Position numbers and translations under genes: made by a program. This document shows positions 1-62,030 of a stretch of 62,030 nucleotides of DNA, piece by piece. The notes under the pieces are model-generated. The model was not told where the DNA came from, made no database searches, and saw only the letters and a program-made list of their open reading frames with translations. Numbering within the stretch: position 1 is the first letter of the stretch; each line of letters starts with the position of its first letter. The stretch spans positions 1 through 62,030 of the forward strand of contig QKGS01000006.1 in NCBI GenBank assembly GCA_003250355.1. The letters are read 5' to 3'. This DNA comes from Bacteroidota bacterium. Its GTDB lineage: Bacteria > Bacteroidota > Bacteroidia > Bacteroidales > SZUA-534.

Positions 1-358
1 TTATTTTTAAGTTTTTCTTTATCTAAAATTACTTTATAAATTATTGAAAAACAGAAAAATAAACACCCTCATTACTTGTTAAGAACCTGCTCTAAAAGCT
101 TGTTGTATCTCTTTCAAAGCGGGTGCAAAAGTATACGATTCAATATTACAATCCAAATGTTTTTTGATGTTTTTTGAAAATATTTACATTCACTAAAATA
201 GAAACCTCATATACAGTAGTTTATATTTTAGCGCTTTTATAATATTCCCTTAATAAAGCCTACTTGCATATTCAATTATTTAATTTTTACTAAATATGTG
301 AACGATTATATTATTATATTCGCAGCATATAATAACAAAGTATAATTGAGCAATAGCT
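1..358. other. intergenic region at left window edge
   Basis: No convincing coding sequence is seen here. The stretch is AT-rich. Its main content is a strong leftward promoter (126-157) whose transcript would run out of the window through positions 125-1. It also holds a possible -7 box TATATTCG at 315-322 for the rightward gene starting at 359. The transcribed part (1-125) has no long ORF in the leftward direction, which would fit the leader of a stable-RNA operon. Confidence 0.6.
126..157 (-). promoter_or_regulatory. strong Bacteroidota promoter, leftward
   Basis: On the minus strand TTTG (157-154) is followed by exactly 20 nt and then TACTTTTG (133-126). This is a full match to the Bacteroidota sigma-ABfr consensus TTTG-N19-21-TAnnTTTG. 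The sequence just downstream (GCACCCGC, then TTTGAAAGAG) resembles the start of rrn leaders in this phylum, by recollection. No leftward ORF begins between it and the window edge, so the target, possibly a 16S rRNA operon, lies outside the window. Confidence 0.75.
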
Positions 359-1093
359 ATGAGCAACAAAGTAGTAATTATTCCTACATATAATGAAAAG
401 GAGAATATTGAGTCCATTATTAGAAAAGTCATGTCTCTTGATGGTGAATTTAATGTGTTGATTATTGAAGACAATAGCCCTGATGGAACTGCTGACATTG
501 TTAAAAATCTAATGAAAGAGTTTGAGAATCGTCTGTTTATAGTTGAACGAAAAGGGAAGCTTGGTTTGGGTACTGCATATATTGCAGGTTTCAAATGGGC
601 TCTTGAACACAATTATGAATATATATTCGAAATGGATGCCGATTTTTCTCATAATCCCGATGATCTTATCAAGCTTCATAAGGCTTGTGCAAATGGTGCC
701 GATTTGGCTATTGGCTCTCGCTATATTTCAGGAATCAATGTTGTGAATTGGCCAATGGGTAGAGTTATTATGAGTTATTACGCCTCAAAATATGTTAGAA
801 TTGTTACAGGCATGAAAGTGAAGGATGCTACTGCAGGATTTAAATGCTATACAAGGAAAGTGCTTGAAACCATTGACCTCGACAAAATTAGATTTAAGGG
901 GTATGCATTTCAAATAGAAATGAAATTTACTGCTTTCAAGTTCGGATTCAACATTGTGGAAGTCCCAATTATATTTACAGACAGACAAGAAGGTGCGTCG
1001 AAAATGAGTGGCGGCATTTTCAATGAAGCAGTTTGGGGAGTAATTAAAATGAAATTAAGAAGCTTATTTCGCACATATAAAAGAGTAGCTTAG
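359..1093 (+). CDS. polyprenol-phosphate mannosyltransferase-like GT2 glycosyltransferase
   Basis: This 244-residue protein transfers a sugar, probably mannose, from a nucleotide sugar to a polyprenyl phosphate at the inner membrane, by homology to Dpm1. It starts with the GT2 motif PTYNE (9-13). An aspartate-rich DNSPDGT follows (38-44), then the metal-binding DxD in MDADFSHNP (92-100), then the family motif DRQEGASKMS (about 210-219). No C-terminal membrane anchor is seen, so this is the short soluble Dpm1 type. It precedes dihydroorotase with a 147-bp gap. A possible -7 box TATATTCG lies at 315-322. The exact acceptor and sugar cannot be read from sequence. Confidence 0.85.
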   Translation: MSNKVVIIPTYNEKENIESIIRKVMSLDGEFNVLIIEDNSPDGTADIVKNLMKEFENRLFIVERKGKLGLGTAYIAGFKWALEHNYEYIFEMDADFSHNPDDLIKLHKACANGADLAIGSRYISGINVVNWPMGRVIMSYYASKYVRIVTGMKVKDATAGFKCYTRKVLETIDLDKIRFKGYAFQIEMKFTAFKFGFNIVEVPIIFTDRQEGASKMSGGIFNEAVWGVIKMKLRSLFRTYKRVA

Positions 1094-1240
1094 GTGTTAT
1101 ATATACGAATAAACCTTCCATGCATAAATGTACACACAGGGATATAGATAAGATACGGAAGTTTTACGTATTTAAATAGAACAAGTCTGTTTTTACCTAT
1201 TGCTGTTTATTGAAAAAATATTTAACTAAATTTCATACAC

Positions 1241-2578
1241 GTGAAAATACTTATCAAAAATGCACAGATAATAAATGAAGGGAAGTCATTTAATGGATAT
1301 ATATCAATATTTGATGAAATAATAAATGATGTAGATTCCGGCAATCATGCTGACGAAAGTATTTTTGATAAAATAATAGATGCTAAAGGGAAAATTGTTG
1401 TTCCGGGCGTAATAGATGATCAGGTTCATTTCAGAGAACCCGGGCTAATACATAAAGCTGAAATATACACAGAAACAAAAGCTGCAATTGCCGGTGGTGT
1501 TACTTCGTATATGGAAATGCCCAACACTAATCCTCAAACAACAACACAGCTTGCATTAAAAACAAAGTATGATATAGCTGCAGAAAAATCGCTTGCCAAC
1601 TATTCGTTCTACATAGGTGCTACAAATGACAATTTATCTGAACTTTTAAAAACTAATCCTAAAACAACCCCGGGTATTAAGGTCTTTATGGGTTCTTCTA
1701 CCGGGAATATGTTGGTAGATGACGAAAAAACTCTTGAAGGCATTTTCAAAGAAGCTCCATGCTTGGTGGCAACACACTGCGAAGATGAAAAAACCATTAG
1801 AAATAACCTCAATACATATATTAATAAGTATGGGAATGATATTTTGCCTGAGCATCACCCATTAATTAGAAGTGCTGAAGCTTGTTATATATCATCGTCG
1901 AAAGCGGTAGAGCTTGCAACGAAGTTTAATTCAAAACTTCATGTGCTTCACCTTTCAACTGAAAAAGAGATGTCGCTTTTCAACAATGGAAATATTGAAG
2001 AAAAAAGCATTACTGCCGAAGTTTGTGTTCATCACTTATGGTTCAATGCTGATGATTACAAAACTTATGGCAATAGAATAAAATGGAATCCGTCTGTAAA
2101 ATTTGAATCGGACAGAAATGCACTTTTTAATGCTTTAGTAAATGACAAAATTGATGTAGTTGCAACAGACCATGCTCCACACTTACTCAATGAAAAACTC
2201 AATGCATATACTCAATCTGCTTCCGGTGGTCCTTTAGTGCAACACTCTTTACTTGCAATGCTCGATTTTTATCATAATGGAAAAATAAGTATTGAAACTA
2301 TTGTGAAGAAAATGTGTCATTCGCCAGCTACTCTTTACAATGTAGATAAAAGAGGTTTTATAAAAAAAGATTACTATGCCGACATTGTAATTATTGATAC
2401 TAATTCTGAAACTACTGTAAATTCAGATAATATATTATATAAGTGTAAATGGTCGCCATTTGAAGGGCATACTTTTAAATCAAGAATCACACATACTTTT
2501 GTTAATGGAAACTTAGTTTATGAAAATGGTATGATTAATGAAAATATTAAAGGCAAACCATTACAATTTAACAGGTAG
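1241..2578 (+). CDS. pyrC: dihydroorotase
   Basis: This 445-residue amidohydrolase cyclises carbamoyl aspartate to dihydroorotate in pyrimidine synthesis. The reading frame opens with GTG. Metal and active-site signatures are present in order: VIDDQVHFREPG (about 57-68), the MEMPNT substrate loop, GSSTGNM, THCEDE, and ATDHAPH near residue 310. The first metal ligand motif reads Q-x-H instead of the usual H-x-H, a variant I recall from Bacteroidota dihydroorotases. The ACP phosphodiesterase gene follows after 9 bp, so the two are probably cotranscribed. An allantoinase or hydantoinase is a less likely alternative. Confidence 0.88.
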   Translation: MKILIKNAQIINEGKSFNGYISIFDEIINDVDSGNHADESIFDKIIDAKGKIVVPGVIDDQVHFREPGLIHKAEIYTETKAAIAGGVTSYMEMPNTNPQTTTQLALKTKYDIAAEKSLANYSFYIGATNDNLSELLKTNPKTTPGIKVFMGSSTGNMLVDDEKTLEGIFKEAPCLVATHCEDEKTIRNNLNTYINKYGNDILPEHHPLIRSAEACYISSSKAVELATKFNSKLHVLHLSTEKEMSLFNNGNIEEKSITAEVCVHHLWFNADDYKTYGNRIKWNPSVKFESDRNALFNALVNDKIDVVATDHAPHLLNEKLNAYTQSASGGPLVQHSLLAMLDFYHNGKISIETIVKKMCHSPATLYNVDKRGFIKKDYYADIVIIDTNSETTVNSDNILYKCKWSPFEGHTFKSRITHTFVNGNLVYENGMINENIKGKPLQFNR

Positions 2579-2587
2579 TATCGGTTC

Positions 2588-3163
2588 ATGAATATTCTTG
2601 CCCACACCTATTTGTTGCAGAATTTAGATGATGTTTTTATTGGCAACTATATTTCTGATGCGGTAAAAGGGAATAATTACAAAGAATACCCTAAATCAGT
2701 TCAGCAAGGCATTATGCTTCATCGAAAAATTGATTCATTTACTGACAAACATGAATCAACTTTAAAATGTAAAAAGTTGTTCTATCCAATTTATGGACAT
2801 CATAGCAGTGTTGTTATTGATATAGTATTTGATTATTTCCTGGCATCGCAATGGAATAAATATCACAAATTATCGCTATCGGAATATTCTTGTAATATAT
2901 ATACATATTTAAAAAAGAAAATGTGGATAATGCCTGAACGTATTCAATACCTTACTCCATATTTAATTGAAAATAACTGGTTTGAACTTTATTCAAATTT
3001 AAACGGAATTGAAAGGGTATTATCAGGAATGAGCAAAAGAACATCGATGCCGGCTAAGGCAAATGAGGCAATCAGTATTATTAACAAAAACAATGAGGAG
3101 TTATTTGTACAATTTGATACACTTATAAATGATATTTCACAAATATCGAGGGGTATAAACTAA
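2588..3163 (+). CDS. acyl carrier protein phosphodiesterase (AcpH family, DUF479)
   Basis: This 191-residue protein matches the AcpH/DUF479 family, which removes the phosphopantetheine arm from acyl carrier protein. Family signatures include the N-terminal MNILAHTYL, GNYISDAVKG (about 19-28), the conserved GIMLHRKIDSFTD (about 41-53) and a D-x-x-x-D-Y-F-L stretch near residue 80. The length is normal for the family. It sits 9 bp behind dihydroorotase, so the two are probably one transcript. The biochemical assignment rests on family homology only. Confidence 0.8.
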   Translation: MNILAHTYLLQNLDDVFIGNYISDAVKGNNYKEYPKSVQQGIMLHRKIDSFTDKHESTLKCKKLFYPIYGHHSSVVIDIVFDYFLASQWNKYHKLSLSEYSCNIYTYLKKKMWIMPERIQYLTPYLIENNWFELYSNLNGIERVLSGMSKRTSMPAKANEAISIINKNNEELFVQFDTLINDISQISRGIN

Positions 3164-3234
3164 CAATATAAGCTTTATGGCTATAATAATGCACATTTAA
3201 CGATGTGATTATTTTTTTTTTAACAAAAACCTTT

Positions 3235-3242
3235 TAGATTTG
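3235..3242 (+). promoter_or_regulatory. -7 promoter box of the TPR lipoprotein gene
   Basis: TAGATTTG matches the Bacteroidota TAnnTTTG -7 consensus exactly and lies 53 nt before the ATG at 3296. A run of T replaces a clear TTTG -33 box upstream. Confidence 0.55.
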
Positions 3243-3295
3243 TAAGCCTAGAAAAATTTAAACTATTTTAGTATAAGATCACTAATTAAGCAATT

Positions 3296-5050
3296 ATGAA
3301 AAAATTTAACGTAAGTAAATTAGCTACTCTAATCTTAGCCGCAGTTGTACTAACAGGTTGTGGTGGAGTAAACAAGATGATGAAAATGGCATCGGAGGTG
3401 AAGCATGAGGTTACACCAAAAGTATTGGAATTACACGGTGACAGTGTTTCGGCTGCTATTAAAGTTACTTTCCCTGCTAAGTTTTTCCAAAAGAAAGCAA
3501 CACTAACAATTACACCTGTTTTTAAATATGAAGGTGGAGAAACTGCTTTCCCAAGTAAATCGTTCCAAGGAGAGTCTGTTCAAGGTAACAACGAAGTTGT
3601 ATCATTTGTAAATGGTGGTACAAAAGAAATACCGGCTGCAAAAATTGCATTTGTAGAAGGTATGCGCAAAGGTGAATTAATTGCAAGAGTTAAAGCTTCT
3701 GACGGTAGCAACTCTGTTGATTTACCTGAGATAAAACTTGCCGATGGTACTATGTCTACTGCATTATTACTTGATGGCGATGCTATGCCTATTGCTGCTG
3801 ACGACAAATTTGTTCGCATTACAACAGAGCAAAAAGGTGCTGCTATCCACTTCGTAATAAACCAAGCAAACATTCGCGATAAAGAATTAAACAAAGAGGA
3901 GATTAAAGCCCTTAAACAATTTGTTAAAGAATCGGTTACAAAAGAGAACGTTGAATTTAAAGGTGTTGAAATATCAGCTTATGCATCGCCTGATGGTGAA
4001 CTTGACCTTAACACTAAGTTAGCTGATAAGCGTATGGTTAATGCTCAACAATACTTTGCACGTGAGCTTGATAAAGCTAAAGTAGAAGGAACAAAAGAAG
4101 AGGGATTCATTAAAACTACTGCTACTCCGGAAGACTGGGAAGGTTTCAAGTCGGCAATGGAAGCATCAGAAATACAAGATAAAGACCTTATTTTACGTGT
4201 TCTTTCAATGTATTCTGACCCAGTAGTTCGTGAAAAAGAAATTAAAAATATTGCTGCAGCTTACGAGGTTATTAAAGAAGAAATCCTTCCTGAACTACGT
4301 CGTTCAAAAATGTATGTAAACATAGCTGTAGTAGGCTACTCTGATGAAGAATTAAAGGATTTTTCTGTATCAAATCCTGATACTTTAAAAGTTGAAGAGT
4401 TAATGTATGCTGCTACTTTACATGAAGATATTAACACAAAACTTGCTATTTACCAAAAGGTGGCAGAAAATTTCTCTGACGACTGGAGAGGTCATAACAA
4501 CGTAGGATATGCTTTATTGAAACTTGGTAAAGTTGCAGAAGCTAAGGCTGCACTAGAAAAAGCAAAAAGCATAGATGCAAGCAACACTATTGTTCTTAAT
4601 AACTTAGGTGTAGTTGCTTACAACGAAGGTGATGTTGTTGCGGCAGAAGAATTCTACACTGCTGCAGCAGGTGCAGGAAATCAAGTTAGCTACAACAGAG
4701 CTACTATCGCAGCTAAAAGAGGTCAATACGAAGATGCTCTTAACCTATATGTAAGCTCTAAATACAATACTTTAAGCTTTGCTATTACAAAAGTTCTTAA
4801 CTACTCTTTCACTAAAAACCCTGATGCATTTGATGCTGCTTTGGGTATTTTAAAGAAAGCTGAAGATGAGTCGGCTAAAGCTTACTACTTCAAAGCTGTA
4901 ATTGGTGCAAGAAAGCAAGATTCTGAATTCTTAATGAACAGTTTAAGAACAGCTTGTGAAAAAGATGCTTCTTATAAAGCTTATGCACAAAAGGATATTG
5001 AGTTTGCTCAGTATGCTGCCGATGCTACTTTCAAAAGTATTGTTGAGTAA
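3296..5050 (+). CDS. lipoprotein with OmpA-like and TPR regions
   Basis: This 584-residue protein starts with a lipoprotein signal peptide whose lipobox LTGC places the lipidated cysteine at residue 22. Residues about 25-200 look beta-rich. A segment near 222-265 (ISAYASPDGELDLN, then ADKRM) resembles the start of an OmpA C-terminal peptidoglycan-binding domain. Residues about 400-475 contain two or three TPR units (NNVGYALLKLGKVAEAKAAL and a following copy). It is probably anchored in the outer membrane facing the periplasm and may link it to peptidoglycan. It is monocistronic, with its own -7 box and a terminator at 5071. I know of no experimentally defined function. Confidence 0.7.
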   Translation: MKKFNVSKLATLILAAVVLTGCGGVNKMMKMASEVKHEVTPKVLELHGDSVSAAIKVTFPAKFFQKKATLTITPVFKYEGGETAFPSKSFQGESVQGNNEVVSFVNGGTKEIPAAKIAFVEGMRKGELIARVKASDGSNSVDLPEIKLADGTMSTALLLDGDAMPIAADDKFVRITTEQKGAAIHFVINQANIRDKELNKEEIKALKQFVKESVTKENVEFKGVEISAYASPDGELDLNTKLADKRMVNAQQYFARELDKAKVEGTKEEGFIKTTATPEDWEGFKSAMEASEIQDKDLILRVLSMYSDPVVREKEIKNIAAAYEVIKEEILPELRRSKMYVNIAVVGYSDEELKDFSVSNPDTLKVEELMYAATLHEDINTKLAIYQKVAENFSDDWRGHNNVGYALLKLGKVAEAKAALEKAKSIDASNTIVLNNLGVVAYNEGDVVAAEEFYTAAAGAGNQVSYNRATIAAKRGQYEDALNLYVSSKYNTLSFAITKVLNYSFTKNPDAFDAALGILKKAEDESAKAYYFKAVIGARKQDSEFLMNSLRTACEKDASYKAYAQKDIEFAQYAADATFKSIVE

Positions 5051-5070
5051 ATAAAGAGAATAATATATCT

Positions 5071-5104
5071 AAAAAGGGAAATTCTATTGGATTTCCCTTT
5101 TTTT
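5071..5104 (+). terminator. Rho-independent terminator after the TPR lipoprotein
   Basis: The arms AAAGGGAAAT (5073-5082) and ATTTCCCTTT (5091-5100) enclose an 8-nt loop and run into a T tract, 20 bp after the stop codon at 5050. Confidence 0.85.
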
Positions 5105-5474
5105 ATTAATATTGTGCGAAAAATAAAAGTTTACTGTTTTAATATTTTTTACCTCTCGATATATTGCGTAGCAAATTATGTGCTAGCTACATTCCCAACA
5201 TAATCTATATTACTTCATACCATCTCACTCACAATGTCGGTAAGTTAAGACTATATGCCCTTGGATGCAAATTCTTATGCCTCCGCTGAATTGATATGTC
5301 TGTCTTTTGAAAGAGCTACCGGGTCGAATAATATCTATCTTTTTTAAGCTAAACGAAAAATAGCAGTGCAAAGCTTTTCGTAAATAGGAATACACAGATT
5401 GGCAAAAATGATGAATTGTGAAAATCACATCAGAACTCAATAATGTAGATTTAAAATCCCAATCTGATACAACT
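5105..5474. other. non-coding stretch, possible decayed sequence
   Basis: Only a 71-codon leftward frame (5225-5440) exists here. It lacks a recognisable domain and a convincing start, so I treat it as non-coding or a remnant. The stretch lies between a terminator and the first copy of a MITE-like repeat. Confidence 0.4.
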
Positions 5475-5660
5475 TTTAACCCGCATTATTCATTAGGTTT
5501 TCAAGATTATCATTAATCAATTATTAATCAGCATCTTTCTAATGCAACGCATTAGGGCGGGCTGAACCCAGATGGTTAATTGATGTTTTCCATTAACCAT
5601 CTGTATTGCTTCTATTTATCCTCATTATTTCAATTCTATTGCATAGTTCGGGTTTAACCC
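5475..5660. repeat. MITE-like repeat, copy A
   Basis: The element begins TTTAACCCGCATTAT and ends CGGGTTTAACCC, so its ends are inverted repeats of TTTAACCCG. It is internally palindromic, including a hairpin GATGGTTAAT (5571-5580) with ATTAACCATC. It aligns over its whole length with 6601-6777 (copy B). The two copies are in the same orientation and flank the Bax-inhibitor gene. No coding capacity is seen. Confidence 0.7.
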
Positions 5661-5710
5661 TTCCAATAAATTGATCATGGATTCTAAGTAAAAAGGTAAT
5701 AGAACAACAT

Positions 5711-5742
5711 AAAAAAAGAGGCTCCCTTTTTAGGCAGCCTCT
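5711..5742 (-). terminator. terminator of the Bax inhibitor-1 gene
   Basis: On the minus strand AGAGGCT pairs with AGCCTCT (5742-5736 and 5723-5717) and is followed by a seven-T run (5717-5711). It begins 22 bp beyond the stop codon of the leftward gene 5764-6519. Confidence 0.85.
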
Positions 5743-5763
5743 ACTTTGTATTTGTTTATTTTC

Positions 5764-6519
5764 CTAGTCTCTGTTAGCAAAAATTGCTAAAAGCCTCAAT
5801 ATCTCAATATATAACCATATAAGAGTTACCATTAGACCAAAAGCACCATACCATTCAAAACTTTTTGGCAATCCTGAATTTGCACCTTGTTCAATGAAAT
5901 CAAAATCAAGTACTAAATTAAGAGCTGCCACAGCTACAATAACCAAACTTATTATCATTCCCATAGTTCCGCCTCCATGCATAAACGATACATTTACTCC
6001 AAACATATTTAAAATAAAAGTAACAAAATATGCAACTGCAATACCCATGGTAGCTGCTACAACGCCGGCACGGAATTTTTGAGTTACCTTAATAACCCCT
6101 GTTTTATATAAAAACAGCAAAGCAAACATAACTGCAAATGTTAGTAATACCGCTTTCATAACTAACCCAGGGAACATACCTTCAAAAAGAGCTGATATTG
6201 CTCCAAGAAATAGTCCTTCAAATACTGCATAAATTGGTGCTGTAATGTGTGCGCTTTGCTTGCGAAAGGCCGTAATTAATGCAAGTATAAAACCACCTAT
6301 TCCACCTACTGCTATCCATATACCTACTGTTGATGCAGTAGCCGGGTTCATAGCTTTTCCCCATGTAAATGATGCTCCCAACACAACTATAAGCAACATA
6401 ATTGCTATTTTGTTGATAGTTCCCTGCACTGTCATTGTGCCGGTAGTTGATTGCGAATAAGCAAAACTGTCCATAACCTTTTTGCTAAAAATTGGATTTG
6501 ATGAAGACTTAATGTTCAT
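5764..6519 (-). CDS. Bax inhibitor-1/YccA family membrane protein
   Basis: This 251-residue integral membrane protein has about seven hydrophobic segments and belongs to the BI-1/YccA/TMBIM family. Related proteins are proton-sensitive Ca2+ leak channels or FtsH-associated proteins. Visible family features are the FTWG-type first helix, GLFLGAISALFEGMFPGLV in the middle, the acidic LNLVLDFDFIEQGA segment (residues about 198-211, with the conserved paired aspartates) and the final WYGAFGLMVTLIWLYIEILR. It stands alone between two MITE-like repeats and has its own terminator. Physiological substrate is unknown. Confidence 0.88.
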   Translation of the reverse strand: MNIKSSSNPIFSKKVMDSFAYSQSTTGTMTVQGTINKIAIMLLIVVLGASFTWGKAMNPATASTVGIWIAVGGIGGFILALITAFRKQSAHITAPIYAVFEGLFLGAISALFEGMFPGLVMKAVLLTFAVMFALLFLYKTGVIKVTQKFRAGVVAATMGIAVAYFVTFILNMFGVNVSFMHGGGTMGMIISLVIVAVAALNLVLDFDFIEQGANSGLPKSFEWYGAFGLMVTLIWLYIEILRLLAIFANRD

Positions 6520-6600
6520 AGTTCTTAAAATTATTTTTAATTTAATTCACTCATATCAAAAATTGAGCCAACTGAAATTTTGACAGAGTAATGTTTGGTG

Positions 6601-6777
6601 GGGTTATTTAACCCGCATTATGCATTGGTTTTTGAAATTCAATTAGTAAACAGCATTTTGCTAATGTAATACGTTAGATCGGGTTGAACCCGAAGGGTTA
6701 ACAATACTAACCCTATAAAGCTTTGAGAATCCTTCATTTAACTATAGTATTTCAATTTAAATACATAGTTAGGGTTA
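6601..6777. repeat. MITE-like repeat, copy B
   Basis: This stretch aligns with copy A (5475-5660): it starts TTTAACCCGCATTATGCATT, has a central palindrome CGGGTTGAACCCG, a second hairpin GGGTTA (6695-6700) with TAACCC, and ends CATAGTTAGGGTTAA. Its right end supplies the stop codon of the leftward VTT gene (6775-6777), so the element seems to have inserted at, or trimmed, the end of that gene. Confidence 0.7.
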
Positions 6778-7383
6778 AGCTATCTGAAATATAACCAAAG
6801 CATAAACAATAAACCGGAGATAACGGAATAGCGACCACAGCAAATAATACTTAAAGCTATATCGAATAAGACCGGAAGCTAAACTTACCATAGAGTGTGG
6901 TATTGGCGATATTGCTCCCAAAACAACAAACATACCTCCCCATTTACGTAAGTTTATTATGTGTTTCTCAACCTTGTTTTCAATATGATTTTTTATAGAA
7001 GGGATTAAAAACAAACGTGTTCCTACAATATATGATATTACTCCACCTATGTACGAAACTGTTGCCAGACTAAATAAAAAGAGCCATGGAGTTGCTGATT
7101 TACCTGCCCACGCAATGAATAACTCGGGTGGAACAAGTCCCAACATGGTTTCCGACAAACCAAATGTTAATATTATTACCTGCGGTTCATAAGTATGAAC
7201 TATATTATTCAGTATAGAATTTATATCTAATATAAAGTACTCAAGTGCCAATAATACTAGAACAAATATTGCAATTGCGCTACCACCTTTTATGGCTGTA
7301 CTCTTCAAAAATGAATAGAACTGTGTTATTTTGTAATAACGGTTCAGTAATACTAAACGTTTAGTTGTACTTCTGTTTGGCAT
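6775..7383 (-). CDS. YqaA/DedA-like VTT-domain membrane protein
   Basis: This is a 202-residue membrane protein with a VTT (SNARE-associated/DedA) core. The signature LSETMLGLVPPELFIAWAGK (about 106-125) is followed by several hydrophobic helices and a conserved GAISPIPHSMVSLASGLIRY. DedA relatives take part in lipid flipping and membrane homeostasis; the substrate here is unknown. I chose the ATG at 7383 because a strong purine-rich GGAGGGGGGA lies directly before it; an in-frame ATG nine codons upstream is less likely. The stop codon lies within repeat copy B. Confidence 0.78.
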   Translation of the reverse strand: MPNRSTTKRLVLLNRYYKITQFYSFLKSTAIKGGSAIAIFVLVLLALEYFILDINSILNNIVHTYEPQVIILTFGLSETMLGLVPPELFIAWAGKSATPWLFLFSLATVSYIGGVISYIVGTRLFLIPSIKNHIENKVEKHIINLRKWGGMFVVLGAISPIPHSMVSLASGLIRYSFKYYLLWSLFRYLRFIVYALVIFQIA

Positions 7384-7550
7384 ATCCCCCCCTCCGAATA
7401 AAAACAGCATTTTAAAATAAACAACTATTGCAAATGCTGTGTTGGTTTATATAACGTAACGAATATATTATTTTTTTGGCTTAAATCACTGGCGCATATA
7501 TTCAAATTGATATGAACCTGATTTAAATCGTGTTTTTAATTGTTGGATAT

Positions 7551-8480
7551 TCAAAATCTCTTGGTATAAATATGGCAATAAGGGGTACTCCCTTTTTTAT
7601 CGTAATAATCCTGATGGTAATCTTCTCCTTCATAGAAAACAGAAGCAGGGGTTACTTTGGTAACTACATCAAAACCTTTGCTTTCAAGAATCTCAATAAG
7701 CTTTTCAGCAACCTCTTTTTGTTTGTTATTAGTATAGAAAACTTCGGAACGGTATTGAGTTCCAATATCAGGACCCTGCCTGTTTATTTGTGTAGGGTCG
7801 TGTGTTTCAAAAAATAGTTGTACTATTTCTTCATAACTAATTTTGTCGGGATTAAAAACTACCTCTACCGCTTCAGCATGACCTGTTGTACCTGAGCAAA
7901 CCTGTTTATATGTCGGATTTTTAATGTATCCTCCCGTATATCCAACGGTAGTTGCTATCACACCTTCAAGTTTTTGCAAATGGTATTCTGTCCCCCAAAA
8001 ACACCCCGATGCAAGAATTGCAGTTTCTGTTCTATTTGCTGATATTTTATCAGGTAAAATATCTCCTTTGGGAATAAAATTCAATGAAACAGAATTAACA
8101 CAGTGTCGAGTTTGTTTGGTGGTAAACCCCTCGTTAATAAATATATGCCCCAAATGACCTTGGCAATTATTACATATTATTTCGGTTCTGCTACCATCGG
8201 AATCAGGAACACGCATTACTGCTCCTTTAATTTCATCGTCAAATGATGGCCAACCACAGTTTGATTCAAATTTATCATTAGAACTATAAAGTGGGGCATT
8301 GCACTGTTTACATAAGTAGGTTCCCGAAATCTTATTCTTTTCGTACTCACCGGTAAATGGTCTTTCTGTCCCTTTATCTATTATTACATATTTCTCAAAT
8401 TCGGTAAGCTTGTTGTAGTTTTGTGCGTTATTTGTCATAGCAAACATTAATATTGACAGTATTATTAATAAACGTTCCAT
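7551..8480 (-). CDS. msrBA: secreted peptide methionine sulfoxide reductase, MsrB-MsrA fusion
   Basis: The 309-residue protein has a Sec signal peptide (about 1-19) and two reductase domains. MsrB comes first (about 28-137) with two zinc-binding CxxC pairs (CKQC, CNNC) and catalytic Cys in TRHCVNSVSL. MsrA follows (about 150-309) with the catalytic motif GCFWG and the conserved YTGG. Together they reduce both the R and S epimers of methionine sulfoxide in exported proteins. Domain order is MsrB then MsrA. The signal peptide suggests a periplasmic or envelope repair role. Confidence 0.92.
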   Translation of the reverse strand: MERLLIILSILMFAMTNNAQNYNKLTEFEKYVIIDKGTERPFTGEYEKNKISGTYLCKQCNAPLYSSNDKFESNCGWPSFDDEIKGAVMRVPDSDGSRTEIICNNCQGHLGHIFINEGFTTKQTRHCVNSVSLNFIPKGDILPDKISANRTETAILASGCFWGTEYHLQKLEGVIATTVGYTGGYIKNPTYKQVCSGTTGHAEAVEVVFNPDKISYEEIVQLFFETHDPTQINRQGPDIGTQYRSEVFYTNNKQKEVAEKLIEILESKGFDVVTKVTPASVFYEGEDYHQDYYDKKGSTPYCHIYTKRF

Positions 8481-8547
8481 AATTGAAATATTTATTATAA
8501 AACAGTTATGTCATGAAAAATGTTTGCAAAATTAGATGATTGATTTG

Positions 8548-9237
8548 TTAAATAGCTTCATTTAACCATAAAAACTCTTCTCCTGTTTTCTTTGTATATT
8601 CAAAATCAGAATTCTTCATTTCGGCTACTATTGCAAATGCAATTTTCTTAAATTCCGGAGAACGCATTACTACCATTTGTAGGGCAAATGAAATTGACCT
8701 AATTACCTGCATATTAGTACTGGTAATCTGTTTATTAAATGCGGCAAGTAATTCTTTTATTGTGTCATCATTCAGTACATTGCGTTTTACCCCCCAGGCA
8801 AATGAGTAGTTTGCAAGAATAGTGTCGTTGTCGCCTTCCTCTCTTAGTGTTTCAATTATGGCTGGCAAATATGGTGTTTTTGAGTAAAGATTCTTAGAAA
8901 ACTGCTCAATTAATTCAATGTTTTTAATCTGCTTCGATATTTTAATATAGTCATCGGTACTCAGTTTTTCTGCATTAAACAGTAACGAAGCAAGTATCAT
9001 TCCTTCGCGAATATTAGTATTTAGAAGCTGATACCCCAATGCATTGTCAGTTCTGAATTTTGAAGCTATTTCAAATAGTACAGGCATTGTTACACCATAA
9101 TTTAATCTATAGCTTAAACCCATTCTGTTCATCTGTTCTGCAATGTCGCCGTTTTGACGCATTTTTACTAAATACATAATCTGCTTTAAAGCAATGTGAG
9201 GGCTTTGCAGAATACTGTCGGGTAAAGGAAAACTCAT
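8548..9237 (-). CDS. AlkD-like DNA alkylation repair family protein (HEAT-like)
   Basis: This all-helical protein of 229 residues fits the AlkD/ALK HEAT-like glycosylase family. The stretch QMNRMGLSYRLNYGVTMPVL (about 35-54) and IREGMILASLLF (about 76-87) are typical of the Bacteroidota branch. AlkD proteins excise alkylated bases without flipping them. I cannot confirm the catalytic Trp/Asp positions, so enzymatic activity is an inference. It is followed downstream by MsrBA (68 bp) on the same strand. A terminator separates it from the upstream ferredoxin. Confidence 0.65.
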   Translation of the reverse strand: MSFPLPDSILQSPHIALKQIMYLVKMRQNGDIAEQMNRMGLSYRLNYGVTMPVLFEIASKFRTDNALGYQLLNTNIREGMILASLLFNAEKLSTDDYIKISKQIKNIELIEQFSKNLYSKTPYLPAIIETLREEGDNDTILANYSFAWGVKRNVLNDDTIKELLAAFNKQITSTNMQVIRSISFALQMVVMRSPEFKKIAFAIVAEMKNSDFEYTKKTGEEFLWLNEAI

Positions 9238-9298
9238 ATTTATATAGGTATAATTTGAATGAATGCCATTGTAAAATATGTTGCAAATAAAATAAATG

Positions 9299-9326
9299 AA
9301 AAAGCCCCAACCTAAAGGCAGGGGCT
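9299..9326 (-). terminator. terminator of the ferredoxin gene
   Basis: On the minus strand AGCCCC (9326-9321) pairs with GGGGCT (9308-9303) around an inner CC/GG pair, followed by a T run. It lies 22 bp after the ferredoxin stop codon. Confidence 0.8.
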
Positions 9327-9347
9327 ATTTATACTTTTTAGTATAGC

Positions 9348-9518
9348 TTATTCAGCCGGAGCAATAGCATCAACCGGGCATGCATCACTACATGTTCCAC
9401 AGTCAGTACAAATTTTTGGATCGATTTTGAAAATATCTCCTTCAGAGATAGCTTCTACCGGACATTCCGGCATACAAGCACCACATGCTATACAATCAAT
9501 TTTAATTACGTAAGCCAT
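9348..9518 (-). CDS. small 2[4Fe-4S] ferredoxin
   Basis: This 56-residue protein carries two classical clusters motifs, C-x2-C-x2-C-x3-CP, starting at Cys9 (CIACGACMPECP) and Cys37 (CTDCGTCSDACP). It is a clostridial-type low-potential electron carrier for anaerobic metabolism such as pyruvate:ferredoxin oxidoreductase or hydrogenase. It is transcribed alone: a -7 box TAAATTTG lies 30 nt upstream and a terminator follows. The gene was identified by translating the minus strand directly. Confidence 0.95.
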   Translation of the reverse strand: MAYVIKIDCIACGACMPECPVEAISEGDIFKIDPKICTDCGTCSDACPVDAIAPAE

Positions 9519-9547
9519 TTTTTATAAATTTAGATTAATAACTAAAA

Positions 9548-9555
9548 CAAATTTA
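9548..9555 (-). promoter_or_regulatory. -7 promoter box of the ferredoxin gene
   Basis: The minus strand reads TAAATTTG, a full TAnnTTTG match, 29 nt before the ferredoxin ATG. The -33 region is only T-rich. Confidence 0.55.
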
Positions 9556-9628
9556 ACATTTACCTCGATATAAAAAAATGAAAAACAGAGGTAAACTATA
9601 TTTTTCTTAAAAAAAGTGTTTCTTACTT

Positions 9629-10288
9629 TTATTGTAAGTGTGCAATTTGCGATATACCACCTTTAGTTTTATTGCCTATTTTTACATCAATAATATATTC
9701 TGATGGCAATAGAATATCGACCCTAGAGCCAAAACGGATAAAACCCAGTTGATCGCCGGCATTTATATTGTCATTTGCCTTAGCATATGTAATAATTCTT
9801 CGTGCTACGGCTCCGGCAATTTGTTTTACCACTATTTTTTTATCTAGTTTAGTCGGCTGTAGTATAACAACCGAACGCTCATTCTCGCTTGAAGCTTTTG
9901 GTAAAATAGCTCGTTTAAAATTTCCGTTAAAATGCATACTGTCAACAACCTTACCCAAAACCGGCAACCAGTTGATATGAACATTCCAAACAGACATAAA
10001 AATTGAAATCTGGGTCATTTTCTGACCGGTATATTCCTCGTTTTCAATTTTTTCGATTACTACTACTTTGCCATCGGCAGGGGCAATTACTTCATTTTCA
10101 TTAAATGCAATATTTCGATAAGGGAAACGGAAAAAACGTAAAACGAAAATAAGTAAAAACAATGCTATAAATGCTGCTGTTATATCAACATAAACATTTG
10201 CAATAGTGTATTTTAGTAGAACCAGAACTGCCAGTTCAATTAATACTACGAATAGAATAATGCTTATTCCTGCTTTGTGAATCCTCAT
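9629..10288 (-). CDS. psd: phosphatidylserine decarboxylase proenzyme
   Basis: This 219-residue protein is a short (archaetidylserine-type) phosphatidylserine decarboxylase, making phosphatidylethanolamine. It has an N-terminal hydrophobic region of two helices (about 8-50). The conserved APADGKVVVIE (about 69-79) and NVHINWLP (about 103-110) follow, and then the self-cleavage site in IRFGSRVDILLP near residue 190, where the Ser becomes the pyruvoyl group. It follows cdsA by 4 bp, so both enzymes of the PE route are cotranscribed behind ftsH. Confidence 0.92.
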   Translation of the reverse strand: MRIHKAGISIILFVVLIELAVLVLLKYTIANVYVDITAAFIALFLLIFVLRFFRFPYRNIAFNENEVIAPADGKVVVIEKIENEEYTGQKMTQISIFMSVWNVHINWLPVLGKVVDSMHFNGNFKRAILPKASSENERSVVILQPTKLDKKIVVKQIAGAVARRIITYAKANDNINAGDQLGFIRFGSRVDILLPSEYIIDVKIGNKTKGGISQIAHLQ

Positions 10289-10292
10289 TCAA

Positions 10293-11108
10293 TTATATTT
10301 TAACAAAAAAGTATAAATACATATAAATTAGTGGTACAGATAGTAAAATGCTATCGAATCGGTCGAGCACTCCGCCGTGTCCGGGCATAAACTGACCTGA
10401 ATCTTTCACGTTAACACTTCTTTTAAGCAACGATTCGGAAAGATCGCCTAATGTACCGAATATAACAACAATTGCCGATATTACAACCCAATGCGTAAGT
10501 GAAACTATGCCAAATACGTTTGGTGCAAAGAACGATAAGCCAATTGTAATAGCTGCACCGCCAATAAAACCTTCCCACGACTTTTTGGGTGATATTCGTT
10601 CAAATAGCCGGTTTTTGCCAATTGTAATTCCTACAAGATATGCTCCGGAATCGTATATCCATGTTAATACAAATATCCCAAGTAGTAAATTGCCATTGAA
10701 GCTACCGGTATAAAATACCAGATAGTTCATTAATGCAAATGGCACGGCAATATATACTAACCCAAATATTGTATAGGCAATATTTACAAAAGGATAGCGT
10801 TTAATTCGGTATAGTTCAAAAACTATTATAAATACAACAAGAGGGACTAATAATAAGAATAAATTGGGGTGATGCTCTAATATATTTGAAGCAAAGCTAA
10901 AAGCAAACAACAAAATGGTAATAATAGCTGCATACGACTGTTGAGCACTAGCTCTAAGTCTTTTTCCCAATTTGAAAAATTCTAAAAGATTTGCAACCGC
11001 TAAAGTTACAAATACAAATGCAAATAAATATTGATTTATTAGCAGCGAAGCTACTAAAACTCCAACATAAACTATTCCGGATAGTCCTCGTTTAACTATA
11101 TCACTCAA
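10293..11108 (-). CDS. cdsA: phosphatidate cytidylyltransferase
   Basis: This 271-residue polytopic membrane enzyme makes CDP-diacylglycerol from phosphatidic acid and CTP. The C-terminal family signature is clear: SPKKSWEGFIGG (about 173-184), GDLSESLLKRSVNVKDSG (about 221-238), and the terminal PGHGGVLDRFDS, which carries the metal-binding acidic residues. About eight hydrophobic segments are present. Its start overlaps the end of the DUF2007 gene by 8 bp, and psd follows after 4 bp, so it is in the middle of the rsfS-ftsH-DUF2007-cdsA-psd operon. Confidence 0.94.
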   Translation of the reverse strand: MSDIVKRGLSGIVYVGVLVASLLINQYLFAFVFVTLAVANLLEFFKLGKRLRASAQQSYAAIITILLFAFSFASNILEHHPNLFLLLVPLVVFIIVFELYRIKRYPFVNIAYTIFGLVYIAVPFALMNYLVFYTGSFNGNLLLGIFVLTWIYDSGAYLVGITIGKNRLFERISPKKSWEGFIGGAAITIGLSFFAPNVFGIVSLTHWVVISAIVVIFGTLGDLSESLLKRSVNVKDSGQFMPGHGGVLDRFDSILLSVPLIYMYLYFFVKI

Positions 11109-11307
11109 AACCTAACAGTTTATTTATTAAATGTTTTGCTAAAATAACATTTTCCTGTTTAGCATATACTTCTATATCACCAAACAGGTATGCTGAGTCT
11201 TTTTTATTCATAATAACAGCTTCTATGCCATTGTCAATAAGGCACTCTACAGCCATTTCTGCTTCGTGTTGCTTTCCAAAAGAATAAACAGATACCCAGT
11301 CACTCAT
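11101..11307 (-). CDS. DUF2007-family small protein
   Basis: This 68-residue protein fits DUF2007 (putative signal-transducing, PII-like fold). The start MSDWVSVYSFGKQHEAEMAV is typical: family members begin with a short strand and a helix that includes A-E. I chose the ATG at 11307 because translation from the upstream in-frame ATG adds a non-homologous 17-residue tail overlapping ftsH. It lies 10 bp after ftsH and overlaps cdsA by 8 bp. Its role is unknown. Confidence 0.8.
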   Translation of the reverse strand: MSDWVSVYSFGKQHEAEMAVECLIDNGIEAVIMNKKDSAYLFGDIEVYAKQENVILAKHLINKLLGFE

Positions 11308-11317
11308 TGCTCTATTA

Positions 11318-13441
11318 TTAATTATTGTTGCTGTTATCCTCTGTTTTGTCGGTATCAACTGCTATGCTAATGTCAGTTTCCGATATATTAACAATTTCAG
11401 CATCTTCAATATCTGCTTTTTTGTCAGATGTTTCGGCTCTTGTAAAGTCAGGTGTTTTGCCATTAGGTCTTGGACCAACTATTTTTTCGAGATCTTCGGC
11501 AAATATTACTTCACGTTCAAGCAATAAATCGGCAAGCTTATTATGCTGGCTCTTATAGTTTGTAAGAACCTCTTTTGCTCTGGTATATGCCTCTGAAATT
11601 ATACGTTTAGTTTCTCTGTCAATATCACGCGCTGTCTCATCGCCATATGGTTTCCCGAACATATATTCATTCTGACCGGTTGAATCGTAAAAACTCAGAT
11701 TACCAATTTTTTCACTCATGCCAAAGTACGAAACCATTGCATATGCCTGTTTAGTTACTTTTTCAAGGTCGTTTAGTGCACCGGTCGATACTTTACCGAA
11801 GAATAATTCTTCAGCAGCACGACCACCTAATACTGAACACATTTCGTCGAGCATTTGGTCTGTTGTAGTAAGTTGGCGTTCTTCGGGCAGATACCATGCT
11901 GCCCCCAAAGCTTGTCCGCGGGGAACTATTGTTACTTTAATTAAAGGATTAGCGTGTTCAAGCACCCAACTAACCAAAGCGTGTCCTGCTTCGTGATAAG
12001 CTATGGTTTTTTTCTCGTCGGTTGATATTATTTTGTTCTTTTTCTCTAAACCTCCAATTATGCGGTCTACAGCATCGAGAAAATCTTGTTTTTCAACTTG
12101 CTTTTTATCTCGTCGGGCAGCTATAAGAGCAGCCTCATTACAAACATTAGCAATATCGGCACCTGAAAAGCCCGGAGTTTGTTTTGCTAAATATTCGGCA
12201 GTAACATCAGCCGATAGTTTCTTTAGTGGGCGTAAGTGTACATTGAATATATCTCGTCGTTCGTTCAGGTCGGGTAGTTCTACATGAATCTGTCGGTCAA
12301 AACGTCCGGCACGCATTAGCGCACGGTCAAGAATATCGGCACGGTTTGTTGCTGCAAGAATAATTACACCACTGTTAGTACCAAATCCATCCATTTCGGT
12401 AAGTAGCTGGTTTAGAGTATTTTCTCTTTCATCGTTTGCTCCCATATTTGGGTTTTTACCTCTGGCTCGTCCTATTGCATCTATTTCATCGATAAAAATA
12501 ATACACGGAGATTTTTCTTTTGCTTGTTTAAAAAGGTCGCGAACACGCGAAGCTCCAACACCAACAAACATTTCCACAAAATCGGAACCCGACATTGAGA
12601 AAAATGGAACGTGAGCTTCACCGGCCACAGCTTTAGCAAGTAAAGTTTTGCCTGTTCCCGGAGGGCCAACAAGCAGAGCTCCTTTTGGAATTTTTCCGCC
12701 AAGGTCGGTGTATTTGTCAGGATTTTTTAGAAAATCAACAATTTCTCGTATCTCTATTTTTGCTTCTTCAAGTCCGGCTACATCTTTAAAGTCAATTTTT
12801 ATCTGAGCCCCTTCTTTGTCAAATACTTTTGCTCTTGATTTGCCAATATTGAAAATTTGACCGCCAGGACCATTTGGCCCTGCCATACGGCGAAATATAA
12901 ATAACCATACTGCAATAAGTATAAGAGGGAACAAAAGCCAACTCAGTATACCTTCAAGATAGTTTTCACGCTTTTCGTACTTAACATCAACTCTGTCTTC
13001 GGGAGCAAAATTTGCCTGAGCCTGATCCATTCTGTCATCGAAAGCTTCAATAGAACCTATGGTAAAGAAATATTGAGGGCCGGTTCCTGTTGTCATTGAA
13101 CCTTTGCCCGGAGCATCTTTATATTTAGGGTCACTAAGCTTGTCGGCTTTAATATATATTTCTGCTTTTTCTTTATTTACAACTACTACGCGTTCTACAT
13201 CTTTTGATCGGAGCATTTCATTTTCAAAACGGCTTCGGGTAATTTCAACCGGTGTATTACCAATTGATGGAAAAAACATAGAGCCAATAAGGACTATGGC
13301 TAAAATTCCAAATATCCACGATGAGTTAAATTTTGGTTTACCATCGCCGGTCTTTGGTTTGTTGTCGAAACGTATGCCTCCTTTTGGAGCATCTGATTCT
13401 GCTTTATTATTCTTGTCGTTATTTATATTTTCTTCACTCAT
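11318..13441 (-). CDS. ftsH: ATP-dependent zinc metalloprotease FtsH
   Basis: This 707-residue membrane-anchored AAA+ protease degrades unstable membrane and cytosolic proteins. There are two transmembrane segments (about 41-60 and 165-185) with the periplasmic FtsH_ext domain between. The Walker A GPPGTGKT lies near residue 257, Walker [12 protein letters not shown] about 60 residues later, then the SRH and the zinc motif HEAGH near 482. The C-terminal tail is acidic. It is the second gene of the operon, 11 bp after rsfS. Confidence 0.97.
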
Positions 13442-13452
13442 GTCAAAAAAAA

Positions 13453-13818
13453 TTATTCTTCGTTTATTAATTCAATTTCGGCATCAGCCCATAATGATTC
13501 AATTTTATAAAATTGTCGGTATTCTTCTAAAAATATGTGAACTACAATATCACCATAATCGAGAAGAATCCAGTGTGAGTTTTCTTTTCCTTCTTTATGG
13601 ATTGGTCTTTCGTGTAGTATACTGCGTGTTTCACGCTCTATAAAGTCGGCCACAGCATCGACCTGAGTAGTAGAGTTACAGTGACATATTATAAAATAAT
13701 CGGCAATAGACTGCTCTAACTTTTTAATATTTAAAACTTTTATTTCGCCGGCTTTGCGTTCCAGCATTGCTTCAACTATTGTGTTTTTAAGAATCTCGGT
13801 TCCTTCTCGTTCTATCAT
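13453..13818 (-). CDS. rsfS: ribosome silencing factor RsfS
   Basis: The 121-residue protein matches RsfS/YbeB/Iojap, which binds ribosomal protein uL14 and blocks 30S-50S joining during starvation. Recognisable blocks are ADYFIICHCNSTTQVDAVAD (about 40-59) and HWILLDYGDIVVHIF (about 82-96), including the conserved W-x-L-x-D-x-G-D-x-V-x-H. It is the first gene of the operon leading into ftsH. A near-consensus -7 box TACCTTTA (13843-13836, minus strand) lies 17 bp upstream. Confidence 0.94.
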   Translation of the reverse strand: MIEREGTEILKNTIVEAMLERKAGEIKVLNIKKLEQSIADYFIICHCNSTTQVDAVADFIERETRSILHERPIHKEGKENSHWILLDYGDIVVHIFLEEYRQFYKIESLWADAEIELINEE

Positions 13819-14013
13819 TTATGAAAAATTTGCCCTAAAGGTAATGTTATGTTTTATAATTTATGTTTATGATGCAAACAAATACAGTGCCCGAAAGTTT
13901 AATAGCGTAAAAATGGCACTATCGTAAATATTTATTGGCAATAATACTACATTTTATAATTAAAAAATGGTAATTATGTCAGTATATTTTGACGTTAATT
14001 TAATTGCTTAATT
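13819..14013. other. divergent intergenic region rsfS / histidine kinase
   Basis: This region must hold both promoters. A weak inverted repeat AGTGCC (13886-13891) with GGCACT (13915-13920) is seen, with a 23-nt loop. I found no further structure. Confidence 0.35.
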
Positions 14014-14964
14014 ATGATAAGGTTAATTCCTCTTTTAATATCTATTGTACTGCAACTTATAGCAGCCATATTTGCTCTAAGGCTTATGAGGGTTACAAAA
14101 TATAGAGCATCGTGGGTACTAATTTCAACCGGATTCTTGCTTTTGGCTGTTAAAAGAGCTATAAAACTTGTACAGTTTATTCAAGACGATTATTCGTTTT
14201 ATTTAACTATGGCCGACGATTGGCTTGAGGTAATTATTTCAATACTGTTTACTGTTGGCGTATTTCTTATTGGTGGAATTTTTTATTCACTGAAACTTGC
14301 CGAGTCGGAGCGAAACAGGTCGGAGAATCGCTTGCTTAATGCAATAATTCAAACCGAGGAGAAGGAGAGAAAACGATTTGCTAAAGATTTGCACGATGGG
14401 CTTGGCCCGTTGTTGTCGACTGTAAAAATGTCAATATCGGCACTTATGGGAACATCGGATGAGAAAGTTAATCGTGAAATACTTGAAAATACGAGCCTTG
14501 TAATTAATGAGGCTATTTCGAGTATAAAGGAAATATCGAATAATTTGAGCCCTCATATATTAACCAATTTTGGACTGTTGAGTGCAGTAAATAGTTTTGT
14601 AAGTAAACTAAATCAGGTAACATCAACTAAAATCAATTTACAATCGAATATTAATAAAGACAGATTTGGACATAATATTGAAGTGATACTATACAGGGCA
14701 ACTTGTGAATTAATTAACAATACTATAAAATATGCATCGGCAAAAAGAATTGATATTGATATAATGAAACACGATGACTACTTAGCAATACAATATACCG
14801 ACGATGGTATTGGTTTTGATGCATCGGTATACAATGAAACTATTAGTGCCGATGGTATGGGTTTCTCAAATATTTCGTCGCGCATAAAATCAATTAACGG
14901 AATGTTTGTTATGAACAGTGCTCCGGGTGAAGGGGTGAATGCTCTTATTAAGGTTAAAATTTAG
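14014..14964 (+). CDS. membrane sensor histidine kinase (NarX/DesK-type, HisKA_3)
   Basis: The 316-residue protein has three predicted transmembrane segments (about 5-25, 34-50, 71-93) and no large extracellular sensor domain. A HisKA_3 dimerisation domain carries the phosphoacceptor His127 in KDLHDGLGPLLS. A HATPase_c domain follows with the N box INNTIKYA and G boxes DDGIGFD and GMGFSNI. The response regulator lies 109 bp downstream. The small membrane-embedded input domain suggests that it senses a membrane state, as DesK does; that is inference. Confidence 0.9.
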   Translation: MIRLIPLLISIVLQLIAAIFALRLMRVTKYRASWVLISTGFLLLAVKRAIKLVQFIQDDYSFYLTMADDWLEVIISILFTVGVFLIGGIFYSLKLAESERNRSENRLLNAIIQTEEKERKRFAKDLHDGLGPLLSTVKMSISALMGTSDEKVNREILENTSLVINEAISSIKEISNNLSPHILTNFGLLSAVNSFVSKLNQVTSTKINLQSNINKDRFGHNIEVILYRATCELINNTIKYASAKRIDIDIMKHDDYLAIQYTDDGIGFDASVYNETISADGMGFSNISSRIKSINGMFVMNSAPGEGVNALIKVKI

Positions 14965-15024
14965 TGTTTTTTAGCATTTTATTGAATGAATTGTACTTGA
15001 TTTTCAATAAGTAAATAATTCCAT

Positions 15025-15032
15025 TAACTTTG
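15025..15032 (+). promoter_or_regulatory. -7 promoter box before the response regulator
   Basis: TAACTTTG is a full TAnnTTTG match 41 nt before the response-regulator ATG, so the regulator can be transcribed apart from the kinase. No clear TTTG -33 box is seen. Confidence 0.5.
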
Positions 15033-15073
15033 CCTCACCTTTTATAAATTGCATAATATCAAACAGTTTTCAT

Positions 15074-15718
15074 ATGTCGAAAATTAAAGTTACTCTTGTT
15101 GACGACCATGTACTTTTCCGAAACGGGCTGAAGATACTTCTTGATGCATCGAAAGATATTAAGGTGATTTGCGAAGCAAATGATGGGCAGGAATTTCTTG
15201 ATTCATTGAAGAAGAATATTCCCGATATAGTTTTAATGGATATAAGTATGCCTAAAGTTGATGGAATTGAAGCAACTCACCGGGCTATTGAAAAGTATCC
15301 CAACCTGAAAATAGTTGCACTTTCTATGTTCAACGAAGGTGAATATTATTACAAAATGATAAATGCCGGGGTTAAAGGTTTTATTCTAAAAGAGTCGGAT
15401 ATTGACGAAGTAAAAGATGCAATATATCAGGTAATGGAAGGTGAAAGTTTTTTTTCGCAAAAATTACTATATAATGTTATTCAAAATTTTAGCACTCAAA
15501 AGGAGATAGAAATTGAAACGGCAAACTTATCGGCAAGAGAACTGCAAGTTTTACAGGAAATATGCAAAGGATTATCGAATCAGGAGATTGCCGATGAGCT
15601 TTTTATCAGTAAACGAACTGTAGATAAACACAGGGCAAATTTATTGAGTAAAACAGACTCAAAGAACACTGCTAACCTTATAATGTATGCTATTAAGAAT
15701 AAGTTAATAGCTATTTAA
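15074..15718 (+). CDS. NarL/FixJ-family response regulator
   Basis: This 214-residue regulator has a receiver domain (about 4-120) with acidic pocket DD (10-11), the phosphorylated Asp56 in VLMDISMP, and Lys in FILKESD. A LuxR-type helix-turn-helix follows at about 148-208 (LSARELQVLQEICKGLSNQE, then KRTVDKHRANLL). It is the cognate partner of the upstream HisKA_3 kinase. The birA-like gene starts 5 bp after the stop codon and may be cotranscribed. Confidence 0.93.
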   Translation: MSKIKVTLVDDHVLFRNGLKILLDASKDIKVICEANDGQEFLDSLKKNIPDIVLMDISMPKVDGIEATHRAIEKYPNLKIVALSMFNEGEYYYKMINAGVKGFILKESDIDEVKDAIYQVMEGESFFSQKLLYNVIQNFSTQKEIEIETANLSARELQVLQEICKGLSNQEIADELFISKRTVDKHRANLLSKTDSKNTANLIMYAIKNKLIAI

Positions 15719-15723
15719 TACAT

Positions 15724-16467
15724 TTGAAATTCTATACTAAGAATATGATTATTGAACTAAAGAATACTTGTTCAACTAACGACTATTTGTTGTCTCAAAT
15801 TAACACAAAAGAACTTGCTGAAGGGACAACTGTAATAGCAACTAATCAGACAAAAGGTAAGGGACAACAAAATAATATATGGTTTAGTGAGCCGGGTAAG
15901 AATCTTACTTTTAGCATTCTATTGAAACCTGTTTCAATAGATGCTGAGAATATGTTTATGATTTCAAAAGCTGTATCACTTGGAATTGTAAAGTACTTAA
16001 ACAGTTTAGGCAAAGAGTTTACAATTAAATGGCCAAACGATATTTACTATCGCGATAAAAAAATATGTGGTATTTTAATTGAAAACAGATTATTAGGAGC
16101 TCAATTGTCGCATTCGGTAATAGGTATAGGCTTAAATGTAAATCAAACAAACTGGCCGATAGAATTACCAAATGCTGTTTCATTAAAAACAATCTTTGCT
16201 AATGAATTTGATTTAAGCATTTGCTTAAAAGGTATTTATGAGTCAATAATGGTGTGGTACAATATTTTGTTAGAGTCAGATTATAATATGATTGAAAATG
16301 AATACTACAAAAACATTTACCGAAAGGTAGGTTTTCACCGATATTTGGCTAATAATATTGAATTTGAAGCAGAGATAGTTAATGTGTCACCTGATGGAAA
16401 CATTACACTTCGTAAAAATGATGGCTCAAAAGAAGGATTTTATTTTAAGGAAGTGGAGTTTATTTAG
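15724..16467 (+). CDS. birA: biotin-[acetyl-CoA-carboxylase] ligase
   Basis: This 247-residue enzyme attaches biotin to carboxylase carrier proteins, including carboxylases that would feed the methylmalonyl-CoA pathway. The core motifs are STNDYLL (about 18-24), KGKGQQNNIWFS (about 45-56), KWPNDIYY (about 101-108) with catalytic Lys in KKICGILIEN, and a C-terminal SH3-like domain. There is no N-terminal DNA-binding domain, so it is a monofunctional ligase. I prefer the TTG start because the residues KFYTKNMIIEL align with the usual family start; an ATG seven codons later (15745) is the alternative. Confidence 0.88.
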   Translation: MKFYTKNMIIELKNTCSTNDYLLSQINTKELAEGTTVIATNQTKGKGQQNNIWFSEPGKNLTFSILLKPVSIDAENMFMISKAVSLGIVKYLNSLGKEFTIKWPNDIYYRDKKICGILIENRLLGAQLSHSVIGIGLNVNQTNWPIELPNAVSLKTIFANEFDLSICLKGIYESIMVWYNILLESDYNMIENEYYKNIYRKVGFHRYLANNIEFEAEIVNVSPDGNITLRKNDGSKEGFYFKEVEFI

Positions 16468-16515
16468 GATATAGGCTTTATGTGCAAGTTGTGAATGTAA
16501 AATATGATGGAGACA

Positions 16516-17430
16516 TTAAGGCGTTTCGTCAATTAAATCGTTAAGTTTTGTTATTTCGCTCCTAAGGTCATTTATTTCAGCAACTTTCTTGTCAAGCGAT
16601 TTATTTAAATCGGACAATTTTGTTTTTATCCGCATAAGCTTGCTCGATGCCTGAAAGCTTTTCAGATTGCCGCTGCTATTTATTTTACTCTCATTTAGCT
16701 GTCCGGTTCTAATGCTATTTATCCAATCAATAATATCGTCTTCGGCAATTGATTCAAAACCCATATTCTGGTAAAAATCCTGATTCAGAAAACTCATATC
16801 GAATATTACATCTTTACTGCTCGATTTTGAAAGCATTTGCCCGAAATAATCAATATATTTTTCAAATGCACTTTGAACCTTTTCGGGCATATTTATTACA
16901 TGAAGAGCAACTCTTGAAGCTTCGGTTTTTTTTCTCTCAATTATCAGAAAATGCATTATTGCATACAGCCCTCTGTTTATAACTTTCAAGGGTGGAAATT
17001 CCATTGGGTTATCGTCGAGAATAAGGTGTTTAAGGCTTATGAGGTTTGAGAAATCAATTGGCAGCCTCCTTATTTTACAAAAGCTTGCATCGAAATATTC
17101 GAGCGATTTAAAGTATCCAAAATCGGCAGGCAGCCCGGATATTGGGTTAAAACTTATGTCGAGTGTTTTCAGTTTCGATAGTGCAGAAATACCATGAGGG
17201 AGTTTTTTAATTCTATTGCGCAAAAGAAATAATTCCTGTAATCCCGATAACTTACAAATACTATCGGGCAACTCCTCAATTTCATTGTATGAGAGATTTA
17301 ACGATGTAAGGCTTGTTATAGAGCCTATTTCGTCGGGTAGTTCGTTTATATCTTTATTGGAAAGGTCAAGATGCTTAACCTTTGCCTCTTTTGCCGCTTC
17401 TATTAATTGAAGAATATCTTCTTTATCCAT
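16516..17430 (-). CDS. leucine-rich repeat protein with coiled-coil tail
   Basis: The 304-residue protein has about five leucine-rich repeats of 23 residues (about 18-140; for example LTSLNLSYNEIEELPDSI), of the shock/plant-intracellular type with an xLPxxI step. The middle (about 150-240) is a helical region of unknown kind. The end (about 262-300) is a predicted coiled coil. No signal peptide is seen, so it is probably cytosolic and works through protein contacts. No enzyme domain was recognised. It stands alone between convergent birA and the codirectional dus gene. Confidence 0.7.
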   Translation of the reverse strand: MDKEDILQLIEAAKEAKVKHLDLSNKDINELPDEIGSITSLTSLNLSYNEIEELPDSICKLSGLQELFLLRNRIKKLPHGISALSKLKTLDISFNPISGLPADFGYFKSLEYFDASFCKIRRLPIDFSNLISLKHLILDDNPMEFPPLKVINRGLYAIMHFLIIERKKTEASRVALHVINMPEKVQSAFEKYIDYFGQMLSKSSSKDVIFDMSFLNQDFYQNMGFESIAEDDIIDWINSIRTGQLNESKINSSGNLKSFQASSKLMRIKTKLSDLNKSLDKKVAEINDLRSEITKLNDLIDETP

Positions 17431-17540
17431 ATTGTATTTTTACAATAAATGACTCCCGAAATAACTTTATCGGTTTTAAATTACAAGGTAACAATAATTA
17501 GCCTAAAGAACAATATTATAATTTTATTATTAGCCGATAA

Positions 17541-18512
17541 TTATCCGGCATATAATTCTTCATTTGCTATAATTTCATTACAAATGTGGCTCATTTCGGA
17601 AGCTTTCTTAATTTTTTTAATTCTTTTATATATTTTATTCTGATTATTGAACATATACGAAAGATATTCCCATATTAACGATATTTTGTTAACCAAATGA
17701 GAGTCGCCCGATAGTTGAGTTGAATAGTTGTCAAATATATCTGAATGAAAACTTTGCAACTTTTCTCTCTTAATGCTTTCATTTTCAGAAATGTTGTTTT
17801 TCAAATCATGAACAAGGAAAGGGTTTTTAAGTATGCCTCTGCCAATCATAAAATGCGACACATTACCTAACATACTTCTAAGATTAATATATCGCGATAA
17901 GTTTTCTATATCACCATTGTAAGAAAGCTTTTTGGCTGAAATATCCTGAACCGCTTTAAAATGTTCATATCGGGCTTCGTTTTTGTATAAGTCTTTGCCA
18001 ATTCTCGGATGCAATATGATTTCACTAACGGGCAGTTCATTCAAAATAGGAATTATATCGAGTATCTCTTTATGTGTGTTATATCCTAAGCGAAGCTTTA
18101 CCGAAATATCAACCGATACTTTTTTAAAGGTTTCTTCAAGCATTTTTCTTACCTGTTCAGGATGTTCCAATAAACCTGAGCCAAGGTTTCTTTTAGCTAC
18201 CATTGGGTATGGACAACCCAAATTAATGTTCACCTCATTGTACCCAAGCTCATTCAAATAATTACACAGATATATAGTGTCGGCTGCATTGTTTGTAAGT
18301 ATTTGAGGTATTACTTTAATTAACTTGTTATTCTCAGGCAATACATCTTTAATGTCTTTATTTTTAAGAGTACCGTCATTTTGTAATCGCAAATATGGAG
18401 TATAGTATTTATCAATACCGCCTATATATTTATTAATTGCATTGCGATAAACATAATCGGTATAACCCTGCATAGGAGCTAATGAAAATATTATATTATC
18501 CTCTGTTTCCAT
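17541..18512 (-). CDS. tRNA-dihydrouridine synthase family protein
   Basis: This is an FMN-dependent TIM-barrel enzyme of 323 residues that reduces uridine in tRNA. It opens with LAPMQGYTDYVYRN (about 11-24), and has NLGCPYPMVAKRNLGSGLL (about 96-114) with the catalytic cysteine. It then has the substrate-site segments KLRLGY and LHPRIGKDLY, and MIGRGILKNP near residue 221 for FMN phosphate. The spacing and motif forms differ from DusA/B/C, as in the divergent Bacteroidota subgroup, so the target uridine is not assignable. It is followed by the LRR gene on the same strand. Confidence 0.85.
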   Translation of the reverse strand: METEDNIIFSLAPMQGYTDYVYRNAINKYIGGIDKYYTPYLRLQNDGTLKNKDIKDVLPENNKLIKVIPQILTNNAADTIYLCNYLNELGYNEVNINLGCPYPMVAKRNLGSGLLEHPEQVRKMLEETFKKVSVDISVKLRLGYNTHKEILDIIPILNELPVSEIILHPRIGKDLYKNEARYEHFKAVQDISAKKLSYNGDIENLSRYINLRSMLGNVSHFMIGRGILKNPFLVHDLKNNISENESIKREKLQSFHSDIFDNYSTQLSGDSHLVNKISLIWEYLSYMFNNQNKIYKRIKKIKKASEMSHICNEIIANEELYAG

Positions 18513-18578
18513 ATTGTATTACTTAAACATAAAAATAGCAACTAAGCTTGAGTTTCAAAACAGGTTAAAAAACATACA

Positions 18579-19184
18579 CTATTTTATTGCAGCCTTGTAT
18601 ACATCGATAATAGAAGGGAAACAATCGGGAAAGAGTTTCAGTGCTTCTTTAGGTTTCACCCACATAATATGTTCTATATCCTCCTCAATTTGGGGAGTAC
18701 CGTCGGAATAGCCATTGTATTCCATGTAAAACCATTGAGTAGGCTTTAGTACCGGCGACAGTTTTATATCGTAAGTATGATATGTGGTAATAAGCCTTTT
18801 GGTTATTTTTAAATTTTTAATTCCGCACTCTTCGCTTACCTCACGAACAGCAGCAGCAGTATGGAGCTCTCCTGCATCAAGATGCCCCTTGGGCATATCC
18901 CATTTTCCCCGTCTTTTTATAAATAATAACTTTCCTTCCTTATTCATTACAAGACCTCCGGCTGCTTCTCGAATCTGAAACATTTTGCAAAATCGTGTCC
19001 ATACATGAAAAGGGTCATTGCAAGTTATTAGAACTATTTGGGGTGAATTGTTTTTTAGCTGTTCAAACAAATATTTTTTTAATGACTTAACCGTAGTATA
19101 ATCCCATATTTCGGAAAAACTAACATCTTTATTTAATGCATTCCCTATGTACAGGGTGTGTCCGTAAAAAAAAACTTTATACAT
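18579..19184 (-). CDS. Nudix hydrolase
   Basis: The 201-residue protein holds a Nudix domain (about 70-200) with a complete Nudix box starting GHLDAGELHTAAAVREVSEE (GX5EX7REUXEEXGU). The N-terminal 65 residues form an extra region specific to Bacteroidota homologues. The substrate, a nucleoside diphosphate derivative, is not readable. I chose the ATG at 19184; the in-frame ATG at 19193 overlaps head-to-head with the pyrE start codon (CATG) and adds only three residues. Confidence 0.88.
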   Translation of the reverse strand: MYKVFFYGHTLYIGNALNKDVSFSEIWDYTTVKSLKKYLFEQLKNNSPQIVLITCNDPFHVWTRFCKMFQIREAAGGLVMNKEGKLLFIKRRGKWDMPKGHLDAGELHTAAAVREVSEECGIKNLKITKRLITTYHTYDIKLSPVLKPTQWFYMEYNGYSDGTPQIEEDIEHIMWVKPKEALKLFPDCFPSIIDVYKAAIK

Positions 19185-19187
19185 TTG
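19180..19187 (+). promoter_or_regulatory. -7 promoter box of pyrE, inside the Nudix start
   Basis: TACATTTG fully matches TAnnTTTG and ends 4 nt before the pyrE ATG at 19192. A weak TGTG at 19157-19160 sits 19 nt upstream as a possible -33 box. Initiation at the usual distance would give a transcript with almost no leader. Confidence 0.5.
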
Positions 19188-19191
19188 CGCC

Positions 19192-19833
19192 ATGGAAAAA
19201 AGTATTGAAAACGCTAAAAAAATTGCTAATCATTTATTGCAAATAAAAGCAATAAAATTGGCTCCTACAAACCCATTTACATGGGCATCGGGAATGAAAT
19301 CGCCTATTTACTGCGACAACAGAACAACTCTTTCGTTTCCTCAGGTTCGTAACGATATACGCGATGCATTTGTTGATATAGTAAAGGAAAAGTATGCTAA
19401 TGTCGATGTTATAGCCGGCGTAGCTACCGGGGCTATTGCATTGGGTGTACTTGTAGCACAGGCTTTAGACAAACCATTCGTTTATGTACGTTCCAGTGCC
19501 AAAGCACACGGACTTACTAATATGGTTGAGGGATACATTGAAAAAGGACAGTCGGTTGTAGTTATTGAAGATCTTATTTCAACAGGAGGCAGTAGCCTTA
19601 AAGCGGTTGAAGCTTTACGCGAATGTGGCGCAAATGTGTTAGGTTTAGTAGCTATTTTTACATATGGTTTTAAAAAAGCTGTTGATAATTTTGCTTCAGC
19701 AAACTGTATTGCCGACACTTTAAGTAACTACGAAACAATGATAGAAATGGCTGCTGTGCAAGGTTATATAAAAGATGAAGATATTACTTTACTCAAAAAA
19801 TGGAGAGAAAACCCTGAGGGTTGGTTAGATTAA
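19192..19833 (+). CDS. pyrE: orotate phosphoribosyltransferase
   Basis: The 213-residue enzyme converts orotate and PRPP to OMP in pyrimidine synthesis. The PRPP-binding motif VVVIEDLISTGGSS (about 121-134) is intact. The N-terminal NPFTWASGMKSPIYCDNR is the typical Bacteroidota form with the substrate-binding Lys, which supports the ATG at 19192. The start codon lies back-to-back with the Nudix gene. The SRPBCC gene follows 4 bp downstream, so the two are cotranscribed. Confidence 0.95.
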   Translation: MEKSIENAKKIANHLLQIKAIKLAPTNPFTWASGMKSPIYCDNRTTLSFPQVRNDIRDAFVDIVKEKYANVDVIAGVATGAIALGVLVAQALDKPFVYVRSSAKAHGLTNMVEGYIEKGQSVVVIEDLISTGGSSLKAVEALRECGANVLGLVAIFTYGFKKAVDNFASANCIADTLSNYETMIEMAAVQGYIKDEDITLLKKWRENPEGWLD

Positions 19834-19837
19834 ATCT

Positions 19838-20242
19838 ATGGAATTAAAAATTGAAAGCAGAGTAGGTAAGGCTCAAACTACCGATGAACGAATTTACAAT
19901 CTGATATCGGATTTTAGTAATTTGGGGAGTATGATGCCTCCGGAGCAGGTTAAAGATTTTACCTCAGACTCTGATAGTTGCAAGTTTTCTATTGACAATG
20001 TTGGGCAGTTTGGTATGCGTATAATTGAGCGTGAACCCAATAAGCTTGTAAAGGTTGAAAGCGATGAATCGGTGCCATTTAAATTTAACCTTTGGTTTCA
20101 ATTTAAACAGGTTGAAGCTTACGATACCCGTATAAAAGTTACTTTGAAAGCCGATTTGAATCCACTAATGAAAATGGCTGCAAAAAAGCCGTTAACCAAT
20201 TTTGTGGAAATGCTTGTTACCAGACTTGAAGGAGTTCGATAG
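19838..20242 (+). CDS. SRPBCC/START-like protein
   Basis: This small 134-residue protein has the pattern of a SRPBCC (polyketide cyclase/START-like) fold. It begins with a strand MELKIESRVGKAQTTDERIY. This is followed by an amphipathic helix, several strands with F-x-x-Q-F-K-Q, and a long C-terminal helix (about 105-132). Such proteins bind hydrophobic ligands. It is translationally linked to pyrE by a 4-bp gap, and no specific function is known to me. Confidence 0.7.
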   Translation: MELKIESRVGKAQTTDERIYNLISDFSNLGSMMPPEQVKDFTSDSDSCKFSIDNVGQFGMRIIEREPNKLVKVESDESVPFKFNLWFQFKQVEAYDTRIKVTLKADLNPLMKMAAKKPLTNFVEMLVTRLEGVR

Positions 20243-20290
20243 TTAGAGTTTGCAGTATTAAAAAAGCTAACAGGATAGATAAATACAAAA

Positions 20291-20318
20291 AAAAGCCGTC
20301 CCTGACAGAACGGCTTTT
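20291..20318. terminator. bidirectional terminator between pyrE operon and mutB
   Basis: AAAAGCCGT (20291-20299) pairs perfectly with ACGGCTTTT (20310-20318) around a 10-nt loop. The A/T flanks make it work in both directions for the convergent pyrE-SRPBCC operon and the methylmalonyl-CoA mutase large subunit. Confidence 0.9.
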
Positions 20319-20339
20319 ACCAAATTATCTATAGAATTA

Positions 20340-22490
20340 TTACTCAATAGCTTGCAAAAGAATTTCAAGAATCTTAATTCCTGCTTGTGAAACTGATGTT
20401 CCCGGACCAAATACACCTACAACACCTGCATCGTATAAGAATTGGTAGTCTTGTGCAGGAATAACGCCACCTGCAATTACCATAATATCTTCACGACCAA
20501 GTTTCTTAAGTTCTGCAATTACTGCAGGTACTAATGTTTTGTGACCTGCTGCCAATGAAGATACTCCAAGTACGTGAACATCGTTTTCAACTGCGTCTTT
20601 AGCAGCCTCTTCCGGTGTTTGGAATAATGGTCCCATATCAACGTCGAAACCTATATCGGCATAACCTGTAGCTACAACTTTTGCACCACGGTCGTGGCCG
20701 TCTTGTCCCATTTTAGCAATCATAATACGCGGCTGACGTCCTTCTTTTTTAGCGAATTCGGCAGCAAGTGATTGCGCTTTTGCAAAGTCAGGGTCGTTAC
20801 CTGCTTCGCTGGAGTATACTCCTGAAATTGATCGTATCACAGCTTTATATCTTCCTACAACTTTTTCACATGCATCAGAAATTTCACCTAAAGTAGCACG
20901 AACTTTTGCAGCCTCAACAGCTAACTCAAGTAAGTTACCCTTACCTGTTTTAGCACACTCTGTAATTGCATCAAGTGCAGCTTTTACATCGGCATCGTTA
21001 CGGCTGGCCTTAACTTCGTTAATACGTTTTACCTGAGCTTCACGTACAACAGTATTGTCAATATCAAGAATTTCTAATGGGTCTTCTTTCTCTAAACGGT
21101 ATTTATTTACACCTACAATTGTTTGTGTTCCTGAGTCAATTTTAGCCTGAGTACGAGCAGCAGCTTCTTCAATTCTCATTTTAGGTACACCTGTTTCAAT
21201 TGCCTTAGCCATACCACCAAGCTCTTCAACCTCCTGAATTAATGCCCATGCTTTTTCGTAGATATCTTTAGTTAAGCTCTCTACGTAGTATGAACCTGCC
21301 CAAGGGTCAAGCGACTTACAAATATTTGTTTCGTCTTGTAAATAAATCTGAGTGTTACGTGCAATACGTGCCGAGAAATCGGTTGGAAGTGCAATAGCCT
21401 CATCAAGTGCGTTAGTGTGTAACGACTGAGTGTGACCAAGTGCTGCACCCATAGCCTCAATACAAGTACGACCAACGTTGTTGAACGGGTCTTGCTCTGT
21501 TAAACTCCATCCTGAAGTTTGAGAGTGAGTACGTAATGCAAGCGATTTTGGGTTTTTAGGATTAAATTGCTTAACAAGCTTAGCCCATATCATACGAGCA
21601 GCACGCATTTTAGCAATTTCCATAAATTGGTTCATACCAATTGCCCAGAAGAATGATAAACGTGGAGCAAAAGCATCAATATCTAATCCTGCTTTAACAC
21701 CTGTACGTAAATAATCTAAACCATCGGCTAATGTATATGCCATTTCAATATCGTTAGTTGCACCTGCTTCTTGCATGTGGTAACCCGAAATTGAGATAGA
21801 GTTAAACTTAGGCATATATTTCGAAGTGTATTCGAAAATATCAGCGATAGACTTCATTGAAAATTCAGGTGGAAAAATGTATGTATTACGCACCATGAAC
21901 TCTTTAAGAATATCGTTTTGGATAGTACCCGCAAGCTCTTCTAATTTTGCACCTTGCTCTAAAGCTGTTACAATATAGAAAGCCATAATTGGAAGTACAG
22001 CCCCGTTCATTGTCATTGATACTGACATTTTATTCAACGGAATCTGGTCGAATAAAATTTTCATATCAGCAATTGAGTCGATAGCTACACCAGCTTTACC
22101 CACATCACCAATTACACGAGGGTGGTCAGAATCGTATCCACGGTGTGTAGCAAGGTCAAATGCTACTGATAAACCTTTCTGCCCTGCCGCTAAGTTACGA
22201 CGGTAGAAAGCATTTGATTCTTCAGCTGTAGAGAATCCCGCATACTGACGTACTGTCCAAGGGCGGAATGCGTACATACCTGAGTATGGTCCGCGTAAGA
22301 AAGGAGCTAAACCTGCCGCATAGTTCAGGTGTCCCATTCCTTCTAAATCCTCTTTGCTATAAACTGATTTTACCGGAATCTGCTCGGCAGTCATCCAGTC
22401 TTTTTCGATATTGTTCTTTTCAGCAAACTCTTTTCCGCTAATCTTAGCTTCAACGTTTCTGAAATCTATTTTTTTAAAATCCGGTCTCAT
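20340..22490 (-). CDS. mutB: methylmalonyl-CoA mutase large (catalytic) subunit
   Basis: This 716-residue cobalamin enzyme interconverts methylmalonyl-CoA and succinyl-CoA. The TIM-barrel substrate domain (about 30-560) includes the conserved [21 protein letters not shown] (about 84-104, shown in part) and [20 protein letters not shown]. The C-terminal B12 domain has the DxHxxG cobalt-ligand motif [11 protein letters not shown] near residue 593. The length is normal. The small subunit lies upstream, separated by a 198-bp spacer full of degenerate short repeats. Confidence 0.97.
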
Positions 22491-22688
22491 TTCTTTTAGA
22501 TTTGAGACTATGAGATTTGAGATTATGAGATTTGGAGATTTAAGACCTGAGATTTAGATTTAAGATTTGAGATTTGAGACCTGAGATTTGAGACTTTTAT
22601 TTCTCACTACTCATTACTCACTACTCATTACTTTTATTCTCTACTCATTACTCTTTCTCACTACTCACTACTCAATACTCACAATCTA
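22491..22688. repeat. degenerate short tandem repeats in the mutA-mutB spacer
   Basis: From 22497 to about 22597 the strand is made of variants of GAGATTTGAGA (TTTGAGATTATGAGA and similar). From about 22603 to 22681 it changes to variants of CTCACTACTCATTA. The two halves are different words and neither is part of a gene. No hairpin terminator is visible, so the two mutase genes may still be one transcript through this spacer. Confidence 0.8.
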
Positions 22689-24611
22689 TTATATTCCTAA
22701 TTCTTTTTGAAATCCTGTTAATGATTCAAGCAAATTGCTTTTCATATGAATAAAGTGCTTAACACCGGCACCTTTTAAGTCGTCCATAATTGCTTTAGGG
22801 AATCCTGCAACTACAGTTACTGCATCACCTGCCTGAGCTTTTACAGCCGGAGCAATTTCAGCGTACTCATCGTCAGAAGAACATACAACAATAATGCCGG
22901 CACCTGCCGCTTTTGCTGCTGCAATTCCTTCCTCAACTGTTTCAAATCCGTTGTTATCCTGAACAGCAAAACCTGCTACTGCAAAGAAGTTGCAAGCAAA
23001 TTGTGCACGAGCTTTACGCATAGTTAAGTTACCGATAGTTAACATGAATGCTAAAGGACGCTTATTTGCCTTAGCGTAAACATCGGTTTTGTAACGCATA
23101 GCTTCAATAGCTGCAGCACCACGGTATGTTTTTAATGGAGTTGCTATACAATTGCAATCGCAATTACATTTACTGTTGTTATCACAATCACACTTGCAGT
23201 TATCATTGCAATCGCATTTGCAATTGTCGCATCCGCAAGCGCATTTCTTTTCAAATAACGATGCGTCTAAATCTTTTTCAATAGCTTCGGTAAAGTTAGG
23301 GAACTGGTTTACACCAAGGAAGTTCTCTTTACGGTTAGCTACGTCCATATCGCGCTTATTTGCAACAGCAGTAATAGCTTCCTGAACTTTTCCTGCTTTG
23401 AATGCTGCTTCGAAACCACCTAATTCCTCAACTTCAAGGAATAGTTTCCAAGCTTCTTCTGCTATTGAATCGGTAAGGTTTTCAATATAATATGAACCAG
23501 CAGCCGGGTCAACAACTTTATCGAAGTGTGACTCTTCTTTTAGTAGTATTTGTTGGTTACGAGCTATACGCTCTGAGAATAGTGTAGGTTGCTCGTACGA
23601 CGAGTTAAATGGTTTAACTGTCATTGAATTTACACCTCCAAGAATTGAAGACATAGCCTCTGTTTGTGTACGCAGCATATTTACGTAAGGGTCGTAAATA
23701 GATTTGTTCCAGTCCGATGTAACAGCGTGAATGTTTGCTATGCAAGCATTTTCGTTACACGGGTTGTATTGTTTAACTATTTGAGCCCAAAGTATACGTG
23801 CAGCACGTACTTTAGCTATTTCCATAAAATAGTTAGAGCCGGTTGAGAATTGGAACTTGATGGCTTTAGCAGCTTTGCAAGATTTAATTCCCGCTTCTGT
23901 TAATCCGGCCATATACTCATTTGCAACAGCTAGTGAGTACCCAAGCTCTTGTACGATTGATGAACCTGCATTACCGAACATATCACCCCAAATAGTGATT
24001 GGTCGGAAGCTTTTGAATCCTTCTAATGTTTTAATTACTTCAATTGCATCGTTAATGAAACCATCGTTTTTGTAGTTACCTGTTTTAGCTAAACACATTA
24101 ACGGGTCAAATGCAAATGAACCAACAAGAGCTTTGTCAACATTAGCGGCAATAATCTTTGCAAGCTCTATTGCACCATGTCCGGCAATGAAATTGATTTC
24201 AACGGCCGGCAAGTGAATGTCTTTTAGCAGAGTTGTTAAGTTTTCTTTTGTGCAAGTTTGCTTTCCGGGAATAATAAATCCAAGTGAATCAATCCCTTTA
24301 TTAAGTATGTCTAAAGCTTTTTTATTTGCTTCTGCATAATCTGACACAAAAATATCCTGACGGATGAACCAGTTGTTTTCCTTAACATTGTTACCTCTTA
24401 CGTAGGGGAACTCTGTTGGGTTAACATTTAAATAATCTAATTTTTCGAGATCTTCGGCACGATAGTATGGGCGTACATTTATGCCCTCATTTGTTTTCCA
24501 AATAAGTTTACGCTCATAGTCGTCGCCTTTCAGATCTGCAATGATTTTATCGTCCCACTCTTTTGTTGATATAGGAGGAAATTCTTCAAACAGATACTTT
24601 GTTTCTGACAT
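22689..24611 (-). CDS. mutA: methylmalonyl-CoA mutase small subunit with Cys-rich insert
   Basis: This 640-residue protein is the non-catalytic partner of MutB. It has the TIM-barrel fold (about 30-440) and a C-terminal B12-like Rossmann domain (about 500-640). The DxHxxG cobalamin motif is absent there (TIGNLTMRKARAQ in its place), as expected for MutA. Between the two domains, residues 457-488 form a remarkable insert with 13 Cys, 6 Asp, 7 Asn and 3 Lys in 32 residues. It is built from an eight-residue unit such as NCKCDCND. A -7 box lies 30 nt upstream of the ATG. The gene is first in the mutA-mutB order. Confidence 0.93.
   Translation of the reverse strand: MSETKYLFEEFPPISTKEWDDKIIADLKGDDYERKLIWKTNEGINVRPYYRAEDLEKLDYLNVNPTEFPYVRGNNVKENNWFIRQDIFVSDYAEANKKALDILNKGIDSLGFIIPGKQTCTKENLTTLLKDIHLPAVEINFIAGHGAIELAKIIAANVDKALVGSFAFDPLMCLAKTGNYKNDGFINDAIEVIKTLEGFKSFRPITIWGDMFGNAGSSIVQELGYSLAVANEYMAGLTEAGIKSCKAAKAIKFQFSTGSNYFMEIAKVRAARILWAQIVKQYNPCNENACIANIHAVTSDWNKSIYDPYVNMLRTQTEAMSSILGGVNSMTVKPFNSSYEQPTLFSERIARNQQILLKEESHFDKVVDPAAGSYYIENLTDSIAEEAWKLFLEVEELGGFEAAFKAGKVQEAITAVANKRDMDVANRKENFLGVNQFPNFTEAIEKDLDASLFEKKCACGCDNCKCDCNDNCKCDCDNNSKCNCDCNCIATPLKTYRGAAAIEAMRYKTDVYAKANKRPLAFMLTIGNLTMRKARAQFACNFFAVAGFAVQDNNGFETVEEGIAAAKAAGAGIIVVCSSDDEYAEIAPAVKAQAGDAVTVVAGFPKAIMDDLKGAGVKHFIHMKSNLLESLTGFQKELGI
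23148..23243 (-). repeat. 24-bp coding repeats encoding Cys-rich linker of MutA
   Basis: These 96 bp encode the 32-residue segment that starts CACGCDNCKC and ends CNCDCNC. The repeating amino-acid unit is about eight residues (NCKCDCND, NCKCDCDN, NSKCNCDC), that is a 24-bp imperfect tandem repeat. Codons for Cys and neighbours vary (TGC/TGT, GAT/AAT), so the DNA copies are partly diverged. Confidence 0.9.
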
Positions 24612-24640
24612 TGTGACTATTTTTTTGTTTTATAAGCCCC

Positions 24641-24648
24641 CAAAAGTA
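24641..24648 (-). promoter_or_regulatory. -7 promoter box of mutA
   Basis: The minus strand reads TACTTTTG, a full TAnnTTTG match 29 nt before the mutA start codon. The -33 box is not clear. Confidence 0.5.
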
Positions 24649-24700
24649 CAAAGTATTAGCATATATACATATAGTGTAAAAGTGTTTTTTGTCAGGAATA

Positions 24701-24748
24701 CAGGTTGCAGGTTACAGGTTCAGGTTACGGGTTGCAAGTTATAGGTTG
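24701..24748. repeat. heptamer tandem repeat CAGGTTR
   Basis: Seven consecutive units, CAGGTTG, CAGGTTA, CAGGTT, CAGGTTA, CGGGTTG, CAAGTTA and TAGGTTG, fill this stretch upstream of mutA. One unit lacks its last base. The region between mutA and the next gene (24612-24861) holds nothing else I can identify apart from the mutA promoter box. Confidence 0.85.
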
Positions 24749-24861
24749 TGAAATTTACTTGCAGAATAAGATTATTGTAATTTTATAATGTTTGAACTTT
24801 GTTTGATTGTTTGGGATATTTGAATGTTAAAATACTCCTTATTTGATTTTGTGAACTCGCA

Positions 24862-26076
24862 TTAATACATAAACCCAAACAGCCACAAAGGGATAGTTTT
24901 ACCAAACCCTACTTCAATATCATCAATAGCGTAGAAGCCGTTTTCAACATCTTTCAATTGCTCTTTCTTTTTATTCTTACCTCCTACTTCAAATACATAT
25001 TCATTGTTAATTAAAAAATCACCTTTTTCGGGATATTTTACATCAGCAACAACCTCAAGCTGATTCATAAAGAATGTTTCTCTTACAGTCCCTATTTCAG
25101 GATTAGTATTGAAACTTCGTATCAGGTTCGGATTATTTAAAAATAACTTGTCGGGTTTACGCATAAGAATATTGCCTCTTGCACCCTTACTAAGTATATG
25201 TATTAAGCCTGATTTTTCAAGATATGTCATATATCGCAACAAAGTACGCTGATCTGCAATATATAAATCATTCCTGACCTTTGAAAGGTTTGGCACATAA
25301 GGAACTGAAGTGGCTATAACTGACAATAGTTTTTTCAGTTTAACTATTGTTTCATAAGTTATATCAGCAATTGTTGGGACATCTGTTTCCAAAATTACTG
25401 ATATAACCTCATTAAGTCTCGAATGATATTGCTCAGGGGCTTCATTATAAAAAGGATAATATCCCGATGTCAGATATTTACGAAAATGCGGTATCACTTT
25501 TATTTTACCGGTTATTTCTTTGGCAACTTCCTGATGATTATCTAAAATATCACTAAAACCAACTTTATTGAAACTAAAAACCTCATTATACTCCAAATAC
25601 TCTCTGAATGAAAGCCCCGGCAAACGGTAAATAGTCCTGCGACGACTAAGGTCTCCATTCCCTTTGTACAACTGAAGTATAGACGATCCTGAATAAACTA
25701 CTTTCAATTTCGGATACTTATCGTAAATACTTTTTAATTCTGCCGACCAATCATAGTTTTTAAACTTCTCAGGGTATTTGTGAACTTCATCAATAAATAA
25801 GTTCTCTCCACCATACTTTACAAATTCATCGGCTACATCGAATACTGTATTATTGAAAAAGTAAGGACTGTCAAGCGATATATAAATTGCAGAGCCTTTA
25901 TTTTTTTCATTCAGCAATTTTGCCTTCTGTAACATAAGTGTTGTTTTGCCGGTACCTCTGGCTCCACTCAGCTCTGCCAATCGCATTTCCCAATTCATTG
26001 TTGACAAAAGGTCACGACGAAATCTTAGTTCTGTAATATCCGTTAACTCTTCACTTGTTCTATACAACTCTTCCAT
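24862..26076 (-). CDS. AAA ATPase with DUF4143-type C-terminal domain
   Basis: This 404-residue protein belongs to the large AAA_14/DUF4143 ATPase group common in Bacteroidota. The Walker A is ARGTGKTTL near residue 37, Walker B is NLFIDEVHKYP (about 91-101), and YSGSSILQLYKG (about 130-141) matches sensor-1. The DUF4143 part is C-terminal (about 200-385) with LRYMTYLEKSGLIHIL. The substrate and role of the family are unknown; members are often mobile or strain-variable. It stands alone, with no partner in frame on either side. Confidence 0.8.
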   Translation of the reverse strand: MEELYRTSEELTDITELRFRRDLLSTMNWEMRLAELSGARGTGKTTLMLQKAKLLNEKNKGSAIYISLDSPYFFNNTVFDVADEFVKYGGENLFIDEVHKYPEKFKNYDWSAELKSIYDKYPKLKVVYSGSSILQLYKGNGDLSRRRTIYRLPGLSFREYLEYNEVFSFNKVGFSDILDNHQEVAKEITGKIKVIPHFRKYLTSGYYPFYNEAPEQYHSRLNEVISVILETDVPTIADITYETIVKLKKLLSVIATSVPYVPNLSKVRNDLYIADQRTLLRYMTYLEKSGLIHILSKGARGNILMRKPDKLFLNNPNLIRSFNTNPEIGTVRETFFMNQLEVVADVKYPEKGDFLINNEYVFEVGGKNKKKEQLKDVENGFYAIDDIEVGFGKTIPLWLFGFMY

Positions 26077-26368
26077 AAGGCAAATACAAATAGTTTATAT
26101 ATACTATCAAAATTAGCACTATATGTATTGAAATACAAATTAATTTTATATTTTTTGTATTTCATTACATAATATGAATTTCTATTTTGTAGTCTATTAC
26201 AAATATAAACGCCTTTGCTAATTAAACTACTTAACCTTATAAAAGGAGAAAAGCTCTTATCATACAAGATAATACATGGCTCAACATTAGGAATAATAAT
26301 AAATAATCATTAGTTTTAAAAGTGTAACAATTAATGTTACGTGCATAATGTTGATTTTTTGAGTAAAG

Positions 26369-26397
26369 AAACCGTCTCAGTTTGGGGCGGTTTTTTT
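26369..26397 (+). terminator. terminator-like hairpin in the flippase leader (possible attenuator)
   Basis: AAACCGTCTC (26369-26378) pairs with GGGGCGGTTT (26384-26393, two G-U pairs) around the loop AGTTT, and continues into seven T (26391-26397). It is immediately followed by an in-frame ATG (26398). No gene on the plus strand ends nearby, so this is either an attenuator for the flippase or the terminator of a small upstream RNA. Confidence 0.65.
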
Positions 26398-26436
26398 ATG
26401 GAAAAAAATTATTTTTGGACAACTTATATTGCTTTT

Positions 26437-28473
26437 ATGTTTAAAATAAAACTAACAGGTTTCTCAAGAAATATTCTGACGTTATTTTCCGGTTCAGTTG
26501 TTTCAAATATTATAACACTTTCGTTAATTCCATTTTATACATCAAAATATACTTCTGATTCAATAGGAATATTTTTTGTGTACAATTCTATATCTATTAT
26601 CATATCTTCATTTTCAACCCTACAAAGCCATTATTCTATTATACTTGGAGAAGATAAATCAGAGACTTACCGTAATTTTATTTACTCAACACTAATTAGT
26701 CTTGTTTTATCATTGTTAGTATATATACCATTATTATTATTTAAACAATACATTATATCAATTATTGGAACAATAAACAATAATTTAATATTTCTTATAC
26801 CTATTGGGGTTTTGTTAATTGCAATTACACTATGTCTTGAAAACTATTTTACCGGGATGGAAAGGTATAGTATTATAAGTAGAATGAGAGTTATCAGGGT
26901 AGGTATAATGGCGACAATTCAAGTCTTGTTTTATAAAAAAGGGGTTAATGCTTTAATTGCCGGATTTATTGTTGGATACCTGATATCAATAGCTTATATG
27001 TTTGCAAATATTAGATACACTGAATGTAAGGGGCATTTTTCGAGGGAAAGTATTAATTCTTTTATAAAAACGCATAAAAATATTTTGACATTCAATACAT
27101 CAATAGTTGGTATACTTCAGACAAGCCAACAAATACCAACTATTGCAATTGCATGGTTGTATGGAAATGATATTGCCGGAATATATGGGTTGGCTCATAG
27201 AATTATAGCTACACCACTAAATATAATTGGGCAAAGTTTTTCTCAGGTGTATTCAAAAAGGGCATCGCTTTTGTTCAATCAAATGTTACCACTAAAATCG
27301 GTAACTAAAAGAGTTGCAATCAACTTATTTGTAGTTTTACTAATACCTACATTAATACTTTTGGTAGGAGCCGATTACTTTTTTAACCTTTTTGACACTC
27401 AGTGGGAAGATGGTGGACAATACCTAATATTAATAGCACCTTGGGTTTTTATGCAGTCATTTAATATGCCATTTACTAATTTGTTTACAGTACTCAGGAT
27501 TCAAAAACAAATATTAATTGTATATATTATATTGCTCATACAGAGACTATTGTCAATAATGTTGCCATACTATATTTTTAATTCTGTTGAATATACTCTA
27601 ATTAGCATATCGGTATTTAGTGTTGTATATTATGGTTACTATTATATTTTCATTACAAGGAAAGCACATACTAACGATATATCTTTATTTGATAGATTTA
27701 ATTCCGGAAAAGTTCAAAAGATTGATAATATATTAAATACTAGTATTGGAGAGATATCATTTATAAAGATAGGAACAGTATTTAACCTTCCGGTAAAATG
27801 GATAATGGGTAAAAAAGAATTATTGCTTTTTGCTTTAAAAAGTACTAAGTCGTCATTAAATACATTAATTGACAACAATGAAAAGGTACTGCAATTAAAC
27901 TTCAAAAAAGGGTGTTTTGGACCAAAACCGGGGATGCAATTTACTGTTGATATTCCAAAAGCAAAAAATATTGAATTGTCATATATGCTAAAGTTTTCAG
28001 AGAATTTTGATTTTACAAAAGGTGGTAAACTGCCAGGCTTATCGGGAGGTAAAATTATGGTTGGAGGCAATTCACCAAACGGGAAAAATGGGTGGAGTGC
28101 AAGAATGATGTTTTTAGAAAATGGTAAAATCTGCAATTATTTATATTATGGTGACATGAAATCTAATTTTGGAGAAAAACATATTGTTAATAAAAGCGAC
28201 ATTCCATATTTTTTACCTAAGAATGAATGGATTACGATAAATCAACAGATTAAGATTAATGATATCGGAAGTAAAAACGGATTTATAAAAACATCAATAA
28301 ACGGATTACTTTTGGCTACTATTAGTGATATAGCTTTAAGTAAAACAGAACATCTTCAAATTGATAAATTATTATTTTCATGTTTTCATGGAGGTGATAA
28401 TATTGAGTATGCTCCTAAAAACGATTGCTATATCCATTTCAAGAATTTCACAATAGAATACTACAATGAATAA
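26437..28473 (+). CDS. polysaccharide flippase fused to a PL14-like lyase domain
   Basis: This 678-residue protein joins two unrelated parts. The first (about 1-425) is a PST/MOP-type Wzx flippase with about 12-14 hydrophobic helices, starting FKIKLTGFSRNILTLFSGSV. The second (about 450-678) resembles polysaccharide-lyase family 14 jelly rolls: GGKLPGLSGGK, SARMMF with ENGK, WITINQQIKIN, GFIKTSINGLLLA, FSCFHGGDN and a final HFKNFTIEY. I chose the ATG at 26437 because it begins directly before the first helix; ATG 26398 would start inside the T tract of a terminator-like hairpin. The next gene overlaps by 8 bp. The pair probably exports or tailors a surface polysaccharide. The fusion is unlike flippases I know. 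Confidence 0.72.
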   Translation: MFKIKLTGFSRNILTLFSGSVVSNIITLSLIPFYTSKYTSDSIGIFFVYNSISIIISSFSTLQSHYSIILGEDKSETYRNFIYSTLISLVLSLLVYIPLLLFKQYIISIIGTINNNLIFLIPIGVLLIAITLCLENYFTGMERYSIISRMRVIRVGIMATIQVLFYKKGVNALIAGFIVGYLISIAYMFANIRYTECKGHFSRESINSFIKTHKNILTFNTSIVGILQTSQQIPTIAIAWLYGNDIAGIYGLAHRIIATPLNIIGQSFSQVYSKRASLLFNQMLPLKSVTKRVAINLFVVLLIPTLILLVGADYFFNLFDTQWEDGGQYLILIAPWVFMQSFNMPFTNLFTVLRIQKQILIVYIILLIQRLLSIMLPYYIFNSVEYTLISISVFSVVYYGYYYIFITRKAHTNDISLFDRFNSGKVQKIDNILNTSIGEISFIKIGTVFNLPVKWIMGKKELLLFALKSTKSSLNTLIDNNEKVLQLNFKKGCFGPKPGMQFTVDIPKAKNIELSYMLKFSENFDFTKGGKLPGLSGGKIMVGGNSPNGKNGWSARMMFLENGKICNYLYYGDMKSNFGEKHIVNKSDIPYFLPKNEWITINQQIKINDIGSKNGFIKTSINGLLLATISDIALSKTEHLQIDKLLFSCFHGGDNIEYAPKNDCYIHFKNFTIEYYNE

Positions 28474-29065
28474 TAAGACAAATAAAAAAGAGTTTAAACA
28501 CTTTATTGATCAGGTTATTCTACGCAGAATTGTTAAGTTTTTCTATCCGGAATACAAAAGACCCAGATATGGTTATGTTACACACGCTAAAATATTGAAG
28601 CAGTACTTTTTTATGCAAAAAGTTATTGGTATAAACAGAAAAATTCCTTGGCCGGTCGATTTTAGAACAAAAATATATGGGTGGGAACATATAAAAAAGG
28701 GAATCATCTGTGATCCGGGCGATTCTCCCGGTTGTTATATCAACGCATACGGAGGTTTAATTCTTGGCGACAACGTTGAGATTGCGGCCAACACTGTTTT
28801 AGTTACAACTAATCACGATAAATATGACCAGCGTAAAACATATGGTGAAAAAGGGATTATTATTGGCAGCAATGTATGGATTGGTGCTAATTGTACAATC
28901 TTGCCAGGTACTATTATCGGCAATGAAGTTACAATTGGTGCAGGCTGTGTAGTTAGTGGTAATATTCCTGACAAAAGCACAGTAACAAGAGCTGATAATT
29001 CAATAAAAATAAAACCAAAAACTAAAAATTACCAGTGGGATATTTATAAAGAAAAGCTTACATAA
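28466..29065 (+). CDS. hexapeptide-repeat O-acetyltransferase (LbH/MaA-type)
   Basis: This 199-residue acyltransferase has left-handed beta-helix repeats (about 90-185), such as IGSNVWIGANCTILPGTIIG and GAGCVVSGNI, with the catalytic His in TNHDKYDQRKT. The N-terminal 60 residues are basic and aromatic. It is of the sugar or antibiotic O-acetyltransferase kind used in polysaccharide tailoring. Its ATG overlaps the flippase stop codon (ATGAATAA), so the two are translationally coupled. Confidence 0.85.
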   Translation: MNNKTNKKEFKHFIDQVILRRIVKFFYPEYKRPRYGYVTHAKILKQYFFMQKVIGINRKIPWPVDFRTKIYGWEHIKKGIICDPGDSPGCYINAYGGLILGDNVEIAANTVLVTTNHDKYDQRKTYGEKGIIIGSNVWIGANCTILPGTIIGNEVTIGAGCVVSGNIPDKSTVTRADNSIKIKPKTKNYQWDIYKEKLT

Positions 29066-29069
29066 TAAA

Positions 29070-29132
29070 GTGAGCTCAATGTAAGAAATTTTTCAATGCA
29101 TTAATATTCTGACCTTGTAATTATCACTTTTA
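29070..29132. repeat. dispersed repeat, copy 1
   Basis: The sequence GTGAGCTCAATGTAAGAAAT and following bases to CACTTTTA align, without large gaps, with 47441-47504. Both lie in intergenic DNA. Differences are mostly transitions. Here only the left part of the element is recognisable. The rest of the gap (29133-29251) has no feature I could assign. Confidence 0.65.
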
Positions 29133-29251
29133 TTGGAAGATGTTAATTTATTGGATTTTAAAATGTTTTGATTTTCAGCCAACTTAGCTAAGCTATATCA
29201 ATAATCCAAATATGAAGAATGTTTTTTGCCCTGTCTCTTTATAATCTTTAT

Positions 29252-29608
29252 TCAAAAACCAAACCTTTCTCTATCTTTTTTAGGCAATGACTTTACTATA
29301 AGTTCATAACTATGATCAATTAACTCTTTTATAAATTCCACCGAAAGTGACCCATCAATATTTATAGTGTTCCAATGTTTTTTATTCATGTGATAGCCGG
29401 GATTTATGGCTCTATAATTTTGACGCAGTTCAACAGCTTTATCGGGATTACATTTTAGGTTTATCCAAAAATCACCTTCAATACTTGTGAGTGAAAATAT
29501 TTTGTTTGCAACTTTAAAAACTAAAGTAGTGTCGTCGAAAGGGAATGACTCAGTAACCTCTTGTTTGCTTAAGCAATAATTGCGAAATTCTTCTATGTTC
29601 ATTTGCAA
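29252..29608 (-). CDS. MmcQ/YjbR family protein
   Basis: The 118-residue protein has the YjbR/MmcQ fold (double-wing, cyp-like): an N-terminal helix EEFRNYCLSKQEVTESFPFD (about 5-24) followed by TTLVFKVANKIFSL, WINLKC and a C-terminal helix. The signature PGYHMNKKHWNTI is typical. DNA binding has been suggested for the family but the function is not established. The purine nucleoside phosphorylase gene lies 8 bp upstream on the same strand. Confidence 0.85.
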   Translation of the reverse strand: MQMNIEEFRNYCLSKQEVTESFPFDDTTLVFKVANKIFSLTSIEGDFWINLKCNPDKAVELRQNYRAINPGYHMNKKHWNTINIDGSLSVEFIKELIDHSYELIVKSLPKKDRERFGF

Positions 29609-29616
29609 GTGAATAT

Positions 29617-30432
29617 TTATAATCGTTCTAAAAGTTCTTTTATAAGCAGAGTCATTTTTGGTTCTGTGTTTTGTGCAACATTTTGAACATCGTCGTGAGT
29701 TGTGCCAAGCTCTTCGTCGGAAGGTTTATCGGTATTGGTAATAACTGATATTCCAAAACACTTTATACCCATATGGTGAGCTACAATTGTTTCAGGAACT
29801 GTACTCATACCTGTAGCATCGGCACCCCAAATACGGAACATTTTATATTCTGCCGGTGTTTCAAGTGTAGGCCCCGAACTGCCAATATACACCCCTTCGC
29901 GATATTGTATATTGTGCTCATTTGCAATTTCTTTAGCAATAGATATAAGTTCAGGATTATACACCTTACTCATATCGGGGAAGCGTGGACCAAGTTCGTT
30001 GAAATTAGCCCCTACAAGTGGGTTAACAGGAAAGAAGTTTATGTGATCGCGAATAAGCATAATATCACCAACATTGAATTCGGGATTCATACCACCGGCA
30101 GCATTTGAAACAAACAGATATTTTACACCCAAAAATTTCATTACCCGAATGCCAAACGTAACCTTATCCATTGTGTAACCTTCGTAATAATGGAAGCGTC
30201 CCTGCATGGCAACTACTTTTTTATTGCCTAAAGTTCCAAGTATTAATTTGCCCTGATGCCCTTCAACTGTTGAAATCGGGAAGTTAGGAATATCTTTATA
30301 TTCTATTTCTCTATCCTTCGCTATTTTATCGGCTAAACCACCTAGGCCACTGCCCAAAACTATACCCACCTCCGGCTTATAATCTAATCCTTCAAGTATA
30401 AACTCTGCTGTTTTATTATATATCTCTAACAT
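29617..30432 (-). CDS. purine nucleoside phosphorylase (inosine/guanosine type)
   Basis: The 271-residue enzyme cleaves inosine and guanosine with phosphate in purine salvage. Signatures include LGSGLGGL (about 25-32), MQGRFHYYEGYTMDKVTFGI (about 75-94), SNAAGGMN (about 110-117) and VITNTDKPSDEELGTTHDDV near the end. These are of the trimeric PNP-I class. It is cotranscribed with the YjbR-like gene. The initiating ATG at 30432 fits the family start. Confidence 0.93.
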   Translation of the reverse strand: MLEIYNKTAEFILEGLDYKPEVGIVLGSGLGGLADKIAKDREIEYKDIPNFPISTVEGHQGKLILGTLGNKKVVAMQGRFHYYEGYTMDKVTFGIRVMKFLGVKYLFVSNAAGGMNPEFNVGDIMLIRDHINFFPVNPLVGANFNELGPRFPDMSKVYNPELISIAKEIANEHNIQYREGVYIGSSGPTLETPAEYKMFRIWGADATGMSTVPETIVAHHMGIKCFGISVITNTDKPSDEELGTTHDDVQNVAQNTEPKMTLLIKELLERL

Positions 30433-30578
30433 ACTTTTATCTTCTTTTTGCTAATATATAATTAATTGCTTTTTCAATTCCTTAATTAGTGATTATTTTA
30501 TTTTTAATATTGGTGCCAATTTTAAAAGGTTTATCATTTGCATAAAAATAATAAAACTAAAAAATTCACCTCTTTTAT

Positions 30579-30586
30579 TATCTTTG
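30579..30586 (+). promoter_or_regulatory. -7 promoter box of lepA
   Basis: TATCTTTG matches TAnnTTTG and lies 28 nt before the lepA ATG at 30615. The expected -33 position is A-rich without TTTG. Confidence 0.5.
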
Positions 30587-30614
30587 CCGTGTTTTAAACG
30601 ACGGAAAAGAGAAG

Positions 30615-32402
30615 ATGGATAATATTCGTAACTTTTGCATTATTGCACACATTGACCATGGGAAGAGCACCCTGGCCGACAGACTTTTGGTAGAGACTAA
30701 AACAGTTTCGGAACGCGACTTTCACGATCAGGTACTCGACGATATGGATTTAGAACGCGAACGCGGTATTACTATTAAGAGTCATGCCATACAAATGGAT
30801 TTGAATTATGAAGGTAAAGATTATGTTCTAAACCTTATTGATACCCCCGGACACGTCGATTTTTCATATGAAGTATCAAGGTCAATTGCAGCATGTGAAG
30901 GCGCATTACTCATTGTTGATGCTACTCAAGGCATTCAGGCTCAGACTATTTCAAACCTATTTATGGCAATAGAGCACGACTTGGAAATAATACCTGTTTT
31001 GAATAAAATGGATATGCCATCGGCTATGCCCGAGGAGGTAAAAGACCAAATTGAAGAATTAATAGGTTGCGATCGTAATTCAATTATTGAGGCCAGCGGT
31101 AAAACAGGGCTTGGTGTTGATGAAATACTTAAAGCTATTATTGAAAGAATTCCTGCTCCCAAAGGCGATGCGACAGCACCGCTTCAAGCTCTGATTTTCG
31201 ACTCTGTATTTAACTCATTCCGAGGTATTATTGCTTATATTAAAGTTGTAAACGGAGAAATAAAAAAAGGAGATCTTGTTAAATTTGTAAATACAGGAAA
31301 AGAATATAAAGCCGATGAAATAGGGGTGTTGCGATTAACTCAGGAGCCTCGCAATGTGCTAAAAACAGGCGATGTTGGTTATATTATTTCAGGTATTAAA
31401 ACTTCGAAAGAGGTTAAGGTTGGTGATACTGTAACAACAATTGCAAACCCATGTAACAAAGCAATTGAAGGTTTTGAAAACGTAAAGCCAATGGTATTTG
31501 CGGGTGTTTACCCGGTTGATGCCGACGACTATGAAGACCTTCGTGCATCACTTGAAAAACTCCAGCTTAATGACGCTTCACTTACATTTGAGCCTGAATC
31601 ATCGGCGGCTTTGGGATTTGGATTCCGATGCGGATTCCTTGGTATGCTGCATATGGAGATAATTCAGGAACGCCTCGACCGTGAGTTCGATATGGATGTA
31701 ATTACTACTGTTCCAAACGTTTCGTTCAATGTAATTACAAAAAAAGGTGAAAAAATTGAAGTTCATAACCCTTCCGGATTACCAAAAGAAACTCTTATCG
31801 ACTTTATTGAAGAACCATATATTCATGCTCAAATAATATCGAATTCCGATTATATTGGCAACATAATGAAGCTTTGTATCGATAAGAGAGGTGAACTAAA
31901 GAATCAGGTTTACCTTACCGGGAACAGGGTTGAAGTAACTTTCGATATGCCTTTATCAGAGATAGTATTTGATTTTTACGATAAGCTGAAAAGTATTTCA
32001 AAAGGATACGCTTCATTCGATTATCATCAAACAGGGTTTAAACCTGCTAAACTAATAAAACTCGATATACTCTTAAACGGCGAAAGTGTTGATGCTCTTT
32101 CATCGCTTATTCACTTTGACAATGCTTACGACCTTGGACGCAGAATGTGTTTAAAGCTTAAAGAATTAATACCGCGTCAACAGTTCGATATTGCAATACA
32201 AGCTGCAATAGGAGCTAAAGTAATAGCACGCGAAACAATAAAAGCTGTTCGTAAAGATGTAACTGCAAAATGTTATGGTGGTGATATTACCCGTAAACGA
32301 AAACTTCTTGAAAAACAGAAAAAGGGTAAAAAGCGTATGCGACAGGTAGGTAATGTTGAAGTACCTCAGAAAGCTTTCCTTGCGGTTCTTAAATTAGATT
32401 AA
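30615..32402 (+). CDS. lepA: elongation factor 4 (LepA) GTPase
   Basis: This 595-residue translation factor back-translocates ribosomes and has a role in 30S maturation. The G1 motif [15 protein letters not shown] (about 10-24), G2 [11 protein letters not shown]3 DTPGHVDF and G4 NKMD are all present. The unique LepA C-terminal domain ends with the basic segment [20 protein letters not shown]. The length is normal and it is highly conserved. It is convergent with lpxK; no clear terminator is seen in the 35-bp gap. Confidence 0.98.
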
Positions 32403-32437
32403 ATATAACCCTTAAATACTTTGGGGCATTATTATTT

Positions 32438-33487
32438 CTATACTAATTTAGCCGCTTTTTGAAGCCGCAAAAGAAACTCTTCTTCCCCGTTATTAAGAAA
32501 AGATACTTCTATTGGGATATAATATAAAGGGATTGCTTCTAAAGCACTCCCTTCAATATGACCTTTTAAACGAGTTGCATCTTTTTCGGTAAATACAACA
32601 ACCGGCTCTTTGTCCGATAACGATTTGTACTTATTGGCTATATGCTTTAAATCACTTTTTGTAAAGTTATGGTGATCCCCGTAAATAATCTTATGAATTA
32701 TAGCCTCTTTTGCTTTTAGTTCATTATAGAGTGGTTTTGGATTTGCAATTCCTGTTACTACAATCACATTCTTATTCCTTAAAGTACTTATTGACAACAC
32801 CTTCCCCTGATGATTTATAGGCTTTAAACTTAAATAGCGAAACGTAGTGAAGAACAACGACTGATACGGAAATAAATCAAGTTCTTTTTGTAGTATTCTA
32901 AAATCGAGTGGTTTCATATCGAAAGGGCATTTTGTAACTATTACACAATTAGCCCGCTTCTTATTGTGCGAACGTTCTCTTAACCGTCCGACAGGCAAAA
33001 GATAATCTTCAGTAAATAACCTGTTGTAATCGGTTAAAAGAATACTATACGATGGTTTTACACGTCGATGTTGATATGCATCGTCGAGAATAACTACTCC
33101 GGGAGGTTTTTTAGTTGTAAGAAGTTTATCAATTCCTTCAACTCTGTTTTCATCTACGGCAACTCTAATATCGGGGAACTTTTTCTTCATTTGAAGCGGC
33201 TCATCGCCAACCTCTATTACCGAAGAGCTTGGCTTAACTTCAAAAAATCCTTTGGTTTTTCTTTTATATCCACGGCTTAGAACAGCAAGTTCTTTATAAT
33301 TTTTAAGCTTTGATATTACGTACTCTGAATGGGGAGTTTTACCTGTACCTCCTACTGAAAGGTTCCCGATACTAATTACAGGAATGGAATAACTCTTCGA
33401 TTTTAAGACATTATGATTATACAGCCTGTTTCTGACAGAAACAATTACTCCATAAAAAAATGCGAAAGGGAATAAAAACCAATACAT
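32438..33487 (-). CDS. lpxK: tetraacyldisaccharide 4'-kinase (lipid A synthesis)
   Basis: This 349-residue inner-membrane kinase phosphorylates lipid A precursor at the 4' position. The N-terminal membrane helix is at about 1-20. The unusual P-loop ISIGNLSVGGTGKTP (about 35-49) and LSRGYKRKTKG (about 70-80) are typical, followed by DDAYQHRR (about 135-142). It shows that the organism makes LPS with a bis- or mono-phosphorylated lipid A. It stands alone in its orientation between lepA and a methyltransferase gene. Confidence 0.96.
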   Translation of the reverse strand: MYWFLFPFAFFYGVIVSVRNRLYNHNVLKSKSYSIPVISIGNLSVGGTGKTPHSEYVISKLKNYKELAVLSRGYKRKTKGFFEVKPSSSVIEVGDEPLQMKKKFPDIRVAVDENRVEGIDKLLTTKKPPGVVILDDAYQHRRVKPSYSILLTDYNRLFTEDYLLPVGRLRERSHNKKRANCVIVTKCPFDMKPLDFRILQKELDLFPYQSLFFTTFRYLSLKPINHQGKVLSISTLRNKNVIVVTGIANPKPLYNELKAKEAIIHKIIYGDHHNFTKSDLKHIANKYKSLSDKEPVVVFTEKDATRLKGHIEGSALEAIPLYYIPIEVSFLNNGEEEFLLRLQKAAKLV

Positions 33488-33602
33488 TAAAAACCCTCAA
33501 TTTTAACGATTATATGCTAATACCCTCAAACTTAATAAAAATATTATGATTTACTAGCTTTATTGGGTTATTCTGCATAAGTTTTTTGGCTTTATCTGAA
33601 AA

Positions 33603-34142
33603 TTACGATTGCTGAAAATTTAACTTCCTAAATATTTCCCAAAGGGTAATACCACAGCTAACTGAAATATTAAAGGAATGTTTGGTGCCAAATTGGGGAA
33701 TTTCAATACAAAAATCGCTTTGGCTTATTACTTCTTGCGAAACACCTTTAACCTCATGGCCAAATATTAATGCATACTTACCGTCGGTAGAACACTTCAC
33801 ATTTTCTAAACTAACTGCCCCCTGTACCTGCTCTACCGATATTATTTTATATCCAACCTGACGTAACTCCGATATTGCATCGAGAGTGTTTTTAAAATAT
33901 TTCCATGAAACCGATTCTGTGGCTCCCAATGCTGTTTTGTGTATGTCTTTATTGGGCGGTGTTGCTGTTATTCCACATAAGTATACTGCTTCTATCCTAA
34001 ACCCGTCGCCGGTTCTAAAAACTGAACCTATATTATTCAAACTTCTTACGTTATCGAGTATTACAATAACCGGGGTTTTATTCGCCGACTTATATTCTTC
34101 TACAGTTATCCGGTTCAGTTCGTCGTTGGTTATCTTACGCAT
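33603..34142 (-). CDS. SpoU/TrmH-family RNA 2'-O-methyltransferase
   Basis: The 179-residue protein has all three SpoU motifs. They are motif 1 NIGSVFRTGDGFRIEAVYLC (about 37-56), motif 2 YALIFGHEVKGVSQEVI (about 119-135), and motif 3 IPQFGTKHSFNISVSCGITL (about 145-164). There is no N-terminal substrate-binding domain, so it is the short catalytic form. The RNA target, tRNA or rRNA, cannot be read from the sequence. A terminator for the upstream IMPase-like gene precedes it. Confidence 0.9.
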   Translation of the reverse strand: MRKITNDELNRITVEEYKSANKTPVIVILDNVRSLNNIGSVFRTGDGFRIEAVYLCGITATPPNKDIHKTALGATESVSWKYFKNTLDAISELRQVGYKIISVEQVQGAVSLENVKCSTDGKYALIFGHEVKGVSQEVISQSDFCIEIPQFGTKHSFNISVSCGITLWEIFRKLNFQQS

Positions 34143-34201
34143 ATTTTATTGTTCGTTTATTATATAGAAAATATTTTCCCCCTTTTTAGAATATAAAAGC
34201 A

Positions 34202-34226
34202 AAGAAGGAGCAAACTACTCCTTCTT
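34202..34226 (-). terminator. terminator of the IMPase-like gene
   Basis: AAGAAGGAG (34202-34210) and CTCCTTCTT (34218-34226) form a perfect 9-bp stem with a 7-nt loop, 23 bp beyond the stop codon of the leftward gene 34249-35145. The T tract on the minus strand is interrupted. Confidence 0.75.
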
Positions 34227-34248
34227 AATTATATTTTATAATTCGTTT

Positions 34249-35145
34249 TTACACCGTTACTTCTGCCATAAAACGTTGCATAACCAGTTTTGCAAGTTCT
34301 TTGTTGCTAGTGTACAAAGTTCCTTCATGGTTAACAAAAGTTGATTCGGCACGGTTTAGCTCCAAAGGTTTACCGTACATTCCGGTAGCATTTGCGCCAA
34401 GCTCGTTATGTATACACGACGATGCCGCATAATCCCACAAACAACCGCCTCCCGGGGTGTCTTGCGGGAATTTGAAGTATACTGCCGGGGCGTTTTCAAT
34501 AACCCACATAGCATTCATTGCTCCTCCCCCTTGATGAATAAGAGCAGTACCATGCAACCCCAGTTCGTTCGACATCTCTTCCAAACCCACCATTACATCG
34601 TTAAAGTTAGGGATATCAAGAAAGCTTCGATCGCATACAAGTGTTAACGGCTTATTGCTATCTAACTGCTTATTGTCAAGTTTCCACACTTCGCCATCGA
34701 TAAATGCACCCAGCCCTTTGGCAGCACTATATATTACATCGGTAACAGGGTCGGCTATAACACCAATAACAGGTTCACCACTTTTTGATACTAATGCAAT
34801 AGAAACCGAATACCCAGGTGTACCTTCGGTAAATGGTAATGTACCGTCGAGAGGGTCAACGCACCAAAAATAATCTTTAACTAAACGGCTGCCGTTATCG
34901 GGAGTTTCTTCTGTTAGAATACCAAAATCGTATTTTTGAGTAACGTATTTTAGCTCTTCAACTATAACCTTCTCTGCCATTAGGTCAACCTCGGTTACGA
35001 CCTGTGATGCAGGTGTGTCGCCGCCATTTTTGTGATTTACTTTTATCGATTTATAATCGATACCGGCAATAAGTACACTCGCCTTTTGTGCTGCTATGAT
35101 TGCCGCATTGTAAACCTCCGATAAACTGTTCTTGTCTAGTTCCAT
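34249..35145 (-). CDS. inositol monophosphatase/bisphosphate nucleotidase superfamily protein
   Basis: This 298-residue metal-dependent phosphatase has the core motifs ILTEETPDNG (about 75-84), CVDPLDGTLPFTEG (about 94-107) and a C-terminal LWDYAASSCI (about 236-245). These motifs provide the acidic metal ligands of the IMPase/CysQ superfamily. The substrate could be inositol phosphate, fructose bisphosphate or 3'-phosphoadenosine phosphate; the family branch is not decided by sequence. It has a terminator of its own. Confidence 0.88.
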   Translation of the reverse strand: MELDKNSLSEVYNAAIIAAQKASVLIAGIDYKSIKVNHKNGGDTPASQVVTEVDLMAEKVIVEELKYVTQKYDFGILTEETPDNGSRLVKDYFWCVDPLDGTLPFTEGTPGYSVSIALVSKSGEPVIGVIADPVTDVIYSAAKGLGAFIDGEVWKLDNKQLDSNKPLTLVCDRSFLDIPNFNDVMVGLEEMSNELGLHGTALIHQGGGAMNAMWVIENAPAVYFKFPQDTPGGGCLWDYAASSCIHNELGANATGMYGKPLELNRAESTFVNHEGTLYTSNKELAKLVMQRFMAEVTV

Positions 35146-35233
35146 ATTAATTTTTATTTACTTTCTCTGTAGTCAAAATATTTAGCTAAAAACAATGTAG
35201 TGCAAAATATGTTTCTCAAATTGTGTTATATTA

Positions 35234-36208
35234 TTATATAATATTTGCTAAAACCTGTCGGGTTACTTTTTCGCTGTAAGTGTTTATTTTCCAATGCCCG
35301 GGGCTCCACCCTTTCAGAAATCGGTGAAAATCGGTCCAGGCTACATGATACAATGCCCGCCAGTTATTTTCAAGTTCATTGCCATTTATGCATATATTAT
35401 TTTGTTTGAAAGACCTATTAAGTTCGGCAAAATAAAAATCTAATACACTCGATTCATATTTTTCACAATCGCTTTCATTCAGGCAACTACCTATGAAATA
35501 TGCAACATCTTTCATTCCGCACCCGCCACCTACGTACTGAAAATCGACTGCCGCCACATTATTTTTATCGGCAGAAAAACAGAAGTTGGCAAGTTTAGCA
35601 TCACCGTGAACAATTGTTTTATACGGAGTTTCGTTTAGTATGTTGTCTATTTTTGAAGCTGCTTGTTTTAAATTTTTATCAGACAATTCCTCTAACTCTT
35701 CGGGGCGGGTTTCCAAATGCCAATAAGTACCTACACTCCACAAGTTAACAGGTTGCTTGTATATAAATTTGGCATGAAAAGCGGCTAGCCACGATAGGCA
35801 AAGTTCTATTTCATTCCAATTAGCTGTATTTAAACGTACGGGATACCCTGCGCAATCTAAATCTTCGAGTATAATTAGAACCTCATTATCGTAAATATCG
35901 GTTGCATAGCATTTGGGAATTCTGCAATAATTATCGCATTGGTTACTCCACGTTCTATACCATTCGGTTTCTACCCTGTAAGATTTTACCTTACGCTGAT
36001 GCGAAAAACTTGTATTCCACCCTCGGGGATGAGTGCCTGCGTTGGGTAATTTTACGTGTTTTACAATTATTGTTTGTGCTAAACCACCATTTAAACCATA
36101 TCTGACAATACTTCCGTATTCGCTCCAAAGGTTTTGTATCTCTTCTATTTTGCGAAAGCTATTAGCGCCTGTCGATTTAAGAATTGTGTCAGAGAATTGT
36201 TTGTTCAT
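35234..36208 (-). CDS. aminoglycoside phosphotransferase/EcKinase-like protein
   Basis: The 324-residue protein resembles small-molecule kinases of the protein-kinase-like (APH/choline kinase/EcKL) superfamily. It has the catalytic loop VHGDAKLANFCF (about 200-211) with Asp and Asn, and the metal-binding AAVDFQYVGGG (about 218-228). The substrate is unknown; choline, ethanolamine or sugar are possible. I chose the ATG at 36208 because the 18 residues upstream are aromatic and unlike the family. It has no antibiotic-resistance context. Confidence 0.75.
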   Translation of the reverse strand: MNKQFSDTILKSTGANSFRKIEEIQNLWSEYGSIVRYGLNGGLAQTIIVKHVKLPNAGTHPRGWNTSFSHQRKVKSYRVETEWYRTWSNQCDNYCRIPKCYATDIYDNEVLIILEDLDCAGYPVRLNTANWNEIELCLSWLAAFHAKFIYKQPVNLWSVGTYWHLETRPEELEELSDKNLKQAASKIDNILNETPYKTIVHGDAKLANFCFSADKNNVAAVDFQYVGGGCGMKDVAYFIGSCLNESDCEKYESSVLDFYFAELNRSFKQNNICINGNELENNWRALYHVAWTDFHRFLKGWSPGHWKINTYSEKVTRQVLANII

Positions 36209-36271
36209 CGAAATTTGTATTATTCCGGAGCAAAAATAGCAATAATAAAAACGATGAAGCAATATAACCTG

Positions 36272-37516
36272 CTAATTAAACTTTATAGCCTTAGCCGGAT
36301 TTATTTTCGATATTATAAGCGATGGTATAATGAGCATACTAATAACCAACACCATAGTTCCAATATTTAAAGCAACAATATATCCCCATTTTAAAATTAC
36401 AGGAACAGTATTAACATAATATATACTCTCATCGAGAGGAAATAGTCCAAAATATTTTTGAACCAACACCAAACCTATACCAACAACATTGCCCCAAACT
36501 AATCCTTTAATAATAAGGAAAGCCGCCTGAAAAAGGAACACCTTTCTCACCTCAGTATTATTATACCCCAGTCCTTTAAGCAACCCAATCATATTGGTTC
36601 GGTCAAGTATGAGTATTAGCAAACCGCTTATCATATTTACCCCCGATACTATTAACATAAGTGTTAAAATAATCCACACATTCAAATCCTGAACATTGAG
36701 CCAGTCGAATATTTGAGGATATTCATTTCTAATGTTGCTTATTTTTAATTTTGAGCCGTCGTCGGTGAATTGGTAGCCTGCAATATCGAAAACACTATCG
36801 GTCATAACATTCAGTTTATCAAAATTATCAATAATAATTTCGTACCCGCTTACCTGCTCTTCAGTCCAGTCATTAAGCTTTTGCAAATGTCTTATATCAA
36901 CCATTGCAAAATTGCGGTCGAACTCCTCAATACCTGTTTTGTAAATACCGGAAACCACAAACTGACGCATACGAGGTGGCTCCTGTACAAAATATACTAC
37001 AAGCTTATTTCCTACCTCAAGTTGGAGTAGTTTTGCAACAAACTCAGATATTAATATATCATTCGATTTATCATTATCATACAAATTTGGGATTTCACCT
37101 TCAACTATATTACTATGTAAAAAATTCCAACTATAAGTACTGTCAACCCCTTTTAATACAATAGACTGTATATTGTTGTTGGTTTTAATAATACCTGCCT
37201 TTGTGGCAAATACCTGAGCGTGCTTAATGCCGCTTACCCCTTTTAACAGCGATAAGGAAACCTGATTCTTATTTATTGGCTCTGTTTCAAACGACTTGTT
37301 TGAGTCGAAATTTGTTATTTGAATATGAGCTCCAAAACCGGTAACTTTCTCGCGTATCTCCTTTTTAAAACCGGTAATAATAGCAACCGAAACTATCATT
37401 ACTGCAAGCCCAAGAGCAATGCCTATTACTGCAATATTTACCATTGGGGTAGATATTCTGCTGCCGCCCTCTTTGGCTCCGCTTATCCGTTTAGCTATAA
37501 ATAACGAAGGATTCAT
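36272..37516 (-). CDS. LolC/E-like ABC transporter permease (FtsX/MacB family)
   Basis: The 414-residue protein has one N-terminal TM helix (about 25-50), a large periplasmic domain (about 55-275), and three C-terminal helices (about 278-305, 325-350 and 370-405). This is the FtsX/MacB layout. In Gram-negative bacteria LolC/E extract lipoproteins from the inner membrane for transport to LolA. This window has many outer-membrane lipoproteins, so that job is plausible. No ATPase gene is adjacent. The EcKinase-like gene begins 63 bp after its stop. Confidence 0.82.
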   Translation of the reverse strand: MNPSLFIAKRISGAKEGGSRISTPMVNIAVIGIALGLAVMIVSVAIITGFKKEIREKVTGFGAHIQITNFDSNKSFETEPINKNQVSLSLLKGVSGIKHAQVFATKAGIIKTNNNIQSIVLKGVDSTYSWNFLHSNIVEGEIPNLYDNDKSNDILISEFVAKLLQLEVGNKLVVYFVQEPPRMRQFVVSGIYKTGIEEFDRNFAMVDIRHLQKLNDWTEEQVSGYEIIIDNFDKLNVMTDSVFDIAGYQFTDDGSKLKISNIRNEYPQIFDWLNVQDLNVWIILTLMLIVSGVNMISGLLILILDRTNMIGLLKGLGYNNTEVRKVFLFQAAFLIIKGLVWGNVVGIGLVLVQKYFGLFPLDESIYYVNTVPVILKWGYIVALNIGTMVLVISMLIIPSLIISKINPAKAIKFN

Positions 37517-37639
37517 TTTAAAAAATTTAACAACAAACCTACATCATTTTATTAATTAAGCAAACTATATTATTAACAATAAAACAGAATATGAGTTCAA
37601 TAACAGCTAGTATACTATTTTACTCTTTACATAAAACAG

Positions 37640-37647
37640 TACCTTTG
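37640..37647 (+). promoter_or_regulatory. -7 promoter box of the porin gene
   Basis: TACCTTTG fits TAnnTTTG exactly, 22 nt before the porin ATG at 37670. The -33 position (about 37617) is T-rich but lacks TTTG. Confidence 0.55.
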
Positions 37648-37669
37648 TCTCATTAAATAAACAAACAAC

Positions 37670-38812
37670 ATGAAATATTTATTATCAATATTTGCATTAT
37701 TTATTTTATCAACATTTGGGTTCAGCCAAAAAAGCCCATTTACATTTGAAGCCGGGTATATAAGCGAGGGGGTTACAAATATTGATGGTGGGGCTGAAAC
37801 AGGTAGTGCATATTTGGGAATGATTGACCTTTCGGCAACTTTCAATACCGAAACTGCCGGATTGTGGAACAATGGTATTTTTTATGTGCAACTTGAAAGT
37901 ACTCATGGAGGCACACCATCGTTCGATTATATTGGCGATTTGCAAGTTTCATCAAATATTGAAAATGGAAATTATACATATTTATATCAATTGTGGTTTA
38001 GTCAGGAAATTGGGAATTTTTCAATACTTGCAGGCATTCACGACTTAAACGCCGATTTTTTTACAAGTGAATATGCAGGCGAATATATAAACAGCTCTTT
38101 TGGAATAATGCCATCTGCTTCGTTAAATGTTCCTGTTGCCATATTTCCAAGAACATCGCTTAGTGGATTTGTTAAATATCAAATATCGGAAAATGCAAGT
38201 TTTCAAACCGGCATATACGACGGCAACCCACTTATAGACGATACCGACCCATATATTAACGACTTTAACATATCACAATCCGACGGAGCTCTTATTGTTA
38301 GCGAATTATGGATTCCTACTTTAAATAAATCGGGGTATAATGGAACTTTAAAACTTGGAGGCTATTACCATACAAACGAGTTTGCTTCTATTTACAATAG
38401 TAATGATTTAGTAAAAGGTAATTATGGAGTGTACACCATTCTTGACCAGATAATAATTCCCGAAAATGAAACCGGTAGTAGCATGGGACTGTTTGCGACA
38501 TTCGGATATGCACCTAGTAAAATTAACGTATGTAACTATTCATGGAGCATCGGAGCCAATTACTATGCACCACTCTCAAACAGAAAAAACGATATTATTG
38601 GATTAGGAATGCATAATGCAAAATTCAATTTATTACAAGATGATAGTTCAATATTATCGCACACCGAAACAGCAATAGAATGCTTCTATAAACTTACAAT
38701 AAGCGATAATATCCAGCTACAACCCGAGATACAGTACATAATAAATCCTGGAGCTGAAGGCAATTACAATAATGCTACGGTTGGAATTATAAGAGCATAC
38801 ATAAATTTGTAA
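37670..38812 (+). CDS. OprB-like carbohydrate-selective porin
   Basis: The 380-residue protein starts with a signal peptide (about 1-19, FSQ at the cleavage site). The rest is a beta-barrel of alternating short strands ending in an aromatic-poor RAYINL. Features of the OprB family are TFNTETAGLWNNGIFYVQLE (about 57-76), GNFSILAGIHDLNADF and the GxYDGNP loop. It probably forms an outer-membrane channel for sugars or other small solutes. It has its own -7 box and stands alone, downstream of the divergent LolC/E-like gene. Confidence 0.78.
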   Translation: MKYLLSIFALFILSTFGFSQKSPFTFEAGYISEGVTNIDGGAETGSAYLGMIDLSATFNTETAGLWNNGIFYVQLESTHGGTPSFDYIGDLQVSSNIENGNYTYLYQLWFSQEIGNFSILAGIHDLNADFFTSEYAGEYINSSFGIMPSASLNVPVAIFPRTSLSGFVKYQISENASFQTGIYDGNPLIDDTDPYINDFNISQSDGALIVSELWIPTLNKSGYNGTLKLGGYYHTNEFASIYNSNDLVKGNYGVYTILDQIIIPENETGSSMGLFATFGYAPSKINVCNYSWSIGANYYAPLSNRKNDIIGLGMHNAKFNLLQDDSSILSHTETAIECFYKLTISDNIQLQPEIQYIINPGAEGNYNNATVGIIRAYINL

Positions 38813-38855
38813 TGCAGATTAAATACTCACAAAAGAATAACAGACCTCTTTTTTT

Positions 38856-38886
38856 GTTGACAGCTATTTTTGTTTGTTTATCTTTG
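38856..38886 (+). promoter_or_regulatory. promoter of pcm
   Basis: A TTG-containing box (GTTG at 38856-38859) is followed by 19 nt and the -7 box TATCTTTG (38879-38886), 29 nt before the ATG at 38916. This is the best plus-strand promoter in the window. Confidence 0.65.
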
Positions 38887-38915
38887 GTCAGTTTTGAAAT
38901 ACGCTAAACCACAAA

Positions 38916-39569
38916 ATGATTCACGAAAGCTTTAAAGAAAAAGGTCAAAGACAACAACTTGTTAATTCGCTTGCCAACGAAAAAGGAATTACCGATAAAA
39001 ATGTGCTGGACGCAATAAACACAGTGCCGCGCCACTTGTTCATGCTTAAAGGATTAGAGCATTTTGCATATATCGATAAAGCTTACCAAATAGGTTCAGG
39101 TCAAACCATATCGCAACCATACACCGTAGCCTTTCAAACACAACTACTTGAAATAAAAAAGGGCGACAAAGTATTGGAAATAGGAACAGGTTCGGGGTAT
39201 CAAACAGCTATTCTAATAGAAGTAGGAGCTAAAGTATTTACCATTGAACGACAAAAAGACCTTTATACAAAAACCAAATCATTTCTCCCTAAACTGGGAT
39301 ACAACCCTCAAATGTTTTTTGGCGACGGTTATGCCGGCAAACCAACATATGGACCATACGACAAAATACTTATAACAGCAGGAGCTCCTGAAATACCAGA
39401 AGCCCTTATTGAACAACTAAAACCGGGAGGCTGTATTGTAGTGCCGCTTGGAGTCGACTCTCAGATAATGACCCGGGCAACCAAACAACCCGATGGCTCC
39501 CTATTAACAGAAACATTCGGAAACTTTGCATTTGTCCCCATGCTTAAAGGTACAGCTAACGACTTATAG
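38916..39569 (+). CDS. pcm: protein-L-isoaspartate O-methyltransferase
   Basis: This 217-residue SAM-dependent methyltransferase repairs isoaspartyl residues in damaged proteins. The SAM-binding motif VLEIGTGSGYQTAIL (about 87-101), the N-terminal VPRHLFM (about 38-44) and the conserved GSGQTISQPYTVA (about 63-75) are all present. Its stop codon directly abuts the stop codon of the AbiEii-like gene on the other strand (no base between). Confidence 0.95.
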   Translation: MIHESFKEKGQRQQLVNSLANEKGITDKNVLDAINTVPRHLFMLKGLEHFAYIDKAYQIGSGQTISQPYTVAFQTQLLEIKKGDKVLEIGTGSGYQTAILIEVGAKVFTIERQKDLYTKTKSFLPKLGYNPQMFFGDGYAGKPTYGPYDKILITAGAPEIPEALIEQLKPGGCIVVPLGVDSQIMTRATKQPDGSLLTETFGNFAFVPMLKGTANDL

Positions 39570-40403
39570 TTATTTGAACCTAATCATATCGGTCAGTTGC
39601 ACAAAATAACCGGTACTCCATATTTTTAATTCATCCCTATTTTGAATAAAAGGTCTTACATCGGCAATAACCTGTTCTATTTCAGTATTCCTAATTATAT
39701 CTTTCAACATAGTTAAAAATAATTCAGGGGTAAATTCCTCTGCTCCATCATATCCTTTCTGCAAAGCCCTCTCCTTCAAATGTTCAAAGTCAATAATATG
39801 CCCGTTTCTTATATGCCACTCAAAATCGTACCAGTCGCGACCTTTAACTCTTCCCTTCCGGTTCCTAAAAAGCATTGCGTGCATTTTGCCCGCATACAAC
39901 CCGGATATATCAAAACACCGAGCCATAAATGAAAAAGGGAGCATCAAAAGTTTCTCCTCAGTATTGAACCTCAAAGGAGGATTTTTGTCAACTTCTATTT
40001 TAATTTTTACACTCTTCTCTGTTTTAAATCGTATATTATATATTTCAGTATTATCATTCAAAAAAGCCGGCTCAACACTTGTAGCCGTTTTCTTCTCTTT
40101 TCTCACTATTTCCACTTGCCTTCCGTAAGCCTTGAACTCAACCTCTATTGCAGAAAAATATGGCTCAAGAGAAAAAAAATCGTCTCTTTGCAATAACGAA
40201 AAATCCATATCTTCCGAAAAACGTGGCAACTTATGAAATATTCGTAAGCAAGTTCCTCCATAAAATGCAGCATTCTCAAAGAAACCGGCTCTGTATAAAG
40301 CGGCAAGAGTTATCTCCTGCATTACTTCATGCAGAGCGTTAAGTTTTTCATCTTTAGTACGCATTTCATACTTAGATAGCATTTGATCAAATACTTTGTT
40401 CAT
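39570..40403 (-). CDS. AbiEii-like nucleotidyltransferase toxin
   Basis: The 277-residue protein has the AbiEii/AbiGii nucleotidyltransferase signature YGGTCLRIFHKLPRFSEDMD (about 48-67). It has the expected GG, Arg-x-Ser-x-Asp-x-Asp pattern and a later KIEVDKNPP segment. AbiEii is the toxin of type IV toxin-antitoxin phage-defence modules and transfers nucleotides to RNA, in tested relatives tRNA. It overlaps the antitoxin gene by 17 bp on the same strand, the usual order with antitoxin first. Confidence 0.88.
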   Translation of the reverse strand: MNKVFDQMLSKYEMRTKDEKLNALHEVMQEITLAALYRAGFFENAAFYGGTCLRIFHKLPRFSEDMDFSLLQRDDFFSLEPYFSAIEVEFKAYGRQVEIVRKEKKTATSVEPAFLNDNTEIYNIRFKTEKSVKIKIEVDKNPPLRFNTEEKLLMLPFSFMARCFDISGLYAGKMHAMLFRNRKGRVKGRDWYDFEWHIRNGHIIDFEHLKERALQKGYDGAEEFTPELFLTMLKDIIRNTEIEQVIADVRPFIQNRDELKIWSTGYFVQLTDMIRFK

Positions 40404-41013
40404 CCCTTATAAACTTCGCTAAATTCGTTAAATCATTTCTTTTGCGTCCATATTGAATGCATTCTTCTATAATTGTATTATCCATTTGAAGAACACTTTC
40501 CTCTTCTATTCGCATATTTTTATACAAATATTCGCGTACTGCTTTTACCGACTGCAAACGCAAACCCGATGTGGCTAGTATTAAATCGCAAATTGCTTTT
40601 TCAGGTGTTGCAATTAAAAACGCATATTCATTTTCAACTATTTCAATTCGTACACCTATTGAAAAATAATCAGTCGGTACTGCAATATACTCAAACTCTC
40701 CTATGTCATTATTAAATACTCTGCCTCTTTTTATTGTTGCTGATCTAACAATAGTAACCCGCTCCGGAATAATACCATAATATGACAATGCTGTTTCATA
40801 TGACACATACGATGGACCATATAAATGATTTGCAATAAGCTCTTGCGAAAGCAACATTCCGGAATATTGAGGCGAGGTTATATACATTCCTCTTTTGAGC
40901 CGTATAACCTCACCCGATTGCTCTAATCGACAAACTTTTGCATTTGGCGAAGCATATTCTGTAAATGCCTCTCGTAATATTAGCTGCGGTATGTTTCTAT
41001 GTGTATATTCCAT
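40387..41013 (-). CDS. AbiEi-like antitoxin/transcriptional repressor
   Basis: This 208-residue protein fits the AbiEi group. The N-terminal winged-helix part is about 1-75 (with RLKRGMYITS), and the C-terminal part is about 85-200, with PSYVSYETALSYYGIIPERV and ATPEKAICDLI. In characterised systems AbiEi neutralises AbiEii and represses its own promoter through inverted repeats. Two inverted repeats lie directly upstream (41038-41109). It ends inside the toxin start. Confidence 0.85.
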   Translation of the reverse strand: MEYTHRNIPQLILREAFTEYASPNAKVCRLEQSGEVIRLKRGMYITSPQYSGMLLSQELIANHLYGPSYVSYETALSYYGIIPERVTIVRSATIKRGRVFNNDIGEFEYIAVPTDYFSIGVRIEIVENEYAFLIATPEKAICDLILATSGLRLQSVKAVREYLYKNMRIEEESVLQMDNTIIEECIQYGRKRNDLTNLAKFIRDEQSI

Positions 41014-41037
41014 TTCCTACAAATAACAAAGTAAAGT

Positions 41038-41109
41038 TAGCAAATTTTACATAGTTAATCAACTTTTTTTGAATTATCTATACAAAATTTGCTATGTTTT
41101 GGTTGATTA
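41038..41109. promoter_or_regulatory. putative AbiEi operator: interleaved inverted repeats
   Basis: The arms TAGCAAATTTT (41038-41048) and AAAATTTGCTA (41084-41094) are an exact 11-bp inverted repeat, 35 bp apart. A second, interleaved pair is TAATCAAC (41056-41063) and GTTGATTA (41102-41109). Both pairs lie 25-96 bp before the AbiEi start codon. A -7-like TAACTTTA (minus strand, 41039-41032) overlaps the left arm, which suits repression by occlusion. Confidence 0.65.
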
Positions 41110-41265
41110 TTTTTATTGAGTAAAATGGTTTTACTATTCAGTTATTAAAGCTTACTGTTTACTTTTTTGCATTAAGTTATTCAAACAATCAAATATTATA
41201 CAAAAATTAATATATTCGTAGCCTGAAAAAAATAAGTACATAATTAAAATATATTTTATACGGAT

Positions 41266-43365
41266 ATGGCAACATTACAGAAGATAAGAAACAACGCCGG
41301 ATTATTTGTTTCAATATTTATTGGCTTTGCTCTTTTAGCTTTCATTTTAGGTGATTTACTTCGCTCGGGCGATTCTATTATGAATAAGTCGAGACAACAG
41401 GTAGCCGAAATAAATGGTGAGTCGGTTTCAATAATGGAATATCAGGCAATGGTTGATCAAACCATAGAGTCGCATAAAAAGAATACTGGCACTTCAGCGT
41501 TAGACGAAGCTACTATTGACCGTTTACGTGAACAAACATGGGAGCAATTACTTAACGAGTATATAATGACAAGTGAGTATGAAGAGTTAAGTATTGGAGT
41601 GTCCGGTTCAGAATTATTCGACATGGTACAGGGTAACAATATAGACCCACAGGTTCTTCAAATACCAATATTTAAAAACCAACAAACCGGACTATTTGAT
41701 CGCTCATTAGTAGTGCGATTCCTTAAAGAAATGGAACTAGATCCCAGCGGTCAGGCAAAAAGCTCTTGGACAGCATTTGAAAATGCTCTTGTTGCCCAAA
41801 AGAAAATTACTAAATACAACACTCTTATTGCAAAGGGTATGTATGTTACCTCAGTTCATGCAAAAAATGAAGCAAAAAATAAACTTAAGCAAGTTGATTT
41901 TGAATACGTAAAAGCGCCTTTTGTTTCAATTAGCGACTCAGCTATTACGGTAAGCCAAAGCGAAATAGACGATTACTATAGCGAGCATGAAGATGAATTT
42001 CAACAAGAAGAGGCACGTGAAATAATTTATCTTTCATACCCAATATTCCCATCGCAAGATGACATAAAAGGGACAGAAGAGTTAGTTGCCGACCTTAAAG
42101 ATGAATTTTCATCAGTAGAGAATTCGGAACAATATGTAAATTTAAATTCAGATATACCTTACAGAGACAAATTCTACGGTGTTGATGAATTAAACGTAAA
42201 CATAATGTCGCTGTACGAAAGCGAAGCAGGCACAGTAGTTGGCCCCTACCGCGATGGCGATTATTTTAAAATATCGAAAGCCGTTGAATTCGATTTTGTA
42301 CCCGATTCGGCAAAAGCTCGTCATATATTATTGCGTTCAGAGAGTATGCCATATGCAATTGCTAAATCAACAGCTGACAGTTTATTGAATTTATTAAAAA
42401 ATGGTGCCGATTTTGCAGAACTTGCAAAAGAAAACTCGCAAGATGCAACAGCAAATGGCGGTGGCGACTTAGGCTGGTTTAAAGAAGGTATGATGGTTAA
42501 ACCTTTCAACGATGCTTGTTTCTTGGGAAAAAAAGGAGACCTAACTATTGTTGAATCACAATTCGGAGTACATATTGTTGAAGTTACAGGGCAAGCTTCT
42601 AAATCGAAAAAAGTGAAAGTTGCTACAATTGCTCGTAAAGTTGAACCTAGCCAAAAAACATTTCAGAATATTTATGCTGAAGCCAGCAAATTTGGCGGTA
42701 CAAACAGAACAAACGATGATTTTAAAATCAATGCTGAAAAAGACAACTTAACTATACGCTACGCTACACTTAAACGAAACGACAAAAATTTATCAGGCAT
42801 TGAAAACTCACGCCAAATAGTTAAATGGGCGTTTGAAGCTGAAAACAAAAGTGTTTCGGAAATATTTGAACTTGACGACAATTATATAATTGCATCAGTG
42901 TCAAATGTAATAGAAGAAGGTACTACCCCGCTTGCATCGGTTCGAAATATAGTAGAGCGCAAGGTAAGAGCTGAGAAGAAAGCAGATATGCTTGCCGAGA
43001 AACTAAAAGAAGCTTCATCTAATTCGAGTACTCTTCAACAAATTGCCGAAAAAATGAATACATCAGTTATGTCGGCCGAAGGTGTATCATTAACTGCATA
43101 CTCTGTTCCTGCACTTGGCTCAGAACCTCAGGTACAAGGATATGCTCTTAATATGGCTGAAAATAAAATTTCAGAACCGGTTAAAGGAAACACTGGGGTA
43201 TTTGTTATTAAAGTAAATAACATTTCAGAAGCACCGGAAAACATAAACGGTAATTCAGAGAAAGAAACCTTGAATATGGTGCTTCAACGAAAAGTAGCAT
43301 ATCAGCTATACGATGCTATAAAAGAAGCTAAAGATATTAAAGACTACAGATATAAATTCTATTAA
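41266..43365 (+). CDS. periplasmic peptidyl-prolyl isomerase, PpiD/SurA type
   Basis: The 699-residue envelope chaperone has a single N-terminal TM anchor (about 13-33), a SurA_N-type chaperone region (about 36-250), and a parvulin rotamase domain (about 345-450). That domain has RHILLRSE, GADFAELAKENSQD and GGGDLGWFKEGMMV. A second, degenerate C-terminal domain follows. It assists folding of outer-membrane proteins in the periplasm. It is monocistronic, with a terminator right after the stop. A weak -7 box TATATTCG lies at 41211-41218. Confidence 0.92.
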   Translation: MATLQKIRNNAGLFVSIFIGFALLAFILGDLLRSGDSIMNKSRQQVAEINGESVSIMEYQAMVDQTIESHKKNTGTSALDEATIDRLREQTWEQLLNEYIMTSEYEELSIGVSGSELFDMVQGNNIDPQVLQIPIFKNQQTGLFDRSLVVRFLKEMELDPSGQAKSSWTAFENALVAQKKITKYNTLIAKGMYVTSVHAKNEAKNKLKQVDFEYVKAPFVSISDSAITVSQSEIDDYYSEHEDEFQQEEAREIIYLSYPIFPSQDDIKGTEELVADLKDEFSSVENSEQYVNLNSDIPYRDKFYGVDELNVNIMSLYESEAGTVVGPYRDGDYFKISKAVEFDFVPDSAKARHILLRSESMPYAIAKSTADSLLNLLKNGADFAELAKENSQDATANGGGDLGWFKEGMMVKPFNDACFLGKKGDLTIVESQFGVHIVEVTGQASKSKKVKVATIARKVEPSQKTFQNIYAEASKFGGTNRTNDDFKINAEKDNLTIRYATLKRNDKNLSGIENSRQIVKWAFEAENKSVSEIFELDDNYIIASVSNVIEEGTTPLASVRNIVERKVRAEKKADMLAEKLKEASSNSSTLQQIAEKMNTSVMSAEGVSLTAYSVPALGSEPQVQGYALNMAENKISEPVKGNTGVFVIKVNNISEAPENINGNSEKETLNMVLQRKVAYQLYDAIKEAKDIKDYRYKFY

Positions 43366-43384
43366 TTGTATCTTGACAATTTTA

Positions 43385-43417
43385 AAAAGGGAGTGCATAT
43401 TTGCACTCCTTTTTTTT
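43385..43417. terminator. bidirectional terminator between ppiD and the TPR-like gene
   Basis: GGAGTGCA (43390-43397) pairs with TGCACTCC (43402-43409) around a 4-nt loop. Five A precede it and eight T follow, so it serves the convergent genes on both sides. Confidence 0.92.
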
Positions 43418-44960
43418 ATTTCATTTCTAAAAATTTTCTTCGAATAATATACTGTACCGGAACCCCTTCTATTTTACTCTCCAACCATGAAATAATATCG
43501 AGATATAAAAATGGACGTTTCTCATATGGGTCTTTTCTAAGCCGCTTGAAAGTAGTAAGTAAATTCTCAAATTCACTCACCAAATTACTCTGAGGTATTT
43601 GTGGCAAACGGCGCAAAAACATGAGTATCTCTTTCTGAACCTGATGTAAGTCTTCCATTTTTGCCAGAAACCGATATGTTGATTTAACCAAATACTCAAC
43701 CAAATCGTAATTCTCCATTTCAAAATGACTTATCAAATTCAATATCCTTGCAAAACACTGAATATCGGAACGCAACGATTCATCTCTGAAATTTATAACC
43801 ATATTCAAATATTTAACAGCATTCTTATTTTCTGCCGCTCCAAAATACAAGCAGGCTATTTTGTAATAAAATATTAGTACTATATGGTTATCCAGATAAA
43901 TAATATTATCATCAATAAACTCAACTATTTCCGGAATAAGCGATAAACCATCAGAAAACCTCCCCTCCTGATAATATTTATTTATTGAATGAGCATAGTA
44001 GTATTCATAGGTTAGTATTTCTTCGTTTTTAGTAAGTGGTATTCGCTTACTGTAACGCAATTCGCCCAACTCTTTTAATACTATTCCAAATCTATCATAG
44101 TTTCCTGTAAAATTAAGTCCGTCTAATAAATGATCTAACCCTTTAACATATAAATCAGTCTGATTTTCAATAGCCTCAGGAGTTTGCCTAAACATTTCAA
44201 CCCACTTCAACGAATAACGATATACCATTACAAAATCTTGAAGTATATGATTATACCAAACATAAGAGCAGTATAAATGAAACTTATCGTAAAACCCCAG
44301 TTCGTTCTCATCTATTTCTGGCAAACTGTTATTAAAGAACTCTGTTATTCGTTGTTTATCATCTTCGTTACGTATATGCCCATTTTTTAGATAAAAACCA
44401 TACAGTTCCAGCGTAAGGTTTGATAGCACTCCTCTAATATTAATTGACTCTCTCAAACTATTAGCCTCTTCAACCAGCTGCTCTGCACGATTATCCATAC
44501 TTCGGGTTACATACTGAGCCTCAATCATTTTTTCAAACTCCAACATTTCATAGTAAAGAACCTGCTTATTCATTTTCTTTGCTTGCAGCTTGGCCTTTTG
44601 AAGAATTGTTATACTCTGCCTGTATAATGCTTTGTTATATAATATTTTAGCAAAATCAATCTGTTGCCGTAATGAAATTTCAGCATCGTATTTTTGAGCA
44701 GAAAGCTGTAAGCTAACCAACAAATTTTTATTCAAATTTGCTTTAAGGTTTGCCAATTGCGATGGCTTTATATCCTTATTCTTCTTTAAAATATCAGTTT
44801 CGTCATATTCCTTTTGCTTATCTATTGCATCAAATAGCGATATAAACTTTATATCTTCTCCTGTACCAATACGGTTTGCATAGAGTTTGAAGTTGCGTTT
44901 TTCTGCTTTTGTCAGTGATTTAATTAACTTAAATAAATGATCGTTTTGTTGCCTGGCCAT
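43416..44960 (-). CDS. uncharacterised helical-repeat protein
   Basis: This 514-residue protein is almost entirely helical and polar, without a signal peptide or membrane segment. The N-terminus (LFKLIKSLTKAEKRNFKLYA, about 9-28) is characteristic of a Bacteroidota family I cannot name. The rest looks like degenerate TPR or similar helical hairpins (for example ALYRQSITILQKAKLQAKKM, about 112-131). Helical-repeat proteins of this kind scaffold protein complexes. It has no codirectional neighbour. Function unknown. Confidence 0.75.
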   Translation of the reverse strand: MARQQNDHLFKLIKSLTKAEKRNFKLYANRIGTGEDIKFISLFDAIDKQKEYDETDILKKNKDIKPSQLANLKANLNKNLLVSLQLSAQKYDAEISLRQQIDFAKILYNKALYRQSITILQKAKLQAKKMNKQVLYYEMLEFEKMIEAQYVTRSMDNRAEQLVEEANSLRESINIRGVLSNLTLELYGFYLKNGHIRNEDDKQRITEFFNNSLPEIDENELGFYDKFHLYCSYVWYNHILQDFVMVYRYSLKWVEMFRQTPEAIENQTDLYVKGLDHLLDGLNFTGNYDRFGIVLKELGELRYSKRIPLTKNEEILTYEYYYAHSINKYYQEGRFSDGLSLIPEIVEFIDDNIIYLDNHIVLIFYYKIACLYFGAAENKNAVKYLNMVINFRDESLRSDIQCFARILNLISHFEMENYDLVEYLVKSTYRFLAKMEDLHQVQKEILMFLRRLPQIPQSNLVSEFENLLTTFKRLRKDPYEKRPFLYLDIISWLESKIEGVPVQYIIRRKFLEMK

Positions 44961-45084
44961 TGTATTGATATATTAACAAAAAGTACTGATATTCAAATGA
45001 ATAATAATTGCAATATTTAAAAATATAAATATTGACTAACGTAAGATGCAAATTTATTGTTTTTTTTCAAATAGCCATAGATAA

Positions 45085-45092
45085 TACTTTTG
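45085..45092 (+). promoter_or_regulatory. -7 promoter box of leuA
   Basis: TACTTTTG fits TAnnTTTG. It overlaps the in-frame TTG at 45090, so that codon cannot be the translation start of the main transcript; the ATG at 45126 is used. The leader would be about 30 nt. Confidence 0.6.
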
Positions 45093-45125
45093 GAGACTTT
45101 AATTTTAAATAGAAAAACAAAAAAT

Positions 45126-46619
45126 ATGTCAACAAATAAAGTTTATATTTTTGATACTACTTTGAGAGATGGAGAGCAGGTTCCGGGCTGTCAGTTAAAT
45201 ACTTCAGAAAAAATTGAAGTTGCCCGCGCTCTTGAAGAATTAGGAGTTGATATTATAGAAGCAGGTTTCCCTATTTCAAGCCCCGGCGATTTTAACTCAG
45301 TTGTTGAAATATCAAAAGCAGTAAGCAACCCAACTATTTGTGCACTTACACGTGCTGTAAAAAAAGATATTGAAGTTGCCGGCGAAGCACTTAAATATGC
45401 AAAAAGAGGGCGTATTCACACAGGAATTGGAACATCGCCTTACCACATAAAATTTAAACTTAAAACTACCGAAGAAGAGATAATTCGAAGAGCTGTAGAA
45501 GCAGTAAAATATGCTCGCCGATTTGTTGACGATGTAGAGTTCTACGCCGAAGATGCAGGCCGCTCTGAAAATGAATTCCTTGCAAGAGTAACCGAGGCTG
45601 TAATTGGTGCCGGTGCTACTGTTGTAAACATTCCGGATACAACCGGTTATTGTCTTCCGCAAATGTTTGGCGAGAAAATAAAATACCTTATAAACAATGT
45701 TTCAAATATGGACAAAGCAATACTTGCCACCCACTGTCACAACGACCTTGGAATGGCAACTGCCAACTCTATATCAGGTATTATTAATGGCGCACGTCAG
45801 GCTGAGGTTACTATTAACGGAATAGGAGAAAGAGCCGGGAACACTTCGCTCGAAGAAGTGGTAATGACACTAAAAAGCCACAAAGACCTTGGCCTTGAAA
45901 CATCTATCGACACTACTAAAATAATGGGTGTTAGTAAACTTGTTTCATCGCTTATGAGTATGCCTGTTCAGGCAAATAAGGCTATAGTTGGTCGAAATGC
46001 TTTCGCTCACTCTTCAGGTATACATCAAGATGGTGTTATTAAGCATCGTGAAAACTACGAAATAATTGACCCTAAAGATGTTGGTGTTAATGAATCGGAA
46101 ATAATCCTTACTGCCCGAAGCGGTCGCGCAGCTCTTAAACATCGCCTTGAATTACTAGGATATAATCCGGGCGATAAATTAGATGACATATACAGCAATT
46201 TTCTTGACCTTGCCGACAAAAAGAAAGAAATTAACGATACCGACCTTAGAGTTTTAATGGGCGATACTTCTGTATCATCAAAAACCATTAAACTCGACTA
46301 TTTAAATATTGCTACCGGAACTGCCGAAGAAACAATGGCTACTATTCGTCTTAATATTGGTGGCGAATTATTTACCGAAACAGTTTCAGGAAACGGCCCT
46401 GTCGATGCCGCATTTAATGGAATTAAAAAAGTGGTAAAAAAAGAACTTCATTTAGAAGAATTCTTTGTACAAGCAGTTACCCGCGGAAGCAATGATGTTG
46501 GTAAAGTTCACGTTCAGGTAAAAGACAAAGATTCAGTTTACTCAGGTTTTGCAAGCAACACAAACATTGTAATAGCTAGTGTTGAAGCTTGCTTAGAAGC
46601 TATTTCAAAAATGATGTAA
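45126..46619 (+). CDS. leuA: 2-isopropylmalate synthase (leuA-like)
   Basis: This 497-residue DRE-TIM enzyme condenses acetyl-CoA with a 2-oxoacid for leucine synthesis. The signature [16 protein letters not shown] (about 9-24), the metal site [14 protein letters not shown] (about 204-217) and the regulatory C-terminal domain (about 380-497) are all present. The C-terminal domain suggests feedback control. Homocitrate or citramalate synthase is the alternative. No other leu gene is adjacent. The ATG at 45126 was chosen because the -7 box lies at 45085-45092. Confidence 0.88.
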
Positions 46620-46641
46620 TTGTAAATAACAACAATAAATA

Positions 46642-46680
46642 CTCAGAGGTAACAGAGATTAATCTCTCGTTACCTCTGAG
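46642..46680. promoter_or_regulatory. 39-bp near-perfect palindrome
   Basis: CTCAGAGGTAAC (46642-46653) is mirrored by GTTACCTCTGAG (46669-46680). Between them AGAGAT and ATCTCT form a second palindrome. It sits 23 bp after the leuA stop in the convergent gap. A T-rich stretch follows but there is no clean T tract, so it is a probable transcription terminator or a protein-binding palindrome. Confidence 0.65.
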
Positions 46681-46695
46681 GTTATATATCATTTT

Positions 46696-47385
46696 TTATT
46701 TTTTATTTCCCTTAAAATACTCCGATAAAACCTCTATCAATTTTCCGTTTATACTAGCTTCATTATCATTAGGTTGTAGTTGGATATTTGCGTTACAATA
46801 CTCAAAACACTTTAATAATTCATCGCCATTTAACCCGCTAAATTCTTTTACAAGTTCTATATTATATATTTTATAAATATGCGCCATTTGCTGGTCATAA
46901 ACAAAAGCTTCACGCATTTTACGCTTCTGTTTCTCTTTTTTGCTGGTTTTATAATATAAATACGTTGTAGGACTAAACAATGCTTCCCCAATTCCCGGTT
47001 CTTCCTGATAAATATTACTTCTAAAATCCTCTTCCTTGGTAACAAATTCATCAACATCAACCTGCTCTATGGTGTAGCTTTTGGGCGACAATTCAACAGT
47101 TAAAGTATTAGGAGCAGTTGTTATACTTTCAATATCACTTATAGCTCTTGCAGAATAGCCCATTGAACTAAATTCCAATGTATCACCTGTTGTATAGCTT
47201 ATGGTAAAATATCCGTTATTATCTGATGTTGTCCCTTTGTTTGAACTAGTGTTTTTTATGGTAACATTGCCAACTGCACTTTGAGTAATAGCATTTATTA
47301 TAAAACCATTAAGTTCCTGATTTTTTTGTGCTTTTGTCACCAACGGAACTATTAATAATAGGAATATAATTAAACGATAATGCAT
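46696..47385 (-). CDS. secreted protein with CarboxypepD_reg-like domain
   Basis: The 229-residue protein has a signal peptide (about 1-19). A carboxypeptidase-regulatory-like beta-sandwich follows (about 22-110; LNGFIINAITQSAVGNVTIK and SSNKGTTSDNNGYFTISYTT). Such domains are common at the start of TonB-dependent receptors; here there is no barrel. The C-terminal half (about 120-229) is charged and lysine-rich. It is probably periplasmic or attached to the outer membrane. Function is unknown. Confidence 0.75.
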   Translation of the reverse strand: MHYRLIIFLLLIVPLVTKAQKNQELNGFIINAITQSAVGNVTIKNTSSNKGTTSDNNGYFTISYTTGDTLEFSSMGYSARAISDIESITTAPNTLTVELSPKSYTIEQVDVDEFVTKEEDFRSNIYQEEPGIGEALFSPTTYLYYKTSKKEKQKRKMREAFVYDQQMAHIYKIYNIELVKEFSGLNGDELLKCFEYCNANIQLQPNDNEASINGKLIEVLSEYFKGNKK

Positions 47386-47440
47386 TTCTATAATTTCAAT
47401 TTATAACGTACGGCGAATATATATATTATATTGTAGTAAC

Positions 47441-47650
47441 GTGAGTTCGATGTAAGGAATTGCTCAATGTATTGATATTCTAAAATTTACAATCACCACT
47501 TTTAGTATCAGGTACATAGTATCAAGTGTCAAGACTTGTGTAGTTGTCTTACTTGATACTTTGTACTTAATACTTGATACTAAAAACACACATTAGGGTG
47601 TAAATTATAAATAATCAGTAGAATCCAATATTTCTTATATCGAACTAATG
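47441..47650. repeat. dispersed repeat copy 2 with inverted-repeat ends (MITE-like)
   Basis: The left end GAGTTCGATGTAAG and the right end CTTATATCGAACTA (47632-47645) are inverted repeats. The left 64 bp match the repeat at 29070-29132. Inside, TTTTAGTATCA (about 47500-47510) and TGATACTAAAA (about 47575-47585) begin a long imperfect hairpin with arms of about 36-40 nt. No coding frame is present. The element fills the gap before mfd. A near-consensus -7 box TATCTTAG (47690-47697) lies between it and the mfd ATG. Confidence 0.7.
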
Positions 47651-47712
47651 TTAGTAGGAATGATTCTATAATGTGCTTATAATCTTTATTATCTTAGCGC
47701 AAAATTTTCAGA

Positions 47713-50700
47713 ATGCAAATAAAATCAATATCCGACTTATATAGTGCACATCCATCGGTTGTATTACTTGCCTCATTAATTAATTCAGATGCATCACCAC
47801 TTAACATAAATGGACTAAAAGGGGGAGGCTTAGCTTTTGTGGCAGCTAAAATACTTAAAGAAACAGGTAAACACCAGGTTTTCGTTTTCAATGAGAAAGA
47901 GGAAGCGGCATATTTTTATAATGATTTGCAAAAACTTGCCGATGGCTTTGAAGCCGAGTTTTTCCCTTCAATTTACCAACGTTCTATACAGTATGGAAAA
48001 GTCGACAACGGCAATATCCTTATACGTACCGATATTCTTGGGCGAATTTCAAATTCAAATAAGCCGTTTGCTTTTATTACATACCCCGAAAGTTTTATTG
48101 AAAAAGTTGTATCGGCAGCCGAACTAAAGTCAAATACCTTTCAAATAAGAAAAGGCGATTCCTTGTCGCGAAATTTTCTGGTAGAGGTATTAACCGAATA
48201 CTCATTTGAACGTGTCGATTTTGTACATGAACCCGGACAATATGCAGTTCGCGGCAGTTTGGTCGATGTTTTTTCATTCTCGGCCGAAGAACCTTACCGA
48301 ATCGATTTTTTTGGCGATGAAATAGATAGCATTCGAGTATTTGATATTGAAAATCAACTTACAAAATCGTCGCCTGAGTCAATATCAATAGTCCCAAATG
48401 TTCAGCAAAAAATTAACCCCGACACCAAAATACCTGTTTGGGACTTTTTCAATAACGACACAGTATATTGGTTTGCCGACTTCGACTTTATTGTAACTCG
48501 AATCAATGAAATACTTCAAAATGCTCTAATTACCCGTGGCAAAGAGATAAAACATGAATTAAATACTATTGCAATTACCGGTGAACAAGTGCAAAATGCA
48601 ATGCAAGAGCGTAAACTAATAGGATTTGAAAAGGGGGTAAGCAAAAATACAGCTACTGCCATTAACTTCGATATGTCAATGCAGCCTGCTATTAGAAAAA
48701 ACTTTAATCTGCTTGCCAAAACATGGAACGAATACTCAGCAAAAGGATACACTAACTATATACTTTCCGATAGCGAAGAACAAACAGAGCGGTTACAGGC
48801 TATATATCACGACAGGGAATTGAAAGCCGAATTTATACCCGTAAGCAGTACCCTTAAAAATGGGTTCATCGACAACGACTTAAAAATAACCTGCTTTACC
48901 GACCATCAGATATTTGAACGTTACCATAAATTCAGTATTAAATCGGGATTTACCAAGCGCGAATCTATTACTTTGGCTGAGTTAACCAACCTTCATCATG
49001 GCGATTATGTTGTTCATATCGACCATGGCGTAGGAAAGTTCGGAGGACTTCAAAGAGTTAATCTTAACGGTAAAATGCAGGAAACCATCAAGCTTATTTA
49101 TCGCGACGACGATATTCTTTTTGTCTCCATTCATTCACTACACCGTATTTCAAAATATAAAGGAAAAGATGCCGAAGTTCCTAATATTCACAAATTAGGC
49201 TCTCCGGTTTGGCAAAATTTAAAGAACAAAACCAAAAGCAAGGTTAAAGATATTGCCAAAGACCTTATCAAATTATATGCTCAACGTAAGCAACAGCATG
49301 GTTTTGCGTTCTCTCCCGATTCATATTTAAATCGCGAACTTGAAGCTTCATTCATTTATCAAGACACACCTGACCAAAGCAAAGCTACAAAAGCTGTAAA
49401 AGCCGACATGGAGAGCGATATCCCTATGGATCGTCTTGTGTGTGGCGATGTAGGATTTGGAAAAACCGAAGTGGCAATACGTGCCGCTTTTAAAGCAGTG
49501 TGCGACAACAAACAAGTTGCCGTACTTGTTCCTACAACAATACTGGCATTGCAACATTACAAAACTTTTAGCAAGCGTTTAGAAGACCTGCCATGTAATA
49601 TCGATTACCTGAGTCGATTACGAACAGCAAAAGAACAAAGTGAAATAAAGAAAAAACTTAAAGATGGTTCACTCGATATAATTGTGGGTACACATAAACT
49701 GGTAAGTCAGAGAATGAACTTCAAAGACCTCGGGCTTTTAATTATCGACGAAGAACAAAAGTTTGGTGTTACGGTAAAAGAAAAACTAAAGCAACTCAAG
49801 GTTAATGTCGACACCCTCACACTCACTGCAACTCCTATTCCGCGTACTTTGCAGTTTTCGCTTATGGGTGCTCGCGATTTATCTATCATGAACACTCCGC
49901 CACCTAATCGTCAACCTATTCTTACCGAGGTTCATCCATTCAATGAACTTATTATTCAAGAAGCCATAACATACGAATTGGAAAGAAACGGACAGGTATT
50001 TTTTATACATAACCGTGTTCAGAATATTGAAGAAGTATCGAATTTAATCAGAAAACTATGCCCACAGGCACGTGTTATTTTCGCTCACGGGCAAATGGAA
50101 GGTAAACAACTGGAACAAATAATGCTCGACTATATTGAAGGCAAATATGATGTTTTAGTAGCAACCACTATAATTGAGTCAGGTCTCGATATTCCTAATG
50201 CCAATACTATTATTATAAACCAGGCACAAAACTACGGCCTTAGCGACTTACACCAGTTGCGCGGCAGGGTAGGACGCTCCAATAAAAAGGCATTCTGTTA
50301 TTTGTTAGCACCTCCGCCTACATCGCTCACAAGTGAAGCTAGGCGTAGACTTAAGGCTATTGAAGATTTCTCAGACCTGGGAAGTGGCTTTAACATTGCA
50401 TTACAAGACCTCGATATTCGCGGAGCAGGAAACCTTCTTGGCGGCGAACAAAGTGGGTTTATTGGCGACATAGGCTTTGAAGCATTCCAAAAAATACTCG
50501 ACGAGGCTATTTTAGAATTGAAACAAACACCAGAATTTGCCGACGACAATGCCAATGAAGAACCTGAAAAAACAAAAGAAGGAAAAGTACGTTATGTTAG
50601 TGATTGCAATATCGATACCGATATGGAGCTTTTGTTTCCCGAAGATTATATATCTAATGTAGCCGAACGAATAAACTTATACCGTAAACTCGATTCTATC

Positions 50701-51048
50701 GACAATGAAGCTGAACTTGAAGAGTTCTCAAAACAGCTAACCGACCGCTTTGGTGAAATACCTGAACAAACCGAACAATTAATGAATGTAGTGCGTTTGC
50801 GATGGCTTGCACTTGAACTTGGTTTTGAGAAAATATTCCTTAAAAACGGTTGTATGAACATTTGGTTTATCTCCAATAGCGATTCGCTATATTATCAATC
50901 AACTATGTTTCAGACTATACTTATGAATGTACAAAAGTTTGCCAATATTTGCAGTATGCAGGAAAAAAACAACAAACTTACTATTACATTCAAAGGGGTA
51001 AAAAGTGTCGATAAAGCTATACACTATCTGCAAAGGCTTAGCGAGTAG
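47713..51048 (+). CDS. mfd: transcription-repair coupling factor Mfd
   Basis: This 1111-residue DNA translocase displaces stalled RNA polymerase and recruits UvrA. The N-terminal UvrB-like part (about 1-400) is followed by the RNA-polymerase-interacting CarD-like domain (LHHGDYVVHIDHGVGKFGGL, about 430-449). Then come the helicase motor with Walker A GDVGFGKTEVA (about 577) and the DEEQ box (about 678), and the TRG and UvrA-binding C-terminal parts. It is a full-length member. It is monocistronic. A repeat element occupies the upstream gap. Confidence 0.97.
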   Translation: MQIKSISDLYSAHPSVVLLASLINSDASPLNINGLKGGGLAFVAAKILKETGKHQVFVFNEKEEAAYFYNDLQKLADGFEAEFFPSIYQRSIQYGKVDNGNILIRTDILGRISNSNKPFAFITYPESFIEKVVSAAELKSNTFQIRKGDSLSRNFLVEVLTEYSFERVDFVHEPGQYAVRGSLVDVFSFSAEEPYRIDFFGDEIDSIRVFDIENQLTKSSPESISIVPNVQQKINPDTKIPVWDFFNNDTVYWFADFDFIVTRINEILQNALITRGKEIKHELNTIAITGEQVQNAMQERKLIGFEKGVSKNTATAINFDMSMQPAIRKNFNLLAKTWNEYSAKGYTNYILSDSEEQTERLQAIYHDRELKAEFIPVSSTLKNGFIDNDLKITCFTDHQIFERYHKFSIKSGFTKRESITLAELTNLHHGDYVVHIDHGVGKFGGLQRVNLNGKMQETIKLIYRDDDILFVSIHSLHRISKYKGKDAEVPNIHKLGSPVWQNLKNKTKSKVKDIAKDLIKLYAQRKQQHGFAFSPDSYLNRELEASFIYQDTPDQSKATKAVKADMESDIPMDRLVCGDVGFGKTEVAIRAAFKAVCDNKQVAVLVPTTILALQHYKTFSKRLEDLPCNIDYLSRLRTAKEQSEIKKKLKDGSLDIIVGTHKLVSQRMNFKDLGLLIIDEEQKFGVTVKEKLKQLKVNVDTLTLTATPIPRTLQFSLMGARDLSIMNTPPPNRQPILTEVHPFNELIIQEAITYELERNGQVFFIHNRVQNIEEVSNLIRKLCPQARVIFAHGQMEGKQLEQIMLDYIEGKYDVLVATTIIESGLDIPNANTIIINQAQNYGLSDLHQLRGRVGRSNKKAFCYLLAPPPTSLTSEARRRLKAIEDFSDLGSGFNIALQDLDIRGAGNLLGGEQSGFIGDIGFEAFQKILDEAILELKQTPEFADDNANEEPEKTKEGKVRYVSDCNIDTDMELLFPEDYISNVAERINLYRKLDSIDNEAELEEFSKQLTDRFGEIPEQTEQLMNVVRLRWLALELGFEKIFLKNGCMNIWFISNSDSLYYQSTMFQTILMNVQKFANICSMQEKNNKLTITFKGVKSVDKAIHYLQRLSE

Positions 51049-51062
51049 TTAATTATTTTTAT

Positions 51063-51070
51063 TAATTTTG
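51063..51070 (+). promoter_or_regulatory. -7 promoter box of the coaX cluster
   Basis: TAATTTTG fits TAnnTTTG, 51 nt before the ATG at 51122. The -33 box is weak. Confidence 0.5.
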
Positions 51071-51121
51071 CAATTCCTTTCAAAAGGGTATTTAAATATA
51101 AACTCATAAGCATATTTTAAA

Positions 51122-51637
51122 ATGTCGCACATAGCAACAAGGCGTATACCAAAGAGTGTTGTTGAACTTTTTACATACGACCTTACAACCTTTTTCGCCG
51201 AAGATAATTTCGATGTTGTTTACAGCGACGATACTGCCGATACTATTTGGGTCGATTATGAAAAAATATTGCCTTGGATTGAGTTCAATATGTTTAGTAA
51301 AGTAACATTCAGAGTATTTACACATAAACACAGTTTCGAAGGGCGGAGCCATATTAATGTTGTACTTCCATGTAAAACATCCGAGGTGAAAATTGAAACC
51401 TTTCAAAATTTCTTAAACAAACTATATGAAGCATTCGGAACCGACGATAAACACCGTGAATGGTTAACCGAACTGGAAGCTATAGAATATGGAAAAAAAC
51501 GGATTGAACGTTTTTGGACAAAAGGAGAAGGTAAAAATGTATATTATATGGAATTAGTTGGCGGAGTAAATTTTATAATGTTCCGAATACTGTTTTTCAA
51601 TAATATTGCTTCTGGAAGAATGATACAAACACTATGA
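51122..51637 (+). CDS. unknown protein, coupled to coaX
   Basis: This 171-residue soluble protein has no signal peptide or membrane segment and belongs to no family I recognise. It has a helix SVVELFTYDLTTFF (about 12-25). Strand-like aromatic segments follow (IWVDYEKILPWIEFNMFSKV, about 43-62), and a C-terminal part rich in F and N (FIMFRILFFNNIASG). The last four bases (ATGA) are shared with the coaX start, so it is translationally coupled to coaX. A role near CoA synthesis is context only. Confidence 0.6.
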   Translation: MSHIATRRIPKSVVELFTYDLTTFFAEDNFDVVYSDDTADTIWVDYEKILPWIEFNMFSKVTFRVFTHKHSFEGRSHINVVLPCKTSEVKIETFQNFLNKLYEAFGTDDKHREWLTELEAIEYGKKRIERFWTKGEGKNVYYMELVGGVNFIMFRILFFNNIASGRMIQTL

Positions 51638-52371
51638 ACCTTATAGCCGATATTGGAAATACACAATACAAAATTTGTGTTTTTGAAAACAACAAATTGG
51701 TTTTAAGTGAATTTCATACCTCTTTTTCAAGCAGCCGGCTCAGTTCAATAACTGAAAAATATCCTATTGAAAAATGTATATTTTCCGATACCAGAGGCGA
51801 AGCAGAACAATTCAGGGAACTCCTATTGCAAAACAATATTCGACCAACAGAACTTGACAATACAATAAACACTCCACTGAAAATACTATACGATACTCCC
51901 CAAACACTTGGTAAAGACAGAATTGCTGCGGCAGTAGGTGCATGGAGTTTATTTCCCGAAAGCAATATACTTGTAATAGATATAGGAACAGCTATAACAA
52001 TTGACTTTGTTTCCTCAGAAGGCGAATACTGTGGAGGTATTATATCACCCGGTCCTGAAACCCGATACCGTGCTCTGTATGAGTTTACCGGAAAGCTTCC
52101 ATTAATTGAACCTCACCATGTTAGCAATGCTCTTGCTGGCAAAAATACACATGATGCCATTTCACTGGGAGTACAAAATGGTATTCTGTTTGAAATAAAT
52201 GAATATATATTGCGTTATAACACTCAGTATAAAAATTTGAACGTTGTACTATCGGGAGGATACTCCTATTTATTTGATAACAAAATAAAATATCCCATAT
52301 TTGCGGAATTATTTCTGGTGCCGCTTGGGCTCAATGTAATATTGAATTATAATGATATTAAGAAAAAATAA
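51634..52371 (+). CDS. coaX: type III pantothenate kinase
   Basis: The 245-residue kinase catalyses the first step of CoA synthesis. It has the actin-like phosphate motif IADIGNTQYKICVFENN (about 4-20). The pantothenate-binding GKDRIAAAVG (about 92-101), VIDIGTAITIDFV (about 113-125) and GGIISPG (about 132-138) follow. It is of the CoaX class, which is insensitive to CoA feedback. It overlaps the upstream unknown gene by 4 bp and the downstream outer-membrane gene by 20 bp. Confidence 0.95.
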   Translation: MNLIADIGNTQYKICVFENNKLVLSEFHTSFSSSRLSSITEKYPIEKCIFSDTRGEAEQFRELLLQNNIRPTELDNTINTPLKILYDTPQTLGKDRIAAAVGAWSLFPESNILVIDIGTAITIDFVSSEGEYCGGIISPGPETRYRALYEFTGKLPLIEPHHVSNALAGKNTHDAISLGVQNGILFEINEYILRYNTQYKNLNVVLSGGYSYLFDNKIKYPIFAELFLVPLGLNVILNYNDIKKK

Positions 52372-53659
52372 ATCACTAAGCTTTTTAATACTTTTCTTTA
52401 CTTTAATTAACCTGCATTCACAGGTTGGATCACCATACTCAATAGTTGGGCTTGGCGATGTTGTAAATACATCGTATGGCAATGCAACTGCAATGGGTGG
52501 TATCGGGGCAGGATTAAGTTCATCGTTCTATTTGAATAGTGTTAACCCTTCAACCATAGTTGATCTCGACAGCTTATCGGTAATATACCAATTCGGATTA
52601 AGCGGAGGATACAATAATTTATCATCGGCAGCAACAAGTACAAAAAAAACAGGCACTCGCATCGACTATTTTGCCATAGGCTTTAAAATTAAAGAATACT
52701 GGGGTCTTGGATTCGGTTTATCGCCGCTTACCCGCCTCGATTATACTGCTTCTGAAAGAGGTGAGCCGCAGGGAGGTTCTTATTACACACAATACTATTA
52801 TGGAAAAGGAGGCTTATCGAAGTTTTACCTAACAAACTCTTTTCGAATTATTGAAAACCTAACAGCCGGCATCGAAGCTTCAGTTGCATTCGGAAACATT
52901 GACCGAATAAACCTTGTCGACTTTGATGCAACATTCCTTACAAATTCAAAATTTGAAGATAAACTATACTTGGCCGACTTTTTATTTCGCTATGGTTTGC
53001 AATATAAACTTCCGTTAAATGATAAGAAACACCTTGTATTCGGAGCTGTTTATGAGAATAAAATGAAACTAAACGGGACTCAAAGTACTTATGCCATAAC
53101 TACCTTGTCGACAGTATATACACAAGGTATAGAATATGATCTTAGCGATGTTCAGGGAAATAACAGAGTTGTAGATACATTAATATTTAAGCCCGATCAG
53201 AAAGCTACTATCACTTACCCTTCATCATTTACATTTGGTTTAACTTATAATATAAAAGATAAACTAACAGCCGGAGCCGATTTTGGAATACAACAATGGA
53301 CTGAACTTAATGGAAATGGAATAGATCCGTTTAAGTATAACTCAACAAAGTATAGTGCCGGTATTGAATTTATTCCCGACAGTAAAAGCCTTAACAGATA
53401 TTGGAAACACATACGATACAGAGCAGGTGGAAAATATAACAATTCACATCTTGAGTTTAGCGGTCAAAGAATAAACAGCTACGGTGTTACTTTTGGATTA
53501 GGCTTCCCAATGCGAGGAACGAAAACCACATTTAACGTAAGTGGAGAATTTGGAAAAAGAGGAACTGCCGATCAAAATTTATTGCAAGAATCTTATGGTA
53601 TTTTAAGTTTAAACTTATCTTTGTCAGACCTTTGGTTTTTCAAACAAAAATTTAAATAG
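52352..53659 (+). CDS. outer-membrane beta-barrel protein
   Basis: The 435-residue protein has a signal peptide (about 1-24). It then shows a beta-barrel pattern with many short amphipathic strands and glycine/aromatic turns, for example GSPYSIVGLGDVVNTSYGNA (about 26-45). The last strand ends with F-K-Q-K-F-K. The start of the mature part (GLGD... then GNATAMGGIGAGL) is typical for a conserved outer-membrane protein always next to coaX in Bacteroidota. It belongs to the same operon as coaX. The specific function is unknown. Confidence 0.75.
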   Translation: MILRKNKSLSFLILFFTLINLHSQVGSPYSIVGLGDVVNTSYGNATAMGGIGAGLSSSFYLNSVNPSTIVDLDSLSVIYQFGLSGGYNNLSSAATSTKKTGTRIDYFAIGFKIKEYWGLGFGLSPLTRLDYTASERGEPQGGSYYTQYYYGKGGLSKFYLTNSFRIIENLTAGIEASVAFGNIDRINLVDFDATFLTNSKFEDKLYLADFLFRYGLQYKLPLNDKKHLVFGAVYENKMKLNGTQSTYAITTLSTVYTQGIEYDLSDVQGNNRVVDTLIFKPDQKATITYPSSFTFGLTYNIKDKLTAGADFGIQQWTELNGNGIDPFKYNSTKYSAGIEFIPDSKSLNRYWKHIRYRAGGKYNNSHLEFSGQRINSYGVTFGLGFPMRGTKTTFNVSGEFGKRGTADQNLLQESYGILSLNLSLSDLWFFKQKFK

Positions 53660-53666
53660 GCACAGT

Positions 53667-53708
53667 ATTTGCATATTCCCTAATTAGGAAATATGCAAAT
53701 GCTTTTTT
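53667..53708 (+). terminator. terminator after the coaX-OMP genes
   Basis: ATTTGCATATT (53667-53677) pairs with AATATGCAAAT (53690-53700), with inner C-G pairs, and is followed by GCTTTTTT. It separates the OMP gene from the TPR gene. Confidence 0.85.
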
Positions 53709-53857
53709 ATTAATAAACATAGAATTAGAAACATAATACAAGTATAATGAAACTGCATGATTAAATATTTTCTGATTCAAAGGATTAGAAAATATTTACA
53801 AAATGTTGGTTCACCGGTATAACCGGATACTATTTTAAAAATTAAAATTTTAGGCGG

Positions 53858-55243
53858 ATGAAATCAACAGCTAAGAAAATCACAATTTTATTATTTGCAG
53901 TACTTGCAACGGGGAGCATGTTTGCACAAAATGTAAAACCACACGAAAATCCAAAATACGGAGTAGACAGTGCAGCACGTATGCAGTGTATAACCAATAT
54001 GTCGCTTTACAAGGAGTTTTATAAGCAACAGAACTTTAACGATGCATTAGGCCCATGGCGTTCAGTATACGACAACTGTCCTGAAGCGAGTAAAAATACT
54101 TATATACATGGAGCAACTATATATAAAAACTTAATTGCCCGCGAAAAAGATGCAGCAGCTCAGAATGCACTTATAGATTCATTGATGATGATATATGACC
54201 AGCGAATAAAATATTATAAGCAAGAAGATGTAGTTCTGGGTTACAAAGGTGCCGACCTGTATTCATATAAAGGTAAGGATGCTGCACAAACAGCTAATGG
54301 CTATTTAAAGAAAGCAATTGAACTTTCGGGCAAAGATGGTAAGTCGGCACTTATTTCGGTATATATGCAAACTGTAGTTGATATGTACAGAGCTGAGCAA
54401 ATTGGTCCCGACGGTGTAATTAATGCATATACTTTTGCAACCAATCATATTGAAAAAATTAAAAAATACAACGAAAGTTTAGTTGCATCGGGTAATTCTA
54501 AAAAAATAGAAGAAGGGAAAGAAGAGCTTGCAACAATTGGCACAGTAGTAGGTAACGTTGAGGCACTTTTCTCAGAAAGTGGTGCGGCAAATTGCGATGC
54601 CCTTGTTGCAATTTTTAAACCCAAATTTGCAGAAAATGCACAAAATATTGATTGGATTAAGAATGTAACTAATATTCTTAATAAAACAGAGTGTGCCGAT
54701 GATCCTTTCTTTGCTAAGGCAGCAGAGCAACAATACAAACTTGAGCCTAGTGCTGAGGCTGCTCATAATCTTGCCCGTTTATTCCTAAAAACTCAGGAGT
54801 TCGATAAAGCCGATAAATATTATGCCGAAGCTACAAAGCTACAACAAGATGCTCCTACAAATGCTCTTTACTATTTTGAGTGGAGTACATTAGCATACTC
54901 TCAACAAAAATACTCTAAAGTACGCGAGCTTGCTAACAAATCGCTAGAGCTAAACCCTAACGATGGTCGCCCTTATATTCAAATAGGACTAGCTTATGCT
55001 CAATCAAAAGGCATAGGAAAAGAACCTGTTGAGCACAGTGCGGTGTACTGGGTTGCTGTCGATAAGTTTTACAAAGCAAAATCGATTGACGAATCGGTTG
55101 CAGAACAAGCGCAACAGTATATTTCTACTTACAGCAAATATTACCCTAACTTCGAAGAGTGGTTTATGGCTGTTGGTTCAAAAGAGGGTGACTCTTATAC
55201 AGTTGGAGGGTGGATTGGAGAAACAACTAAAGTTCGTTTCTAA
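53858..55243 (+). CDS. periplasmic TPR protein
   Basis: The 461-residue protein has a signal peptide (about 1-23, ending SMFAQN). It is then made of helical hairpins throughout, including clear TPR-like units near 330-390 (NALYYFEWSTLAYSQQKYSK, and an ELNPNDGRPYIQIGLAYAQS segment). It is part of the conserved coaX-OMP-TPR-lptC group of Bacteroidota, close to genes for the envelope. It probably acts as a scaffold in the periplasm; no defined partner is known to me. Confidence 0.75.
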   Translation: MKSTAKKITILLFAVLATGSMFAQNVKPHENPKYGVDSAARMQCITNMSLYKEFYKQQNFNDALGPWRSVYDNCPEASKNTYIHGATIYKNLIAREKDAAAQNALIDSLMMIYDQRIKYYKQEDVVLGYKGADLYSYKGKDAAQTANGYLKKAIELSGKDGKSALISVYMQTVVDMYRAEQIGPDGVINAYTFATNHIEKIKKYNESLVASGNSKKIEEGKEELATIGTVVGNVEALFSESGAANCDALVAIFKPKFAENAQNIDWIKNVTNILNKTECADDPFFAKAAEQQYKLEPSAEAAHNLARLFLKTQEFDKADKYYAEATKLQQDAPTNALYYFEWSTLAYSQQKYSKVRELANKSLELNPNDGRPYIQIGLAYAQSKGIGKEPVEHSAVYWVAVDKFYKAKSIDESVAEQAQQYISTYSKYYPNFEEWFMAVGSKEGDSYTVGGWIGETTKVRF

Positions 55244-55260
55244 TCAATTCTTATATTTGA

Positions 55261-55833
55261 ATGTATAGTCTGAACAGATTAAATAATTATATAAAAACCT
55301 CAATATTTATTGGGGTTTTTATCGTTTTGGCTTCGTGCGAAAACGATATAAAAGAGGTTATAGAATTATCGACCAATGAAGAACAAGCAATTCTAACAGC
55401 GGTAAATGTAGAATTAACATACTCTACCCATGGCGAATATAAAGCCAGAATGGAAGCCCCTTTGCTTAAACGCTTTATAAAAGATAAAGATAAGGTTGAA
55501 CTTGAATTTCCCGAAGGGGTGAAAATGTTCTTTTACGACAACGATGGTGTTGTAACTTCATCAATAAGAGCAAATTATTCTATTTATTATGAAACCGAAG
55601 GCATATGGGAAGCCCGTAAAGATGTAGAAGCACTTAATAAAAAGGGAGAAAAACTTAATACCGAATATCTTATCTGGAACAGGGAGAAAGCCACTATTTC
55701 AAGCAATGAGTTTGTAAAAATCACTACCGACGAAGGTGTGCTTTATGGCGACGGGTTTGTGTCGGATCAGGAATTCAATAAATGGGAAATTAAGAAAGGT
55801 AGAGGAGTATTTAATATTGAAACAAATGAATAA
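55261..55833 (+). CDS. lptC: LPS-export periplasmic protein LptC-like lipoprotein
   Basis: This 190-residue protein is a lipoprotein: the lipobox LASC puts the lipidated cysteine at residue 26. It matches the LptC/OstA-like beta-jelly-roll of the LPS bridge, with strands such as AILTAVNVELTYST (about 43-56), LEFPEGVKMFFYDNDG and ANYSIYYETEGIWEARKDVE. Unlike E. coli LptC it has a lipid anchor in place of a TM helix, as is usual in Bacteroidota. It overlaps the next small gene by 8 bp (ATGAATAA). Confidence 0.85.
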   Translation: MYSLNRLNNYIKTSIFIGVFIVLASCENDIKEVIELSTNEEQAILTAVNVELTYSTHGEYKARMEAPLLKRFIKDKDKVELEFPEGVKMFFYDNDGVVTSSIRANYSIYYETEGIWEARKDVEALNKKGEKLNTEYLIWNREKATISSNEFVKITTDEGVLYGDGFVSDQEFNKWEIKKGRGVFNIETNE

Positions 55834-56020
55834 AGTAAGTAAATCGTTAAAGCAAATATTGACATATTTATGGCTTGCAATAGCTCTTGTATGTGTATTT
55901 ATTGCCATTAGAGAAAATATTAATAACGGCTTTAAACCCTCCGCTCCTTTTTACGGGTTTACAATTGTTGCATTGTTTTTTTTTAACTCTCGCTACAAGC
56001 AGTTAAAGAAGCTAAGTTAA
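55826..56020 (+). CDS. small two-TM membrane protein
   Basis: This 64-residue protein starts with ATG at 55826, overlapping the lptC stop by 8 bp. It has two hydrophobic helices (about 13-30 and 41-54) separated by a short polar loop (NGFKPSAPFYG), with basic ends. The codons preceding 55826 in the same frame are antisense-like, so the longer frame is not used. Its place between lptC and the CNNM gene is the only hint of role. Confidence 0.75.
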   Translation: MNKVSKSLKQILTYLWLAIALVCVFIAIRENINNGFKPSAPFYGFTIVALFFFNSRYKQLKKLS

Positions 56021-56052
56021 GATATATCTATTTTTTATTATTTTAGCCCTAC

Positions 56053-57315
56053 ATGAACGATACACTCATTATATTACTTACTCTTATATTGTCGGCTTTT
56101 TTTTCCGGAATGGAAATAGCCTTTGTTTCTGCAAATAGGTTAATGCTGGAGCTTGACAAAAAAAGCAATACATTTAATGCCCGTATTATTAAACGGTTGG
56201 CACACAATGACTCGCAGTATATAGCTACTATGCTTATAGGCAATAATATAGCTCTTGTTGTATATGGTATTATTATGGCTAAAATTTTAGAGCCGGGTAT
56301 TAGGGTATACTTTTCGCACGATAGCATAGTAATATTAATTCAAACAGTACTGTCAACATTTTTAATACTTATACTGGCTGAGTTTCTTCCAAAAGCATTA
56401 TTCCGAATTAATCCAAATCAAACACTTAAGGTTTTTGCATTACCGATTTATGTTTTTTACTTGTTACTATATCCGGTAGCCATGTTTACAATGCATTTAT
56501 CGAAAGTTGTAATACGGATATTTTTTAGGGTAAAAATTGACGATAAAAGTAAAATTTCATTTGGTAAAACTGACCTCGATAATTTAGTAAGTGAATCGAA
56601 AGGTGATGACAATGAAGACGAAGATGTTATAAATGATGTACGTATATTTCAAAATGCACTCGATTTTTCAAATATAAAACTACGTGAATGTGTAGTGCCT
56701 CGAACAGAACTAACTGCCATTTCGGTCGATGAACCGGTAGAAAACCTAAAACAAAAATTTATTGTTACCGGTCATTCAAAGGTTCTTGTATATGAAGATA
56801 CTATCGACAATATAATAGGATACGCTCATTTGATAGAACTATTTCAAAAACCTAGCTCTATTAAGTCGATGATACGTAAACTGCCAATAGTGCCACAAAC
56901 TATGCCGGCCAATAAGTTACTTGCCATGTTTTTGTTACAGCGTAAAAGTATGGCTCTTGTAGTTGATGAATTTGGAGGAACATCGGGTGTAGTTACTATG
57001 GAAGATATTATAGAAGAGATAATTGGCGATATTCAGGATGAGCATGATAAGCAAACCCTGCACGAAGAAAAAATAAATGACCATGAGTATCGTTTTGCGG
57101 CTCGCCACGAGATCGACGATATAAATGAAAAATATAATTTAGATCTCCCTGTTTCGGACGATTATGAAACTCTTGCCGGCTTATTGTTATCAGAATATGG
57201 CTCTATCCCTAAAACAGGCGATATTATAAAATTCGACAGCTTTATTTTTAAAGTATTAAAAGCAACCGACACTAAAATAGAAATGGTTCACCTTACTATT
57301 AGAGACGAAGATTAA
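56053..57315 (+). CDS. CNNM/CorC-family membrane protein (DUF21 + CBS + CorC_HlyC)
   Basis: The 420-residue protein has an N-terminal DUF21 transmembrane domain of three to four helices (about 3-135; SAFFSGMEIAFVSANRLMLE). A pair of CBS domains follows (about 200-335), and the CorC_HlyC transporter-associated domain (about 340-418). Such proteins are Na+/Mg2+ exchangers or are annotated as hemolysins; hemolysis is not supported. It follows the small TM protein by 32 bp and ends the cluster before the convergent clpX. Confidence 0.9.
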   Translation: MNDTLIILLTLILSAFFSGMEIAFVSANRLMLELDKKSNTFNARIIKRLAHNDSQYIATMLIGNNIALVVYGIIMAKILEPGIRVYFSHDSIVILIQTVLSTFLILILAEFLPKALFRINPNQTLKVFALPIYVFYLLLYPVAMFTMHLSKVVIRIFFRVKIDDKSKISFGKTDLDNLVSESKGDDNEDEDVINDVRIFQNALDFSNIKLRECVVPRTELTAISVDEPVENLKQKFIVTGHSKVLVYEDTIDNIIGYAHLIELFQKPSSIKSMIRKLPIVPQTMPANKLLAMFLLQRKSMALVVDEFGGTSGVVTMEDIIEEIIGDIQDEHDKQTLHEEKINDHEYRFAARHEIDDINEKYNLDLPVSDDYETLAGLLLSEYGSIPKTGDIIKFDSFIFKVLKATDTKIEMVHLTIRDED

Positions 57316-57318
57316 AAA

Positions 57319-57341
57319 GGGGTGTATTTTTATGACACCCC
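57319..57341. terminator. hairpin between CNNM gene and clpX
   Basis: GGGGTGT (57319-57325) pairs with ACACCCC (57335-57341). Four A on the left but no T tract on the right; it is a probable shared terminator of the convergent genes. Confidence 0.65.
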
Positions 57342-57362
57342 ATTATGTTATTCAATACCGTT

Positions 57363-58580
57363 TTATGCAACTTTTAGCCTGTGCAAATTCGATTTGTCAA
57401 GTTTCTCTACTGCAAATTTCTTTGTTACAGTAAATTCTTTAATATCCTGCGATGGAAGTTCAAACATGGCATCGTTTATTATAAGTTCGCAAATAGAACG
57501 TAATCCACGCGCACCAAGCTTAAACTCAACAGCTTTATCAACAATATATTCGTAAGCCTCCTCGTCGAATGAAAGCTTTATTCCATCAATATCGAAAAGT
57601 TTTACATACTGCTTAATAATAGAATTTTTAGGTTCTGTTAAAATATTGCGTAAGGCAATTCTGTCGAGAGGATTTAAATATGTAAGAACCGGCAAACGCC
57701 CAATTATTTCAGGAATCAGACCAAAGCTCTTTAAGTCTTGAGGTACAATGTATTGTAAGAAGTTATTTCGGTCAATATGTTCTGCTTTTCTTGATTCAGC
57801 AAAGCCAACCACCTGAGTATTCAAGCGTTGCGATATTTTGCGTTCAATACCATCGAAAGCACCTCCGCATACAAATAGAATATCTTTGGTATTGACCGGT
57901 ATCATTTTTTGGTCGGGGTGTTTACGGCCTCCCTGTGGCGGTACATTCACAATTGAACCTTCAAGAAGCTTTAATAATCCCTGTTGAACCCCTTCGCCCG
58001 ACACATCGCGGGTAATAGATGGGTTGTCGCCTTTGCGAGCTATTTTATCTATTTCGTCAATAAATACAATTCCGCGTTCGGCAGCCTGTACATCGTAGTC
58101 GGCAGCCTGAAGCAGTCTGGTAAGAATGCTCTCAATATCTTCACCAACGTATCCGGCTTCAGTAAGCACTGTAGCATCAACAATAGTAAAAGGTACATGA
58201 AGCATTTTGGCAATTGTTTTTGCCAAAAGAGTTTTACCGGTACCGGTTTGTCCTACAAGTATAATATTCGATTTTTCTATCTCAACGTCGTCTTTATCGA
58301 CACGTTGATTTAGCCTTTTGTAATGATTATAAACTGCAACCGAAAGGTACTTTTTTGCTTCATCCTGACCTATTACATAGTCGTCAAGAAATTCTTTTAT
58401 CTCTTTAGGTTTTAAAAGATTAAGATTGCCTGTATTGAACGATGAAGAACCTGAACGAGCCTCTTCCTCAACTATTTCGTAAGCCTGAGTAATGCAACTG
58501 TCGCAAATATGCCCCGATACCCCTGCTATTAAAAGATTTACATCTTTTTTAACTCTTCCACAAAACGAACACTTTTCCAT
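57363..58580 (-). CDS. clpX: ATP-dependent Clp protease ATPase subunit ClpX
   Basis: This 405-residue AAA+ unfoldase feeds substrates to ClpP. The N-terminal zinc domain has [10 protein letters not shown] and CDSCI (about 4-30). The Walker A is VGQTGTGKT (about 110), and the Walker [10 protein letters not shown] (about 175) and the IGF-like loop for ClpP docking (GFA near 265) are present. Its family-conserved C-terminal domain is intact. It lies downstream of clpP in the same orientation, with a terminator between, so it may have its own promoter. Confidence 0.97.
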
Positions 58581-58675
58581 TCTAAATATTTATCATTCTT
58601 TTACATTAAACGAGCATTTACCCAAAAGGTTTTATAATAGATGAATACTGTTAATAAAAGGTTGGTTTATAAAAT

Positions 58676-58702
58676 AAATACCTGCCTTAGGAGCAGGTAT
58701 TT
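58676..58702 (-). terminator. terminator between clpP and clpX
   Basis: AAATACCTGC (58676-58685) is an exact mirror of GCAGGTATTT (58693-58702) with a 7-nt loop. It sits just after the clpP stop codon at 58711. Confidence 0.8.
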
Positions 58703-58710
58703 ATGAATTA

Positions 58711-59388
58711 TTATTCTGATTTTCGTTGCAGAACTTCATCAATCATACCATATTCTTTGGCTTCTGCTGCGGTCATCCAATAGTCGCGGTCAGAATCGGC
58801 TTCGATTTTATCGAATGGTTGCCCCGAATGCTTGGCTATAATTTCGTAAAGTTCATTTTTTAGTTTCTTTATTTCGCGTGCAGTTATCTCAATATCGGAG
58901 GCTTGCCCTTGCGCACCGCCTAAAGGCTGATGAATCATAACACGTGAATGAGGTAACGCTGAGCGTTTCCCTTTTGCTCCGGCTGTTAAAAGCACTGCTC
59001 CCATTGATGCTGCCATACCTGTACAAATGGTATGTACTTCGGGGTTTATGAACTGCATGGTGTCATATATACCCAATCCGGCATATACTGAACCTCCCGG
59101 AGTGTTAAAATATATTGAAATATCTTTGTCGCGGTCTGCTGATTCAAGAAAAAGCAACTGAGCCTGTATAATATTGGCTACATCGTCGTCGATAGGTACT
59201 CCAAGGAAAATAATTCGGTCCATCATTAAGCGCGAAAATACATCCATTGATGCAACATTTAACTGGCGTTCCTCAATAATATTCGGTGTTATATAGCTAC
59301 TGCTAATTCGTGAATATTTGTCGTATACGTTACTGTTTATTCCGACATGGCGGGTAGCATACTTTCTGAATTCGTCGTGTGGTATCAT
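58711..59388 (-). CDS. clpP: ATP-dependent Clp protease proteolytic subunit ClpP
   Basis: This 225-residue serine peptidase forms the tetradecameric chamber of ClpXP. The catalytic Ser is in [20 protein letters not shown] (about 118-137) and the His in [11 protein letters not shown] (about 145-155). The catalytic Asp follows after about 50 residues. An N-terminal extension of about 25 residues is longer than in E. coli. It lies between tig (upstream) and clpX (downstream), the classic tig-clpP-clpX order. Confidence 0.97.
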
Positions 59389-59413
59389 ATTGTTACAAGC
59401 TTAAAAAGTTTAT

Positions 59414-59450
59414 AAAAAGAATCACCTCATGATAAAATCATAAGGTGATT
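59414..59450 (-). terminator. terminator between tig and clpP
   Basis: On the minus strand AATCACCT (59450-59443) pairs with AGGTGATT (59427-59420), with an inner ATGAT/ATCAT stem. It is followed by CTTTTT. It shows that tig is transcribed largely apart from clpP. Confidence 0.85.
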
Positions 59451-59498
59451 AAATATTGTTTAAAGTTATAAAAAACTTTTTGCTTCAATGTTGGTTAA

Positions 59499-60854
59499 CT
59501 ACTTTTTTATAAAAAGTTGGTTAAATTCTTCCGGTGTTACCTCTTTTTCTTCGAGTTTTACATTTTCTTTAAGGAAAGCTGCAACTTTTTCGTCGGCCTT
59601 CATATCCCACATTTTTCTACGCTCATCGTCGTTGGTTAAAATCTGCTTTGCATAAGTTTCCAATTGTTCGTCGGGCAATGAGTGTAATCCGTATTGTTGA
59701 AATTGGCGAAGTGTTGACTGTTTTGCAAAAGCAAGTAATTCTTCTTCGCTAACTTTAAGGTCGTTCTCTTCTATTAGCTTGTTTTTAATTAATTGCCATG
59801 CTAAATCGTCTCTCATTGAGTCGTAATCTTCGTCAATTTGCTCTACTGTAAGGTTTTCATTTACAGCAACAAGCCATCTTTTCAGAAATTCATCGGGTAG
59901 TTTAAGGTCTGCTTTGCTTACAAATTTTTCTTTAGCATCGATTAAGAAACGAAAATCGCTCTGATAAACAAGTGTATCGGCTATTTCCTGTTTAATTTTA
60001 GCTTTATATTCATCGATTGTTTTTACTTCGCCTTCGCCAAATACTGAATCGAAAAGTTCCTGATTAACCTCGGCAGGAATATGGCGTGAAATGCTTGTAA
60101 CAGTAAAACGGAAATTTCCTTCCAAATTATTGGCAACATCACGGTCTATACGTAGCATCGATGCTAAATCTATTGTATTAGCGAATGCTTTTTTTACGTC
60201 GAAGTCAATAACGTCGTCTTTTTTTGAACCCAATACAAGGTTGCGGATAGAAGCCTCTTCAACTCTGTCTACTGCAAAAACAGCATCTTCAGTAACTATA
60301 CCATCTTCAACAGGGTTTCCTTCAGCATCGAGTTGAGTAAAAGTTCCTTTTACAAGATCTTTTTCAATAACTACGTCGGCCTCTTCTGTTTTTCCGTTAC
60401 GAGCTGTATGGCTGTCGATAGTTTGCTGTACCATTTCGTCGCTTACAGCAATGGTATAGAAAGGTACTTTGTCGCGCTTAGTAATTTTCAATTCATACTC
60501 AGGCTCTAAAGCTATATCGAATGCAAATTCAAAGTCCGATTTATTCTCAAAATCAATGTCAGATTCAACATTTTTGCTTGGAAGAGGTTCGCCAAGCACT
60601 TTTACTTTTTCATCGACCAAATGCTTAGTTAATGTTTCTGAAACCAGACGGTTTACTTCATCAACTAAAATAGACTTTCCGTAGTATTTTTTTATTATGC
60701 CCATAGGAGCATTACCCGGACGGAAACCTTTGATCGCTGCTTTTTTACGGTAATCTCTAAGTTGTTTTTCAACTTTCTCCGCATAATCATCCTTCTCGAT
60801 CTTTACCTTTAGTACGGCATTCAACTCGTCGATGTTCTCTCTTGTAATGTTCAT
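59499..60854 (-). CDS. tig: trigger factor (ribosome-associated chaperone)
   Basis: The 451-residue protein holds nascent chains at the ribosome exit tunnel. The ribosome-binding motif GFRPGNAPMGIIKKYYGKS (about 40-58) is the Bacteroidota form of the GFRxGxxP signature. A PPIase-like middle domain (about 150-230) is weakly conserved, and a long helical chaperone domain (about 235-430) follows. It starts with an ATG 88 bp inside the tRNA-Leu gene boundary on the same strand. A terminator lies between it and the tRNA. Confidence 0.93.
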   Translation of the reverse strand: MNITRENIDELNAVLKVKIEKDDYAEKVEKQLRDYRKKAAIKGFRPGNAPMGIIKKYYGKSILVDEVNRLVSETLTKHLVDEKVKVLGEPLPSKNVESDIDFENKSDFEFAFDIALEPEYELKITKRDKVPFYTIAVSDEMVQQTIDSHTARNGKTEEADVVIEKDLVKGTFTQLDAEGNPVEDGIVTEDAVFAVDRVEEASIRNLVLGSKKDDVIDFDVKKAFANTIDLASMLRIDRDVANNLEGNFRFTVTSISRHIPAEVNQELFDSVFGEGEVKTIDEYKAKIKQEIADTLVYQSDFRFLIDAKEKFVSKADLKLPDEFLKRWLVAVNENLTVEQIDEDYDSMRDDLAWQLIKNKLIEENDLKVSEEELLAFAKQSTLRQFQQYGLHSLPDEQLETYAKQILTNDDERRKMWDMKADEKVAAFLKENVKLEEKEVTPEEFNQLFIKK

Positions 60855-60883
60855 CTGATACGATTTTTAAACATTGATTAATT

Positions 60884-60918
60884 CAAAAAAACCGCCTTCA
60901 GTTAAAACTGAGGCGGTT
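60884..60918 (-). terminator. terminator of the tRNA-Leu transcript
   Basis: On the minus strand AACCGCC-TCAGTT pairs with AACTGA-GGCGGTT (60918-60889), followed by seven T. It stands between the tRNA and tig. Confidence 0.9.
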
Positions 60919-60941
60919 AATATTATGTCATTTCCTATTAG

Positions 60942-61023
60942 TGCGGGAGAAGGGACTCGAACCCCCACGCCTTGCGGCACTAGATCCTAAGTCTAGCGCG
61001 TCTACCAATTCCGCCACACCCGC
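60942..61023 (-). tRNA. tRNA-Leu (anticodon TAG)
   Basis: The minus strand folds as a class II tRNA of 82 nt. It has acceptor GCGGGTG, the D arm GGTAGACGC, an anticodon stem CTAGA/TCTAG with loop CTTAGGA (anticodon TAG, reads CUN), a variable arm GCC-GCAA-GGC, and T loop TTCGAGT. The CCA end is not encoded. The sixth acceptor pair is U-U (GCGGGTG against CTCCCGC), and two of the T-stem pairs are G-U. Confidence 0.93.
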
Positions 61024-61110
61024 TAATTATGCTGCAAAAATAGATTTAATTTTTTATACTGCAATAGCAAAATTGATTTTTTTTGAATATTTTTTTAATT
61101 AGATATGTAA

Positions 61111-61332
61111 CTAAAAGGAATACAGCGTATTGTGTTTTGTGATAAATCCTTTATGTACATTCTTTTTCTTTGGAAATTCAATAAACATTTGAGGATTATT
61201 TGCTATTCCTTTAAGTACATCATCTGTCTGATTAATAAAATTTTCAACCTATTTTATTCCCCAATTTTCATTGAGGTATTCTAACACTTTATTAAAATCG
61301 GTTTTTGCTATGGGCGTCCAGTTTATTATCAT
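61111..61332 (-). pseudogene. decayed RelE/ParE-type toxin
   Basis: Starting from ATG at 61332, two bases after the antitoxin stop codon, the minus strand reads IINWTPIAKTDFNKVLEYL and NENWGIK. Then an in-frame TAG (61251-61249) appears, followed by VENFINQTDDVLKGIANNPQ, EFPKKKNVHKGFITKHNTLY and a second stop at 61113. This is the typical RelE/ParE body (helical first half, K-K-x-VHKG-x-x-T-K-x-N-x-L-Y). It carries an internal stop in place of the usual Glu codon and loss of the C-terminal strands. The toxin is therefore probably inactive. Confidence 0.8.
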
Positions 61333-61334
61333 AT

Positions 61335-61580
61335 TCATAATCCATATTTCGCCCTTACTTCAGTCATAACTTCATTGTGAGGGATTGTTTCTCCACTGTC
61401 TGCTTGCTCTAAAGTAGTTTCAATGGATTCTTGCACCAATTCTGGTATTTCATCCCACCAATCAGCCTCTTTTTCTTGCTTTAATAGTTGGCTAATCTTA
61501 TCCGGTAAAGTCGGCCTGTTCGTATTTAATATTAGTTGAACTAATTCAAGTTTTTTAGCCTGTACATTCATAATTCTCAT
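61335..61580 (-). CDS. antitoxin of a RelE/ParE-type toxin-antitoxin module
   Basis: The 81-residue acidic protein (QAKKLELVQLILNTNRPTLP at about 7-26, and a final NEVMTEVRAKYGL) is like addiction-module antitoxins of the ParD/'addiction module component' type. The Shine-Dalgarno AGGAGAG is 7 bases before the ATG at 61580. An internal ATG at 61571 is the alternative. It lies 2 bp before the decayed toxin frame, so it is left as an orphan antitoxin. It may bind other toxins or its own promoter. Confidence 0.7.
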   Translation of the reverse strand: MRIMNVQAKKLELVQLILNTNRPTLPDKISQLLKQEKEADWWDEIPELVQESIETTLEQADSGETIPHNEVMTEVRAKYGL

Positions 61581-61897
61581 TATTTAACTCTCCTACAAGA
61601 ATACATAAAAATTATCCTTTATACACAGACTGAATAAAAATCGGCAGCTTCTATCGTAACTTTGTTAATGAGTAGCTCTTAATTGATTTTATTTAAAATG
61701 TATTGTTATGAAAATAAAATTATAAGTCTTAAATTTTTCATTTTCTTTATATAGTACATTTTCCCTAGTCTTCTCCTAGCCTTTCCCTTAAGTAATAATA
61801 ACCAGGCAAAATATGGCAGGATTATTTACTAAATAATTAAAAACCGTTTATACTGCTGATTTCAATGCCATGCAAAAGGATTCGTACGGCAGCAGCT
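61581..61897. other. intergenic region at right window edge
   Basis: No gene is recognised. A full TAnnTTTG box, TAACTTTG (61657-61664), lies on the plus strand but is followed only by a very short frame (ATG AGT AGC TCT TAA). The rest is T-rich low-information sequence. Confidence 0.4.
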
Positions 61898-62030
61898 CTA
61901 ATGTTTCATTCGTGAAGCATCTTGGGTAATATCTTTTTTAACAATTTTAAATTCTTCCCCTATCTTTACCTGAAACACAAACTTTACACTTTCTCCAAAA
62001 CTATCTGACAAACAAAAACCCATCTCTGCA
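61898..62030 (-). CDS. partial reading frame, C-terminal end of an unknown gene
   Basis: A leftward frame enters from the right edge and encodes 43 residues, including FGESVKFVFQVKIGEEFKIV and ending DITQDASRMKH before TAG at 61900-61898. The mixed charged/hydrophobic strand pattern resembles a real protein tail, but no family is recognised. The rest lies outside the window. Confidence 0.35.
   Translation of the reverse strand, partial: AEMGFCLSDSFGESVKFVFQVKIGEEFKIVKKDITQDASRMKH

Follow-up and report, generated by a model that had tools for sequence, protein, structure and literature searches.

A gene in the window (the whole 62,030-nucleotide stretch of DNA that we analyzed) encodes a protein in which a Wzx-type flippase is naturally fused to a complete lyase domain of the PL14 type. 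We have seen this flippase–lyase architecture in one genome. What is new is a clade of five PL14 proteins, this domain included, that are encoded in biosynthetic cassettes. The features of the fusion gene and its surroundings are listed in Table 1.

Table 1. Features of the fusion gene and its immediate neighborhood, in window coordinates
Feature	Position	Strand	Evidence
Terminator-like hairpin and U-run	26363..26399 (within 26352-26411)	+	Fold of 26320-26437
Wzx/MOP-type flippase part, about residues 1-411	26437..27669	+	Pfam, AlphaFold helices, Foldseek, loop charges
Short linker, about residues 412-422 (about 11 residues)	27670..27702	+	Between helix 384-411 and residue 423
PL14-type polysaccharide lyase domain (about residues 423-678), complete and lacking a signal sequence	27703..28470	+	Pfam, model, Z-scores
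Codon of Lys531, equivalent of Aly36B Lys143	28027..28029	+	Alignments
Codons of Tyr568-Leu569-Tyr570, the first of which corresponds to Tyr185 of Aly36B	28138..28146	+	Alignments
Hexapeptide-repeat acetyltransferase (WbbJ/WcaF-like)	28466-29065	+	Pfam, NCBIfam, sequence

The gene, its domains, and its topology

The fusion occupies one uninterrupted frame on the forward strand (26437-28473), which translates to 678 residues. The longest open reading frame that contains it runs from a GTG at 26341 to 28473 (710 amino acids), and the gene could start at either ATG 26437 or ATG 26398. The initial annotation had claimed that a flippase reads through, without a stop, into a PL14-like domain, and this is confirmed: there is a single frame, Pfam matches both halves, and the motifs that it quoted are in the translation (GGKLPG from residue 529, SARMMF from residue 554, and FSCFHGGDN). 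With NCBIfam, the whole protein has no match at E up to 0.01. We saw no stop or change of frame at the boundary between flippase and lyase, and the halves are alike in G+C content (28.4% for the flippase and 28.9% for the lyase; the acetyltransferase gene has 34.2% and the window 35%), which argues against a frameshift or an assembly artefact, as judged from the assembly sequence rather than from reads. A separate lyase from an internal start is also disfavored: the ATG of Met460 sits within the folded domain, and translation from it would yield a lyase that lacks its first part.

In the C-terminal part, PF21294 (Polysacc_lyase_14) matches residues 480-671 (E = 5.6e-35; 121.5 bits against a cut-off of 27; positions 4-215 of the 215 in the profile), and by sequence this part also matches the solved structures of AkAly30 (5gmt, 1.1e-14), Aly36B (6kcw, 3.8e-11), and vAL-1 (3a0n, 3.5e-4). 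A model built from residues 400-678 and 20 relatives has a mean pLDDT of 86.1 and a pTM of 0.84. It aligns to AkAly30 (5gmt) with a Z of 28.5 over 230 residues at 2.0 A, to Aly36B with a Z of 28.0-28.4 (28.0 for 6kcw), and to vAL-1 (3gne) with a Z of 24.9 over 219 residues; the next entries after the PL14/PL36 lyases have a Z of 15.3 or less. The initial annotation had put the lyase at residues 450-678 (about 230 residues). Its family was right and its start was not: the pLDDT of the model does not reach 50 until residue 423 and has a mean of 85 from about residue 430 onward, and similarity to the nearest free-standing relatives sets in over the same stretch (about 423-430). From the model and the Z alignments together, the lyase domain is complete and the linker is short; what has been joined to the flippase is a whole domain that lacks a signal sequence.

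The active site also appears to be intact. The lysine of GGKLPG, which is invariant in the alignments, is residue 531, and Lys531, Met558, and Tyr568 match Lys143, Met171, and Tyr185 of Aly36B; the window also has Tyr570. (The Aly36B numbering comes from the titles of 6kcv and 6kzk, which fit a Lys-Met-Tyr spacing of 28 and 42.) In AkAly30, we take Lys99, Tyr140, and Tyr142 to be the catalytic residues. These are the equivalents once the numbering offset is set by two cysteines that are named for AkAly30 in a passage of PMC8618178. So the PL14 domain that had been proposed is borne out, with its active-site residues retained, given the full-length profile match, the beta-jelly-roll fold, and the catalytic lysine and tyrosine, and the domain is probably active.

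In the flippase half, PF13440 (Polysacc_synt_3) matches residues 71-310 (E = 1.2e-8; 35.1 bits, curated cut-off 23), and the full-length AlphaFold model (mean pLDDT 74.1) has 12 long helices, from 8-29 to 384-411, followed by the jelly roll. When Foldseek is run on this model, PL14/PL36 lyases rank first, followed by MATE transporters and WzxE; the flippase fold has TM-scores (by target) of 0.66-0.70 to WzxE 9g95, 9g9o, and 9g9n. The profile match above the cut-off and the 12-helix MATE-like fold place it among the Wzx/PST flippases. Confidence in the model is lower at residues 311-400 (helices 9-12, pLDDT 50-64) and at residues 401-474 (below 50). In the underlying alignment A5 (36 copies of P0001 and shortened flippase rows), the flippase rows cover 271-315 of the first 412 residues, with 51-60 residues per row misplaced beyond residue 412; alignment A4 (25 copies of P0001) is better. 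Because of this poor coverage, helices 9-12 are weakly supported by the model, to which hydropathy and Foldseek add some support. Plain hydropathy recovers 10 of the 12 helices.

The initial annotation had reasoned that an even number of helices would leave the lyase in the cytoplasm, and with 12 helices in the model, this is where we infer it to be. If the N-terminus is taken as inside and the membrane cores are taken from the model helices, then the loops have 18 lysines and arginines inside and 4 outside. WzxE has 12 helices, and both of its termini are cytoplasmic, according to part of PMC11706664. In our opinion, it is very unlikely that an extra membrane segment or an inverted topology instead places the lyase in the periplasm, where, as a fused counterpart of its exported relatives, it would cut glycan or polymer that has already been flipped. 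The free-standing relatives do look exported (see below), and a weak hydrophobic segment at 440-458 (score 0.75), as a thirteenth helix, would place the lyase outside. But this segment lies inside the folded lyase (pLDDT of about 82), its counterparts in the relatives come after their signal-like segments, and the loop charges favor a cytosolic end. A second weak segment (616-634, score 0.65) is within the jelly roll.

The initial annotation had noted coupled translation with an acetyltransferase; the acetyltransferase gene downstream and the fusion gene do have 8 bases in common. The acetyltransferase matches Hexapep from Pfam (5.5e-13) and WbbJ from NCBIfam (4.4e-14, which is far below the curated cut-off). 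Directly 5' of the fusion gene, the very stable hairpin overlaps the alternative start at ATG 26398. Its region folds with -34.1 kcal/mol (z of -4.87 against shuffles), and a search of the window for its core, with up to 3 mismatches allowed, gave a single occurrence. A simple terminator scan did not list it. Because the upstream gene is divergent, the hairpin may be an attenuator of the fusion cassette. Rfam gave nothing near the fusion gene and one tRNA in the whole window. By eye, the neighbors of the fusion gene have the names of housekeeping genes, and we recognized no glycosyltransferase beside the cassette.

Relatives of the lyase domain

The initial annotation knew of no such flippase, and neither did our searches find a second one. 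Counting the window's own genome, PF21294 matched in 7 of 99 relatives, in 2 of 20 genomes of the family, in 15 of 393 of the order, in 7 of 395 of the class, and in 17 of 395 of the phylum; it also matched in 1 of 2 genomes of the family of another genome, G201. The fusion searches total 1,405 genome look-ups (the own genome twice), and the genome sets overlap and are samples. When the whole fusion protein was compared with the 99 relatives, 54 had a match, and no other match spans both parts. A scan of contigs from 84,980 species with one peptide pattern gave 228 relatives of the domain, and none of the PL14 frames in the best 80 of the 228, which we read, matched the flippase. Neither the window nor L038 (the G201 locus) fits this pattern, so siblings like either of them would be missed; the sole cover for close siblings of the window is a single-protein scan of the same contig collection, which gave no relative. 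Finally, 144 of 214 loci bear PL14 by profile (these partly overlap), and a frame that joins both domains is limited to the copies of the window itself (L001, L002, L087, and L207). So the claim stands for the searched genome samples and the scan, and it is weaker for siblings that resemble the window. Judging by titles, we found no description of a fusion between a flippase and a PL14 lyase in the open-licence PMC literature. The fusion is seen in one genome only, which does not allow a measurement of selection on it.

The domain's closest relatives support the role in polysaccharide biosynthesis that had been proposed, and their neighbors disfavor a degradative role for the clade. In L038, the flippase (10051-11316, minus strand) and the acetyltransferase (9512-10054, minus strand) overlap by 4 bases, and the PL14 gene (8673-9515, plus strand) is convergent with the acetyltransferase, end to end, with another 4-base overlap. 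In L118 (Bacteroidales UBA5349), flippase, acetyltransferase, and PL14 genes are consecutive on one strand. In L117 and L122, there is an MBOAT O-acyltransferase (by Pfam in L117 and by profile in L122), a second gene (which matches DUF1574 in L117), and then the PL14 gene. These two biosynthetic cassettes (L117 2486-5735 and L122 2507-5762) had no match to the flippase profile in the stretch examined. When 95 loci (94 with PL14) were scanned with profiles, flippase or acyltransferase neighbors were found only at the window, L038, L118, L117, and L122, although the profiles were built partly from clade loci, whose own matches are by construction, and the scan could miss distant flippases or acyltransferases at other PL14 loci. 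(At L160, an acetyltransferase-like gene lies about 3.7 kb away. Among the 94, L128 is the same place as L032 and L195 the same place as L036; L070-L086 and L197-L199, with flanks of about 1.5 kb, were outside the scan.) In contrast, the genes around L032 (G021) seem to encode secreted and outer-membrane-like proteins, going by their names.

The same five domains form a clade with support of 97/91 in a tree of 42 rows (41 different, with the 37 other rows picked by hand and most long-branch rows left out). In a tree of 112 rows, where L001 stands for the window and L018 for G201, they are again one clade, with support of 81, or 95 for the four without L118. The five also have an insertion in common. 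It reads GKKELLLF in the window and, in L117, GYKDRILF; L037 has part of it. The window's domain is the longest end branch of the 42-row tree (1.77), which may reflect relaxed or changed function. Also, L117 and L122 have Trp at the position of Tyr568, so this position is not strictly kept in the clade. The other four members have N-terminal hydrophobic segments, with 13-residue scores of 2.07-2.81, as compared to 0.89 at best in the window's domain, and by eye these free-standing relatives look exported.

These results bear on whether the fusion could be an accident: a recent joining that stranded a tolerated, near-idle lyase in the cytoplasm, or else a join made by the assembly. We consider this rather unlikely. 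It would account for the single genome, the longest branch, and the lack of a second fusion among the 144 PL14-bearing loci, but not easily for a complete domain with its active-site residues, for a frame without a stop or shift, or for a G+C content that is common to both halves. Furthermore, the downstream acetyltransferase is of the kind expected from the separate-gene cassettes, and an in-frame misjoin exactly at the domain border is unlikely. The initial annotation had named separate genes in all relatives, together with evidence of a frameshift here, as a refutation; the genes are indeed separate in every relative seen, but nothing indicates a frameshift.

The history of the cassette is probably not simple. 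The window's flippase is 28% identical to those of its family relatives L098 and L099, 24% to that of L118, and 19% to that of L038, and this closer match to family relatives counts against one simple cassette history. The genes that flank L118 resemble those around L038 (by eye), and the acetyltransferases of the two are 58% identical, so L118 and L038 may be one ancestral cassette; the window is at another site. L038 and L105 come from genomes of the same genus and share an adjoining row of genes, but their flippase cassettes differ: G201 has a flippase, an acetyltransferase, and PL14, and G098 has a flippase and a 523-residue protein that a search did not identify. This position looks like a swap site. 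In L098 (3032-6747, from G007 of the window's family), MBOAT and a partner gene adjoin a convergent flippase, without PL14, which is a possible cassette variant. In three family relatives (L098, L099, and L101), the flippase homologue is within two genes of a 927-residue gene.

A possible role at the flippase mouth

The window's own genome has four other Polysacc_synt_3 genes. It also has four matches to PF03721 (nucleotide-sugar dehydrogenase), two of them strong, which are a possible source of uronate sugars. By eye, contig C97 (L209-L211) has what looks like a large polysaccharide locus at about 13.7-43 kb. It includes three matches to the acetyltransferase profile and an MBOAT with 55.8% identity to the L117 MBOAT. 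It also encodes a 513-residue protein with 12 helices, which neither the flippase profile nor PF13440 matched. Given this separate locus, the fusion seems to be an accessory flippase.

Wzx flips Und-PP-linked oligosaccharides once they are assembled in the cytoplasm. We propose, and would give it an even chance, that the fusion, with its probably active lyase, meets a uronate-containing lipid-linked glycan at the mouth of the flippase and binds or trims it. With a linker of about 11 residues holding it to helix 12 at the cytoplasmic end, the lyase would encounter undecaprenyl-linked oligosaccharides at the inner mouth just before flipping, and it would either load the flippase by binding the glycan or trim unwanted, perhaps non-acetylated, units. 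That the glycan is acidic is an assumption of this proposal. O-acetyl groups hinder alginate lyases, and since acyltransferases are in all five cassettes, we favor a link with acylation. The fusion would shift the lyase to the side of the membrane opposite to that of its exported relatives. Against the proposal, we count those relatives, the single genome, the longest branch, the Trp in L117 and L122, the lack of a recognizable glycosyltransferase beside the cassette, and the low pLDDT of helices 9-12.

Polymerization in the Wzx/Wzy pathway is periplasmic, which would leave a cytosolic lyase with short oligosaccharides only, and this too counts against our proposal. Such substrates fit binding better than depolymerization, and the PL14 domain might be a lectin-like receptor that binds the acidic lipid-linked glycan and makes the flippase more selective, without cutting. 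This is unlikely but we take it seriously. Some lectins have the same fold (at much lower scores), two members of the clade have Trp in place of Tyr568, and selection of a decorated substrate by a MOP flippase has a precedent: TacF is a gatekeeper for substrate decoration with phosphocholine (in a passage of PMC13385700). On the other hand, the equivalents of Lys143, Met171, and Tyr185 of Aly36B are all kept, and a pure lectin could lose some of these.

A more specific version of our proposal, that of binding or trimming at the mouth, is an export checkpoint, which we think is improbable. The overlapping acetyltransferase would decorate the uronate-containing lipid-linked glycan in the cytoplasm; acetylated glycan would be flipped, and the lyase at the mouth would destroy non-acetylated units. 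The flippase, the proof-reading lyase, and the decorating acetyltransferase would then be one editing unit, and the exported lyases from the sister cassettes would act similarly on the polymer outside.

The fusion bears on how a Wzx flippase distinguishes a glycan that is finished and correctly decorated from one that is not. With a glycan-specific enzyme at the loading side, and an acetyltransferase that would decorate the glycan, flippase selectivity becomes testable with one protein. Also, because the five known members of the clade are all in flippase or acyltransferase cassettes, the clade suggests that some lyases that would be presumed to degrade food are part of how a cell builds its own coat.

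Comparison with known systems

The fusion resembles WzxE, the lipid III flippase of the MOP/MATE group, in its 12-helix fold and in the Polysacc_synt_3 family, and both ends of its flippase are expected to be cytoplasmic. Unlike WzxE, which has a short C-terminal tail with its arginines at the cytoplasmic entrance (as described in part of PMC11706664), it has an enzyme domain of about 255 residues at its cytoplasmic end. With the PL14/PL36 alginate lyases (AkAly30, Aly36B, and vAL-1), it shares the jelly roll and the aligned lysine and tyrosine. Those enzymes have no flippase part, whereas the lyase of the fusion is tethered to the membrane and has no signal sequence.

Another MOP flippase with a soluble C-terminal addition is MviN/MurJ of mycobacteria and corynebacteria, whose extended C-terminal part includes soluble domains, one of them cytoplasmic (an excerpt of PMC10166564). 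Unlike the fusion, this is a lipid II flippase with a signalling pseudokinase and no carbohydrate-active enzyme, and MurJ has 14 helices (from a passage of PMC13385700). The C-terminal domain of the fusion is PL14, and the protein had no kinase family among its Pfam matches at E up to 1 and no NCBIfam match.

Last, the fusion is like AlgL and PslG in that a cutting enzyme is encoded with genes for polysaccharide synthesis (PMC8829089 and PMC9075953, each in part). AlgL clears alginate from the periplasm (in the same part of PMC8829089), and PslG illustrates that a cutting enzyme from a synthesis cluster can alter what the product does (in that part of PMC9075953). But AlgL and PslG are separate proteins, and AlgL has another fold, while in the fusion the lyase is joined to the exporter itself.
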